From Erysipelotrichales bacterium (GTDB lineage Bacteria; Bacillota_I; Bacilli_A; Erysipelotrichales; Erysipelotrichaceae), in NCBI GenBank assembly GCA_017532345.1, contig JAFXJJ010000098.1, forward strand, positions 1 through 35,873: a stretch of DNA of 35,873 bases, in the 5' to 3' direction. Shown here piece by piece: positions 1 through 35,873 of this stretch; positions within the stretch are counted from its first letter, which is position 1, and each line of letters starts with the position of its first letter. A program made the translations under genes and the position numbers. The notes below the pieces were generated by a model. That model saw only the letters and a program-made list of their open reading frames with translations, searched no databases and was not told the origin of the DNA.

Positions 1-1237
1 CAGGCGATAATTTACCTGAGATATTCTTTTCTTGTTTACTCTTAGATTTACCTTTACGAGCTTCTTCACGTGCTTTTCTTGCTACTTCACGAGCTACCGC
101 AGCACGAATCATCTTACGAATTAGATTTTCAGCAATTTCTCTATTTTCTTCTAAATAGAAGCTCATCTTTTCACTTACTAAAGCATCTACTGCACTACGA
201 GCTTCAGGAGTACCTAATTTTCCCTTAGTTTGCCCTTCAAACTGTAGTAAGTGTTCAGGAATTTGGACACTAATAATTGTAGTTAATCCTTCACGGATAT
301 CGCCACCTTCTAAATTCTTATCCTTTTCCTTTAATAATCCATATTTACGAGCATAATCATTCACTGCTTTAGTGAAACCACTACGTAAGCCAGCTTCATG
401 TGTACCACCATCTTTAGTACGTACTAGGTTTACATAACTAAAGATATTCTCTGCATATGTATCAGTATATTGGAAAGCACATTCAATCTTAATTTGATTC
501 GTCATACCTTCAAATACAATTGGCTTATTCATTACTTGTTGACCTTCATTTAAGAATTCAACATAAGATTCTATACCATTATCATAATAGAATACATCTT
601 CTGTACCTTTATCTTCATCTTTGAAAATGATTGTTAAGCCTTTTAATAAGAAGGCTGTTTCTCTTAAACGTTCTTTTATTGTTTCATGAGAATAAGTAGT
701 TGTAGAGAAGATTGTATCATCTGCTAAGAATCTAACCTTACTGCCAGTTTTTCTTGTATCACCAAGAATTTCCATTGGCTTTACAACACTACCACCTTTT
801 TCAAAGCGCATGAAGTGAATTTTACCTTCATTACAAACAGTAACCTCAACCCATTTACTTAAAGCATTAACTACACTACTACCTACACCATGTAAGCCCC
901 CAGAAGTCTTATATCCACCTTCTTCAGAGAACTTACCACCTGCATGTAGTACAGTAAAGATAACTTCAAGCGCACTTTTTCCAGACTTATGTACACCACA
1001 AGGCATACCGCGTCCTTCATCTTCTACACACACTACACTTTTTTTCTCTAATGTGACAGTAATTTTCTTACCATATCCATTAATAGCTTCATCGACAGCA
1101 TTATCAAAGATTTCCCATACTAAATGGTGTAATCCTCTACTATCGGTAGAACCAATATACATACCTGGTCTTTTTCTAACTGCTTCTAATCCCTCTAATA
1201 TTTGAATAGACGAAGCATCATATGAATGATTAGCCAT
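1..1237 (-). CDS. parE: DNA topoisomerase IV subunit B, partial (3' end outside window)
   Basis: ATPase subunit of topoisomerase IV, which decatenates daughter chromosomes together with ParC. About 412 N-terminal residues are in the window. They begin MANHSYDASSIQ and show the GHKL ATPase signatures: RKRPGMYIGS, the N-box (EIFDNAVDEAI), the DEGRGMP loop and SGGLHGVGSSVVNAL. The transducer-domain QTKGKLGTPEAR segment follows. GSTDSRGLHHLVWEIFDN is more ParE-like than GyrB-like, and plsY lies divergently next door, which is the arrangement known from streptococci and staphylococci. A GAGGTG ribosome binding site precedes the ATG at 1237. The TOPRIM and C-terminal parts, and probably parC, lie to the left of the window. 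Confidence 0.93.
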   Translation of the reverse strand, partial: MANHSYDASSIQILEGLEAVRKRPGMYIGSTDSRGLHHLVWEIFDNAVDEAINGYGKKITVTLEKKSVVCVEDEGRGMPCGVHKSGKSALEVIFTVLHAGGKFSEEGGYKTSGGLHGVGSSVVNALSKWVEVTVCNEGKIHFMRFEKGGSVVKPMEILGDTRKTGSKVRFLADDTIFSTTTYSHETIKERLRETAFLLKGLTIIFKDEDKGTEDVFYYDNGIESYVEFLNEGQQVMNKPIVFEGMTNQIKIECAFQYTDTYAENIFSYVNLVRTKDGGTHEAGLRSGFTKAVNDYARKYGLLKEKDKNLEGGDIREGLTTIISVQIPEHLLQFEGQTKGKLGTPEARSAVDALVSEKMSFYLEENREIAENLIRKMIRAAVAREVARKAREEARKGKSKSKQEKNISGKLSP

Positions 1238-1331
1238 TTTAAAACACCTCACTGTTTGAAATTATATCATAAAAATTATTTTATTAAAAGCATTCTTGTG
1301 TTATGATTAAGATATAACGGAGGACAAATAA
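1238..1331. promoter_or_regulatory. Divergent parE/plsY intergenic region
   Basis: This 94-bp AT-rich gap must carry promoters for both divergent genes. On the + strand TATGAT near 1302 is a plausible -10 for plsY, but its -35 is poor, so no exact promoter is assigned. Both genes have clear ribosome binding sites: GAGGTG for parE and GGAGG for plsY. Confidence 0.4.
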
Positions 1332-1937
1332 ATGTTTAATATAAATATATTAATTGCTTTAGTTGTTGGTTATGTATTTGGTTCTATTCCATTCGCATTA
1401 GTGGTTGGAAAGGTCTTCTACAAAACTGATGTACGAGAACATGGTAGCGGTAACTTAGGGGGATCTAATGCAGGCCGAGTACTAGGAAAGAAAGCTGGGC
1501 TAGCAGTTATTTTACTAGATGCTTTTAAGTCAGTAATCGCTATGACGCTAGTATCGTTAATTGATCCATCAACTATTATGTATGCAGGTTTCGCAGCCGC
1601 TGTTGGACATTGTTACCCAATGTTTGCGAACTTCAAGGGTGGTAAAGCCGTAGCTACAATCGCTGGTTATGTATTAGGTTTAATCTTCTTTGGTTATGTA
1701 CCATTCTACAATGCACTTATTCCACTTGCAGTATTCTTATTAGTTTTAAAGCTTACTAAGTATGTTTCGTTATCTAGTATCATTATGTTAGGCTTAGCTG
1801 CTGTAATGACATTAGTTAATTCAGGTATCACTGAAGGCTTAACACTAGTCGTATTATGGGCATTCTCAACATATCGCCATAGAGGTAATATTGTACGTAT
1901 TAAAGAAGGTACAGAAAATAAAGTTAAATGGATTTAA
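1332..1937 (+). CDS. plsY: Acyl-phosphate:glycerol-3-phosphate acyltransferase PlsY
   Basis: Integral membrane enzyme that transfers an acyl chain from acyl-phosphate to the sn-1 position of glycerol-3-phosphate, the first step of phospholipid synthesis in most Gram-positives. At 201 aa it is the usual family length. It shows the PlsY signatures: GSIPFALVVGK near residue 17, the glycerol-phosphate loop HGSGNLGGSNAGRVLG (about 37-52), and GHCYPMFANFKGGKAVAT (about 92-109). Several hydrophobic helices surround these. A GGAGG sits 8 bases before the ATG. It is divergent from parE, a conserved pairing, and is followed by a strong terminator, so it is probably monocistronic. Confidence 0.95.
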   Translation: MFNINILIALVVGYVFGSIPFALVVGKVFYKTDVREHGSGNLGGSNAGRVLGKKAGLAVILLDAFKSVIAMTLVSLIDPSTIMYAGFAAAVGHCYPMFANFKGGKAVATIAGYVLGLIFFGYVPFYNALIPLAVFLLVLKLTKYVSLSSIIMLGLAAVMTLVNSGITEGLTLVVLWAFSTYRHRGNIVRIKEGTENKVKWI

Positions 1938-1941
1938 AAAG

Positions 1942-1978
1942 AGTGGCATTTGATTATTATCAAGTGCCACTTTTTATT
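1942..1978. terminator. Bidirectional hairpin terminator after plsY
   Basis: AGTGGCATTTGAT and ATCAAGTGCCACT form a 13-bp stem (one G-T pair) with a 4-base loop. It is followed by T5AT3 on the + strand and preceded by A5, so it can also act leftward. Its right arm overlaps the stop codon of the leftward gene ending at 1960. Confidence 0.85.
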
Positions 1979-2586
1979 TGGTTAAAATAGTTATCACAGA
2001 ATGTATTCCATTCTATTTCATAAATATCATGTGGTACCCATTTCAAATCTAATGGAGAATACACATTACGTTTTCTTGCTTCCTTAACAAATCCATGAAT
2101 ATATTCATTATCTTCAGTATAAAAGCCTTTAACTATAGTAATCCCTTTTTGGTTTGCTACAAATAGCCGTGTATGTCCATCTGCAGATATTAGAGTATCT
2201 TCACTTTTAATAAGTGGAATAATAATATCTTCTCCACTATTTACAAAACTCATTACAGCATCTACCTTATCAGCATCTACTAGGAATTGAGATGGTTGTA
2301 TATCCTTTAAAGCAACATCAAACGTTTCTACTGTTTCATACTGCTTGAGTAGCTTGCCTGCAGTATCATAGAAATCTGTTATATGCTCTGTGTAAAAACG
2401 ATACTCTTCAATTACTTCTTCAACATTGATACCCTCATCGTAAGCAACTATCGCACTATGATTATCTTTGATACGAAACGAGCAACATAATATATCATCT
2501 ACTATAAATGCACCATGCTCTTTCAATACATTACTATCAAATCTCTCATCATCATACGTATTAATACGTTCTATCTTATGTGACAT
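1960..2586 (-). CDS. ParB/sulfiredoxin-like domain protein of unknown function
   Basis: A 208-aa soluble protein. The middle (IQPSQFLVDADKVDAVMSF, then an 'IIIPLI...DTLISADGHTRLFVA' stretch) resembles the N-terminal ParB/Srx fold, where a DGHxR segment contributes to nucleotide binding. No helix-turn-helix follows, so it is not a chromosome-partition ParB. An in-frame GTG at 2610 is possible, but the ATG at 2586 is preferred because GAGGT (2594-2598) sits at ideal distance. That region also holds the stop of the upstream XRE gene at 2600, so the two genes are probably co-translated. The function is unknown; the ParB/Srx assignment comes from motif reading only. Confidence 0.6.
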   Translation of the reverse strand: MSHKIERINTYDDERFDSNVLKEHGAFIVDDILCCSFRIKDNHSAIVAYDEGINVEEVIEEYRFYTEHITDFYDTAGKLLKQYETVETFDVALKDIQPSQFLVDADKVDAVMSFVNSGEDIIIPLIKSEDTLISADGHTRLFVANQKGITIVKGFYTEDNEYIHGFVKEARKRNVYSPLDLKWVPHDIYEIEWNTFCDNYFNQIKSGT

Positions 2587-2599
2587 TATACTTACCTCA

Positions 2600-3013
2600 T
2601 TACTTATCACTCATATAGGCGCAGGCACAAGCAACACCAATGCCCATTAATACCCATGGTGTCGCTGCCTCAACAAATTCATATAATGCACCACCTATAT
2701 TAGTACTAATTAATCGTATACTTACCACAATAAATACTAGGATACTTGTAACTAATATTAATCGTTTATTACTCTCAAACGTTTTAGAATCTTTCTCAAT
2801 CTTTGCGATCATTTCTTTATTTCCCTTTAATAAATCATCTAAACTAATATGGTATAAATCACTCATATTTATCACACTTATAATATCAGGTAATGATTTC
2901 TCATTTTCCCAATTTGAGATAGTTTGCCTTGTAACCATAAGCTTCTCAGCTGCTTGTTCTTGTGTTAAGCCTGAATTCATTCTAGCTTCTTTTAATTTCT
3001 TTCCAAGTTCCAT
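2600..3013 (-). CDS. XRE-family regulator with two C-terminal membrane helices
   Basis: A 137-aa protein. Residues 4-60 form an HTH_3/Cro-type DNA-binding domain (LKEARMNSGLTQEQAAEKL...TRQTISNWENEKSLPD). A charged linker follows, then two hydrophobic segments at about 84-104 and 108-132, so the regulator appears membrane-tethered. A perfect AAGGAGGT lies 8 bases before the ATG. A promoter (TTGATA-17-TATATA) and a 22-bp palindrome lie upstream, which suggests autoregulation. It is followed without a gap by the ParB-like gene. What signal it senses is not visible. Confidence 0.85.
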   Translation of the reverse strand: MELGKKLKEARMNSGLTQEQAAEKLMVTRQTISNWENEKSLPDIISVINMSDLYHISLDDLLKGNKEMIAKIEKDSKTFESNKRLILVTSILVFIVVSIRLISTNIGGALYEFVEAATPWVLMGIGVACACAYMSDK

Positions 3014-3039
3014 AAGGTTACCTCCTTCTACAAAGATTG

Positions 3040-3068
3040 TATATAATACTTTAATTATAATCTATCAA
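3040..3068 (-). promoter_or_regulatory. Promoter of the XRE regulator gene
   Basis: On the minus strand TTGATA (3068-3063), a 17-bp spacer and TATATA (3045-3040) give a near-consensus sigma-A promoter ending shortly before the AAGGAGGT and ATG at 3013. Confidence 0.6.
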
Positions 3069-3093
3069 ATGTTCTTTACATTGTGGGGAATTA

Positions 3094-3115
3094 TATGTCA
3101 AAAGGTTTTGACATA
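3094..3115. promoter_or_regulatory. 22-bp palindromic operator candidate
   Basis: TATGTCAAAA-GG-TTTTGACATA is an inverted repeat with perfect 10-bp arms and a 2-base centre. It lies upstream of the XRE promoter and just downstream of the GNAT stop. It is a likely binding site for the XRE protein, though this link is inferred from position only. Confidence 0.5.
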
Positions 3116-3154
3116 ACTCTATTTACTTCTTCTTAGCTCTTACAATATACATTT

Positions 3155-3652
3155 CTAAATATTCTTAGCATAATAAAGCACATATATTTGTTCACCATCA
3201 GGATATACTTCAGTCCCCAACTTCACAAATTCCGTAAACCCATAATGAAAATATATCTGCATATTCGTTACTACATTAGGTTCTACACCCAGCGTTACCT
3301 TTTCATATCCTCTTGATTTCAAATCACTTAGCATGAACTTAAACAAGCTAGAAAAATATCCTTTACCTTGATACTCCTCTACTGTTCTAAAGGCAGATAA
3401 ATATGCTACTGTATCATTTACTAAACCATCGCTGTTTTGCACGATACTACTATCTAATAATGCTGTACATTCAGTTATTATTTCACCATCTAGGATTCCA
3501 TAATACGTAATACTTTGTCCCTTACTGGCACGTTCTAACGATCTTTCTTTCCAAATAACCCAATTACTATCATCTCTATTACTTCTAACTAGGTAATCCC
3601 ATCTGCTATTCATTTCATTAATACTAGCTACCTTACAAACAAAATTACTCAT
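3155..3652 (-). CDS. GNAT family N-acetyltransferase
   Basis: A 165-aa cytosolic acetyl-CoA-dependent N-acetyltransferase. The acetyl-CoA pyrophosphate loop (motif A, R/QxxGxG/A) is seen as VEEYQGKGYFSSLFKF around residues 92-107, followed by a motif-B-like YFHYGFTEF near 134-142. The substrate cannot be read from sequence. AGGAGA precedes the ATG. It lies 18 bp downstream of the methyltransferase gene and probably shares its transcript. Confidence 0.85.
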   Translation of the reverse strand: MSNFVCKVASINEMNSRWDYLVRSNRDDSNWVIWKERSLERASKGQSITYYGILDGEIITECTALLDSSIVQNSDGLVNDTVAYLSAFRTVEEYQGKGYFSSLFKFMLSDLKSRGYEKVTLGVEPNVVTNMQIYFHYGFTEFVKLGTEVYPDGEQIYVLYYAKNI

Positions 3653-3670
3653 ATCAAATCTCCTATAAAA

Positions 3671-4459
3671 CTATTGTTTTTGATACTCATATAATCGATA
3701 CATCTTCTTAGATATATTCCCTCCAAAGACTGATTTAAATATCATTTTCTCAATACCATTCAACTCATTTATTAATTCAATTGGGGTCAATTCATGCTCA
3801 GCTATAAACTGTAAGCCTGTATTCTCCTCTAACACTTTAGGATCATCAATACCATATACTAAGCTAACACCTACATCATTAATAGGATTCTTATATTTAG
3901 ATGCTTTCGCAGCAAATACGGTGTAGCAGTCCACTAAGATATTAACCTTCTTAAAATGGTTACATAAGTTATTTAAAGTCTGTTGTAGCTCGTGTAACTG
4001 CAAATACATACTAACTCCTTCCATAACAATAATCGCATTCTTATCATTAGGAATAGCTTTAAGCCATGCACTTTCTCTTACATCTGATTCAATCATATGA
4101 TATTCACTAGATTCTTTAAAGAATTTTCTTCTTTCCTCTATAACACTTGGGAAGTCAACATCATACCAAAGATGCCCATTAGTACCAATACGTTCAATAC
4201 GACTATCCATCCCACAACCAATATGAATAACAACAGCTTCCTCATCATTAGTCATTTGTCGTTTAAGCCACTTATCAAATACAGCAGAACGCATCCCCAT
4301 ATAGTAAGCTAACCATTTTGACTTAGATTTTCCCTTTAATTCAAAGCCTTCTGCACTCCATATTTCCTCAGCTTTAGAATCATCTAATATTATTCCTCTT
4401 TTACTAACTAACGCTTTACCATATAGTGGTATATACAGTGTCTTATTTACATTATTCAT
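3671..4459 (-). CDS. Class I SAM-dependent methyltransferase, LCM/PPM1/TcmP family
   Basis: A 262-aa methyltransferase of the leucine-carboxyl-methyltransferase-like family (COG3315 type). The SAM-binding glycine motif is HIGCGMDSR (about 100-108), followed by the acidic ribose-binding strand YDVDFPSVIEERR and the IIVMEGVSMYL motif typical of this family. R53 near the start (GMRSAVFD) also fits. Bacterial members O-methylate small acids, and the substrate here is unknown. AGGAGG sits before the ATG. The TTGATT-17-TATGAT promoter at 4501-4529 lies upstream, and the GNAT gene follows closely. Confidence 0.82.
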   Translation of the reverse strand: MNNVNKTLYIPLYGKALVSKRGIILDDSKAEEIWSAEGFELKGKSKSKWLAYYMGMRSAVFDKWLKRQMTNDEEAVVIHIGCGMDSRIERIGTNGHLWYDVDFPSVIEERRKFFKESSEYHMIESDVRESAWLKAIPNDKNAIIVMEGVSMYLQLHELQQTLNNLCNHFKKVNILVDCYTVFAAKASKYKNPINDVGVSLVYGIDDPKVLEENTGLQFIAEHELTPIELINELNGIEKMIFKSVFGGNISKKMYRLYEYQKQ

Positions 4460-4500
4460 AATGTCCTCCTAGTAGACTAATATTTACTTTATTTATGAAA

Positions 4501-4529
4501 ATCATATCCTAAACTTATATATTAATCAA
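4501..4529 (-). promoter_or_regulatory. Promoter of the methyltransferase-GNAT unit (repeat copy A)
   Basis: On the minus strand TTGATT (4529-4524), a 17-bp spacer and TATGAT (4506-4501). The same hexamers and spacing, and most of the spacer bases, recur at 9975-10003. Confidence 0.7.
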
Positions 4530-4530
4530 G

Positions 4531-4566
4531 TAACAAAAACAGTAGATATCATATCAATATCTACTG
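4531..4566 (-). terminator. Terminator of the ahpCF-like unit
   Basis: CAGTAGATAT (4540-4549) pairs with ATATCTACTG (4557-4566) around a 7-base loop. On the minus strand it runs into TTTTTGTTA. It lies 25 bp past the stop of the AhpF-like gene. Confidence 0.8.
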
Positions 4567-4591
4567 TCTAAGTTAGTATTAAATACATGAG

Positions 4592-6235
4592 TTAATTTAG
4601 ACTTTCGATTAGTTCTAAAACCTCAAGTATACTTTTCTTTCCGAAAAACACATGTTCATCATTAATAATCATACATGGAACACTCATTACCTTATACTTA
4701 TTTTTTAAATCTTCAAAATGATGAATATCATAAACCTCAGCAGTTATATTCTTACTCATTGCAGCTATATGCTGAGCAGCTATAACTAAATCTGGACACA
4801 TCGTACATGATAATGATACTAATACTTTAATTCTGACCTTTTTATTAATGTTTTTAATTCGTGCTTTAATAACATCATCTAAAGATTGCCCAGGACCTGC
4901 TACATTATATAAACCAAGTACAAATGAAGTAAATTCATGGCCACCAGGAACTCCATGGAATGCAAGACCAGAATATGCTTCATCTGAAGTATACACTTTA
5001 ACGCAAGGTAGTAATTCTGCTTCACTATTATGTATAATATTCATTTTAAGTTTATCACTCATAGCAACTAGCTGCTCTACATATTCTTGTAGTTCTTGAG
5101 AGATAGGACGATTATCTACACACACTTTAAGTATAAGATGATTAGTCATTCGTTCAAATACAGTATTAAGTTGCGCTCTCATTTCCGCTGTAAATAGATT
5201 ATTTTCTTTATCACTATCATCTTTATCTATAGTTTTATTAGAATTAGTTCTCAGCGCTTTACTATTAAGCATTGGTTCTTTTGTACTTAACCCTGTTCTT
5301 CGTTGTACTTCTGCTACATATTTTTCTAATTCGGTTGCTGCTAATGCCCCATCACTAGTAGCCGTAACCACTTGTCTCAAGGACTTAACACAAATATCAC
5401 CAGCTGCATAAAGACCATCAACACTAGTTTTTTGAGATTTGTCAGTAATAATATAACCATGTTCATCTAATCTAGCAATATCCTTCACTAGTTCAGTTGC
5501 TGGTGCATATCCTACGAAGACAAAGACACCAAATGTTTCACCATCTTCAGCATGATGCTCGATAGTTTCATTAGTTTTAGTATTCTTATATCGAATATAA
5601 TCTATACCATTATCTCCAGCTATCTCTTCAACAACAGTATTAGTTAAGATAGTGATTTTCTCATGACTTCTAGCTTGATCTGCAACTGCTTCAGCACAAG
5701 AGAAATCATCACCTCTAATTAAGATAGTAACGTGGCGTGCAAATTTAGTTAAAAAGACACTTTCTTCTGCAGCTGCATAGCCTCCACCAATCACGAAAAC
5801 TTCTTTACCAGTGAAAAATTCACCGTCACAGGTAGCACAATATGCAACACCTCTGCCTCTAAATTCTTTTTCACCGATAAATCCTACTTGCTTTGGATGT
5901 GCTCCTGTTGCTAATAAAACACCAAGACATTTATAATCACCACGATTTGTATGAACAATCTTCACGTCTTCTTCTAAACTTAAACCAACTACCTCAGCAA
6001 TTAAGAATTCTGTACCAAAATATTCTGCTTGACTATACATTGTATCAGTCAATTCTTTACCACTACATACACCTACACCTGGATAATTCACTACTTCATG
6101 GGTAATTGCGATATTGCCACCAAAGCTTTCTTTTTCTAGTAATAAAACACTATATTTTGCACGTGTAAGATATATGGCAGCAGTTAGACCTGCTGGACCA
6201 CCACCAATTATAACAACATCATAAAGTTCATTCAT
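4592..6235 (-). CDS. AhpF-like peroxiredoxin reductase with permuted domain order
   Basis: A 547-aa flavoprotein disulfide reductase, expected to pass electrons from NAD(P)H through FAD to disulfide centres and on to AhpC. Residues 1-310 are a thioredoxin-reductase-like module with the FAD motif GGGPAGLTAA (11-20), redox pair CATC (133-136), NAD(P) motif GGGYAAAE and an AAGDICV FAD signature. A polar linker (about 312-345) leads to a C-terminal tandem thioredoxin-fold region with CTMC at 477-480 and a cis-Pro SVPC. In E. coli AhpF the CxxC domain is N-terminal, so the order is swapped here. The NADPH-type HRR motif is absent (LIRGDDF), which hints at NADH. The start codon overlaps the ahpC stop (TAATG). 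Confidence 0.87.
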   Translation of the reverse strand: MNELYDVVIIGGGPAGLTAAIYLTRAKYSVLLLEKESFGGNIAITHEVVNYPGVGVCSGKELTDTMYSQAEYFGTEFLIAEVVGLSLEEDVKIVHTNRGDYKCLGVLLATGAHPKQVGFIGEKEFRGRGVAYCATCDGEFFTGKEVFVIGGGYAAAEESVFLTKFARHVTILIRGDDFSCAEAVADQARSHEKITILTNTVVEEIAGDNGIDYIRYKNTKTNETIEHHAEDGETFGVFVFVGYAPATELVKDIARLDEHGYIITDKSQKTSVDGLYAAGDICVKSLRQVVTATSDGALAATELEKYVAEVQRRTGLSTKEPMLNSKALRTNSNKTIDKDDSDKENNLFTAEMRAQLNTVFERMTNHLILKVCVDNRPISQELQEYVEQLVAMSDKLKMNIIHNSEAELLPCVKVYTSDEAYSGLAFHGVPGGHEFTSFVLGLYNVAGPGQSLDDVIKARIKNINKKVRIKVLVSLSCTMCPDLVIAAQHIAAMSKNITAEVYDIHHFEDLKNKYKVMSVPCMIINDEHVFFGKKSILEVLELIESLN

Positions 6236-6798
6236 TATAGCTGTCCTATTAAATCTAAGCTTGGTTTTAATGTTTCAGCTCCTGGCTTCCAATTAGCAGG
6301 ACATACTTGGTCACCATGTGCATGAACAAATTGACATGCTTGCACTTTACGCAATAATTCTTCTGCATTGCGTCCGACATTACCTGCTGTCACCTCATAT
6401 CCAACAATCTTTCCTTCTGGATTAATAATAAATGTACCTCTTTCAGCCATACCATCTGACTCAATTAAAACCTCAAAGCTTTTTGAAATACAATGCGTTG
6501 GATCTGCTATCATTGGATAATTAATCTTTCTAATACGTTCTGATGCATCATGCCAAGCTTTATGAACAAAATGAGTATCTGTTGATACTGAATAAATTTC
6601 ACATCCCATTTCTCTAAATTGTTCATACTTTTCAGCTAAATCCTCTAATTCTGTAGGATATACAAAAGTAAAGTCTGCTGGATAAAAGAAGAATACACTC
6701 CATTTACCTAAAATATCTTCTTTTGTTACTGCTTTAAAATCATTTTGATGAAATGCTGTTGCTTTAAAATCTGCAACTTCTCTGTTAATCATTGACAT
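6235..6798 (-). CDS. ahpC: AhpC-type peroxiredoxin lacking the peroxidatic cysteine
   Basis: A 187-aa protein, the same length as E. coli AhpC and colinear with it, from MSMINREV to SLDLIGQL. The family reduces peroxides through a peroxidatic Cys47 and a resolving Cys166. Here the resolving site QVCPANW (Cys166) and the active-site Pro40, Thr44 and Arg120 are kept, but residue 47 is Tyr (FTFVYPTELEDL; codon TAT at 6660-6658) where Cys (TGT/TGC) is expected. Other cysteines are at 66, 103 and 155. Classic peroxidase chemistry should therefore be absent. The start at 6798 is chosen for its AAGGAGTT site; a longer frame to 6867 would overlap the promoter area. It is translationally coupled to the reductase. 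Confidence 0.9.
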   Translation of the reverse strand: MSMINREVADFKATAFHQNDFKAVTKEDILGKWSVFFFYPADFTFVYPTELEDLAEKYEQFREMGCEIYSVSTDTHFVHKAWHDASERIRKINYPMIADPTHCISKSFEVLIESDGMAERGTFIINPEGKIVGYEVTAGNVGRNAEELLRKVQACQFVHAHGDQVCPANWKPGAETLKPSLDLIGQL

Positions 6799-6832
6799 AA
6801 TATAACTCCTTTTCTTATTTTTTATTCCCCTA

Positions 6833-6910
6833 TTATAAGTTTTCCCATTACCATGAAAAATACACATAATTCTTCAAAAAAAGGTAATACTAACTAATGA
6901 AAACTTATAA
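6833..6910. promoter_or_regulatory. Inverted-repeat control region between ahpC and the transporter
   Basis: TTATAAGTTTTC (6833-6844) and GAAAACTTATAA (6899-6910) are perfect 12-bp inverted copies 54 bp apart. Each copy contains a -10-like TATAAT or TATAAA for the gene it faces, and the -35 regions are poor. This fits two promoters controlled by one regulator. The regulator is not identified. Confidence 0.55.
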
Positions 6911-6922
6911 ACGAGGTGTAAT

Positions 6923-8326
6923 ATGAAAAACTCTCAAACTGATTCCTATATAAAAAGATTTATTCCTTATGCATTAGCTGCGTTCTTAATAGGAATTGTT
7001 GGTGGACTTACAACTGTATTAGGACCTGCTTTTGTACAAGATATGAATCTCAATTACAACAACACTACATGGACTGCGCTTTCCCTTTCATTATCAACAG
7101 CTGTTTGCTCACCTATTCTTGGTCAATTAAGTGATATGTGGGGAAGACGAACGACCCTGTTATTTGGAATCATCATTTTCACTATTGGTAATATCCTTAC
7201 TGCTATTGCCTCATCACTAATATTTATGCTGATTGCTCGCTTCATAGTAGGAGTTGGTACAGCAGCCATAGCTCCGACAATCATGTCATATATTGTAACT
7301 GAATTTCCTCCTGAGAATATGGCGAAGGGGTTCTCTTTATATATGTTGATATCGAGTAGTGCAGTTATTTTTGGTCCAAGTATAGGTGTATTAATACTTG
7401 AATCTTGGGGATGGAGAATACTAATGTGGATTTGTGTATTCTTATCTATACTATTTTTTATCTTATGTTTAGTTACACATAAAAAGGTTTTACACAAACC
7501 TAAAAAAATAGAACATTTTGATAGTTTAGGCGCCTTCTTCGTAATAACATTCTTTAGTTTTCTATTATGTATACCGTCCTTCGGACAAAACTTTGGATGG
7601 TTATCATCTAGTTTAATAATAGTGACAATCTTAGCAGTATTTTCATTAATCGGTTTAATAATTACTGAAAAGCGTGCATATAAACCTATATTATCGAGCA
7701 AATTTATATACCGACAGTCCTTTATTCTACCTATTATTATTCTTTTTCTTACACAAGGTTTAATGCAAGCAAACATGACTAATATTATTGTGTTTGTTAA
7801 TTATACGCAGCCTAATAACACTGCGATTTCAGGATATGCGATATCTATCATGTATCTAGGAATGGCACTTGGTTCAATTCTTATAGGACCATTATCCGAC
7901 CGTATAGAACCAAAGCGTATCTTAACTGTGTCATTAATATTAACTGCAATTGGCAGTGGAATAATGTTGTTGTTCTCTGAGTATACGACATTTATATTAC
8001 TTGCCTTATCATTAGGAATGCTTGGATTCGGTTTAGGAGGTAATGCTACTATTTTCATGAAGATTGTATTATCACATATACCATCGGATATCGCTGGTTC
8101 AGGGACAGGAATATATGGACTCTTTCGTGATCTAGCCATTCCTTTTGGGGTAGCACTATTTGTCCCAATGTTTACAAATAGAATTAGTAACTTGATTGAA
8201 ATGAGTGGTCTAACAGTCCCTCATGCTGCCGTAAATTCAATTCATTTGCTTTCACTTATCGAATTAGGATGTATTATTATTGGTCTTATTATCGTTCAGT
8301 TCTTACCTAAAATTTATGAGAAATAA
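6923..8326 (+). CDS. baiG: BaiG-like MFS bile acid transporter
   Basis: A 467-aa, multi-helix (probably 14 TM) major facilitator permease. It closely resembles what I recall of BaiG, the proton-coupled bile acid importer of Clostridium scindens. Shared stretches include VLGPAFV, NYNNTTWTALSLS, LGQLSDMWGRRTTLL, IARFIVGVGTAAI, LLCIPSFGQNFGW, LTQGLMQANMTN and LGFGLGGNATIFMK. Predicted function is uptake of conjugated or free bile acids across the cell membrane. AGGTG precedes the ATG. Twenty bp downstream lies a 7-alpha-hydroxysteroid dehydrogenase gene, which strongly supports a bile-acid substrate. No sequence alignment was run; a multidrug exporter of the same superfamily is the alternative. 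Confidence 0.82.
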   Translation: MKNSQTDSYIKRFIPYALAAFLIGIVGGLTTVLGPAFVQDMNLNYNNTTWTALSLSLSTAVCSPILGQLSDMWGRRTTLLFGIIIFTIGNILTAIASSLIFMLIARFIVGVGTAAIAPTIMSYIVTEFPPENMAKGFSLYMLISSSAVIFGPSIGVLILESWGWRILMWICVFLSILFFILCLVTHKKVLHKPKKIEHFDSLGAFFVITFFSFLLCIPSFGQNFGWLSSSLIIVTILAVFSLIGLIITEKRAYKPILSSKFIYRQSFILPIIILFLTQGLMQANMTNIIVFVNYTQPNNTAISGYAISIMYLGMALGSILIGPLSDRIEPKRILTVSLILTAIGSGIMLLFSEYTTFILLALSLGMLGFGLGGNATIFMKIVLSHIPSDIAGSGTGIYGLFRDLAIPFGVALFVPMFTNRISNLIEMSGLTVPHAAVNSIHLLSLIELGCIIIGLIIVQFLPKIYEK

Positions 8327-8346
8327 TTATATAAAGGAGCTTAAAA

Positions 8347-9144
8347 ATGAGATTAGAAAATAAAGTTATACTTATAACAGCATCTACTAGAGGAATTGGA
8401 TTAGCATGTGTTAAAGCATGTGTGAAAGAAGGTGCCATCGTTTATATGGCTGCCAGAAATCTTGTAGCTGTTGAAGAAATTGCCACAGAATTAAACAAGC
8501 AAGGATATCAAGTTAAATATGTTTATAATGATGCTACGAAGCCAGAGACTTTTATAAGTATGGTTGATGAAGTTATCCAAAAAGAAGGACATATTGATGT
8601 ATTAGTAAATAACTTTGGTACTTCAAATCCAAAAAAAGACTTAGATTTCGCTAATACCAATATAGATGATTATTTGGATATTGTGACAATCAACCTTAGA
8701 AGTGTTTTCCTAGCATCGCAAACTGCTGCAAAATATATGTCAATAAATGGTGGTGGAAGTATCATTAATATTTCCTCAATCGGGGGACTTACTCCTGATA
8801 TCTCACAAGTAGCGTATGGTACTAGTAAAGCAGCTATAAATTATCTTACTAAATTAATTGCTGTTCATGAGGCATCTAACAATATTCGATGTAACGCTGT
8901 ACTCCCAGGTATGACAGCAACTGAAGCAATAGAAAATAATCTATCTGAGGATTTTAGAGCATTATTTCTTAAACACATTCCACTTAAGAAAATTGGTTTA
9001 CCTGAAGAAATTGCTGCAGCAGTAGTCTATTTTGCTAGTGATGAATCTTCCTATACTACAGGTCAAATACTTGCAGTCTCTGGTGGATTTGGATTAGCAA
9101 CACCTATTTATGGTGATTTATCAAATAAAAGTAATCGTAGATAA
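8347..9144 (+). CDS. hdhA: 7-alpha-hydroxysteroid dehydrogenase (SDR family)
   Basis: A 265-aa classical short-chain dehydrogenase predicted to oxidise the 7-alpha-hydroxyl of bile acids to the 7-oxo form, reversibly. The nucleotide site is TASTRGIG (11-18). Arg37 after the second strand (AARN) favours NADP(H). The catalytic set is Asn116, Ser144, Tyr157 and Lys161 (YGTSK). Segments NNFGTSNPKKDLD, IRCNAVLPGMTAT and the tail GGFGLATPIYGDLS match what I recall of clostridial 7-alpha-HSDHs (C. scindens, P. sordellii), not BaiA. AAGGAGC precedes the ATG. It forms an operon with the upstream BaiG-like transporter. Regiospecificity is predicted by resemblance, not shown. Confidence 0.82.
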   Translation: MRLENKVILITASTRGIGLACVKACVKEGAIVYMAARNLVAVEEIATELNKQGYQVKYVYNDATKPETFISMVDEVIQKEGHIDVLVNNFGTSNPKKDLDFANTNIDDYLDIVTINLRSVFLASQTAAKYMSINGGGSIINISSIGGLTPDISQVAYGTSKAAINYLTKLIAVHEASNNIRCNAVLPGMTATEAIENNLSEDFRALFLKHIPLKKIGLPEEIAAAVVYFASDESSYTTGQILAVSGGFGLATPIYGDLSNKSNRR

Positions 9145-9154
9145 TTAATAAAAC

Positions 9155-9190
9155 AAAAATCTTAGGTCTATATAAAAACCTAAGATTTTT
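9155..9190. terminator. Bidirectional terminator
   Basis: AAAAATCTTAGGT and ACCTAAGATTTTT form a 12-13 bp stem around a 10-base AT loop. The A- and T-rich flanks let it serve both the hdhA operon (+) and the leftward gene ending at 9207. Confidence 0.88.
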
Positions 9191-9206
9191 AATTATCTTC
9201 AATTTT

Positions 9207-9953
9207 TCATTCTACTTCAATCTTAAACTTCACTCGACTCCATAACCACATTGGTGTATGTACATCAATTGGCTTTATCTCTGTATCTGCAAGTAAATTC
9301 TTCCATCTTTCAGCTAAAACAATCTGAACATTACTTTGCTTAGCTTCTTCATCAGTAATTATACCTAACCTTACACTAGCTTGAATCACATGGGTATCAG
9401 GAGCAACCGTAATGTTTTCTCTATCAATAAACTTAATATCGGTGTACTGTTCAAGAACATAAAGCCAATAGTTGCATATCTTATTCCCTCCTAGATAAGG
9501 AAAATCCTTTTTATTTGTTTGTATATAATTCTTTACCTTCTCAACCGAATAATCATTCATACTAAATAAATTACGAATATCACCATTTAATTTATTCTCA
9601 ATGGTTTCGCATAATGTTCGCCATATTATCGGTTGTTTATTAGGCTGTAGTGCTACCTTATACTTCACAAGATATGCTTGTAACATATCCTCTGACATCT
9701 CACAAACTGCTTTACTATCGAATACTACTTTAGTTTCCTCGTCACCATACATTTTATTCGCACATTTCCATAATACATAGGAGTTTCTTTGATAGTTTAA
9801 AGCCATCGGTAACGTAAAATACATATAGTTTTCTTTAGATGACAATTCTAAATGTGGATTCTCATGCTCAGGCATTTTCTCGCCACCTAGCAAACCTTTT
9901 TGATATGCATCTAATAGTCTATTGACTTTTCTTAAAATATCATTATTATCCAT
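9207..9953 (-). CDS. Conserved-looking protein of unknown function
   Basis: A 248-aa soluble protein. I do not recognise it with confidence. The C-terminal half has FPYLGGNKICNYWLYVL, then APDTHVIQASVRLGI and IDVHTPMWLWSR. The spacing loosely recalls helix-hairpin-helix glycosylases, where a GG/K hairpin precedes a catalytic Asp, but the canonical motif is not clear. The start is set at 9953 because GGGTGAT lies just before it and because a promoter (TTGATT-17-TATGAT, 9975-10003) overlaps the longer reading frame that begins at 9986. It is probably transcribed alone. Confidence 0.6.
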   Translation of the reverse strand: MDNNDILRKVNRLLDAYQKGLLGGEKMPEHENPHLELSSKENYMYFTLPMALNYQRNSYVLWKCANKMYGDEETKVVFDSKAVCEMSEDMLQAYLVKYKVALQPNKQPIIWRTLCETIENKLNGDIRNLFSMNDYSVEKVKNYIQTNKKDFPYLGGNKICNYWLYVLEQYTDIKFIDRENITVAPDTHVIQASVRLGIITDEEAKQSNVQIVLAERWKNLLADTEIKPIDVHTPMWLWSRVKFKIEVE

Positions 9954-9974
9954 AATATCACCCATTATTAATAC

Positions 9975-10003
9975 ATCATATCCCAAACATTTACATTAAT
10001 CAA
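9975..10003 (-). promoter_or_regulatory. Promoter of the 9207-9953 gene (repeat copy B)
   Basis: On the minus strand TTGATT (10003-9998), a 17-bp spacer and TATGAT (9980-9975). This gives a predicted start site near 9968, downstream of the upstream ATG candidates and consistent with translation from 9953. Confidence 0.7.
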
Positions 10004-10012
10004 GAAACAAAG

Positions 10013-10035
10013 ACAGTAGACTATATATCTACTGT
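10013..10035 (-). terminator. Terminator after rsmD
   Basis: ACAGTAGA (10013-10020) and TCTACTGT (10028-10035) form an 8-bp stem with a 7-base loop. On the minus strand it runs into CTTTGTTTCTT. Same stem sequence as the terminator at 4540-4566. Confidence 0.75.
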
Positions 10036-10048
10036 TAATGAACTAAAT

Positions 10049-10612
10049 TTATTCTTCTGCTTGATATTTATAGAAATGAATTGTTGAGATACCATACGTT
10101 TTAAGTTTATATTTAACTAGTTTACCAACTGTTTCAGGTAACTCTTTTTCTTTTCTTGAACGAATAGCTAGAATACCATCACTATCCAAGATTTCAGATA
10201 GTGCTACACACTCTAATACTGGCACAAAAATCTCATCTACAGTATAAGGTGGATCCATATAAATAATATCAAACTTTTGTCCATCTTCCTTTAATAATTC
10301 TACACATTTAAATACATCATCTTGGCATACTTGATAATTTTCAGTAAAATTACAATTCTTTAAATTCTTCTTAATAACATCGATTGCCTTCTTACTCTTC
10401 TCTACAAATACAACATTACTTGCACCTCGACTCAAGGCCTCAATTCCCATACTCCCACTACCAGCAAACAAGTCTAAAAATGATGAGTCCATTAATCGAA
10501 ATTGCCACATACTAAATAAAGCTTCCTTCATCATAGCTGTAATTGGTCGTGTATCCATACCCTCTGGAGCAACTAATAACTTTCCTTTTGCTTTCCCTGA
10601 TATAACTCTCAT
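10049..10612 (-). CDS. rsmD: 16S rRNA (guanine-966-N2)-methyltransferase RsmD
   Basis: A 187-aa SAM-dependent enzyme that methylates G966 of 16S rRNA in the small-subunit P-site region. It opens MRVISGKAKGKLL, followed by DTRPITAMMKEALFSMW, the SAM motif FLDLFAGSGSMGIEALSRGA and the catalytic DPPY (YMDPPYTVDE), all family hallmarks. The start at 10612 is preferred over the longer frame (10642) because GAGGTGA sits 6 bases upstream and the protein then begins where the family does. It is flanked by two hairpins, so it is likely a single-gene unit. Confidence 0.95.
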   Translation of the reverse strand: MRVISGKAKGKLLVAPEGMDTRPITAMMKEALFSMWQFRLMDSSFLDLFAGSGSMGIEALSRGASNVVFVEKSKKAIDVIKKNLKNCNFTENYQVCQDDVFKCVELLKEDGQKFDIIYMDPPYTVDEIFVPVLECVALSEILDSDGILAIRSRKEKELPETVGKLVKYKLKTYGISTIHFYKYQAEE

Positions 10613-10714
10613 ATAAGTCACCTCGTAATTTATATATTCCATAAATAATTATACTATATATTAACTAATTTAATAGTAGTGACATTTTATTTTTATACAA
10701 TAGGAATAAAACAA

Positions 10715-10742
10715 AACACAGTAGACATTATTCTACTGTGTT
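10715..10742 (-). terminator. Terminator after pgi
   Basis: AACACAGTAGA (10715-10725) and TCTACTGTGTT (10732-10742) form an 11-bp stem with a 6-base loop. It is followed on the minus strand by TTGTTTTATT. Third hairpin with the ACAGTAGA core. Confidence 0.85.
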
Positions 10743-10753
10743 AATAATTCATA

Positions 10754-12025
10754 TTAGTTCTTTCCTAATAATTTAAACATGTTCTTCTTATAAACTTCTA
10801 CACCTGGTTGATTGAATGGGTTAATATCAATCATGTATGAAGTCATTGCGATAGCTTTGAAGAAGAAGTATGTCATGTAACCAAAGCTATATGCTGACAT
10901 ATCAGGAATAGATACTAAGATATTAGGTACGCTACCTGTATCAACGTGAGCTTCTAATGTACCTTGTGCAGCCATTTGGTTTACCCAGTGAACTGACTTA
11001 CCAGCTAAGTAGTTCATGTTGTCTAAGTTATCTTTATCTTCTGGGAATGTGATATCTAATGTTGGTTTATCTACATTGATAACTGTTTCAAATACCATCT
11101 TAGTACCTTCTTGTACGAATTGACCTAATGAGTGTAAGTCAGTTGAGAATGTACCAGAGTATGGTAATAAACCTTTACCATCTTTACCCTCTGATTCACC
11201 GAATAATTGTTTCCACCATTCAGCAACCATAGCCATTTGTAATTCATAAGATACAAACATTTCAGCGCTCTTACCTTGTTTTTCAAGAATGCGACGAGCT
11301 ACTGCATATTGGTAAGCAATATTTTCTTTTAAATCAGGAGTAGAGAATGCGTCAAATGCATCTTTAGCACCACGCATTAATTCATCAATATCAATACCAG
11401 CACAAGCAATTGGTAATAAACCTACTGCTGTAGTTACTGAGAAACGTCCACCAATATCATCAGGGATAACGAATGTTTCATAACCCTCAACATTAGCTAA
11501 GTTCTTTAATGTACCTTTAGCTTTATCTGTAGTTGCATAAATATAGTTATGAGCATTTTCTTTACCATATTGTTCTTCAACCATTTGTTTTAATAAACGG
11601 AAGGCAATAGATGTTTCTGTAGTAGTACCAGATTTACTAATTACATTAACAACAAATCTCTTACCCTTAACATAATTTAATACTTGAGAAATATACGTTG
11701 ATGAGAATGTATTACCTAAGAAGATAATTTCTAATTTATCATCGCTATATAATCCATTAATCATTTCAATAGCAGCTCTAGCACCTAAATAACTTCCACC
11801 AATACCACAAACAACTAAAATATCAGCTTTTTCACGAATATCAGCTGCAGCTTTTTTAATACGTTCAAATTCTTCTTTATCATATGTATTAGGCCAGTCA
11901 ACCCAACCCACGAAATCATTACCTTTACCAGTCTTATTATGTAACATTTCATGTAGTCTAGCTACTTCTTCTTGGTAATCAAATACACTTTCAGTTAATA
12001 ATGCTTTTTCTAAATTTAATTTCAT
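10754..12025 (-). CDS. pgi: Glucose-6-phosphate isomerase
   Basis: A 423-aa cytosolic glycolytic enzyme that interconverts glucose-6-phosphate and fructose-6-phosphate. Visible signatures are GIGGSYLGARAAIE (sugar-phosphate binding), VISKSGTTTETSIAFR, GGRFSVTTAVGLLP, the HSLGQFVQEG catalytic region and a C-terminal NQPGVEVYKKNMF. The length fits the short Gram-positive form. Its ATG overlaps the stop of the upstream S1-domain gene (ATGA), so the two are translationally coupled. A yugI-type gene near pgi is also known in Bacillus subtilis. Confidence 0.97.
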   Translation of the reverse strand: MKLNLEKALLTESVFDYQEEVARLHEMLHNKTGKGNDFVGWVDWPNTYDKEEFERIKKAAADIREKADILVVCGIGGSYLGARAAIEMINGLYSDDKLEIIFLGNTFSSTYISQVLNYVKGKRFVVNVISKSGTTTETSIAFRLLKQMVEEQYGKENAHNYIYATTDKAKGTLKNLANVEGYETFVIPDDIGGRFSVTTAVGLLPIACAGIDIDELMRGAKDAFDAFSTPDLKENIAYQYAVARRILEKQGKSAEMFVSYELQMAMVAEWWKQLFGESEGKDGKGLLPYSGTFSTDLHSLGQFVQEGTKMVFETVINVDKPTLDITFPEDKDNLDNMNYLAGKSVHWVNQMAAQGTLEAHVDTGSVPNILVSIPDMSAYSFGYMTYFFFKAIAMTSYMIDINPFNQPGVEVYKKNMFKLLGKN

Positions 12026-12393
12026 TGCCCTTCTCCTTCTATTTCTTTCATTTTTTCTTCAACCCATATTGGTAATGCCTCAGCAAGTGATGTGAAACCT
12101 AGTTTGAAGCTTTCTGACTTCATACCTCTAATATTATGTCTTTCTCTTCTAGGTGAACTCTTTAGAGCTTTCAATGATAATCTAGCTTGATTAGTTTTAG
12201 CATCAAAATCTATTACTTTAACAGTAACCTTATCATTGACCTCTACAAATTGATGCACATCACGTACAAATCCTTCAGATATTTCAGATATATGGATTAA
12301 CCCTGTAATACCTTCAGCAATATTTACAAATGCTCCGTATGGTTGTATACCACTGACTGTGGCAGTAATAATATCTCCAACTTTAATTTGCAT
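12022..12393 (-). CDS. S1 RNA-binding domain protein (GSP13/YugI/CvfD-like)
   Basis: A 123-aa protein. Residues 3-73 are one S1 domain (VGDIITATVSGIQPYGAFVN...GLIHISEIS...VNDKVTVKVIDFD...ARLSLKAL). The rest is a basic then acidic tail (SSPRRERHN). Homologues such as YugI (general stress protein 13) and CvfD bind RNA or ribosomes and influence post-transcriptional regulation. An AGGCTTATG-type site with GGAGG precedes the ATG. It is co-transcribed with pgi by a 4-bp overlap. Confidence 0.85.
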   Translation of the reverse strand: MQIKVGDIITATVSGIQPYGAFVNIAEGITGLIHISEISEGFVRDVHQFVEVNDKVTVKVIDFDAKTNQARLSLKALKSSPRRERHNIRGMKSESFKLGFTSLAEALPIWVEEKMKEIEGEGQ

Positions 12394-12495
12394 ACATAAG
12401 CCTCCATTTATAATTATAGCATATTCCTAAGAATATTGAAAGAATGTATAGGAATTTAAAATAATAATACATCATTTTATATAAACTTCTCTGCA

Positions 12496-13074
12496 TCATT
12501 CTACTATTTCATCTGAAACTGTGATAGTGATTGCGATTCCTGCTGTGCAATCGATTTCTCTAAAATCTTTTTCGATATCAGATACTTGAAAGCTAGTAGC
12601 ATTTGAACCAATTAATACCCACAGTGGTATTTCTTTATTTAATTCAATTGGTTGTTCATGATTAAGCTTCCAACTAATTTTAGCTGTAGATTCATCAAAT
12701 GTAGTATCTAATTTAGGATACTTAGCTTTAGTATGACCATTATCATCTATTGAATATAATTCACAACTAGTTTCTGTTAATCTAATTGCATATCGATTTC
12801 CTAAAAACTCTGCCTCTCCATATGATTTACCATCTTCATGCCATTCACCATCACGATACACCCAAATAGATACTGTATGCGATTTAACGGTATCATTAGT
12901 TGAAATATCGAAAAACTGAATTTCATCATCAAATAAATCTAATACTTCCATAGTTTCCTCTGAAAACTCTGTAGGTTTAATATACATAGTATCAATATTA
13001 TCATTAGCACTACTACATGCAGTTAAATTAATTAAACATGTTAATAGTAATAAAACTGTAAGAATTCTTTTCAT
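12496..13074 (-). CDS. Lipoprotein of unknown function
   Basis: A 192-aa exported lipoprotein. A basic N-terminus (MKRILTV) and hydrophobic stretch end in the lipobox LTAC, so the mature protein would begin at Cys20. The rest is polar, with no domain I recognise. The ATG at 13074 is preferred over the one at 13080 because the AAGGGGA site would touch the earlier codon. It is the last gene of the leftward small-protein series, and I see no convincing terminator after it. Confidence 0.7.
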   Translation of the reverse strand: MKRILTVLLLLTCLINLTACSSANDNIDTMYIKPTEFSEETMEVLDLFDDEIQFFDISTNDTVKSHTVSIWVYRDGEWHEDGKSYGEAEFLGNRYAIRLTETSCELYSIDDNGHTKAKYPKLDTTFDESTAKISWKLNHEQPIELNKEIPLWVLIGSNATSFQVSDIEKDFREIDCTAGIAITITVSDEIVE

Positions 13075-13105
13075 ATTCATTCCCCTTACTAGATGTCACA
13101 TTACA

Positions 13106-13510
13106 TTAATAACCGTGGTCAACATGTACCCATTTTCCACCATCAGTTCTAACCAAAATCCACTTCCAATTTCTATATGTAGAATTAGGATTTAAAGATC
13201 CATCTCCTCCAGAATCATCTACATCAAAAGTAGATACAAGCACAATAACATCTTCTGCATCATTTCTATCTGCAAACTCTTGGTAACCTGAAAGTTCTTC
13301 ATCACCTAAATAAGTTATTTCGGTAAGAGTACAACCCTCAAATTCTTTTTTAAAGTAATCTAAAGTCACATCAATTGCACTTTCGATTTCTGCGTCTGTA
13401 TATATTTCAGAGGAGTAATCAATAATCTCAACATTACTTACATTACCACCACATCCAACTAATCCGAATATACAGATTAACATTAAGAATAATGATATTA
13501 ACTTTTTCAT
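13106..13510 (-). CDS. Small lipoprotein of unknown function
   Basis: A 134-aa lipoprotein with signal MKKLISLFLMLICIFGL and lipobox VGC. The mature part begins acidic (IYTDAEIESAIDVTLDYFKKEF), followed by EGCTLTEITYLGDE and a C-terminal WKWILVRTDGGKWVHVDHGY. This pattern is familiar from small exported proteins of Firmicutes, but I cannot name a function. The start is fixed by a strong AAGGAGG 9 bases upstream of 13510; the longer frame to 13549 would overlap the previous gene. Confidence 0.75.
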   Translation of the reverse strand: MKKLISLFLMLICIFGLVGCGGNVSNVEIIDYSSEIYTDAEIESAIDVTLDYFKKEFEGCTLTEITYLGDEELSGYQEFADRNDAEDVIVLVSTFDVDDSGGDGSLNPNSTYRNWKWILVRTDGGKWVHVDHGY

Positions 13511-13541
13511 GTAATCAACCTCCTTACCAAGATGAAATTTC

Positions 13542-13907
13542 TTATTCATTTGTTCTAATAGCTTCTAAAACACTTTTTAATTCAATTAGTAAAATATCTT
13601 CCACTGCAGCATAATCATCACCCTCAAAAATTAAAACGTTCCATAAATCATGTAGTTGATTCGCCAAAACAGGATCATCACAATATTCATAGGCTGCATA
13701 AATATTACTAATCAAAGCTTCCATTGTATCTTGATTTGAAATATCACCGTTTTCAACTTTATCCAAAGCAAATGTAATTAATGTACCACAGCGTTGTATT
13801 CTACTATTTCTATATTCTTGCTCTTTTATATAACTACCTGCTCCAAAAGAAACAACTATCAATACAACAATAATGATATTCAAAAATAAACTCTTTGTAA
13901 ATTTCAT
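13542..13907 (-). CDS. Membrane-anchored small protein
   Basis: A 121-aa protein with a single N-terminal membrane helix (LFLNIIIVVLIVVSFGAG, about 7-24) and an otherwise acidic, helical-looking outside domain. There is no lipobox. AGAGGAG lies 9-10 bases before the ATG at 13907. The ORF stays open to 13985, but that stretch overlaps the preceding lipoprotein gene and is not needed. Function unknown. Confidence 0.65.
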   Translation of the reverse strand: MKFTKSLFLNIIIVVLIVVSFGAGSYIKEQEYRNSRIQRCGTLITFALDKVENGDISNQDTMEALISNIYAAYEYCDDPVLANQLHDLWNVLIFEGDDYAAVEDILLIELKSVLEAIRTNE

Positions 13908-13929
13908 ACTTACATCTCCTCTAAATTGC

Positions 13930-14244
13930 TTAACCACCAGGTCGATTCCCCTCTGAACACTTAATTGCGATACCATTCTCATCAAACAATATCAAAAAAA
14001 GTAATTCATCTGATGTACCTAAAAAGCCTTTCTTTGGTTCTTTTATTGTATAACCACACTGACAGCTTCTATATAAACCATCTTCATCTATAGGCATACT
14101 CGTATAATCAAACGAGTTATACTCATTTATTATTTCAGATGATGTCTTTCCTATAAAGTCATCTCTATTATATCTTTTTCCACATCCACTAAGAACTACA
14201 GTTAATGCAAATAATATCATAAGTAATTTAATATACCGTTGCAT
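13930..14244 (-). CDS. Small lipoprotein of unknown function
   Basis: A 104-aa lipoprotein with signal MQRYIKLLMILFALTVV and lipobox LSGC. The mature domain has DDFIGKTSSEIINEYNSFD, a helix-turn pattern seen in many small Firmicute lipoproteins, and a C-rich GLYRSCQCGY. GAGGTA precedes the ATG. Tandem with its neighbours, 12 bp from the gene upstream. Function unknown. Confidence 0.7.
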   Translation of the reverse strand: MQRYIKLLMILFALTVVLSGCGKRYNRDDFIGKTSSEIINEYNSFDYTSMPIDEDGLYRSCQCGYTIKEPKKGFLGTSDELLFLILFDENGIAIKCSEGNRPGG

Positions 14245-14256
14245 AAATACCTCTTA

Positions 14257-14649
14257 TTAATTTCGATATGATTTACTCTTTATTTTCATATAGCACCATG
14301 TCCCCCATATAAACAACATTCCAATAAATACAAACATATAAATAAAACTAAGGGTAAAATGTCTTAATAGTCCAGTTGCTGACGCACAATAAATAAGAAG
14401 AATTATACAACCAGTAACTGCTGAAATAACCTCTGAAATGTTAAGTTTTTCTTTCTTTTTAATTCGTACTAACATCCGTACAATAGATATTAATGCCGTA
14501 AGTATTGGTAATGTATAACCCCATATAATTAAGAATGTAAATCCAAATCCTAAATACATTCCTTCAAGAAAAGGCCAATCAAAAGAAAGTAATACAGATA
14601 TAATTAAATGCATTAAAAATGCAATCATTGATACTGAACATTTCTTCAT
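14257..14649 (-). CDS. Small multi-helix membrane protein
   Basis: A 130-aa protein with four hydrophobic stretches (about 5-25, 30-58, 74-95 and 100-122) separated by short basic loops (RMLVRIKKKEK), so an inner-membrane protein of roughly four helices. No enzymatic motif is visible. AAGGGATGG-type site before the ATG. Part of the leftward small-protein series. Confidence 0.65.
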   Translation of the reverse strand: MKKCSVSMIAFLMHLIISVLLSFDWPFLEGMYLGFGFTFLIIWGYTLPILTALISIVRMLVRIKKKEKLNISEVISAVTGCIILLIYCASATGLLRHFTLSFIYMFVFIGMLFIWGTWCYMKIKSKSYRN

Positions 14650-14679
14650 GTAATCACCATCCCTTAATTAAATATTTAA

Positions 14680-15051
14680 TTAAATCCATTCCCAAAGTGA
14701 ATAATATTTATTTACTGTAAAATGAATTCTTCTTTCATTTCCACTCTCATTTTTATATGTAATTATACTTCCCATTCTATCATATATTTCATAACCATCA
14801 TTTTTCATAAATTCATCAAGTATATCTTGAGCTGATTTTCCATCTTTATAAGCCTTAGAAAACATGATCTTCCAAGGTTTATTTTGCGCTACAACATACA
14901 TTTCATCTTTATCTAATATAACTTTTGAGACATTATATATTGAAGAAATTGGATTTAAAACGCCAGTTAAATTAGCTGAAATTATCACTGAGAAAAAAGA
15001 TGTTACTAATAATATAATTATGCAAACAATGATTTTTATTTTCTTTTTCAT
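14680..15051 (-). CDS. Membrane-anchored small protein
   Basis: A 123-aa protein. MKKKIKIIVCIIILLVTSFF is a basic start followed by one membrane helix. The outside domain contains SAQDILDEFMKNDGYEIYDR and ends YSLWEWI. The ending resembles that of the next upstream gene (YTLWDWEG), suggesting related folds. GGTGGA lies before the ATG. Function unknown. Confidence 0.65.
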   Translation of the reverse strand: MKKKIKIIVCIIILLVTSFFSVIISANLTGVLNPISSIYNVSKVILDKDEMYVVAQNKPWKIMFSKAYKDGKSAQDILDEFMKNDGYEIYDRMGSIITYKNESGNERRIHFTVNKYYSLWEWI

Positions 15052-15072
15052 ATCAATTCCACCTTTAAACTT

Positions 15073-15372
15073 CTAATCCACTTTTTTATAAAAAGCACCT
15101 TCCCAATCCCAAAGTGTATAAATATAATTTTCTTCAGTATCTCCTTTAACTTCATAAACCTTCATAGTGATTTTTGAATTAGATACTTTACCTAAGTATT
15201 TACCCTTATCTGCATTACTAAAGTCAGTATTAGACTTTAATTCATATACTACATCATCAATAGTTATATATTCATTTTCTAAGCCACTAATCTTCCCAAT
15301 TATGTTACTACTACAAGACGATAAGCATACAATGTAAACCAATAGGATAATAAATAATCTTATTCTTTTCAT
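15073..15372 (-). CDS. Small lipoprotein of unknown function
   Basis: A 99-aa lipoprotein with signal MKRIRLFIILLVYIV and lipobox LSSC (Cys20). The mature domain is about 80 residues, beta-rich in appearance (YITIDDVVYELK), ending IYTLWDWEGAFYKKVD. The ATG follows a weak GAGGTATTA site. Possibly related to the downstream neighbour through its LWDW ending. Confidence 0.65.
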   Translation of the reverse strand: MKRIRLFIILLVYIVCLSSCSSNIIGKISGLENEYITIDDVVYELKSNTDFSNADKGKYLGKVSNSKITMKVYEVKGDTEENYIYTLWDWEGAFYKKVD

Positions 15373-15401
15373 ATTAATACCTCTTTTGTAACTGAGATTT
15401 A

Positions 15402-15653
15402 TTAATCAATTTTCTTACCGCAATAGGAACAATACACTCCATTAGTTATCCTAAGCTTCCCACAATATGGGCATTTATTAGTAAATATTCTACAAAAAAT
15501 GCTAGCAAAAATAATTATCCAACACGCAAAGCCAATATAAGCTTCAATAGTGATATTGTAATTATTATCAAGCAGTTTTAACCCCATAATACCCCAATCT
15601 ATAAGAAAAACTATAAAAGCTATAGCTAAAGACCATGTAGCAAACTTTTTCAT
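15402..15653 (-). CDS. Membrane protein with C-terminal zinc ribbon
   Basis: An 83-aa protein. Two membrane helices (about 5-24 and 36-56) are followed by a compact zinc-ribbon, CPYCGK...YCSYCGKK, with two CxxC pairs that probably bind one zinc. Such small proteins are common near membrane or stress genes in Firmicutes; the role is not known. AGGAGTG precedes the ATG. Confidence 0.7.
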   Translation of the reverse strand: MKKFATWSLAIAFIVFLIDWGIMGLKLLDNNYNITIEAYIGFACWIIIFASIFCRIFTNKCPYCGKLRITNGVYCSYCGKKID

Positions 15654-15690
15654 AAAATCACACTCCTATATAAAGCTATGTTTTCAATCT

Positions 15691-16212
15691 CTAAATATTA
15701 TGTATTTCTAGTTTAGTTACACCCTTTATAAACTCACGGAATTCTTCCATAGTACCACCTGTAATGCTGTTTTTATTATAGATTTGGGCATGATTAGGAC
15801 TAAAAATGAAGATAAAATAATCAGATGATTCAACAAGCATAATAATATTAGTATATTTAAACTCAGAATTACCGAGTGCAGTTTCTGAATAATAACTATC
15901 TTCACTGAATGTTACAGAGGATTTCGCTAGGCCCGGTAGCATTCTTTTTCTTGCGATATAACCATTCAATCTATCCTCAAACACTAAAGCACCAACAATA
16001 ACTAGTGCTGCAAGCCATGTGATAATTGTCTTAAAATTCAAAGTAAATTCTTTATCCCCGATTGGAAGAGTTAATAGTATTGCGATAACAGCAACTATCA
16101 CTCCTAAAATATGTGAACGAGTACTATGCTTTTTACGAATCGTTTTTCTTAATGCTTTCGCCATAATAGTAACCGCTTCTTGATTATACGCTGTTTCAAA
16201 TTTAAAACTCAT
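15691..16212 (-). CDS. YcxB-like membrane protein
   Basis: A 173-aa protein that fits the YcxB-like family. It has a soluble start, a basic patch (KALRKTIRKKHSTRSH), two helices (about 36-50 and 63-80), and a C-terminal PH-like half (VTFSEDSYYSETALGNSEFKY, then YFIFIFSPNHAQIYNKNSI). GGAGATGAT before the ATG. The function of the family is not established. It sits within the leftward array of small envelope genes. Confidence 0.7.
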   Translation of the reverse strand: MSFKFETAYNQEAVTIMAKALRKTIRKKHSTRSHILGVIVAVIAILLTLPIGDKEFTLNFKTIITWLAALVIVGALVFEDRLNGYIARKRMLPGLAKSSVTFSEDSYYSETALGNSEFKYTNIIMLVESSDYFIFIFSPNHAQIYNKNSITGGTMEEFREFIKGVTKLEIHNI

Positions 16213-16250
16213 ACCATCATCTCCTTCAATAAATAACTATATATTATTCT

Positions 16251-16658
16251 CTAAATCTCTTTAGGGTGTTTATATTTGCTTAGTATATGCAATGCAATAA
16301 ATTGCGCAAATGCTGTAGCAATTGACCATCCAAAAGTAAACATGAAATACGCTACATATTCAAATAAATCCCACTCTATAGAATATAGGTGAAATCCTAA
16401 AAAATTACCAATTAATCTATGAAAAACTAAGGCTATAAAGCATTCTGTCAATAAACTCCAAAGTATTGACTTAGGGGCACTTTTTTCTAAAGCATATAGA
16501 ATCATAACAGCAGGAATGATTGGCAATAAAACCATTAAGCCAATCCATATTGGATCTGAAAGTCCTCTCATAAAGAATTGAGGAATTATGTAGAACTGTA
16601 ATCCACAAGTAATTAACCCACAACATATAGAAAGAACTATTTCCTTTTTCTTTTCCAT
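16251..16658 (-). CDS. Small multi-helix membrane protein
   Basis: A 135-aa protein with about four hydrophobic helices and a short basic end (SKYKHPKEI). MEKKKEIV is taken as the start at 16658 because GGAGGTG lies 6 bases upstream; the earlier ATG (16679) lacks a site. No family recognised. Confidence 0.65.
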   Translation of the reverse strand: MEKKKEIVLSICCGLITCGLQFYIIPQFFMRGLSDPIWIGLMVLLPIIPAVMILYALEKSAPKSILWSLLTECFIALVFHRLIGNFLGFHLYSIEWDLFEYVAYFMFTFGWSIATAFAQFIALHILSKYKHPKEI

Positions 16659-16719
16659 TAGCACACCTCCATAACACATTATTTTTCCTTAATAAAAGTA
16701 AACACCACTTCTTCAAAAT

Positions 16720-17253
16720 CTAATAAATTTTTTTTCTTTCAGTCCCATCAGGTCTTTCTAACCCTAAAGTATCATAATACTCATTTGAATATTGTATCTT
16801 TGAGTCATCAAAATTATTTTGTATACTCTTTACATATTCATAAGGATTATTTAATGGTTCTAGCTTTAGGGTTTCTTTAAGAGCATCTAATACTATTTGT
16901 TGCTCAGGAAAGATTTTATTGTAATCACTTTGTATGAATTCTTCAAATTGTTGCTTATCCCAACCGATGATTTGTTCAACTGCTGTTGTACTTCCACAAG
17001 CTAATATCAATCTTAAAAAGTCTTTAAAATTCTTAGCTAGTGGATACACATACTTATCAACACAAGTTTCAGGGTTAACTGCAAATACTATATCTTCATA
17101 TCCACGAATAAAACAATAATGAATACTATTTTCCCATCCTATCACTTCCACACTAATAGGAGTACAGAAATATTCAATTCCCATTTCTGATTTTTCTAAA
17201 CCAATCCATCTAGAATCTAAACTTAATTGGCAATATTTCTTATAAACTGTCAT
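16720..17253 (-). CDS. Possible SUKH/SMI1-KNR4-like protein
   Basis: A 177-aa soluble protein with aromatic-rich N-terminal half (SRWIGLEKSEMGIEYFCTP, SVEVIGWENSIHYCFIRGYEDIVFAVNPET) and a central FLRLILACGSTTAVEQIIGWDKQQFEEFI. The last pattern recalls SMI1/KNR4 (SUKH) immunity-like proteins, several of which protect against toxins. The match is by eye and weak. AGAGGAC precedes the ATG. The stop of the frameshifted gene lies 12 bp upstream. No toxin gene is visible in the window. Confidence 0.55.
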   Translation of the reverse strand: MTVYKKYCQLSLDSRWIGLEKSEMGIEYFCTPISVEVIGWENSIHYCFIRGYEDIVFAVNPETCVDKYVYPLAKNFKDFLRLILACGSTTAVEQIIGWDKQQFEEFIQSDYNKIFPEQQIVLDALKETLKLEPLNNPYEYVKSIQNNFDDSKIQYSNEYYDTLGLERPDGTERKKIY

Positions 17254-17264
17254 AAATAAGTCCT

Positions 17265-17566
17265 CTACTTCTTATTTTTACGATAATTAACAATCCACCA
17301 AATCAACCATCCAATAGCGCATATAAACGCCATATAGCCTGCGTAGATTGCAAAGATAATATAACCCAATGAATCCCAACCAGTTGAAATAGAAGCAAGG
17401 CAAACAAAAGCAATACCTAATACAAAAAAAATACAACTGGTAATAAGCGTACTAAACGCTTCTTTACCTTAAAACATAACCATAGCTGAATTGGTAATAA
17501 AACTATAATTGAAGCAATGCGTAGCATTAAATCAAAGTCTAAATTTCCATATGTAATATCAAACAT
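17265..17566 (-). pseudogene. Frameshifted small membrane protein gene
   Basis: From ATG 17566 (GGAG site upstream) the frame reads MFDITYGNLDFDLMLRIAS and a membrane helix, then hits TAG after ...LLPVVFFLY. One added base in the A8 run at 17424-17431 restores a 100-aa frame that continues VLGIAFVCLASIS, a second hydrophobic helix and a third (AIGWLIWWIVNY), ending RKNKK at a stop at 17267-17265. The restored product would be a three- to four-helix membrane protein. Either the gene is broken, the run is phase-variable, or the base count is a sequencing error. It is the first gene of the leftward array. Confidence 0.7.
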
Positions 17567-17845
17567 ATAATCATCTCCTAAATTATCTAAGGTCTATTAC
17601 ACTGACCTGCTTTTTCGTTTTAACAAATACTAATTCATATCTTTTACCATATTATAACATGCATATACCCTAACTCACTAAATGCACATTAAAATTAAGA
17701 AAGTATTCATAATTAAGCTCTTGATTGATTTAAATATATCACATATTTTCTAAGTAGCAATTTCCTCTTTATATGTTACCTTATATAAAGGACAAGTTAC
17801 CAATATTAACCATAGATTTATCTATTATCTTTCAAACAAAATAAA
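17567..17845. other. Gene-poor AT-rich stretch upstream of the small-protein array
   Basis: No reading frame with a ribosome binding site is seen on either strand here. On the minus strand, TGTTATAAT (TATAAT complement at 17651-17656) is an extended -10 about 85 bp upstream of the frameshifted gene. It is the best candidate promoter for the leftward array, though its -35 is weak. Confidence 0.45.
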
Positions 17846-17864
17846 AAGGATGTCAAGCATCCTT
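17846..17864 (-). terminator. Terminator after the bactofilin unit
   Basis: AAGGATG (17846-17852) and CATCCTT (17858-17864) form a 7-bp stem with a 5-base loop. It runs into TTTTATTTTG on the minus strand, 3 bp past the stop at 17867. Confidence 0.75.
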
Positions 17865-17866
17865 CA

Positions 17867-18172
17867 TCATTCTGATACATCAACTAATACCCTACGCAAT
17901 GCATCATCCTTCATTCTCTCTAATTTTTGAATAAGTTGAGAGAAGAAGAAAGCTAATACCATATTTACTACAGGTATCATTGTACTTGCATATACCATTT
18001 TCACGCAATCTGGTAGTATTTCTACTACATCATAGATGCGTTCTTCTACCATTATACTTCCAACGCGATTCACTTGTTGAATTGCTGTTTTATAGTACAC
18101 CACGTGCACAAAAGCACTAACAGCAATACTGCCGATACTATATAATAAGAACCTCATTTGAATCACATCCAT
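17867..18172 (-). CDS. Small membrane protein next to bactofilin
   Basis: A 101-aa protein. Hydrophobic segments lie at about 5-26 and 63-82, with an amphipathic, charged tail (LIQKLERMKDDALRRVLVD). No domain recognised. It follows the bactofilin gene by 9 bp, has no strong ribosome site of its own, and is probably translated by coupling. MRFLLYS, five codons later, is an alternative start with GGATGTGAT before it. A role with bactofilin at the membrane is a guess from context. Confidence 0.6.
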   Translation of the reverse strand: MDVIQMRFLLYSIGSIAVSAFVHVVYYKTAIQQVNRVGSIMVEERIYDVVEILPDCVKMVYASTMIPVVNMVLAFFFSQLIQKLERMKDDALRRVLVDVSE

Positions 18173-18181
18173 TCATATTTC

Positions 18182-18610
18182 TTATTTATGAATAAATAAT
18201 TTACCTTGTAATTCTGCCCCTTCTTCAATTGCAATGTTAGATGCTGTGATATCCCCATTTACACTAGCAGTAGAGAATAATTCAACCTTATCACGGATTT
18301 CCATTCTCCCTTTCACAACACCTTGTACCTTTACGCGATTTGCTCCAATATTACCATAAATTTGAGAATTACTATCAATAAATAAAGCATCCTCAGATTT
18401 TAAATCCCCATTGATAACACAGTTAGCTACATTAATATTACTAGCATTTACGCCTCCAGCACTACCACTCTTTAATTCAACATTTCTTTGACTACTAATA
18501 ACACCTTCAACTACCCCTTCAACAACGATGCTATCATTCGTTAAAATGTCTCCTTTAATCACAGTATCTACTGAAATAAATGATGTATTTAAATTATTTT
18601 GATTTTCCAT
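18182..18610 (-). CDS. Bactofilin family protein
   Basis: A 142-aa cytoskeletal-type protein. Nearly the whole length is a right-handed beta-helix of short repeats, each with a G or N turn and alternating V/I: IKGDI, VVEGVVEGVI, NINVANCVINGDL, IYGNIGANRVKVQGVVKGRM, ASVNGDITASNIAIEEGAELQGKL. Bactofilins self-assemble into nucleotide-independent filaments and position cell-wall enzymes. The N-terminal tail (MENQNNLNTSF) is polar. Its own ribosome site is weak. It is co-transcribed with the small membrane protein downstream; no wall hydrolase is adjacent. Confidence 0.88.
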   Translation of the reverse strand: MENQNNLNTSFISVDTVIKGDILTNDSIVVEGVVEGVISSQRNVELKSGSAGGVNASNINVANCVINGDLKSEDALFIDSNSQIYGNIGANRVKVQGVVKGRMEIRDKVELFSTASVNGDITASNIAIEEGAELQGKLFIHK

Positions 18611-18693
18611 AATACTATTTACCCACTTTCATAAAAATAAAGAACACCTATATTTATTTTAATACAAATGTTCCAGAATAACAAGATTTACAA

Positions 18694-19323
18694 TTAAATA
18701 TTAAAGCTATTCAATAATTTAATTATATATGGTTTCACAATATCTAATAATGGTCCAAAAACAACTAAAGAAATTATACTCCCCTCTCGAAGCGATAAAC
18801 TAGCCTTAAATGCCAATGTAGGAATTACTGATATACCTACAAATACGATATCGGCATATTGACGAACTATTCCTAATGATTGTTTAGTTTTTTCTGAAAT
18901 AATCATACAAGTGCTTTCTAATGGGAATGAAATCACTCTTAATTCTAAAGATATACATATAAAAATAGCACATATACATTGACCTAATAAGAATAATAAT
19001 AAGCGTAATAAATAATTAGTAACTTCAATATTACCAAATAAACTATATAAGAATAAATTAATACTCCATCCCATCACGATAGATACAATCATTTGTAAGA
19101 ATTGAATTGGTTTAAAATCTTTCCCCTTCATAATTAATTGAGACAATACTAATAAGAAGTTTAATAAAACCACTATATCACCTGTTTTCATGTTTAGTAA
19201 TTCACTAACACCAACACTTACTGCATCATATGGTGCTACACCAATACCTGCTTTCAATGTAAGCGCAATTCCCATACCGCATCCTATAACACTAAATAAT
19301 AATAGTAAAATCCTTTTAAACAT
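18694..19323 (-). CDS. YczE/YyaS/YitT-family membrane protein
   Basis: A 209-aa polytopic membrane protein. The opening MFKRILLLLFSVIGCGMGIALTLKAGIGVAPYDAVS matches the YczE family (G-x-A-L-T/L-K-A-x-x-G-x-x-P-Y/W-D), and about five to six helices follow. The biochemical role is unknown, though some members affect secondary metabolism. The start is the ATG at 19323, with GGAGGTT 8 bases before it; the TTG-initiated longer frame would overlap that site. Confidence 0.8.
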   Translation of the reverse strand: MFKRILLLLFSVIGCGMGIALTLKAGIGVAPYDAVSVGVSELLNMKTGDIVVLLNFLLVLSQLIMKGKDFKPIQFLQMIVSIVMGWSINLFLYSLFGNIEVTNYLLRLLLFLLGQCICAIFICISLELRVISFPLESTCMIISEKTKQSLGIVRQYADIVFVGISVIPTLAFKASLSLREGSIISLVVFGPLLDIVKPYIIKLLNSFNI

Positions 19324-19454
19324 ATATATATAAACCTCCAAAACAGCAGTCTTATATTATATCTTAAAATATAAAAAAAACAAAGATGTTTTAATAATTT
19401 ATTATTATTTTAAATAATTATATGGTAAAATTATATAAAGGGGAGTGTAAAATT

Positions 19455-20369
19455 ATGAAATATTATAAATTATCGAATGGATTAGAGATTTCTCAAATCT
19501 CACTTGGTTGTATGAGAATGTTTAATATGAATTCTCATGAAGTCGAAGAATTAGTTGAAACAGCTTTAAATAGTGGTATTAATTTCTTTGATCATGCTGA
19601 TATTTATGGCGGTGGTATATGTGAGGAATTATTTGGAAAAGTCTTAAAGCGTCGTCCTGAATGGCGTAAACAAATGATTATCCAAACTAAATGTGGTATT
19701 TGTAGAGGTTATTATGATTTAAGCTATGAACATATTATGGAAAGTGTTAATGCTTCTTTAGAACGCTTACATACTGATTATATTGATATTCTATTACTAC
19801 ATCGTCCTGATGCACTAATGGACAATCGAGAAGTTGGCAAAGCATTTACTGAATTATATGAAAGTGGTAAAGTAAAAGCTTTTGGTGTATCTAATATGAA
19901 TCCTAGTCAAATTGAATATATTAAGAAAGAATGCCGTTATCCTATCGTATTCAATCAGTTACAATTCAACGTTGTAAATGCTGGAATGATTGATGCTGGT
20001 ATCAATGTTAATATGAGTAATAGTGCTAGTATTAATCATGATTCAGATGTATTAAACTATTGTATGAACAATGATATTAAGATTCAACCTTGGTCTGTAC
20101 TACAAGCATCATGGGAAAAAGGAACATATTTAAATCATCCTGATTATCCTAAGCTAAATGAGAAATTAAATGAATTAGCTGAAAAATATCATGTAGATGC
20201 TGCTACGATTGCACTTGCATGGATCTTACGTCATCCTGCAGGCATGCAACCAATTGTAGGTACTACCAATAAAGAACATTTAATTAGCATGTGTAAAGCT
20301 ACTGACATTGAATTAACTAGACAAGAATGGTATGAATTATACTTATCAGTAGATCGTAGATTACCTTAA
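19455..20369 (+). CDS. Aldo/keto reductase
   Basis: A 304-aa NAD(P)H-dependent oxidoreductase of the aldo/keto reductase family (YdhF-like). The catalytic residues are in place: Asp in NFFDHADIYGGG, Tyr in the same motif, Lys in IIQTKCGI and His in ILLLHRPD. Cofactor-binding GVSNMNPSQI and IVGTTNKEHL motifs are also present. The substrate is unknown. AAGGGGAG lies before the ATG at 19455; the longer frame to 19422 lacks support. It starts a rightward three-gene unit, 13 bp from the following GNAT gene. Confidence 0.9.
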   Translation: MKYYKLSNGLEISQISLGCMRMFNMNSHEVEELVETALNSGINFFDHADIYGGGICEELFGKVLKRRPEWRKQMIIQTKCGICRGYYDLSYEHIMESVNASLERLHTDYIDILLLHRPDALMDNREVGKAFTELYESGKVKAFGVSNMNPSQIEYIKKECRYPIVFNQLQFNVVNAGMIDAGINVNMSNSASINHDSDVLNYCMNNDIKIQPWSVLQASWEKGTYLNHPDYPKLNEKLNELAEKYHVDAATIALAWILRHPAGMQPIVGTTNKEHLISMCKATDIELTRQEWYELYLSVDRRLP

Positions 20370-20382
20370 TAAGGAGAATATT

Positions 20383-20916
20383 ATGTATTATAAAAAGATT
20401 ATTGGAACTAACCTATATCTTTCACCAATGGATGTTACTAATGAATTAGATATCATGACAAAATGGGTAAATGAAGATCAAGATATTGCTTATTTTAATG
20501 GCTTCTATGGTAATTTACTTGGTAAAGATAAAGTATTAGAAATGATGACTAAATGGAATGAAGGACCCTTCGCTTTCTCTATTGTGTCTTTAGAAGACAA
20601 TAGCTTTATGGGACATGTATCCTTATTTGGTATGGATTCTCATGAGCAATATGCTACGATGGGGATATACTTAGGAAGTGAATACCGTGGTAAAGGATAT
20701 GGGAAAGAAGCTATTCAATTAGTAATTGATTATGCTTTTAATACGCAAAGATTTAATGCTATTCATTTAGAAGTATATAGTTATAACCAAAAAGCATATG
20801 AAACATATAAGAAGATGGGCTTTGTTGAATGTGGTAGATGGCATAAAGCTAGATATCATTTAGGTGAATACCACGATATTATTATGATGGAATTACTAAA
20901 GGATACTCGTAAATAA
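20383..20916 (+). CDS. GNAT family N-acetyltransferase (RimJ/RimL type)
   Basis: A 177-aa acetyltransferase. Motif A is IYLGSEYRGKGYGKEAIQLVI (seen with a tail of LVIDYAFN), followed by LEVYSYNQKAYETYKKMGFVECG, a typical motif B. The N-terminal part (KWVNEDQDIAYFNGFYG) fits the RimL-like protein-N-acetyltransferase subgroup, so it may modify a ribosomal or other protein N-terminus or an amine antibiotic. AAGGAG before the ATG. Its stop overlaps the start of the next gene by one base. Confidence 0.88.
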   Translation: MYYKKIIGTNLYLSPMDVTNELDIMTKWVNEDQDIAYFNGFYGNLLGKDKVLEMMTKWNEGPFAFSIVSLEDNSFMGHVSLFGMDSHEQYATMGIYLGSEYRGKGYGKEAIQLVIDYAFNTQRFNAIHLEVYSYNQKAYETYKKMGFVECGRWHKARYHLGEYHDIIMMELLKDTRK

Positions 20917-21332
20917 TGGATGTAAGGCTTGCAACCTTAGATGATATTGATACTATTAGTAACTATGACCATCATATAAAGAAGGAAGAATTAGAAACTA
21001 GCATTAAATTAAATCGAGTACACATAGCTAGTGATAATACTACTTTTATTGGTTGGCTTAGATATAATCTATTTTGGGATAACACACCATTTATGAATAT
21101 GTTGTATATTCTAGAGGAATACCAAAACCAAGGGTATGGTAGCAAGCTTGTGGAAGTATGGGAGAATGAAATGTATAAGCTTCATTATGATACTGTAATG
21201 ACTTCTACTGCTTCTAATGAATATGCACAACATTTCTACATGAAATTAGGTTATCAAGTAATTGGTGGTTTTACCTTAAACCAAAATCCATATGAAATCA
21301 TCTTATCGAAAAACTTAGAAGATATGCATTAG
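20916..21332 (+). CDS. GNAT family N-acetyltransferase
   Basis: A 138-aa minimal GNAT domain with N-terminal RLATLDDIDTIS, motif A LEEYQNQGYGSKLVEVW and motif B TASNEYAQHFYMKLGYQVIG. The substrate is unknown. It starts inside the stop codon of the previous gene (TAATG), so it depends on that gene's translation, and is followed by a strong terminator. Confidence 0.85.
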   Translation: MDVRLATLDDIDTISNYDHHIKKEELETSIKLNRVHIASDNTTFIGWLRYNLFWDNTPFMNMLYILEEYQNQGYGSKLVEVWENEMYKLHYDTVMTSTASNEYAQHFYMKLGYQVIGGFTLNQNPYEIILSKNLEDMH

Positions 21333-21356
21333 TCATATCTTCTTTTCTAATACAAA

Positions 21357-21378
21357 AAAAGCCGTAATAACGGCTTTT
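21357..21378. terminator. Bidirectional terminator
   Basis: AAAAGCCG (21357-21364) and CGGCTTTT (21371-21378) form an 8-bp stem with a 6-base loop, and A and T tracts flank it. It serves the rightward GNAT unit and overlaps the stop of the leftward M20 gene. Confidence 0.9.
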
Positions 21379-22771
21379 AGCTCTTAGAGATATGTGGTTT
21401 CACGTTCTTAGGAATTAAACATGTATATGTATCATTACCTAAACGCTTCTTTAATTCATTTTTCGCATCTTCAATTAGCTTAGGATTCTCTAATAATGTG
21501 ATTGCTGCATCACATAAAATATCACCAGCTAACATCATTCCTTTATATGCGATATTAGACTTACCTTGTGCTACCCATTGCCAAGAGTGAGAACCAGCTC
21601 CATGTGAGTAGCAAGCAGTATTAATTTGTGCTGTAGGAACTACCCAACTAATATCACCCACATCTGTAGAACCCATACTACATACATCACTATGCTTAGT
21701 TTCTGCGAAATATGAATGAATAGGATTATTCTTAATATCTTCTTTTAGTACTTCCACATCACATACAAATTCTGGTAAGTCAGATAATGTATTAATAATA
21801 TTATATGTATTCTTAAAGCTTTGAGCATATTCTAATTCTTCTTTCGAATAATCATATGTATAGACCTTTTTAAACGAATTAGCTAATACATCTTCTAATA
21901 TAAAGTTAGGTACAGTATTACTTAATCCTTCATCAAAGATTACATCTACATCAGTTTCAGTCATTAATGCTGCACCTTTCGCAATATTAATAACACGGTC
22001 CTTTAAAACAAGACATTTAGGATTAGTAGTAGAACGTACAAAGTATTTTAATTCTGCTTCACTTTGAACTACATTAGGTGCTTTACCACCAACATTAGTA
22101 TATGCATAATGTACTCTATCACTAGATTCCATATGTTCACGTAGATAGTTAACACCTACATTCATCAATTCACATGCATCTAAAGCACTTCTACCTAGAT
22201 GTGGGCTACCTGCAGCGTGCGAAGATACACCATGGAATTTAAAGAACATGGCAATACAGCTTTGAGAAGAACCAGTTACTACTTGATTATAGTTACTTGG
22301 ATGCCAAGTAAGTGCAATATCAACATTATCTAAATACCCGTCTCTTGCTAGATAAGCCTTACCTGAGCCACTTTCTTCAGCAGGGCATCCTAATACTACA
22401 CACGTACCTGATACTTTATTCTTTTCTAGGTATTCTTTAAATTTCATTGCCCCAGCAATTGCACCAGTACCTAATAAATGATGTCCACAGCCATGACCTG
22501 TATCTTCATTAGTTGTGATTGGTTGATATTCCGTTTTATCAGCCACTTGATTCATACCAAATAAGGCATCATATTCTGTCAGGAAACAAATCACAGGTGC
22601 ACCACTACCATATGTAGCACGATATGCTGTTTCCATATCAGCAATACCTTCTTCTACTTCAAAACCTTCTTGACGTAAGAATTCACACATAGCCTTACAA
22701 GATTTATATTCCTCAAACCCTGTTTCAGCATACTCCCAAATTTCATCAGCTAATTGCTTAATTGTTTTCAT
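21377..22771 (-). CDS. M20D amidohydrolase, AbgB-like
   Basis: A 464-aa metallopeptidase-family hydrolase that resembles p-aminobenzoyl-glutamate hydrolase subunit B (AbgB) and related amidohydrolases. Metal and catalytic motifs are GHGCGHHLLG, the general-base Glu in GCPAEESGSGKAYL, and WHPSNYNQVV. The dimerisation region (SSHAAGSPHLGRSALDA) and the C-terminal DVGDISWVVP with HSWQWVAQGK follow the family. Likely cleaves an acylated amino acid or aminobenzoyl-glutamate in the cytosol. A G-rich GGGGGGG site lies before the ATG. No AbgA or AbgT gene is adjacent. Confidence 0.88.
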   Translation of the reverse strand: MKTIKQLADEIWEYAETGFEEYKSCKAMCEFLRQEGFEVEEGIADMETAYRATYGSGAPVICFLTEYDALFGMNQVADKTEYQPITTNEDTGHGCGHHLLGTGAIAGAMKFKEYLEKNKVSGTCVVLGCPAEESGSGKAYLARDGYLDNVDIALTWHPSNYNQVVTGSSQSCIAMFFKFHGVSSHAAGSPHLGRSALDACELMNVGVNYLREHMESSDRVHYAYTNVGGKAPNVVQSEAELKYFVRSTTNPKCLVLKDRVINIAKGAALMTETDVDVIFDEGLSNTVPNFILEDVLANSFKKVYTYDYSKEELEYAQSFKNTYNIINTLSDLPEFVCDVEVLKEDIKNNPIHSYFAETKHSDVCSMGSTDVGDISWVVPTAQINTACYSHGAGSHSWQWVAQGKSNIAYKGMMLAGDILCDAAITLLENPKLIEDAKNELKKRLGNDTYTCLIPKNVKPHISKS

Positions 22772-22855
22772 TGTACTACCCCCCCAATAATTAATATATA
22801 TGTAAATATATCACTCTTTTTATTACTTCTCAATAATTAATTATTTATTTCACAA

Positions 22856-23068
22856 TTATTCAACTATCTCATACTCAGGTATATGTTTGTATAGTACCTT
22901 TTTTCCATCTTCTATAGCATTGATATCATAGAATACATCCTCATCATTACCAAATATACCATATGCATCAACTATTCTAATTTCACCATTCATTAATGTT
23001 TTACTAACACCATTATCAAAATAAAACTTGACTTTATCATTTATTTTATATTTAGGCTTACCAATCAT
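22856..23068 (-). CDS. Small protein of unknown function
   Basis: A 70-aa acidic protein, MIGKPKYKINDKVKFYFDN...EYEIVE. The beta-strand-rich pattern (INDKVKFYF, EIRIVDAYGIF, VFYDI, HIPEYEIV) suggests a small SH3-like barrel of the KOW/DUF type, read by eye only. A strong AGGAGGT before the ATG supports it as a real gene. It is followed by no clear hairpin and lies alone between M20 and the reductase. Confidence 0.65.
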   Translation of the reverse strand: MIGKPKYKINDKVKFYFDNGVSKTLMNGEIRIVDAYGIFGNDEDVFYDINAIEDGKKVLYKHIPEYEIVE

Positions 23069-23154
23069 TTAATTTACCTCCTATTATTCATCACTAATAA
23101 TTGCATGTAGAATATGTTGTATTTATTATACTATACATATCATATAAGCACAAA

Positions 23155-23178
23155 AAAAGTCCGATTACTCGGACTTTT
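23155..23178. terminator. Terminator after the FAD/FMN reductase
   Basis: AAAAGTCCGA and TCGGACTTTT form a 10-bp stem with a TTAC loop. It runs into TTTGTGC on the minus strand. Confidence 0.88.
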
Positions 23179-23193
23179 AATAACTAACTATTA

Positions 23194-25149
23194 CTATTTA
23201 GCAGCTTCTTCTAAACCAGCTGTAACAGCATCTAAGATACGGTTAGAAGTTAATGTAGCACCAGCGAATCCATCAACATCTACACTGTTTTCAGTAACGA
23301 TACGAGTTGGCATACCTTCTAAAGCAGCAGTAGCAATTGATTGAGTTTCATGGTTTTCAACTACTTCAACAGCAGCAATCTTACCACCAGAAATTGTAGT
23401 CTTAACAGTCATCTTACCTTCTTGACCATCAACTGTAGCAGTATATTCACCATCTTTTAATGTTCTAGTCATATCGAAACGAGATCCAGTTGAAACTTCT
23501 GGAGTTTCGAATAATTTTTCGTCGATAATGAAGCTTGCAGGTTTAACGATATAGTCTGTAGCTAATTCAGTAGTCATAGCTGTCTTACCAGCGATGTTAC
23601 CGAATGTGATAGGACCCATTACACCTGTACCACCACTTACGAATCTACCCCAAACGTTAGTACATTCACCAGCAGCATATAAACCAGGAATAACATTACC
23701 AGCTTCGTCTAATACTTGAGCACTTGTATTGATTGTTACACCACCAAGTGTCATAACACATAATGCTTTTAATGGAATAGCATAATATGTTTCACCTTCA
23801 ATTTTGTTGATAGCCATGTTGTATGTATTTAATGAATCTTCAGTATATCTACGACCGAATTCATCAGTTTCTCCACTTTCAACATGTTTGTTGTAGTCTT
23901 CAACTGTAGCAGCTAATGTAGCATAAGGAATATTTAATTTACCAGCTAATTCTTCTAAGCTATTAGCTTTAACAACAGCACTAGAATAAGTCATACCATC
24001 TCTATAATAGAAGTTCCAGAATACACTAGCATTTAATGCAACTGTATCTTCGATTACGTTATCAGTAAAGATATCGTATTGGATAGCATTTGTTTGTTCT
24101 TCTAATGCAACTTCACGAAGCTCAACGTCAGCAGAAGTTTCATCTACGAAACGTTCACCTTCTTGGTTAACACAGATAGCACCAGCTTTCCACATATATG
24201 ATGGAGCAATTACACCTTTACCAGGTTGATTTTCTCTACCCATTGGGAAAGTAGGAATATAAGACATAGATTCTTCATCAACTTTAGCACCAACTTGTTG
24301 CATCATATAGATACCATAACCATCAGCACCAGCAGAACCACCAACTAAGTATTGGTCACCATATTCAGCATATTCACCCATTAATACTGAGTTACCTGAA
24401 TATCCACCTGTAGCCATAATAACACCCTTGTTAGCAGTATATAATACTGTTTCACCAGTTGTAGCGTTAGTACCTAATACAGATAATACTTGACCTTGTT
24501 CATTGTTAATTAATTGAGTAGCTTCTGTATTAAAATCAAATGTAACTTTATCAGCTAAATTGTTTTTAATATATTGATCTAAAACTTCATGAGCTGCACT
24601 CTTATATGATTTAGCATCATCTGGTGAAGCTTTATAAGTTCTTGCTACTGAATATAAAGCATGTTCAGGAGCAAATACTGAACGTTTACCATCAGCCATA
24701 GTAAACTTATTGTCACTCATACCGTTTTCCCATAACCAGTTGATCATAGGAGTATTAGCTTCAGCGAATGCACGAATTAATTCTTCATTACCTTTATAAG
24801 CACCATTCTTTAAGATATCTTGAACATAAGATTCAACTGTATCTTCAATACCATCTAATTCTTGAATAATTGTTCCAGCACCACTCATTGAACCACTAGT
24901 AAAGTTTAGGGCACCACCTGTCATACCAGTTTTTTCAATTACAAGTACGCTTTCAGCACCGTTATCTACTGCACTAATAGCAGCTGATAAACCAGCACCA
25001 CCTGCACCGATGATAACAACATCAGCAGTCTTTGTACTATCATATTCCACTGTAGGAACTGTGTTAGTAGGTTTATCTTCCTTAGCACAACCGCTTACGC
25101 AAGCTACAACTAAGAAAGAAGCTAAAATAACTTTGAAAATTTTCTTCAT
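23194..25149 (-). CDS. Lipid-anchored FAD/FMN-binding fumarate-reductase-like flavoprotein
   Basis: A 651-aa exported reductase. Lipobox VSGC puts the lipidated Cys at 21. Residues 43-530 are a FAD_binding_2 (fumarate/urocanate reductase) domain with GAGGAG at 48-53 and IPGLYAAGECTN. The C-terminal FMN_bind domain ends with DGFAGATLTS, where Thr632 is the expected site of covalent FMN attachment by ApbE. The layout fits extracellular respiratory reductases that take electrons from flavins and reduce an organic acceptor. The catalytic Arg region (ERFVDET...ELREV) is kept, but the positions that bind the fumarate carboxylate in Shewanella Fcc3 look replaced (VMTLGG and FVSGG). The acceptor is thus probably not fumarate. 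Divergent from an AraC regulator. Confidence 0.9.
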   Translation of the reverse strand: MKKIFKVILASFLVVACVSGCAKEDKPTNTVPTVEYDSTKTADVVIIGAGGAGLSAAISAVDNGAESVLVIEKTGMTGGALNFTSGSMSGAGTIIQELDGIEDTVESYVQDILKNGAYKGNEELIRAFAEANTPMINWLWENGMSDNKFTMADGKRSVFAPEHALYSVARTYKASPDDAKSYKSAAHEVLDQYIKNNLADKVTFDFNTEATQLINNEQGQVLSVLGTNATTGETVLYTANKGVIMATGGYSGNSVLMGEYAEYGDQYLVGGSAGADGYGIYMMQQVGAKVDEESMSYIPTFPMGRENQPGKGVIAPSYMWKAGAICVNQEGERFVDETSADVELREVALEEQTNAIQYDIFTDNVIEDTVALNASVFWNFYYRDGMTYSSAVVKANSLEELAGKLNIPYATLAATVEDYNKHVESGETDEFGRRYTEDSLNTYNMAINKIEGETYYAIPLKALCVMTLGGVTINTSAQVLDEAGNVIPGLYAAGECTNVWGRFVSGGTGVMGPITFGNIAGKTAMTTELATDYIVKPASFIIDEKLFETPEVSTGSRFDMTRTLKDGEYTATVDGQEGKMTVKTTISGGKIAAVEVVENHETQSIATAALEGMPTRIVTENSVDVDGFAGATLTSNRILDAVTAGLEEAAK

Positions 25150-25187
25150 AAGAAATTTTCCCTCCTTTATACCATAATTCTATATTA

Positions 25188-25292
25188 TGTTATTTTTTTA
25201 ACAATATTATTTTCAGTTAATTATTTAACGATTTCATAACTAAACATTATTTTTTATATACATTTTCAAAAAGTTTGTTATAATATTAACAA
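25188..25292. promoter_or_regulatory. Divergent promoter region with TTGTTA/TAACAA dyads
   Basis: TGTTA-7-TAACA at 25188-25203 overlaps a leftward promoter for the reductase (TTGTTA-16-TAGAAT). TTGTTATAATATTAACAA at 25275-25292 carries the AraC gene's extended -10 (TGTTATAAT), with a poor -35. The shared half-site may be an operator for the AraC protein; this is inference. Confidence 0.5.
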
Positions 25293-25306
25293 GTTGAGGT
25301 GATTAT

Positions 25307-26206
25307 ATGAGTATAGAACGTGCACAACTTAACTTTTTGATACCAGATGAGTTTTCTAAGAAGCTTAATAACTTCGATATTGAACTTATAAACTTTGGCG
25401 AATTCAAGGAACGTTCCTCAAGAACAATTCAAAATGATGTATTAAACAATTTTAAATTCACTATTATTAAAAGTGGTGAATGTTGTGTATATAACGATCA
25501 ACAAAAAATTTATATGAAACCAATGGATGTAGCCTTAATATCACCATTTGCATTCTATTCTGCTGAGGGTGTAGGCGATGAACCATTAGAATTCTATTTT
25601 ATTAGATTTGATATACCTGATACACTGAAGCGTTATGATTTCATGACATTCTTCCACTTATCTGCACTTAATATTTATCATGATTTAATAAATGAGCAGT
25701 TTATTAATGAATGTGAGAAAGCTATTAAAAAAATCAAATTACATTCACCTGGCTATTTCTTTCATTTAGATATTCTACTAAGATCAATACTATTTAGTAT
25801 TGTCCAATCTAATACATATTCTGACACTAAGGTTTCACTATCATTTAAGAATTCTAATGAAGAAAGTACAATCATTAAATGTATTATGTATATTGATGAA
25901 CATATCCATGAGAATATCAAAGTAGATGATCTATGTAATTATCTAAATGTATCTCAAAGCTATCTATATCGCTGTTTCAAAAATGTCCTTCAAACATCTA
26001 CTAAGGAATTCTTAAATAAATATCGTATGCGTTTCATTTGCTCTGATTTACAATATTCATCGCTTTCTATTAAAGAAATTGCAGATAAATATAGTTTCCC
26101 ATCGGCTTATGCTTTTACTAACTCATTCAAAGCTGTATACGAAATATCTCCTAGTGAATTCCGTGCAATTAAAAAACATGAAAGCATATCATCGCTTAAG
26201 CAATGA
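25307..26206 (+). CDS. AraC family transcriptional regulator
   Basis: A 299-aa regulator. The N-terminal half (about 40-120) is a cupin-type ligand domain (IIKSGECCVYNDQQKIYMKPMDVALISPFAFYS). The C-terminal half (about 190-290) holds the two AraC helix-turn-helix motifs: DDLCNYLNVSQSYLYRCFKNVL and the signature IADKYSFPSAYAFTNSFKAVYEISPSEFR. GAGGTGA before the ATG. It is divergent from the FAD/FMN reductase gene, so it probably controls that gene in response to the electron acceptor or a precursor. Confidence 0.9.
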   Translation: MSIERAQLNFLIPDEFSKKLNNFDIELINFGEFKERSSRTIQNDVLNNFKFTIIKSGECCVYNDQQKIYMKPMDVALISPFAFYSAEGVGDEPLEFYFIRFDIPDTLKRYDFMTFFHLSALNIYHDLINEQFINECEKAIKKIKLHSPGYFFHLDILLRSILFSIVQSNTYSDTKVSLSFKNSNEESTIIKCIMYIDEHIHENIKVDDLCNYLNVSQSYLYRCFKNVLQTSTKEFLNKYRMRFICSDLQYSSLSIKEIADKYSFPSAYAFTNSFKAVYEISPSEFRAIKKHESISSLKQ

Positions 26207-26215
26207 TATGCTTTT
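26181..26215. terminator. Terminator after the AraC gene
   Basis: AAAGCATATCAT (26181-26192) pairs with ATGATATGCTTT (26203-26214). T4AATTT follows on the + strand. The stop of the AraC gene lies inside the right arm, and the leftward CarD-like stop (26214) adjoins it. Confidence 0.8.
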
Positions 26216-26693
26216 AATTTATATATCTAGAAATGTACCCTTCTACTTCATCATCTTCAATACTTAATACATAACTGATTTCTTCATTACAAATACGCTT
26301 GATTACCTCAATATATAATCGATCAGTTGATGAAGAAAATACATTATCGGAATATATTGTCTTAAGTACATCTGGATAGCTGAATACATCAATGCTATTT
26401 ATTATTTCTTTATAATGCTTTTCACGCTTCTTATAGTCCTTCTCGTCATAATATCCCGATCTAGATAGTGCAGATAGACCTGCATTTACTTCTTCCTTTG
26501 TCTTCAGATAACGCATAGGTTTAAGCGTATCGGTGGCCAGCATAATCTTTGTTTTCATCGTCGTGTCATGAGTAATTATTGGCACCATAACATAGAATTG
26601 TTTAGCTTGATTCATTATACTTTTCTTTTCAATTGTCTCAATTCTACAGATACCATTGTTACCACAAACAACAATATCATTTACATTAAACAT
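26214..26693 (-). CDS. CarD-like/TRCF-domain transcriptional regulator
   Basis: A 159-aa protein of the CarD/CdnL type. Residues 2-58 form the RNA-polymerase-interacting Tudor-like domain (FNVNDIVVCGNNGICRIETIEKK...QFYVMVPI). The rest is helical with a basic patch (KDYKKREKHYKEI). CarD-like proteins bind the RNA polymerase beta lobe and tune transcription initiation, for example at stress or ribosomal promoters. GGAGGTGA precedes the ATG. It is likely a single-gene unit. Confidence 0.82.
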   Translation of the reverse strand: MFNVNDIVVCGNNGICRIETIEKKSIMNQAKQFYVMVPIITHDTTMKTKIMLATDTLKPMRYLKTKEEVNAGLSALSRSGYYDEKDYKKREKHYKEIINSIDVFSYPDVLKTIYSDNVFSSSTDRLYIEVIKRICNEEISYVLSIEDDEVEGYISRYIN

Positions 26694-26800
26694 TATTCAC
26701 CTCCATATTTGTATCTTTTTTAAATCATAACACATTACTTTTAAAAAGTCTTTTTAAATGCCTATTATAAGTATAACCAATTAATTAATACATATACAAA

Positions 26801-26822
26801 AAATAGAGCTTTCGCTCTATTT
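26801..26822 (-). terminator. Terminator after the EAL gene
   Basis: AAATAGAGC (26801-26809) and GCTCTATTT (26814-26822) form a 9-bp stem with a TTTC loop, followed on the minus strand by TTTGTATATG. The right arm covers the stop codon (26817-26819). Confidence 0.8.
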
Positions 26823-28722
26823 CTTTAATAACGCTAAGAAGTCTTCTTCAGGTATAGCTTTAGAATAATAATATCCTTGGAAGAATTTACATTCTAAAGA
26901 TGATAATAACTCTACTTGTTCTTTCGTTTCTACACCCTCTACAATTAAATCCATATTCATATCTTTAATCATCGCAATAGTATATTTTAAAGCCATCATC
27001 GCCTTTTCATCTTCCATTGCAGACCAAAGCATGGACTTATCAATCTTAATCGTATGGAATGGATATTGAATTAAGTGAGTCATATTAGAGAATCCTGTAC
27101 CAAAATCATCTAGTGAGAAGTTAACACCATAATTAATTAATTTATCCATATTCTTACGTAATGTTTCACTAGAAGCTACTGCAGCCGTTTCAGTAATTTC
27201 TAGATTAATAAAATTATACGGTAAATTATATTGATCCATAATCGCAACTAATTCTTCATGTAAACGTTCTTGCATGCATTGTACTGCTGATAGATTCACA
27301 TCAATACATTCAATACCATAGTCACATAGGCGTTCATCTGCAATGAAGCTACATACTTCTCTAAATACATATCTACCAATTTCAATAATTAAACCACTCT
27401 TTTCAGCTATTGGAATAAATTCATCTGGACTAATAAATCCTAATTCATCATTTTGTAGTCGTATTAATGCTTCAGCAGAGCTGTAACAACCTTTTTCTAA
27501 TGAGAAGATTGGTTGATAATACACTTTAAATTGTTTCTTCACAATAGCTGTTTTCAGAATTTGTTGGATTTGTTTAGTTCGCTTTTGACTATGTAGTTCT
27601 TTTTCCGTTAAGTAAGCTTTAAGATTTTCTCCAGAAGGAAGAACATGTTGTGTATACTCTATAAAATCTGTAACATCCTCAATACATTTAACGGTATTTG
27701 GTGATGATGCCATACAAATATTGATTGATAACACTACATCAACACCATTAAATGTAAATGGATGTTTGAAACGCTTTACTAATTCATCAGCAATATAGTT
27801 CCATTCATTATCACTCATCGAAGATAAGATAAAGAACTGTTGTCCAGCCGTATAGAACACCTTATTTTGAACAACTGATGTCAAGAATCTAGCAATTTGA
27901 TTCAATATTTCTTTTTCACCAGAAACACCGAATACTTCTCTAACACTATGTAAACCATCAACATGAATTCCCATAACTTCAAATGACTTTTGTTGCTCGA
28001 AGTATGATGCTGCTGTAGTTACAAGAGCATTACGATTTAAAATACCTAAATCTTTATCTGTATAATCAGCTGGATTTTCTAATGATAAATAAACTAATAA
28101 TAAAGCTATTGATAACACAAACGGTAATATCAATACTTCAGGATAAAACATTTGGAATACTACAGCTGCAATACTTCCAATTGAATAAAAGTATACAGTA
28201 GCTTTTTTGTCCTGTAGTAAACATATACGAATACTTAATAGTACGATAAAGTGCAACTCCCATATAGTATAACGCAATCACATATAATAAGCTCATACAT
28301 GGGCCGTGTTGGTACTTGAAATTCCCATCAAAGTAGAATATCAACTTAGTTAATGGTGTAGTTGCCACTAACAAAATAACGAACCCAATAGGCATAAACA
28401 TACCTAGTTTATCTTTAATAGTAAGAGGCTTATTCTTCTTTATATTAAATAATACATATGTATAATACAATGCAACTGATGTATTGAAGGTTATTAAATA
28501 GACTGCATTAAGTAGATAATTTATCCATAATGGTAATACACTGGCATGATTAATAGTTACTACACTTAACACATCCAAAATAGTAGATGTTAATGCTACC
28601 CATAATAGTATTGTAAAGACTAGAGTTGATCTAGTACTGATTGTTTTCTTATACAAGAAATGCAGCATTACAGTTATCATAATAGTCAGTGCAGCAAAAT
28701 CAAAATGTATAATATATTCCAT
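26817..28722 (-). pseudogene. Membrane-bound degenerate-GGDEF/EAL protein, frameshifted
   Basis: Two overlapping frames make one gene. The first (ATG 28722, AAGGAG site) encodes about six to seven membrane helices and ends out of frame after YSYMFTTGQK. The second continues ATVYFYSIGSIAAVVFQ, a further helix, a GGDEF-like domain and an EAL domain to 26817. Removing one base of the A6 run (T6 on +, 28203-28208) joins them into 634 aa. The GGDEF site is AGQQF, so cyclase activity is unlikely. The EAL domain keeps EALIRL, NLSAVQC, EITET, DDFGTGFS, KIDKS and EGVET, so c-di-GMP phosphodiesterase activity is plausible if the frame is intact. Broken gene, slippage or sequencing error cannot be told apart. 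Confidence 0.75.
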
Positions 28723-28791
28723 ACTAAATCACTCCTTTCCTCTTTAAATTTTAGCATACTACTTTTGATTGTTCAATCTAAGAAAAAACAA

Positions 28792-28822
28792 AACTAACAA
28801 ATAAGTACACTATTTGTTAGTT
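28792..28822 (-). terminator. Terminator after the flavodoxin gene
   Basis: AACTAACAAATA (28792-28803) and TATTTGTTAGTT (28811-28822) form a 12-bp stem with a 7-base loop. On the minus strand it is followed by TTGTTTTTTCTT. Confidence 0.88.
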
Positions 28823-28832
28823 AATTGTAATA

Positions 28833-29312
28833 TTATTTCTTTATTGATTCAATCCATGCGTTTACTACATCCATCGATATTTCCATCTCATCTTCATCAA
28901 ATGGCACTTCCAAAACACTATGAATAGATTCCTTACCACATAGTTCTTCTAAGCATTCTTTTCCTTTACCTAATCCAAAGCCACCATTAGTCGCTAAGAC
29001 ATAAATATCTTTATTAGTTAATGGATACTTTTCTAAGAAAGAAATCATTACTGGCGCAATATTATACCACCACGTAGGTGTACATAAAATAACAGTATCA
29101 TAACTATCTAAATTAGGAATATTTGTTTGTAATTCAGGACGTACATTTTTAGTTTCTTCATTTTCACCTAATGCCACAACATCATCATAGTTATCGCTAT
29201 ATGGTACTACTGGTAATAGTTCAAGAATCTGACAATTTAATGCTTCCTTAATGTAATTAGCAAGTTTTCTAGTATTATTTTGATAAGAATAGTAGATAAT
29301 AATTGAATTCAT
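28833..29312 (-). CDS. Flavodoxin
   Basis: A 159-aa FMN-binding electron carrier. The phosphate-binding loop is YYSYQNNTRKLA (8-19), the FMN ring regions are TPTWWYNIAPV (82-92) and ATNGGFGLGKGKE. The size fits short-chain flavodoxins of the WrbA/flavodoxin_4 kind. GAGGGGG before the ATG. The MerR-type regulator gene ends 76 bp upstream in the same orientation; in many Firmicutes such pairs respond to reactive aldehydes or redox stress. Confidence 0.88.
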   Translation of the reverse strand: MNSIIIYYSYQNNTRKLANYIKEALNCQILELLPVVPYSDNYDDVVALGENEETKNVRPELQTNIPNLDSYDTVILCTPTWWYNIAPVMISFLEKYPLTNKDIYVLATNGGFGLGKGKECLEELCGKESIHSVLEVPFDEDEMEISMDVVNAWIESIKK

Positions 29313-29388
29313 AAGAATCCCCCTCGTCTTTTCAAAACTATACTATACCATTTACAATTCAATTTCAATTAATTGACCCTTATTTCTA

Positions 29389-29745
29389 TTATTTTATTAA
29401 ACCTTTATCATAATAATCAATTTTACGGTCTAAACGTTCTATAGTATCTACAATATCTTTAGCTTTTTCTTCTAGTATTTTGCGTTGTTCGATAAGTAGT
29501 GCCTTTCGCTCATTGATGGTAGACTCCCCTTTTTGGAATAGTGTTACATATTCTATTAAGGCTTCTATTGATAGGCCAGCACCACGCATACACTTAATAA
29601 ACTCTATCCACATACATGCATTTTCATCGTATTCTCTAATACCAGCATTATTTCGAGGTACAGGTGGTAATAACCCAATCTTTTCATAATATCGTAATGT
29701 ATCTTTACTTAATTCATATTTCTCAGCAACTTCAGTTATTTTCAT
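29389..29745 (-). CDS. MerR family transcriptional regulator
   Basis: A 118-aa regulator with an N-terminal MerR winged-helix (MKITEVAEKYELSKDTLRYYEKIGLLPPVPRN, positions 1-32) and a long dimerisation helix (KALLIEQRKILEEKAKDIVDTI...). There are no extra metal-binding Cys residues, so an AdhR/NmlR-like aldehyde or redox role is more likely than metal sensing. GGGAGA before the ATG. Its promoter has the MerR-type 19-bp spacer, and a 20-bp dyad covers the spacer (29785-29804), consistent with autoregulation and control of the downstream flavodoxin. Confidence 0.88.
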   Translation of the reverse strand: MKITEVAEKYELSKDTLRYYEKIGLLPPVPRNNAGIREYDENACMWIEFIKCMRGAGLSIEALIEYVTLFQKGESTINERKALLIEQRKILEEKAKDIVDTIERLDRKIDYYDKGLIK

Positions 29746-29776
29746 ATTGACTCTCCCTATTCTAGTTTATATATAT

Positions 29777-29807
29777 TATATACCACTTAAAGTAAACTCC
29801 AAGTCAA
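29777..29807 (-). promoter_or_regulatory. MerR-type promoter and operator
   Basis: On the minus strand TTGACT (29807-29802), 19-bp spacer, TATATA (29782-29777). The long spacer is the hallmark of MerR-controlled promoters. The spacer holds the dyad ACTTGGAGT-TT-ACTTTAAGT (29804-29785), with one or two mismatches. Confidence 0.75.
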
Positions 29808-29891
29808 GTTAAACAATATATCACTTAAAAATGATAGATTTAATTATTGAGAAATGGTAAAATGAACGACGTAAGAGAAAGGAGTAATCAT

Positions 29892-32444
29892 ATGAAACAA
29901 CTTGTTATTGGTACATTAGCTCATGTAGATGCTGGTAAAACAACATTAAATGAAAGTTTACTTTATACTGGTGGTGCTATACGTAAACTTGGTAGAGTTG
30001 ATCATCAAGATTCATTTCTCGATTATGATACTCAAGAACGTAGTAGAGGTATTACTATATACATGAAACAAGCTCGTTTTGAATATCATGACTGTAGTTT
30101 CACGATGATTGATACTCCTGGTCATGTCGACTTTTCTACTGAAATGGAAAGAACATTAAGAGTACTAGATTATGCCATTCTTGTAATCAGTGGGAGCGAA
30201 GGTGTACAAGCACATACACTTACCATCTGGAATCTATTAAAACACTATAATATTCCAGTATTCTTGTTTATCAATAAAATGGATATCACACATAAAACAA
30301 AAGAAGAGTTAATGAATGATATTCAAAAGCAACTACATAGTAATTGTATTGATTTCACCAACTCCGATTATGAAGAAGCAGTAGCACTATGTGATGAAAA
30401 CCTTTTAAATGAGTATTTAAATACTAATGCCTTACAATTAGATAGCGTATCTGAACTAATATTTAATCGTAAAGTATTCCCATGTTTCTTTGGTTCTGCC
30501 TTAAAGCTAGATGGAATAGATGATTTATTAACAGGATTAGCTACATTCTCAAAAGAGAAAAAATATCCTGATGAGTTCGGTGCTATTGTTTATAAAATAT
30601 CTAAGGATGAAAAAGGTAATCGATTAACTCACGTTAAGATAACTGGAGGCAGTATTGCTGTTAAGTCAATCTTAGACAATGGTGAAAAGATTGACCAAAT
30701 ACGTGTTTATTCAGGTACTAAGTTTGATGCTGTAAATGAAGCTACAGCAGGTATGATTTGTTGCTTTAAAGGATTAGAAAAGACTCAATTAAATGATGTC
30801 TTTGGTAATGAAAAAGAAGTATCTACACCGATGATATCTTCCTATATGAGTTATCGTATTCATATCCTAGATAAAGTTGATAATATCAAAGGATATCAAA
30901 TGTTGAAGGAACTGCAAGATGAAGATCCTCAATTACGTATTTCCTATTCACAAGCAAATGATGAAATCCGCATTCAATTAATGGGAGATGTTCAATATGA
31001 AGTACTTCAAAAATTAATCCTTGAAAGATATAAATTAAATGTTGCTTTTGACTTTGGGAAAATTGCTTATAAAGAAACGATTGCGGAAAAGGTAGAAGGT
31101 GTAGGTCACTATGAGCCATTACGTCACTATGCTGAAGTACATATCTTATTGGAACCACTACCTATAGGTAGCGGAATTGAAGTTATTAGTAAATGCCACA
31201 CTGATACATTAACTAAGAATTATCAAAATCAAGTTCTATCACTATTAGATGGTAAAGAACATTTAGGTGTACTAACTGGATCGCCAATCACAGATATTAG
31301 ACTAACGCTTGTTAGCGGAAAAGCACATGACAAGCATACTGAGGGCGGCGATTTCCTACAGGCTACATATAGAGCAGTAAGACATGGTTTAAAATCAACT
31401 ACTTCTATACTACTAGAACCTTTTTATGAGTTTAAGATTATAATCTCTCCAGAATATATTAGTCGAGTAACTTATGATTTAGAAACTATGCATGGTTCAT
31501 TCACCGTTAACGACCTTGATGATTTAGTTTGCATTACTGGTTCAGCTCCAGTACGTTTCATGCAAGGGTATCAAACTACACTAGCCTCTTTAACCCGAGG
31601 TAGCGGTAAATTTACTTGTCATTTTAAAGATTATGAGCCTTGTATCGAAAGTGAAAAGGTAATTGAAGAAATTAATTATGATAGTGAGACAGATATTGAA
31701 AATCCTACTGGCTCTGTATTCTGTAAGCAAGGCGCAGGATTCTATGTTCCTTGGAATGAAGTAACTTCGTATATGCATCTACCTCCTTACTTAACTAAAC
31801 CTAAGGCTATAGAACCTATTAAGCCTGCTACCAATCGGTATCATGTAAGTGATGAAGAACTACAAAAGGTAATCGAACGTACCTTTGGACCAGTTAAGAC
31901 TCGCTTATACCATGAATATAAGCGTAGTGATGATTCATCATCTGTATCTATTAAAGATGTCCTAATGCCATGCTTACTTGTAGATGGATATAATATCATC
32001 CACTCATGGCCAGCATTAAAAGAACTTGCTAGTACTGATTTATATAATGCGAGAATACAACTAATAGATTATATGAATAATTATCAAGGATTTAAAAATA
32101 ATCTCTTAATTTTAGTATTTGATGCTTATAAAGTTAAAGAAAATCCTGGGAAGATTTCTAAAATAAACAATATCTATGTTGTTTACACAAAAGAATCTGA
32201 AACAGCAGATACATATATTGAGCGAGTTACTCATGACTTAAGTAAGAAATACAACATAACAGTTGCAACTAGCGATGGTATGGAACAACTCATTATCCTA
32301 GGTAATGGTGCTAACCGTATATCAGCTAGAGAATTAATTCTAGATTACGAAAAATTAATGGAAGGATTCCGTAAAGATTATGATCCTGAATTAACTAAAT
32401 CATTCAATATGGCATTAGAAGATATTAGAAAGCAAAATGATTAA
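29892..32444 (+). CDS. TetM-like ribosomal GTPase fused to a Rae1/YacP-like NYN nuclease
   Basis: An 850-aa fusion. The N-terminal 660 residues are an EF-G/TetM-type translational GTPase: AHVDAGKTT (10-18), DTPGH (74-78), NKMD (128-131), and later EF-G-like domains ending VRFMQGYQTTL. Residues about 692-830 form a NYN (PIN-like) domain close to B. subtilis Rae1: VDGYN (Asp698), VFDAYKV (Asp744), ETADTYIE (Asp773), ATSD (Asp795) and SARELI. Rae1 cleaves mRNA in the ribosomal A site. The domain IV tip is SGKAHDKHTEGGDF rather than TetM's SPVSTPADF, which argues against tetracycline release. The start at 29892 is set by AAAGGAG and family length; the frame from 29847 adds a non-family extension. 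Single gene with its own terminator. Confidence 0.88.
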   Translation: MKQLVIGTLAHVDAGKTTLNESLLYTGGAIRKLGRVDHQDSFLDYDTQERSRGITIYMKQARFEYHDCSFTMIDTPGHVDFSTEMERTLRVLDYAILVISGSEGVQAHTLTIWNLLKHYNIPVFLFINKMDITHKTKEELMNDIQKQLHSNCIDFTNSDYEEAVALCDENLLNEYLNTNALQLDSVSELIFNRKVFPCFFGSALKLDGIDDLLTGLATFSKEKKYPDEFGAIVYKISKDEKGNRLTHVKITGGSIAVKSILDNGEKIDQIRVYSGTKFDAVNEATAGMICCFKGLEKTQLNDVFGNEKEVSTPMISSYMSYRIHILDKVDNIKGYQMLKELQDEDPQLRISYSQANDEIRIQLMGDVQYEVLQKLILERYKLNVAFDFGKIAYKETIAEKVEGVGHYEPLRHYAEVHILLEPLPIGSGIEVISKCHTDTLTKNYQNQVLSLLDGKEHLGVLTGSPITDIRLTLVSGKAHDKHTEGGDFLQATYRAVRHGLKSTTSILLEPFYEFKIIISPEYISRVTYDLETMHGSFTVNDLDDLVCITGSAPVRFMQGYQTTLASLTRGSGKFTCHFKDYEPCIESEKVIEEINYDSETDIENPTGSVFCKQGAGFYVPWNEVTSYMHLPPYLTKPKAIEPIKPATNRYHVSDEELQKVIERTFGPVKTRLYHEYKRSDDSSSVSIKDVLMPCLLVDGYNIIHSWPALKELASTDLYNARIQLIDYMNNYQGFKNNLLILVFDAYKVKENPGKISKINNIYVVYTKESETADTYIERVTHDLSKKYNITVATSDGMEQLIILGNGANRISARELILDYEKLMEGFRKDYDPELTKSFNMALEDIRKQND

Positions 32445-32450
32445 TAAAAT

Positions 32451-32476
32451 GGAAGAGTTTTAGTTATAACTCTTCC
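32451..32476 (+). terminator. Terminator of the GTPase-NYN gene
   Basis: GGAAGAGTT and AACTCTTCC form a 9-bp stem with an 8-base loop, followed by TTTCTTATTATT. It lies 6 bp past the stop. Confidence 0.82.
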
Positions 32477-32501
32477 TTTCTTATTATTAAGTATTAACTA
32501 T

Positions 32502-32684
32502 TTACACAATACTATCAAATTCCCATTCTTTAGTAATAACATATGATTTTATCCATTCTATCCCAAAAGTGACTTTAGGATTTGTTTTATGTTCCCACTT
32601 AAATGCTTCATACAAATATTGATTATCTAATAATGTGTCTAATAGTCTTTCTTTTTGATTAGCATCTAATTCATTGAATTTCAT
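32502..32684 (-). CDS. Small protein of unknown function
   Basis: A 60-aa charged protein (MKFNELDANQKERLLDTLLDNQYLY...), probably helical. The ATG at 32684 is preferred, with GAAAGGG before it; an earlier in-frame codon (32702) adds MKGNQI. No known domain. A 220-bp AT-rich gap without genes separates it from the carboxypeptidase terminator. Confidence 0.5.
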   Translation of the reverse strand: MKFNELDANQKERLLDTLLDNQYLYEAFKWEHKTNPKVTFGIEWIKSYVITKEWEFDSIV

Positions 32685-32893
32685 AATTTGATTCCCTTTC
32701 AAATTTATTTACATGTTTATTATATTCTAAAAAATATATTTAAAAAGGCTTGAATTATTAAGATTGAAATACATATATTCAATTTAGATATAAAAATGAT
32801 TTCTTAGTATTTTATTTACACTTATGAAACATAAATGTAAGTATTCCTGAAAATTAGCATAAATATTTTGATAACGTAGTTACTTATATATAA

Positions 32894-32918
32894 AAGAAAT
32901 CGGATAATCCGATTTCTT
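32894..32918 (-). terminator. Terminator after the M32 carboxypeptidase
   Basis: AAGAAATCGGA and TCCGATTTCTT form an 11-bp stem with a TAA loop. On the minus strand TTATATATAAG follows, so the U tract is short. Confidence 0.65.
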
Positions 32919-32924
32919 CATGTA

Positions 32925-34424
32925 TTATTCAGTAATATTATACATTTCACTAAATTTATTGATTAAATAATCTACATAATAATTTGGATTAAATTCTTCT
33001 CCTGTAGCTAGTAACATAATATCCTTAGGATCTTTACTACTACCATACTTATGTATATGTTCCTTTAACCAATCATTAATTTCCTTAGTAGTACCACTTA
33101 ATACAGCTTTCTTAATATCAATATCCTTTTCCATTGCATTATAGAATTGTGCTGCATAAGCACTACCTAATGCATATGTAGGGAAGTAACCAAATGACAT
33201 ACCTGCCCAGTGAACGTCTTGAAGACATCCTACCTTAACGTTTGGAACTTCAATTCCAAAGTATTCCTTGAACTTTTCATTCCAAACTCTTGGTAAGTCT
33301 TTAACTTCTAATTCACCACTCATCATTGCTTTTTCTAAATCATAGCGTAACATAATGTGTAATGGATAAGTTAATTCATCTGCTTCAGTACGAATATACG
33401 ACATTTCAGGTTTATTTACATAATAATATAAATCTTCTTCATTCCATTCAATTTCTGGTACATATTTTTCTAAAACTGGTACAAGTAAGTGTACAAACTC
33501 TCTTGATCTACCAATCATATTTTCGTAGAAACGTGATTGCGATTCATGCATTGCCATTGAACATCCACCACCACTAAATGTATCATCTAGTTCTGGATTA
33601 CATTGTAATTCATATGTAGCATGTCCTAATTCATGAACAGCAGAATAGATTGAACTCACAAAATTATCTTCATAGAAGTGATTAGTGTAACGTACATCAT
33701 ATGTACCAAAACCAGATGTAAATGGATGCTCTGTTTCAGCTGAAATTCCATGTACATGGTCATAACACATAATATCTTCGATTGCTTTACATACTGCCTT
33801 TTGTTGTTGAATAGAGATAGTATATTTCGAGTAATCAATCTTGGCAGGACAAGGCAAAGCAACTACCTTCTTAACGAAAGGCACAAGCTTTTCTTTTAAA
33901 CAATTAAAGAATTCATCATATTCCTTAGATGTATAGTCCTTTTCATGTTCTTCTAAAAGAATATCAAATCCTTTATATTCATCACTTTCTTGCCATTCTA
34001 AATACTTTCTCCAGTATTCAACAATCTTTTCCATAGTAGGTCTAAAGCTCTCAAAATCATTATTATTCTTAGCTTTAGCCCATAATTGCTCACTTACTGC
34101 AGTTAATTCAGTAAATTTTAAATATTCATCCATTGGAATCTTCTTTTGTTTTTCAATTCCTCTTTTAATACGTTTGATTTCATGTTGCAGTACTTCATCT
34201 AATTGATCAATATTCTTATATAATATATCAATCGCATTACTATACTCTTCACTAGTTTCTAATTTATATAAATCTTCACTAACAATCGCCATATGTTCTC
34301 CACGTTTCGCAAAGCAACCTTCTGGTGCAATAGTAGAACTATCAAATCCTACAATCATCATCATATAATAATATGCTTGTAGTTTCTTCTGATACTTTTT
34401 ATATGTTTCTAACGCTTTTTCCAT
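32925..34424 (-). CDS. Carboxypeptidase M32 (Taq-type)
   Basis: A 499-aa zinc metallocarboxypeptidase that removes C-terminal amino acids from peptides in the cytosol. Zinc motif HELGHATYE has His264, Glu265 and His268. All M32 signatures appear in order: EHPFTSGFG, YDVRYT, HELGH, MHESQSRFYEN (second Glu ligand), YIRTEADELTYPLHI and GCLQDVHWAGMSFGYFP. Length is the family's usual. AAGGAGA before the ATG. The HTH-TPR regulator gene lies 13 bp upstream in the same direction. Confidence 0.95.
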   Translation of the reverse strand: MEKALETYKKYQKKLQAYYYMMMIVGFDSSTIAPEGCFAKRGEHMAIVSEDLYKLETSEEYSNAIDILYKNIDQLDEVLQHEIKRIKRGIEKQKKIPMDEYLKFTELTAVSEQLWAKAKNNNDFESFRPTMEKIVEYWRKYLEWQESDEYKGFDILLEEHEKDYTSKEYDEFFNCLKEKLVPFVKKVVALPCPAKIDYSKYTISIQQQKAVCKAIEDIMCYDHVHGISAETEHPFTSGFGTYDVRYTNHFYEDNFVSSIYSAVHELGHATYELQCNPELDDTFSGGGCSMAMHESQSRFYENMIGRSREFVHLLVPVLEKYVPEIEWNEEDLYYYVNKPEMSYIRTEADELTYPLHIMLRYDLEKAMMSGELEVKDLPRVWNEKFKEYFGIEVPNVKVGCLQDVHWAGMSFGYFPTYALGSAYAAQFYNAMEKDIDIKKAVLSGTTKEINDWLKEHIHKYGSSKDPKDIMLLATGEEFNPNYYVDYLINKFSEMYNITE

Positions 34425-34437
34425 ATTCTAATCTCCT

Positions 34438-35379
34438 TTATACATTATTCATCATCCAAAAACCAATATCTAATTGTTCACTAGCTTCTCTTACTTTCAT
34501 AATAGTACTAGTAGGAACTTCATAGATTTCCATTAACAGCAATGCTTTCTGATAAGCTTCCTTAGCCTTAACTAAATCATCAATATTACGATATATAATA
34601 AACGACAAGTAATAATAGTATGGTAATAATGTGAATTCATTATTCGTAATACAATATCTTATACCATTATTAACGATTTCATTGGCCTTTTCATAATTCC
34701 TAGCACCTGTTAATAATAATCCATAATTATAATACACCCTAGCCTTCACATAAGGCTTTAATACTCTATGATCTAAATATTCTCGTAATCTTTCATATTC
34801 AATTAATGCTAGTTCACATTCATTTTCATAATAGCCTGTTACAAACAAATAGCTATTATATATCTCCACCTCAATTTCATTTAAATAGAAGTTTTCTAAT
34901 GGGAAGGTAAACTGCTCATTAGATAGCTCTAAAGCTTTAGTAAAGATAGCTAATGCCTCATTATAGTTATGATAATTCATAGCTTCAACAACACCACTTA
35001 ACCATAATTCATTCTGAGTAAGTAATTTGCTTTTCTCATAATTATACTTTCGAGTATATTCTAATAGCTGTCGCTCTAGCTCTTTAAAGTTTCTCTTCTC
35101 ATATTGTAATCGTAAAGCTGAGATTTCATTTAATAAACTCATATCACCTATTAAAGAATTAGACATTAACGTAGCATCAGTTATCTTTAATCGATGAGCT
35201 ATTTGAACTAATACCTCAAATTTAATTTCACGATTAGCTTTACCTTTAACCATTTTAGTAAAATTTGACGGATCAATTATGCCATCACAAAGCCTTGTCG
35301 TTGGAATACATTGACGTTTTGCTTCTTCCATTATAAATCGTAGGGCTTTAGTTTTATCAAAATAATTTAAAGCTTCCAT
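34438..35379 (-). CDS. HTH-TPR transcriptional regulator (RRNPP-like)
   Basis: A 313-aa protein. The first 80 residues look like a divergent helix-turn-helix (RCIPTTRL...DPSNFTKMVKGKANREIKFEVLVQIAHRLKI). The rest is helical repeats of about 34-40 residues (NYNEALAIFTKALELS, CELALIEYERLREYL, VYYNYGLLLTGARNYEKANEIVNNGI, DLVKAKEAYQKALLLM), as in TPR-type peptide-sensing regulators. AGGAGG before the ATG. No small peptide gene of the usual signal type was found. It is co-transcribed with a carboxypeptidase. Confidence 0.75.
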   Translation of the reverse strand: MEALNYFDKTKALRFIMEEAKRQCIPTTRLCDGIIDPSNFTKMVKGKANREIKFEVLVQIAHRLKITDATLMSNSLIGDMSLLNEISALRLQYEKRNFKELERQLLEYTRKYNYEKSKLLTQNELWLSGVVEAMNYHNYNEALAIFTKALELSNEQFTFPLENFYLNEIEVEIYNSYLFVTGYYENECELALIEYERLREYLDHRVLKPYVKARVYYNYGLLLTGARNYEKANEIVNNGIRYCITNNEFTLLPYYYYLSFIIYRNIDDLVKAKEAYQKALLLMEIYEVPTSTIMKVREASEQLDIGFWMMNNV

Positions 35380-35437
35380 AGGAATTCCTCCTCGGCATTT
35401 TATTATACCATAAAATTCTATTAATTACTAATTAAAA

Positions 35438-35461
35438 AAGGACATGATTACTCACGTCCTT
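35438..35461 (-). terminator. Terminator after the partial surface-protein gene
   Basis: AAGGACATGA (35438-35447) pairs with TCACGTCCTT (35452-35461); in the leftward transcript the one mismatch becomes a G-U pair. It is followed by TTTTTTAATTAG. Confidence 0.82.
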
Positions 35462-35467
35462 AGAATT

Positions 35468-35873
35468 CTATTTAACTGTATACATTAATGCTCTAGAAGT
35501 TTGATCATATACTGTAAATCCATTTGGTAATGTACCTGTATTTTCCATGTTAGTACCATCATTTAATGTCTTATCCATTAATGGGAATAAGTATGATGTC
35601 TTACCATTTGAAATACGCATATAAACATAGTAGTTACCAGCAACCATCTTTTGACCAGGAACGTTACCAGCATATTTATTCATGCTTGATGGATTAACTG
35701 TTACTGTATAGTTAGCATAATTTAATTTATACTTACCATTTACTGTAGCAGTCATATTGCTGTTTAACCAAGGATTGTAAACGTTAGTTACTTGCTTACG
35801 ATATGCATATGCAGTTGAAGCATTGTTTGCGTTAACGAATACAATTTCACGCCAGTTACGTGCATCATTATAG
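35468..35873 (-). CDS. C-terminus of a probable extracellular protein, partial
   Basis: The frame is open to the right edge of the window (at least 135 residues), and no start is visible, so the ATG at 35755 is not taken as the start. The visible part is rich in Asn, Thr, Tyr and Gly, with YNDARNWREIVFVNANN, then KLNYANYTVTVNP and MVAGNYYVYMRIS. The beta-rich, Asn- and aromatic-rich composition is typical of a surface or secreted adhesin-like repeat. The end (YDQTSRALMYTVK) has no LPxTG anchor. No function is assigned. Confidence 0.6.
   Translation of the reverse strand, partial: YNDARNWREIVFVNANNASTAYAYRKQVTNVYNPWLNSNMTATVNGKYKLNYANYTVTVNPSSMNKYAGNVPGQKMVAGNYYVYMRISNGKTSYLFPLMDKTLNDGTNMENTGTLPNGFTVYDQTSRALMYTVK

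Follow-up and report, generated by a model that had tools for sequence, protein, structure and literature searches.

The fusion gene and its surroundings

The window analysed here is a stretch of 35,873 nucleotides from an Erysipelotrichales bacterium (contig JAFXJJ010000098.1). It encodes a protein of 850 residues in which an EF-G/Tet-type translational GTPase is joined to a nuclease domain of the Rae1 (YacP) type. The open reading frame has its ATG at 29892, with a good ribosome-binding site (AAGGAG) ~7 nt upstream, and its stop at 32444. The features are as follows.

29892-32444, + strand: full open reading frame, 850 aa, EF-G/Tet-type translational GTPase plus NYN_YacP (Rae1-like) nuclease
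29901-30545, + strand: G domain, residues 4-218, with P-loop AHVDAGKTT, RGITI, DTPGH (H78) and NKMD
30576-31046, + strand: domains II and III (Pfam EF-G_D2, residues 229-304; EFG_III, residues 318-385)
31056-31397, + strand: domain IV, residues 389-502, with GxGHxEPLxHYxE at 403-415 and the tip H479-x-K481-H482-T483 ... D487
31410-31787, + strand: domain V (residues 507-585) and a subfamily-specific C-terminal extension (586-632), GSVFC-x(2)-GAG-x-VPW...MH
31788-31964, + strand: linker, residues 633-691, pLDDT low at 637-652 and 669-688
31974-32390, + strand: NYN_YacP/Rae1-like nuclease domain, residues 695-833, with D698, N701, D744, D773 and D795 conserved
32391-32441, + strand: C-terminal tail, residues 834-850, ending MALEDIRKQND, which resembles the LExxRR tail of standalone Rae1 in degenerate form
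32451-32476, + strand: terminator-like hairpin, 7 nt 3' of the stop codon

Pfam matches covered the G domain (GTP_EFTU, residues 4-218, E = 2.7e-51), domain IV (EFG_IV, 389-502, E = 3.8e-18), domain V (EFG_C, 507-585, E = 5.1e-17) and the nuclease domain (NYN_YacP, 695-833, E = 5.9e-45). The GTPase half is intact over residues 4-585 and continues into the extension to about residue 632. With domains G, II, III, IV and V, motifs G1-G4 and the catalytic His, it belongs to the EF2/EF-G family. Among 56 full-length fused ORFs, each G motif was found in 55-56, with no consistent loss, and ribosome-stimulated GTP hydrolysis is predicted from what is known of the family. The source genome has a separate, normal EF-G, and the fusion is its sole NYN_YacP protein.

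The terminator-like hairpin lies right behind the stop codon, and transcription of the gene looks monocistronic. A MerR-type regulator gene is located upstream in divergent orientation, adjoined by a flavodoxin (Flavodoxin_4) gene; this pair (window 28833-29745, - strand) did not recur beside other fusions, and no conserved operon partner was present in the 26 loci compared. Neither a tet leader peptide nor a mobile context was found at the gene, no toxin-antitoxin-like partner was seen at fusion loci, and an anti-phage defence role was dropped as PADLOC returned no match. The window contains no Rfam match for an RNA leader or riboswitch, and its promoter-like sites are no more frequent than in shuffled sequence. 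Elsewhere on the - strand (26817-28722), an EAL/GGDEF protein (26817-28277) is overlapped by an upstream ORF in another frame (28138-28722) that has no Pfam match; the two look like one membrane GGDEF-EAL gene split by a frameshift or sequencing error.

The Rae1-like domain, its linker and its tail

The initial annotation had aligned the C-terminal part by eye with B. subtilis Rae1 and placed Asp698 and Asp773 at its catalytic positions, and both assignments held up. The NYN_YacP profile scored 153.7 bits against a curated cut-off of 24.6, and a phmmer search of the PDB with the C-terminal part was significant only for B. subtilis YacP/Rae1 (5MQ8, 5MQ9; E = 5e-25). An AlphaFold (AF2) model of residues 688-850 (pLDDT 87) has the Rae1 fold with the catalytic-type Asp residues kept, and its three best PDB matches are Rae1 entries 5MQ9/5MQ8 (E = 1e-11, TM about 0.7). 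Identity to the B. subtilis protein is about 40% over 132-138 residues. Rae1 residues D7, N10, D81 and D104 align with D698, N701, D773 and D795, the first two lying in the VDGYN motif of the family and the last being the Asp of TSD. No copy deviates at these four positions, whether fused (74/74) or standalone (25/25), and D744 (the Asp of FDA) is invariant in 23 aligned fusions. In the original Rae1 work, D7 and D81 were reportedly mutated as catalytic residues. The invariance of the nuclease Asp residues, together with the retention of G1-G4, indicates that both halves are under selection for activity. B. subtilis Rae1 is itself reported to be an endoribonuclease of the ribosomal A site, where it cleaves mRNA, and its activity may be raised by stalling (PMC6613710).

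The fusion differs from B. subtilis Rae1, a standalone protein of 170 aa that is encoded in rlmB-rae1-sigH and ends FEKWRRG, in its attached GTPase, its genomic site and its degenerate tail. The linker between the halves is flexible, with pLDDT below 50, and is ~60 aa long in the window protein and 57-113 aa among fusions. Amid the disorder is a semi-conserved short helix, DEEL..V (residues 654-665, window 31851-31886), a possible docking motif. In the full-length AF2 model (pTM 0.60), the disordered linker makes the position of the NYN domain relative to domain IV unusable; with confident domains on either side of it, the modelled nuclease may be able to reach widely.

An LExxRR-type motif ends standalone Rae1 in 25/25 cases and fusions in 0/55 from Clostridia, while a loose look-alike is present in 12/60 fusions of the window's phylum, including the window protein (ALEDIRK). 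A first count had suggested that the Rae1 tail was lost from every fusion, and this claim was softened when a looser pattern revealed the degenerate forms in that phylum. The tail contains R166 of B. subtilis Rae1, and R166P is a loss-of-function change (PMC6613710). Since the GTPase is joined at the opposite end of the NYN domain, loss of the tail is not forced by geometry. Its decay may instead reflect a need that was relaxed after the GTPase took on ribosome targeting.

A GTPase related to, but distinct from, TetM

NCBI labels members of the family 'TetM/TetW/TetO/TetS family ...' or 'translation factor GTPase family protein'. Atkinson 2015 noted in one sentence a YacP-like NYN RNase domain on Tet proteins of ten clostridial species (Clostridiales only), with the suggestion that they confer antibiotic resistance through an rRNA RNase (PMC4342817). 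Judged by that description, the architecture is the same and the family almost certainly so; the fusion architecture has been known since 2015 and is not new, and our literature search found no later paper on it. Rae1 itself was reportedly characterised in 2017, after that description.

Under the resistance proposal, the GTPase would dislodge the drug and the RNase would provide a second resistance step. Besides its publication (PMC4342817), the proposal has in its favor that TetO/TetM are the best whole-domain relatives of known role, five-domain EF-G-like GTPases of the same family and fold (31% identity; the same holds for TetW) whose domain IV reaches the A site. The domain IV tip argues against it. 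The initial annotation had noted that the TetM tip loop is not conserved, and residue by residue, TetM Ser508-Pro509-Val510 aligns with D480-K481-H482 of the window protein. In TetM it is Pro509 that overlaps tetracycline (PMC7456112). Among 76 fused members this site is Lys in 74 and Pro in none, the flanking Ser and Val are replaced too, and His482 and Thr483 occur in all 76. H479, which aligns with the conserved tip His of EF-G, is present in 73/76. Three divergent fusions with long tree branches (L069, L070 and L074; 33-37% identity to the window protein) have altered tip residues and intact nuclease Asp residues.

Scores are also far below the curated NCBIfam Tet cut-offs (391 of 775 bits for tet_protect; 283 of 1100 for TetM/W/O/S), and the gene is a single-copy chromosomal core gene that lacks a mobile context and a tet leader peptide, with only two plasmid-filed records containing it (Monoglobus and Agathobacter rectalis). 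On these grounds, tetracycline resistance was rejected as the main function. By its sequence, the GTPase does not qualify as a protector of the TetM type; tetracycline protection by the fusion is unlikely, and the full proposal of protection plus RNase is very unlikely. The doubt that the initial annotation cast on the public tetracycline-resistance label is borne out by the tip loop, the cut-offs and the single-copy core distribution, and that label is probably wrong.

The subfamily has features of its own. The block GxGHxEPLxHYxE is invariant, its TetM counterpart being ...HIEPNPFWAS, and the GSVFC..GAG..VPW..MH extension is missing from both TetM and EF-G; this extension, the nuclease domain and the lack of a mobile context set the fusion apart from TetM/TetO/TetW. 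EF-G and EF-G2 (e.g. Bacteroides EF-G2, 8DMF, whose molecule name lists TetQ) share the fold and the tip His, but the GTPase half is only 29% identical to B. subtilis EF-G. Closer relatives are unfused sister GTPases (40-47% identity) of Ligilactobacillus salivarius megaplasmids, Bacillus sp. EB01, Halanaerobium and some Clostridia, which have the same domain IV invariants and extension but end after ...MH at about 645-660 aa, without an NYN domain. As these features are common to fused and unfused proteins, the special role of the GTPase would predate the fusion. The sister gene of L. salivarius pMP1046A (locus L079, 5529-7920) is divergent from an rpsN (S14) gene, and the L. salivarius protein is labelled tetracycline resistance yet lacks the TetM tip Ser-Pro-Val.

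Distribution and proposed role

A survey beyond the source genome, which the initial annotation had envisaged, places the fusion in hundreds of genomes. In the window's order, NYN_YacP occurs in 219/316 genomes (about 70%), nearly always as a single copy in an ORF of ~830-930 aa. A GTPase-based search of the order recovered the same genes, and neither domain was seen without the other. The few shorter ORFs, one (G171) aside, lie at contig edges or frameshifts. Recurrence of the same 830-930 aa fusion in hundreds of genomes rules out chance or an assembly artefact, and the absence of the gene from about 30% of genomes in the order shows that it is not essential. A 295-genome sample of the window's phylum contained only fused copies and no clear standalone NYN_YacP, and in another clostridial order the domain is present in 64/148 genomes, nearly always clearly fused. 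The fusion belongs to the vertically kept chromosomal core, unlike a mobile resistance gene.

In the 195 sampled Clostridia genomes, the fusion occurs in 72 and a standalone copy in 60; no genome has both, and 63 have neither. Because the counts are phylogenetically clustered (one to two events on the trees), the Fisher p of 7e-16 overstates this exclusion and is a guide only. On each of the two trees the fused/unfused label changes at least twice, which indicates that fusion or fission happened once or twice. In one tree TetM/W/O fell inside the fused clade on a branch of 7.6; this was judged to be long-branch attraction, and they were left out when the tree was built again. In genome G992, a standalone NYN protein (L139) scores as fused-like and has a weaker tail (LEKIRL), with an unfused GTPase encoded elsewhere; it is a possible fission product. 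Genomic context also separates the two forms: 20/26 standalone copies have both rlmB and sigH within 1.5 kb, compared with 0/147 fusions, one of which has rlmB alone nearby. The source genome carries its rlmB on a different contig (C101) from the fusion. The rlmB-rae1-sigH locus is a trait of genome context, not a defining feature of the protein.

The unfused GTPase is present in 14/195 Clostridia genomes, never together with the fusion, and in 12/151 Bacilli. It occurs without any NYN_YacP in both Halanaerobium genomes, one Fusobacteriales MAG and 6 Clostridia; the GTPase therefore has its own role. The idea that unfused GTPase and standalone Rae1 cooperate in trans was considered and set aside: co-occurrence was weak (8/14, p = 0.04 without phylogenetic correction), and several genomes with the unfused GTPase have no NYN_YacP. 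The existence of lone GTPases and the flexible, variable linker would suit two independent enzymes, an EF-G2-like GTPase and Rae1, that share a chain for co-expression only, with cleavage free of GTP control. The fusion is, however, stable across hundreds of genomes, its domains are only ever joined in the window's order, and the targeting-type Rae1 tail is degraded after fusion; we consider such independence quite unlikely.

Our preferred reading is that the GTPase took over ribosome targeting for the nuclease, and that the fusion is a replacement for Rae1 that cuts mRNA on ribosomes (probability of about 0.55). By analogy with its relatives, the protein is predicted to bind ribosomes and to have both GTPase and nuclease activity, as a housekeeping ribosome-acting factor and not an acquired resistance gene. 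The EF-G-fold half with GTP would bind the ribosomal factor site, pushing domain IV towards the decoding centre, and the tethered Rae1 half would then cleave mRNA at the A site or close to it, on ribosomes that are stalled or have this site free. The GTPase would supply the targeting that standalone Rae1 achieves alone, probably aided by its LExxRR tail, and in these lineages the fusion would do the job that standalone Rae1 does elsewhere. As the A site is the expected place of action for both GTPase domain IV and Rae1, the two must take turns; cleavage would come after domain IV withdraws, or at a neighboring position.

This proposal draws on the Rae1 domain identified by sequence and fold, the retained GTPase motifs, mutual exclusion with standalone Rae1, the difference in synteny, the altered tail and the lack of an operon partner. 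Against it stand the lone GTPase relatives, competition for the A site, the clustered nature of the exclusion and the ~30% of the order without the gene. The mRNA substrate, the stalled-ribosome trigger and the GTP gating are our own inferences. The substrate might instead be A-site tRNA or rRNA, with the nuclease serving to mature ribosomes, control their quality or shut them down under stress: rRNA/tRNA maturation was the first role suggested for NYN domains (cited in PMC4342817), and the GTPase half implies ribosome contact. We regard this as unlikely, since the characterised relative Rae1 cleaves A-site mRNA and neither a toxin-antitoxin-like partner nor a defence-library match was found.

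A GTP-controlled nuclease acting on stalled ribosomes, as the initial annotation envisaged, is consistent with all findings, with Rae1 exclusion and the altered tail as circumstantial support. More tentatively, and with some doubt, it can be hypothesized that the fusion is an enzyme dedicated to bacterial ribosome quality control, whose EF-G-type GTPase detects stalled ribosomes and licenses the covalently attached A-site mRNA endonuclease, and that this GTP-gated RNase replaced Rae1 across gut Firmicutes while mislabelled as tetracycline resistance. We know of no earlier case of a translational GTPase with its own RNase, and this would be the first if the reading is true.

What is new here is the single-copy chromosomal status and spread of the fusion (about 70% of the order, 72/195 Clostridia), the finding that fused and standalone Rae1 never share a sampled genome, a GTPase that by its sequence appears to be non-TetM, below all curated Tet cut-offs and with an unfused sister family, and the apparent loss or degradation of the LE-x-x-RR-type tail. 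If our reading is true, a core gene of gut Firmicutes labelled as tetracycline resistance would be an mRNA-decay or ribosome-rescue factor, and resistome counts would be affected. The fused and standalone forms, with their exchange of the tail, offer a natural experiment on Rae1's route to the ribosome.
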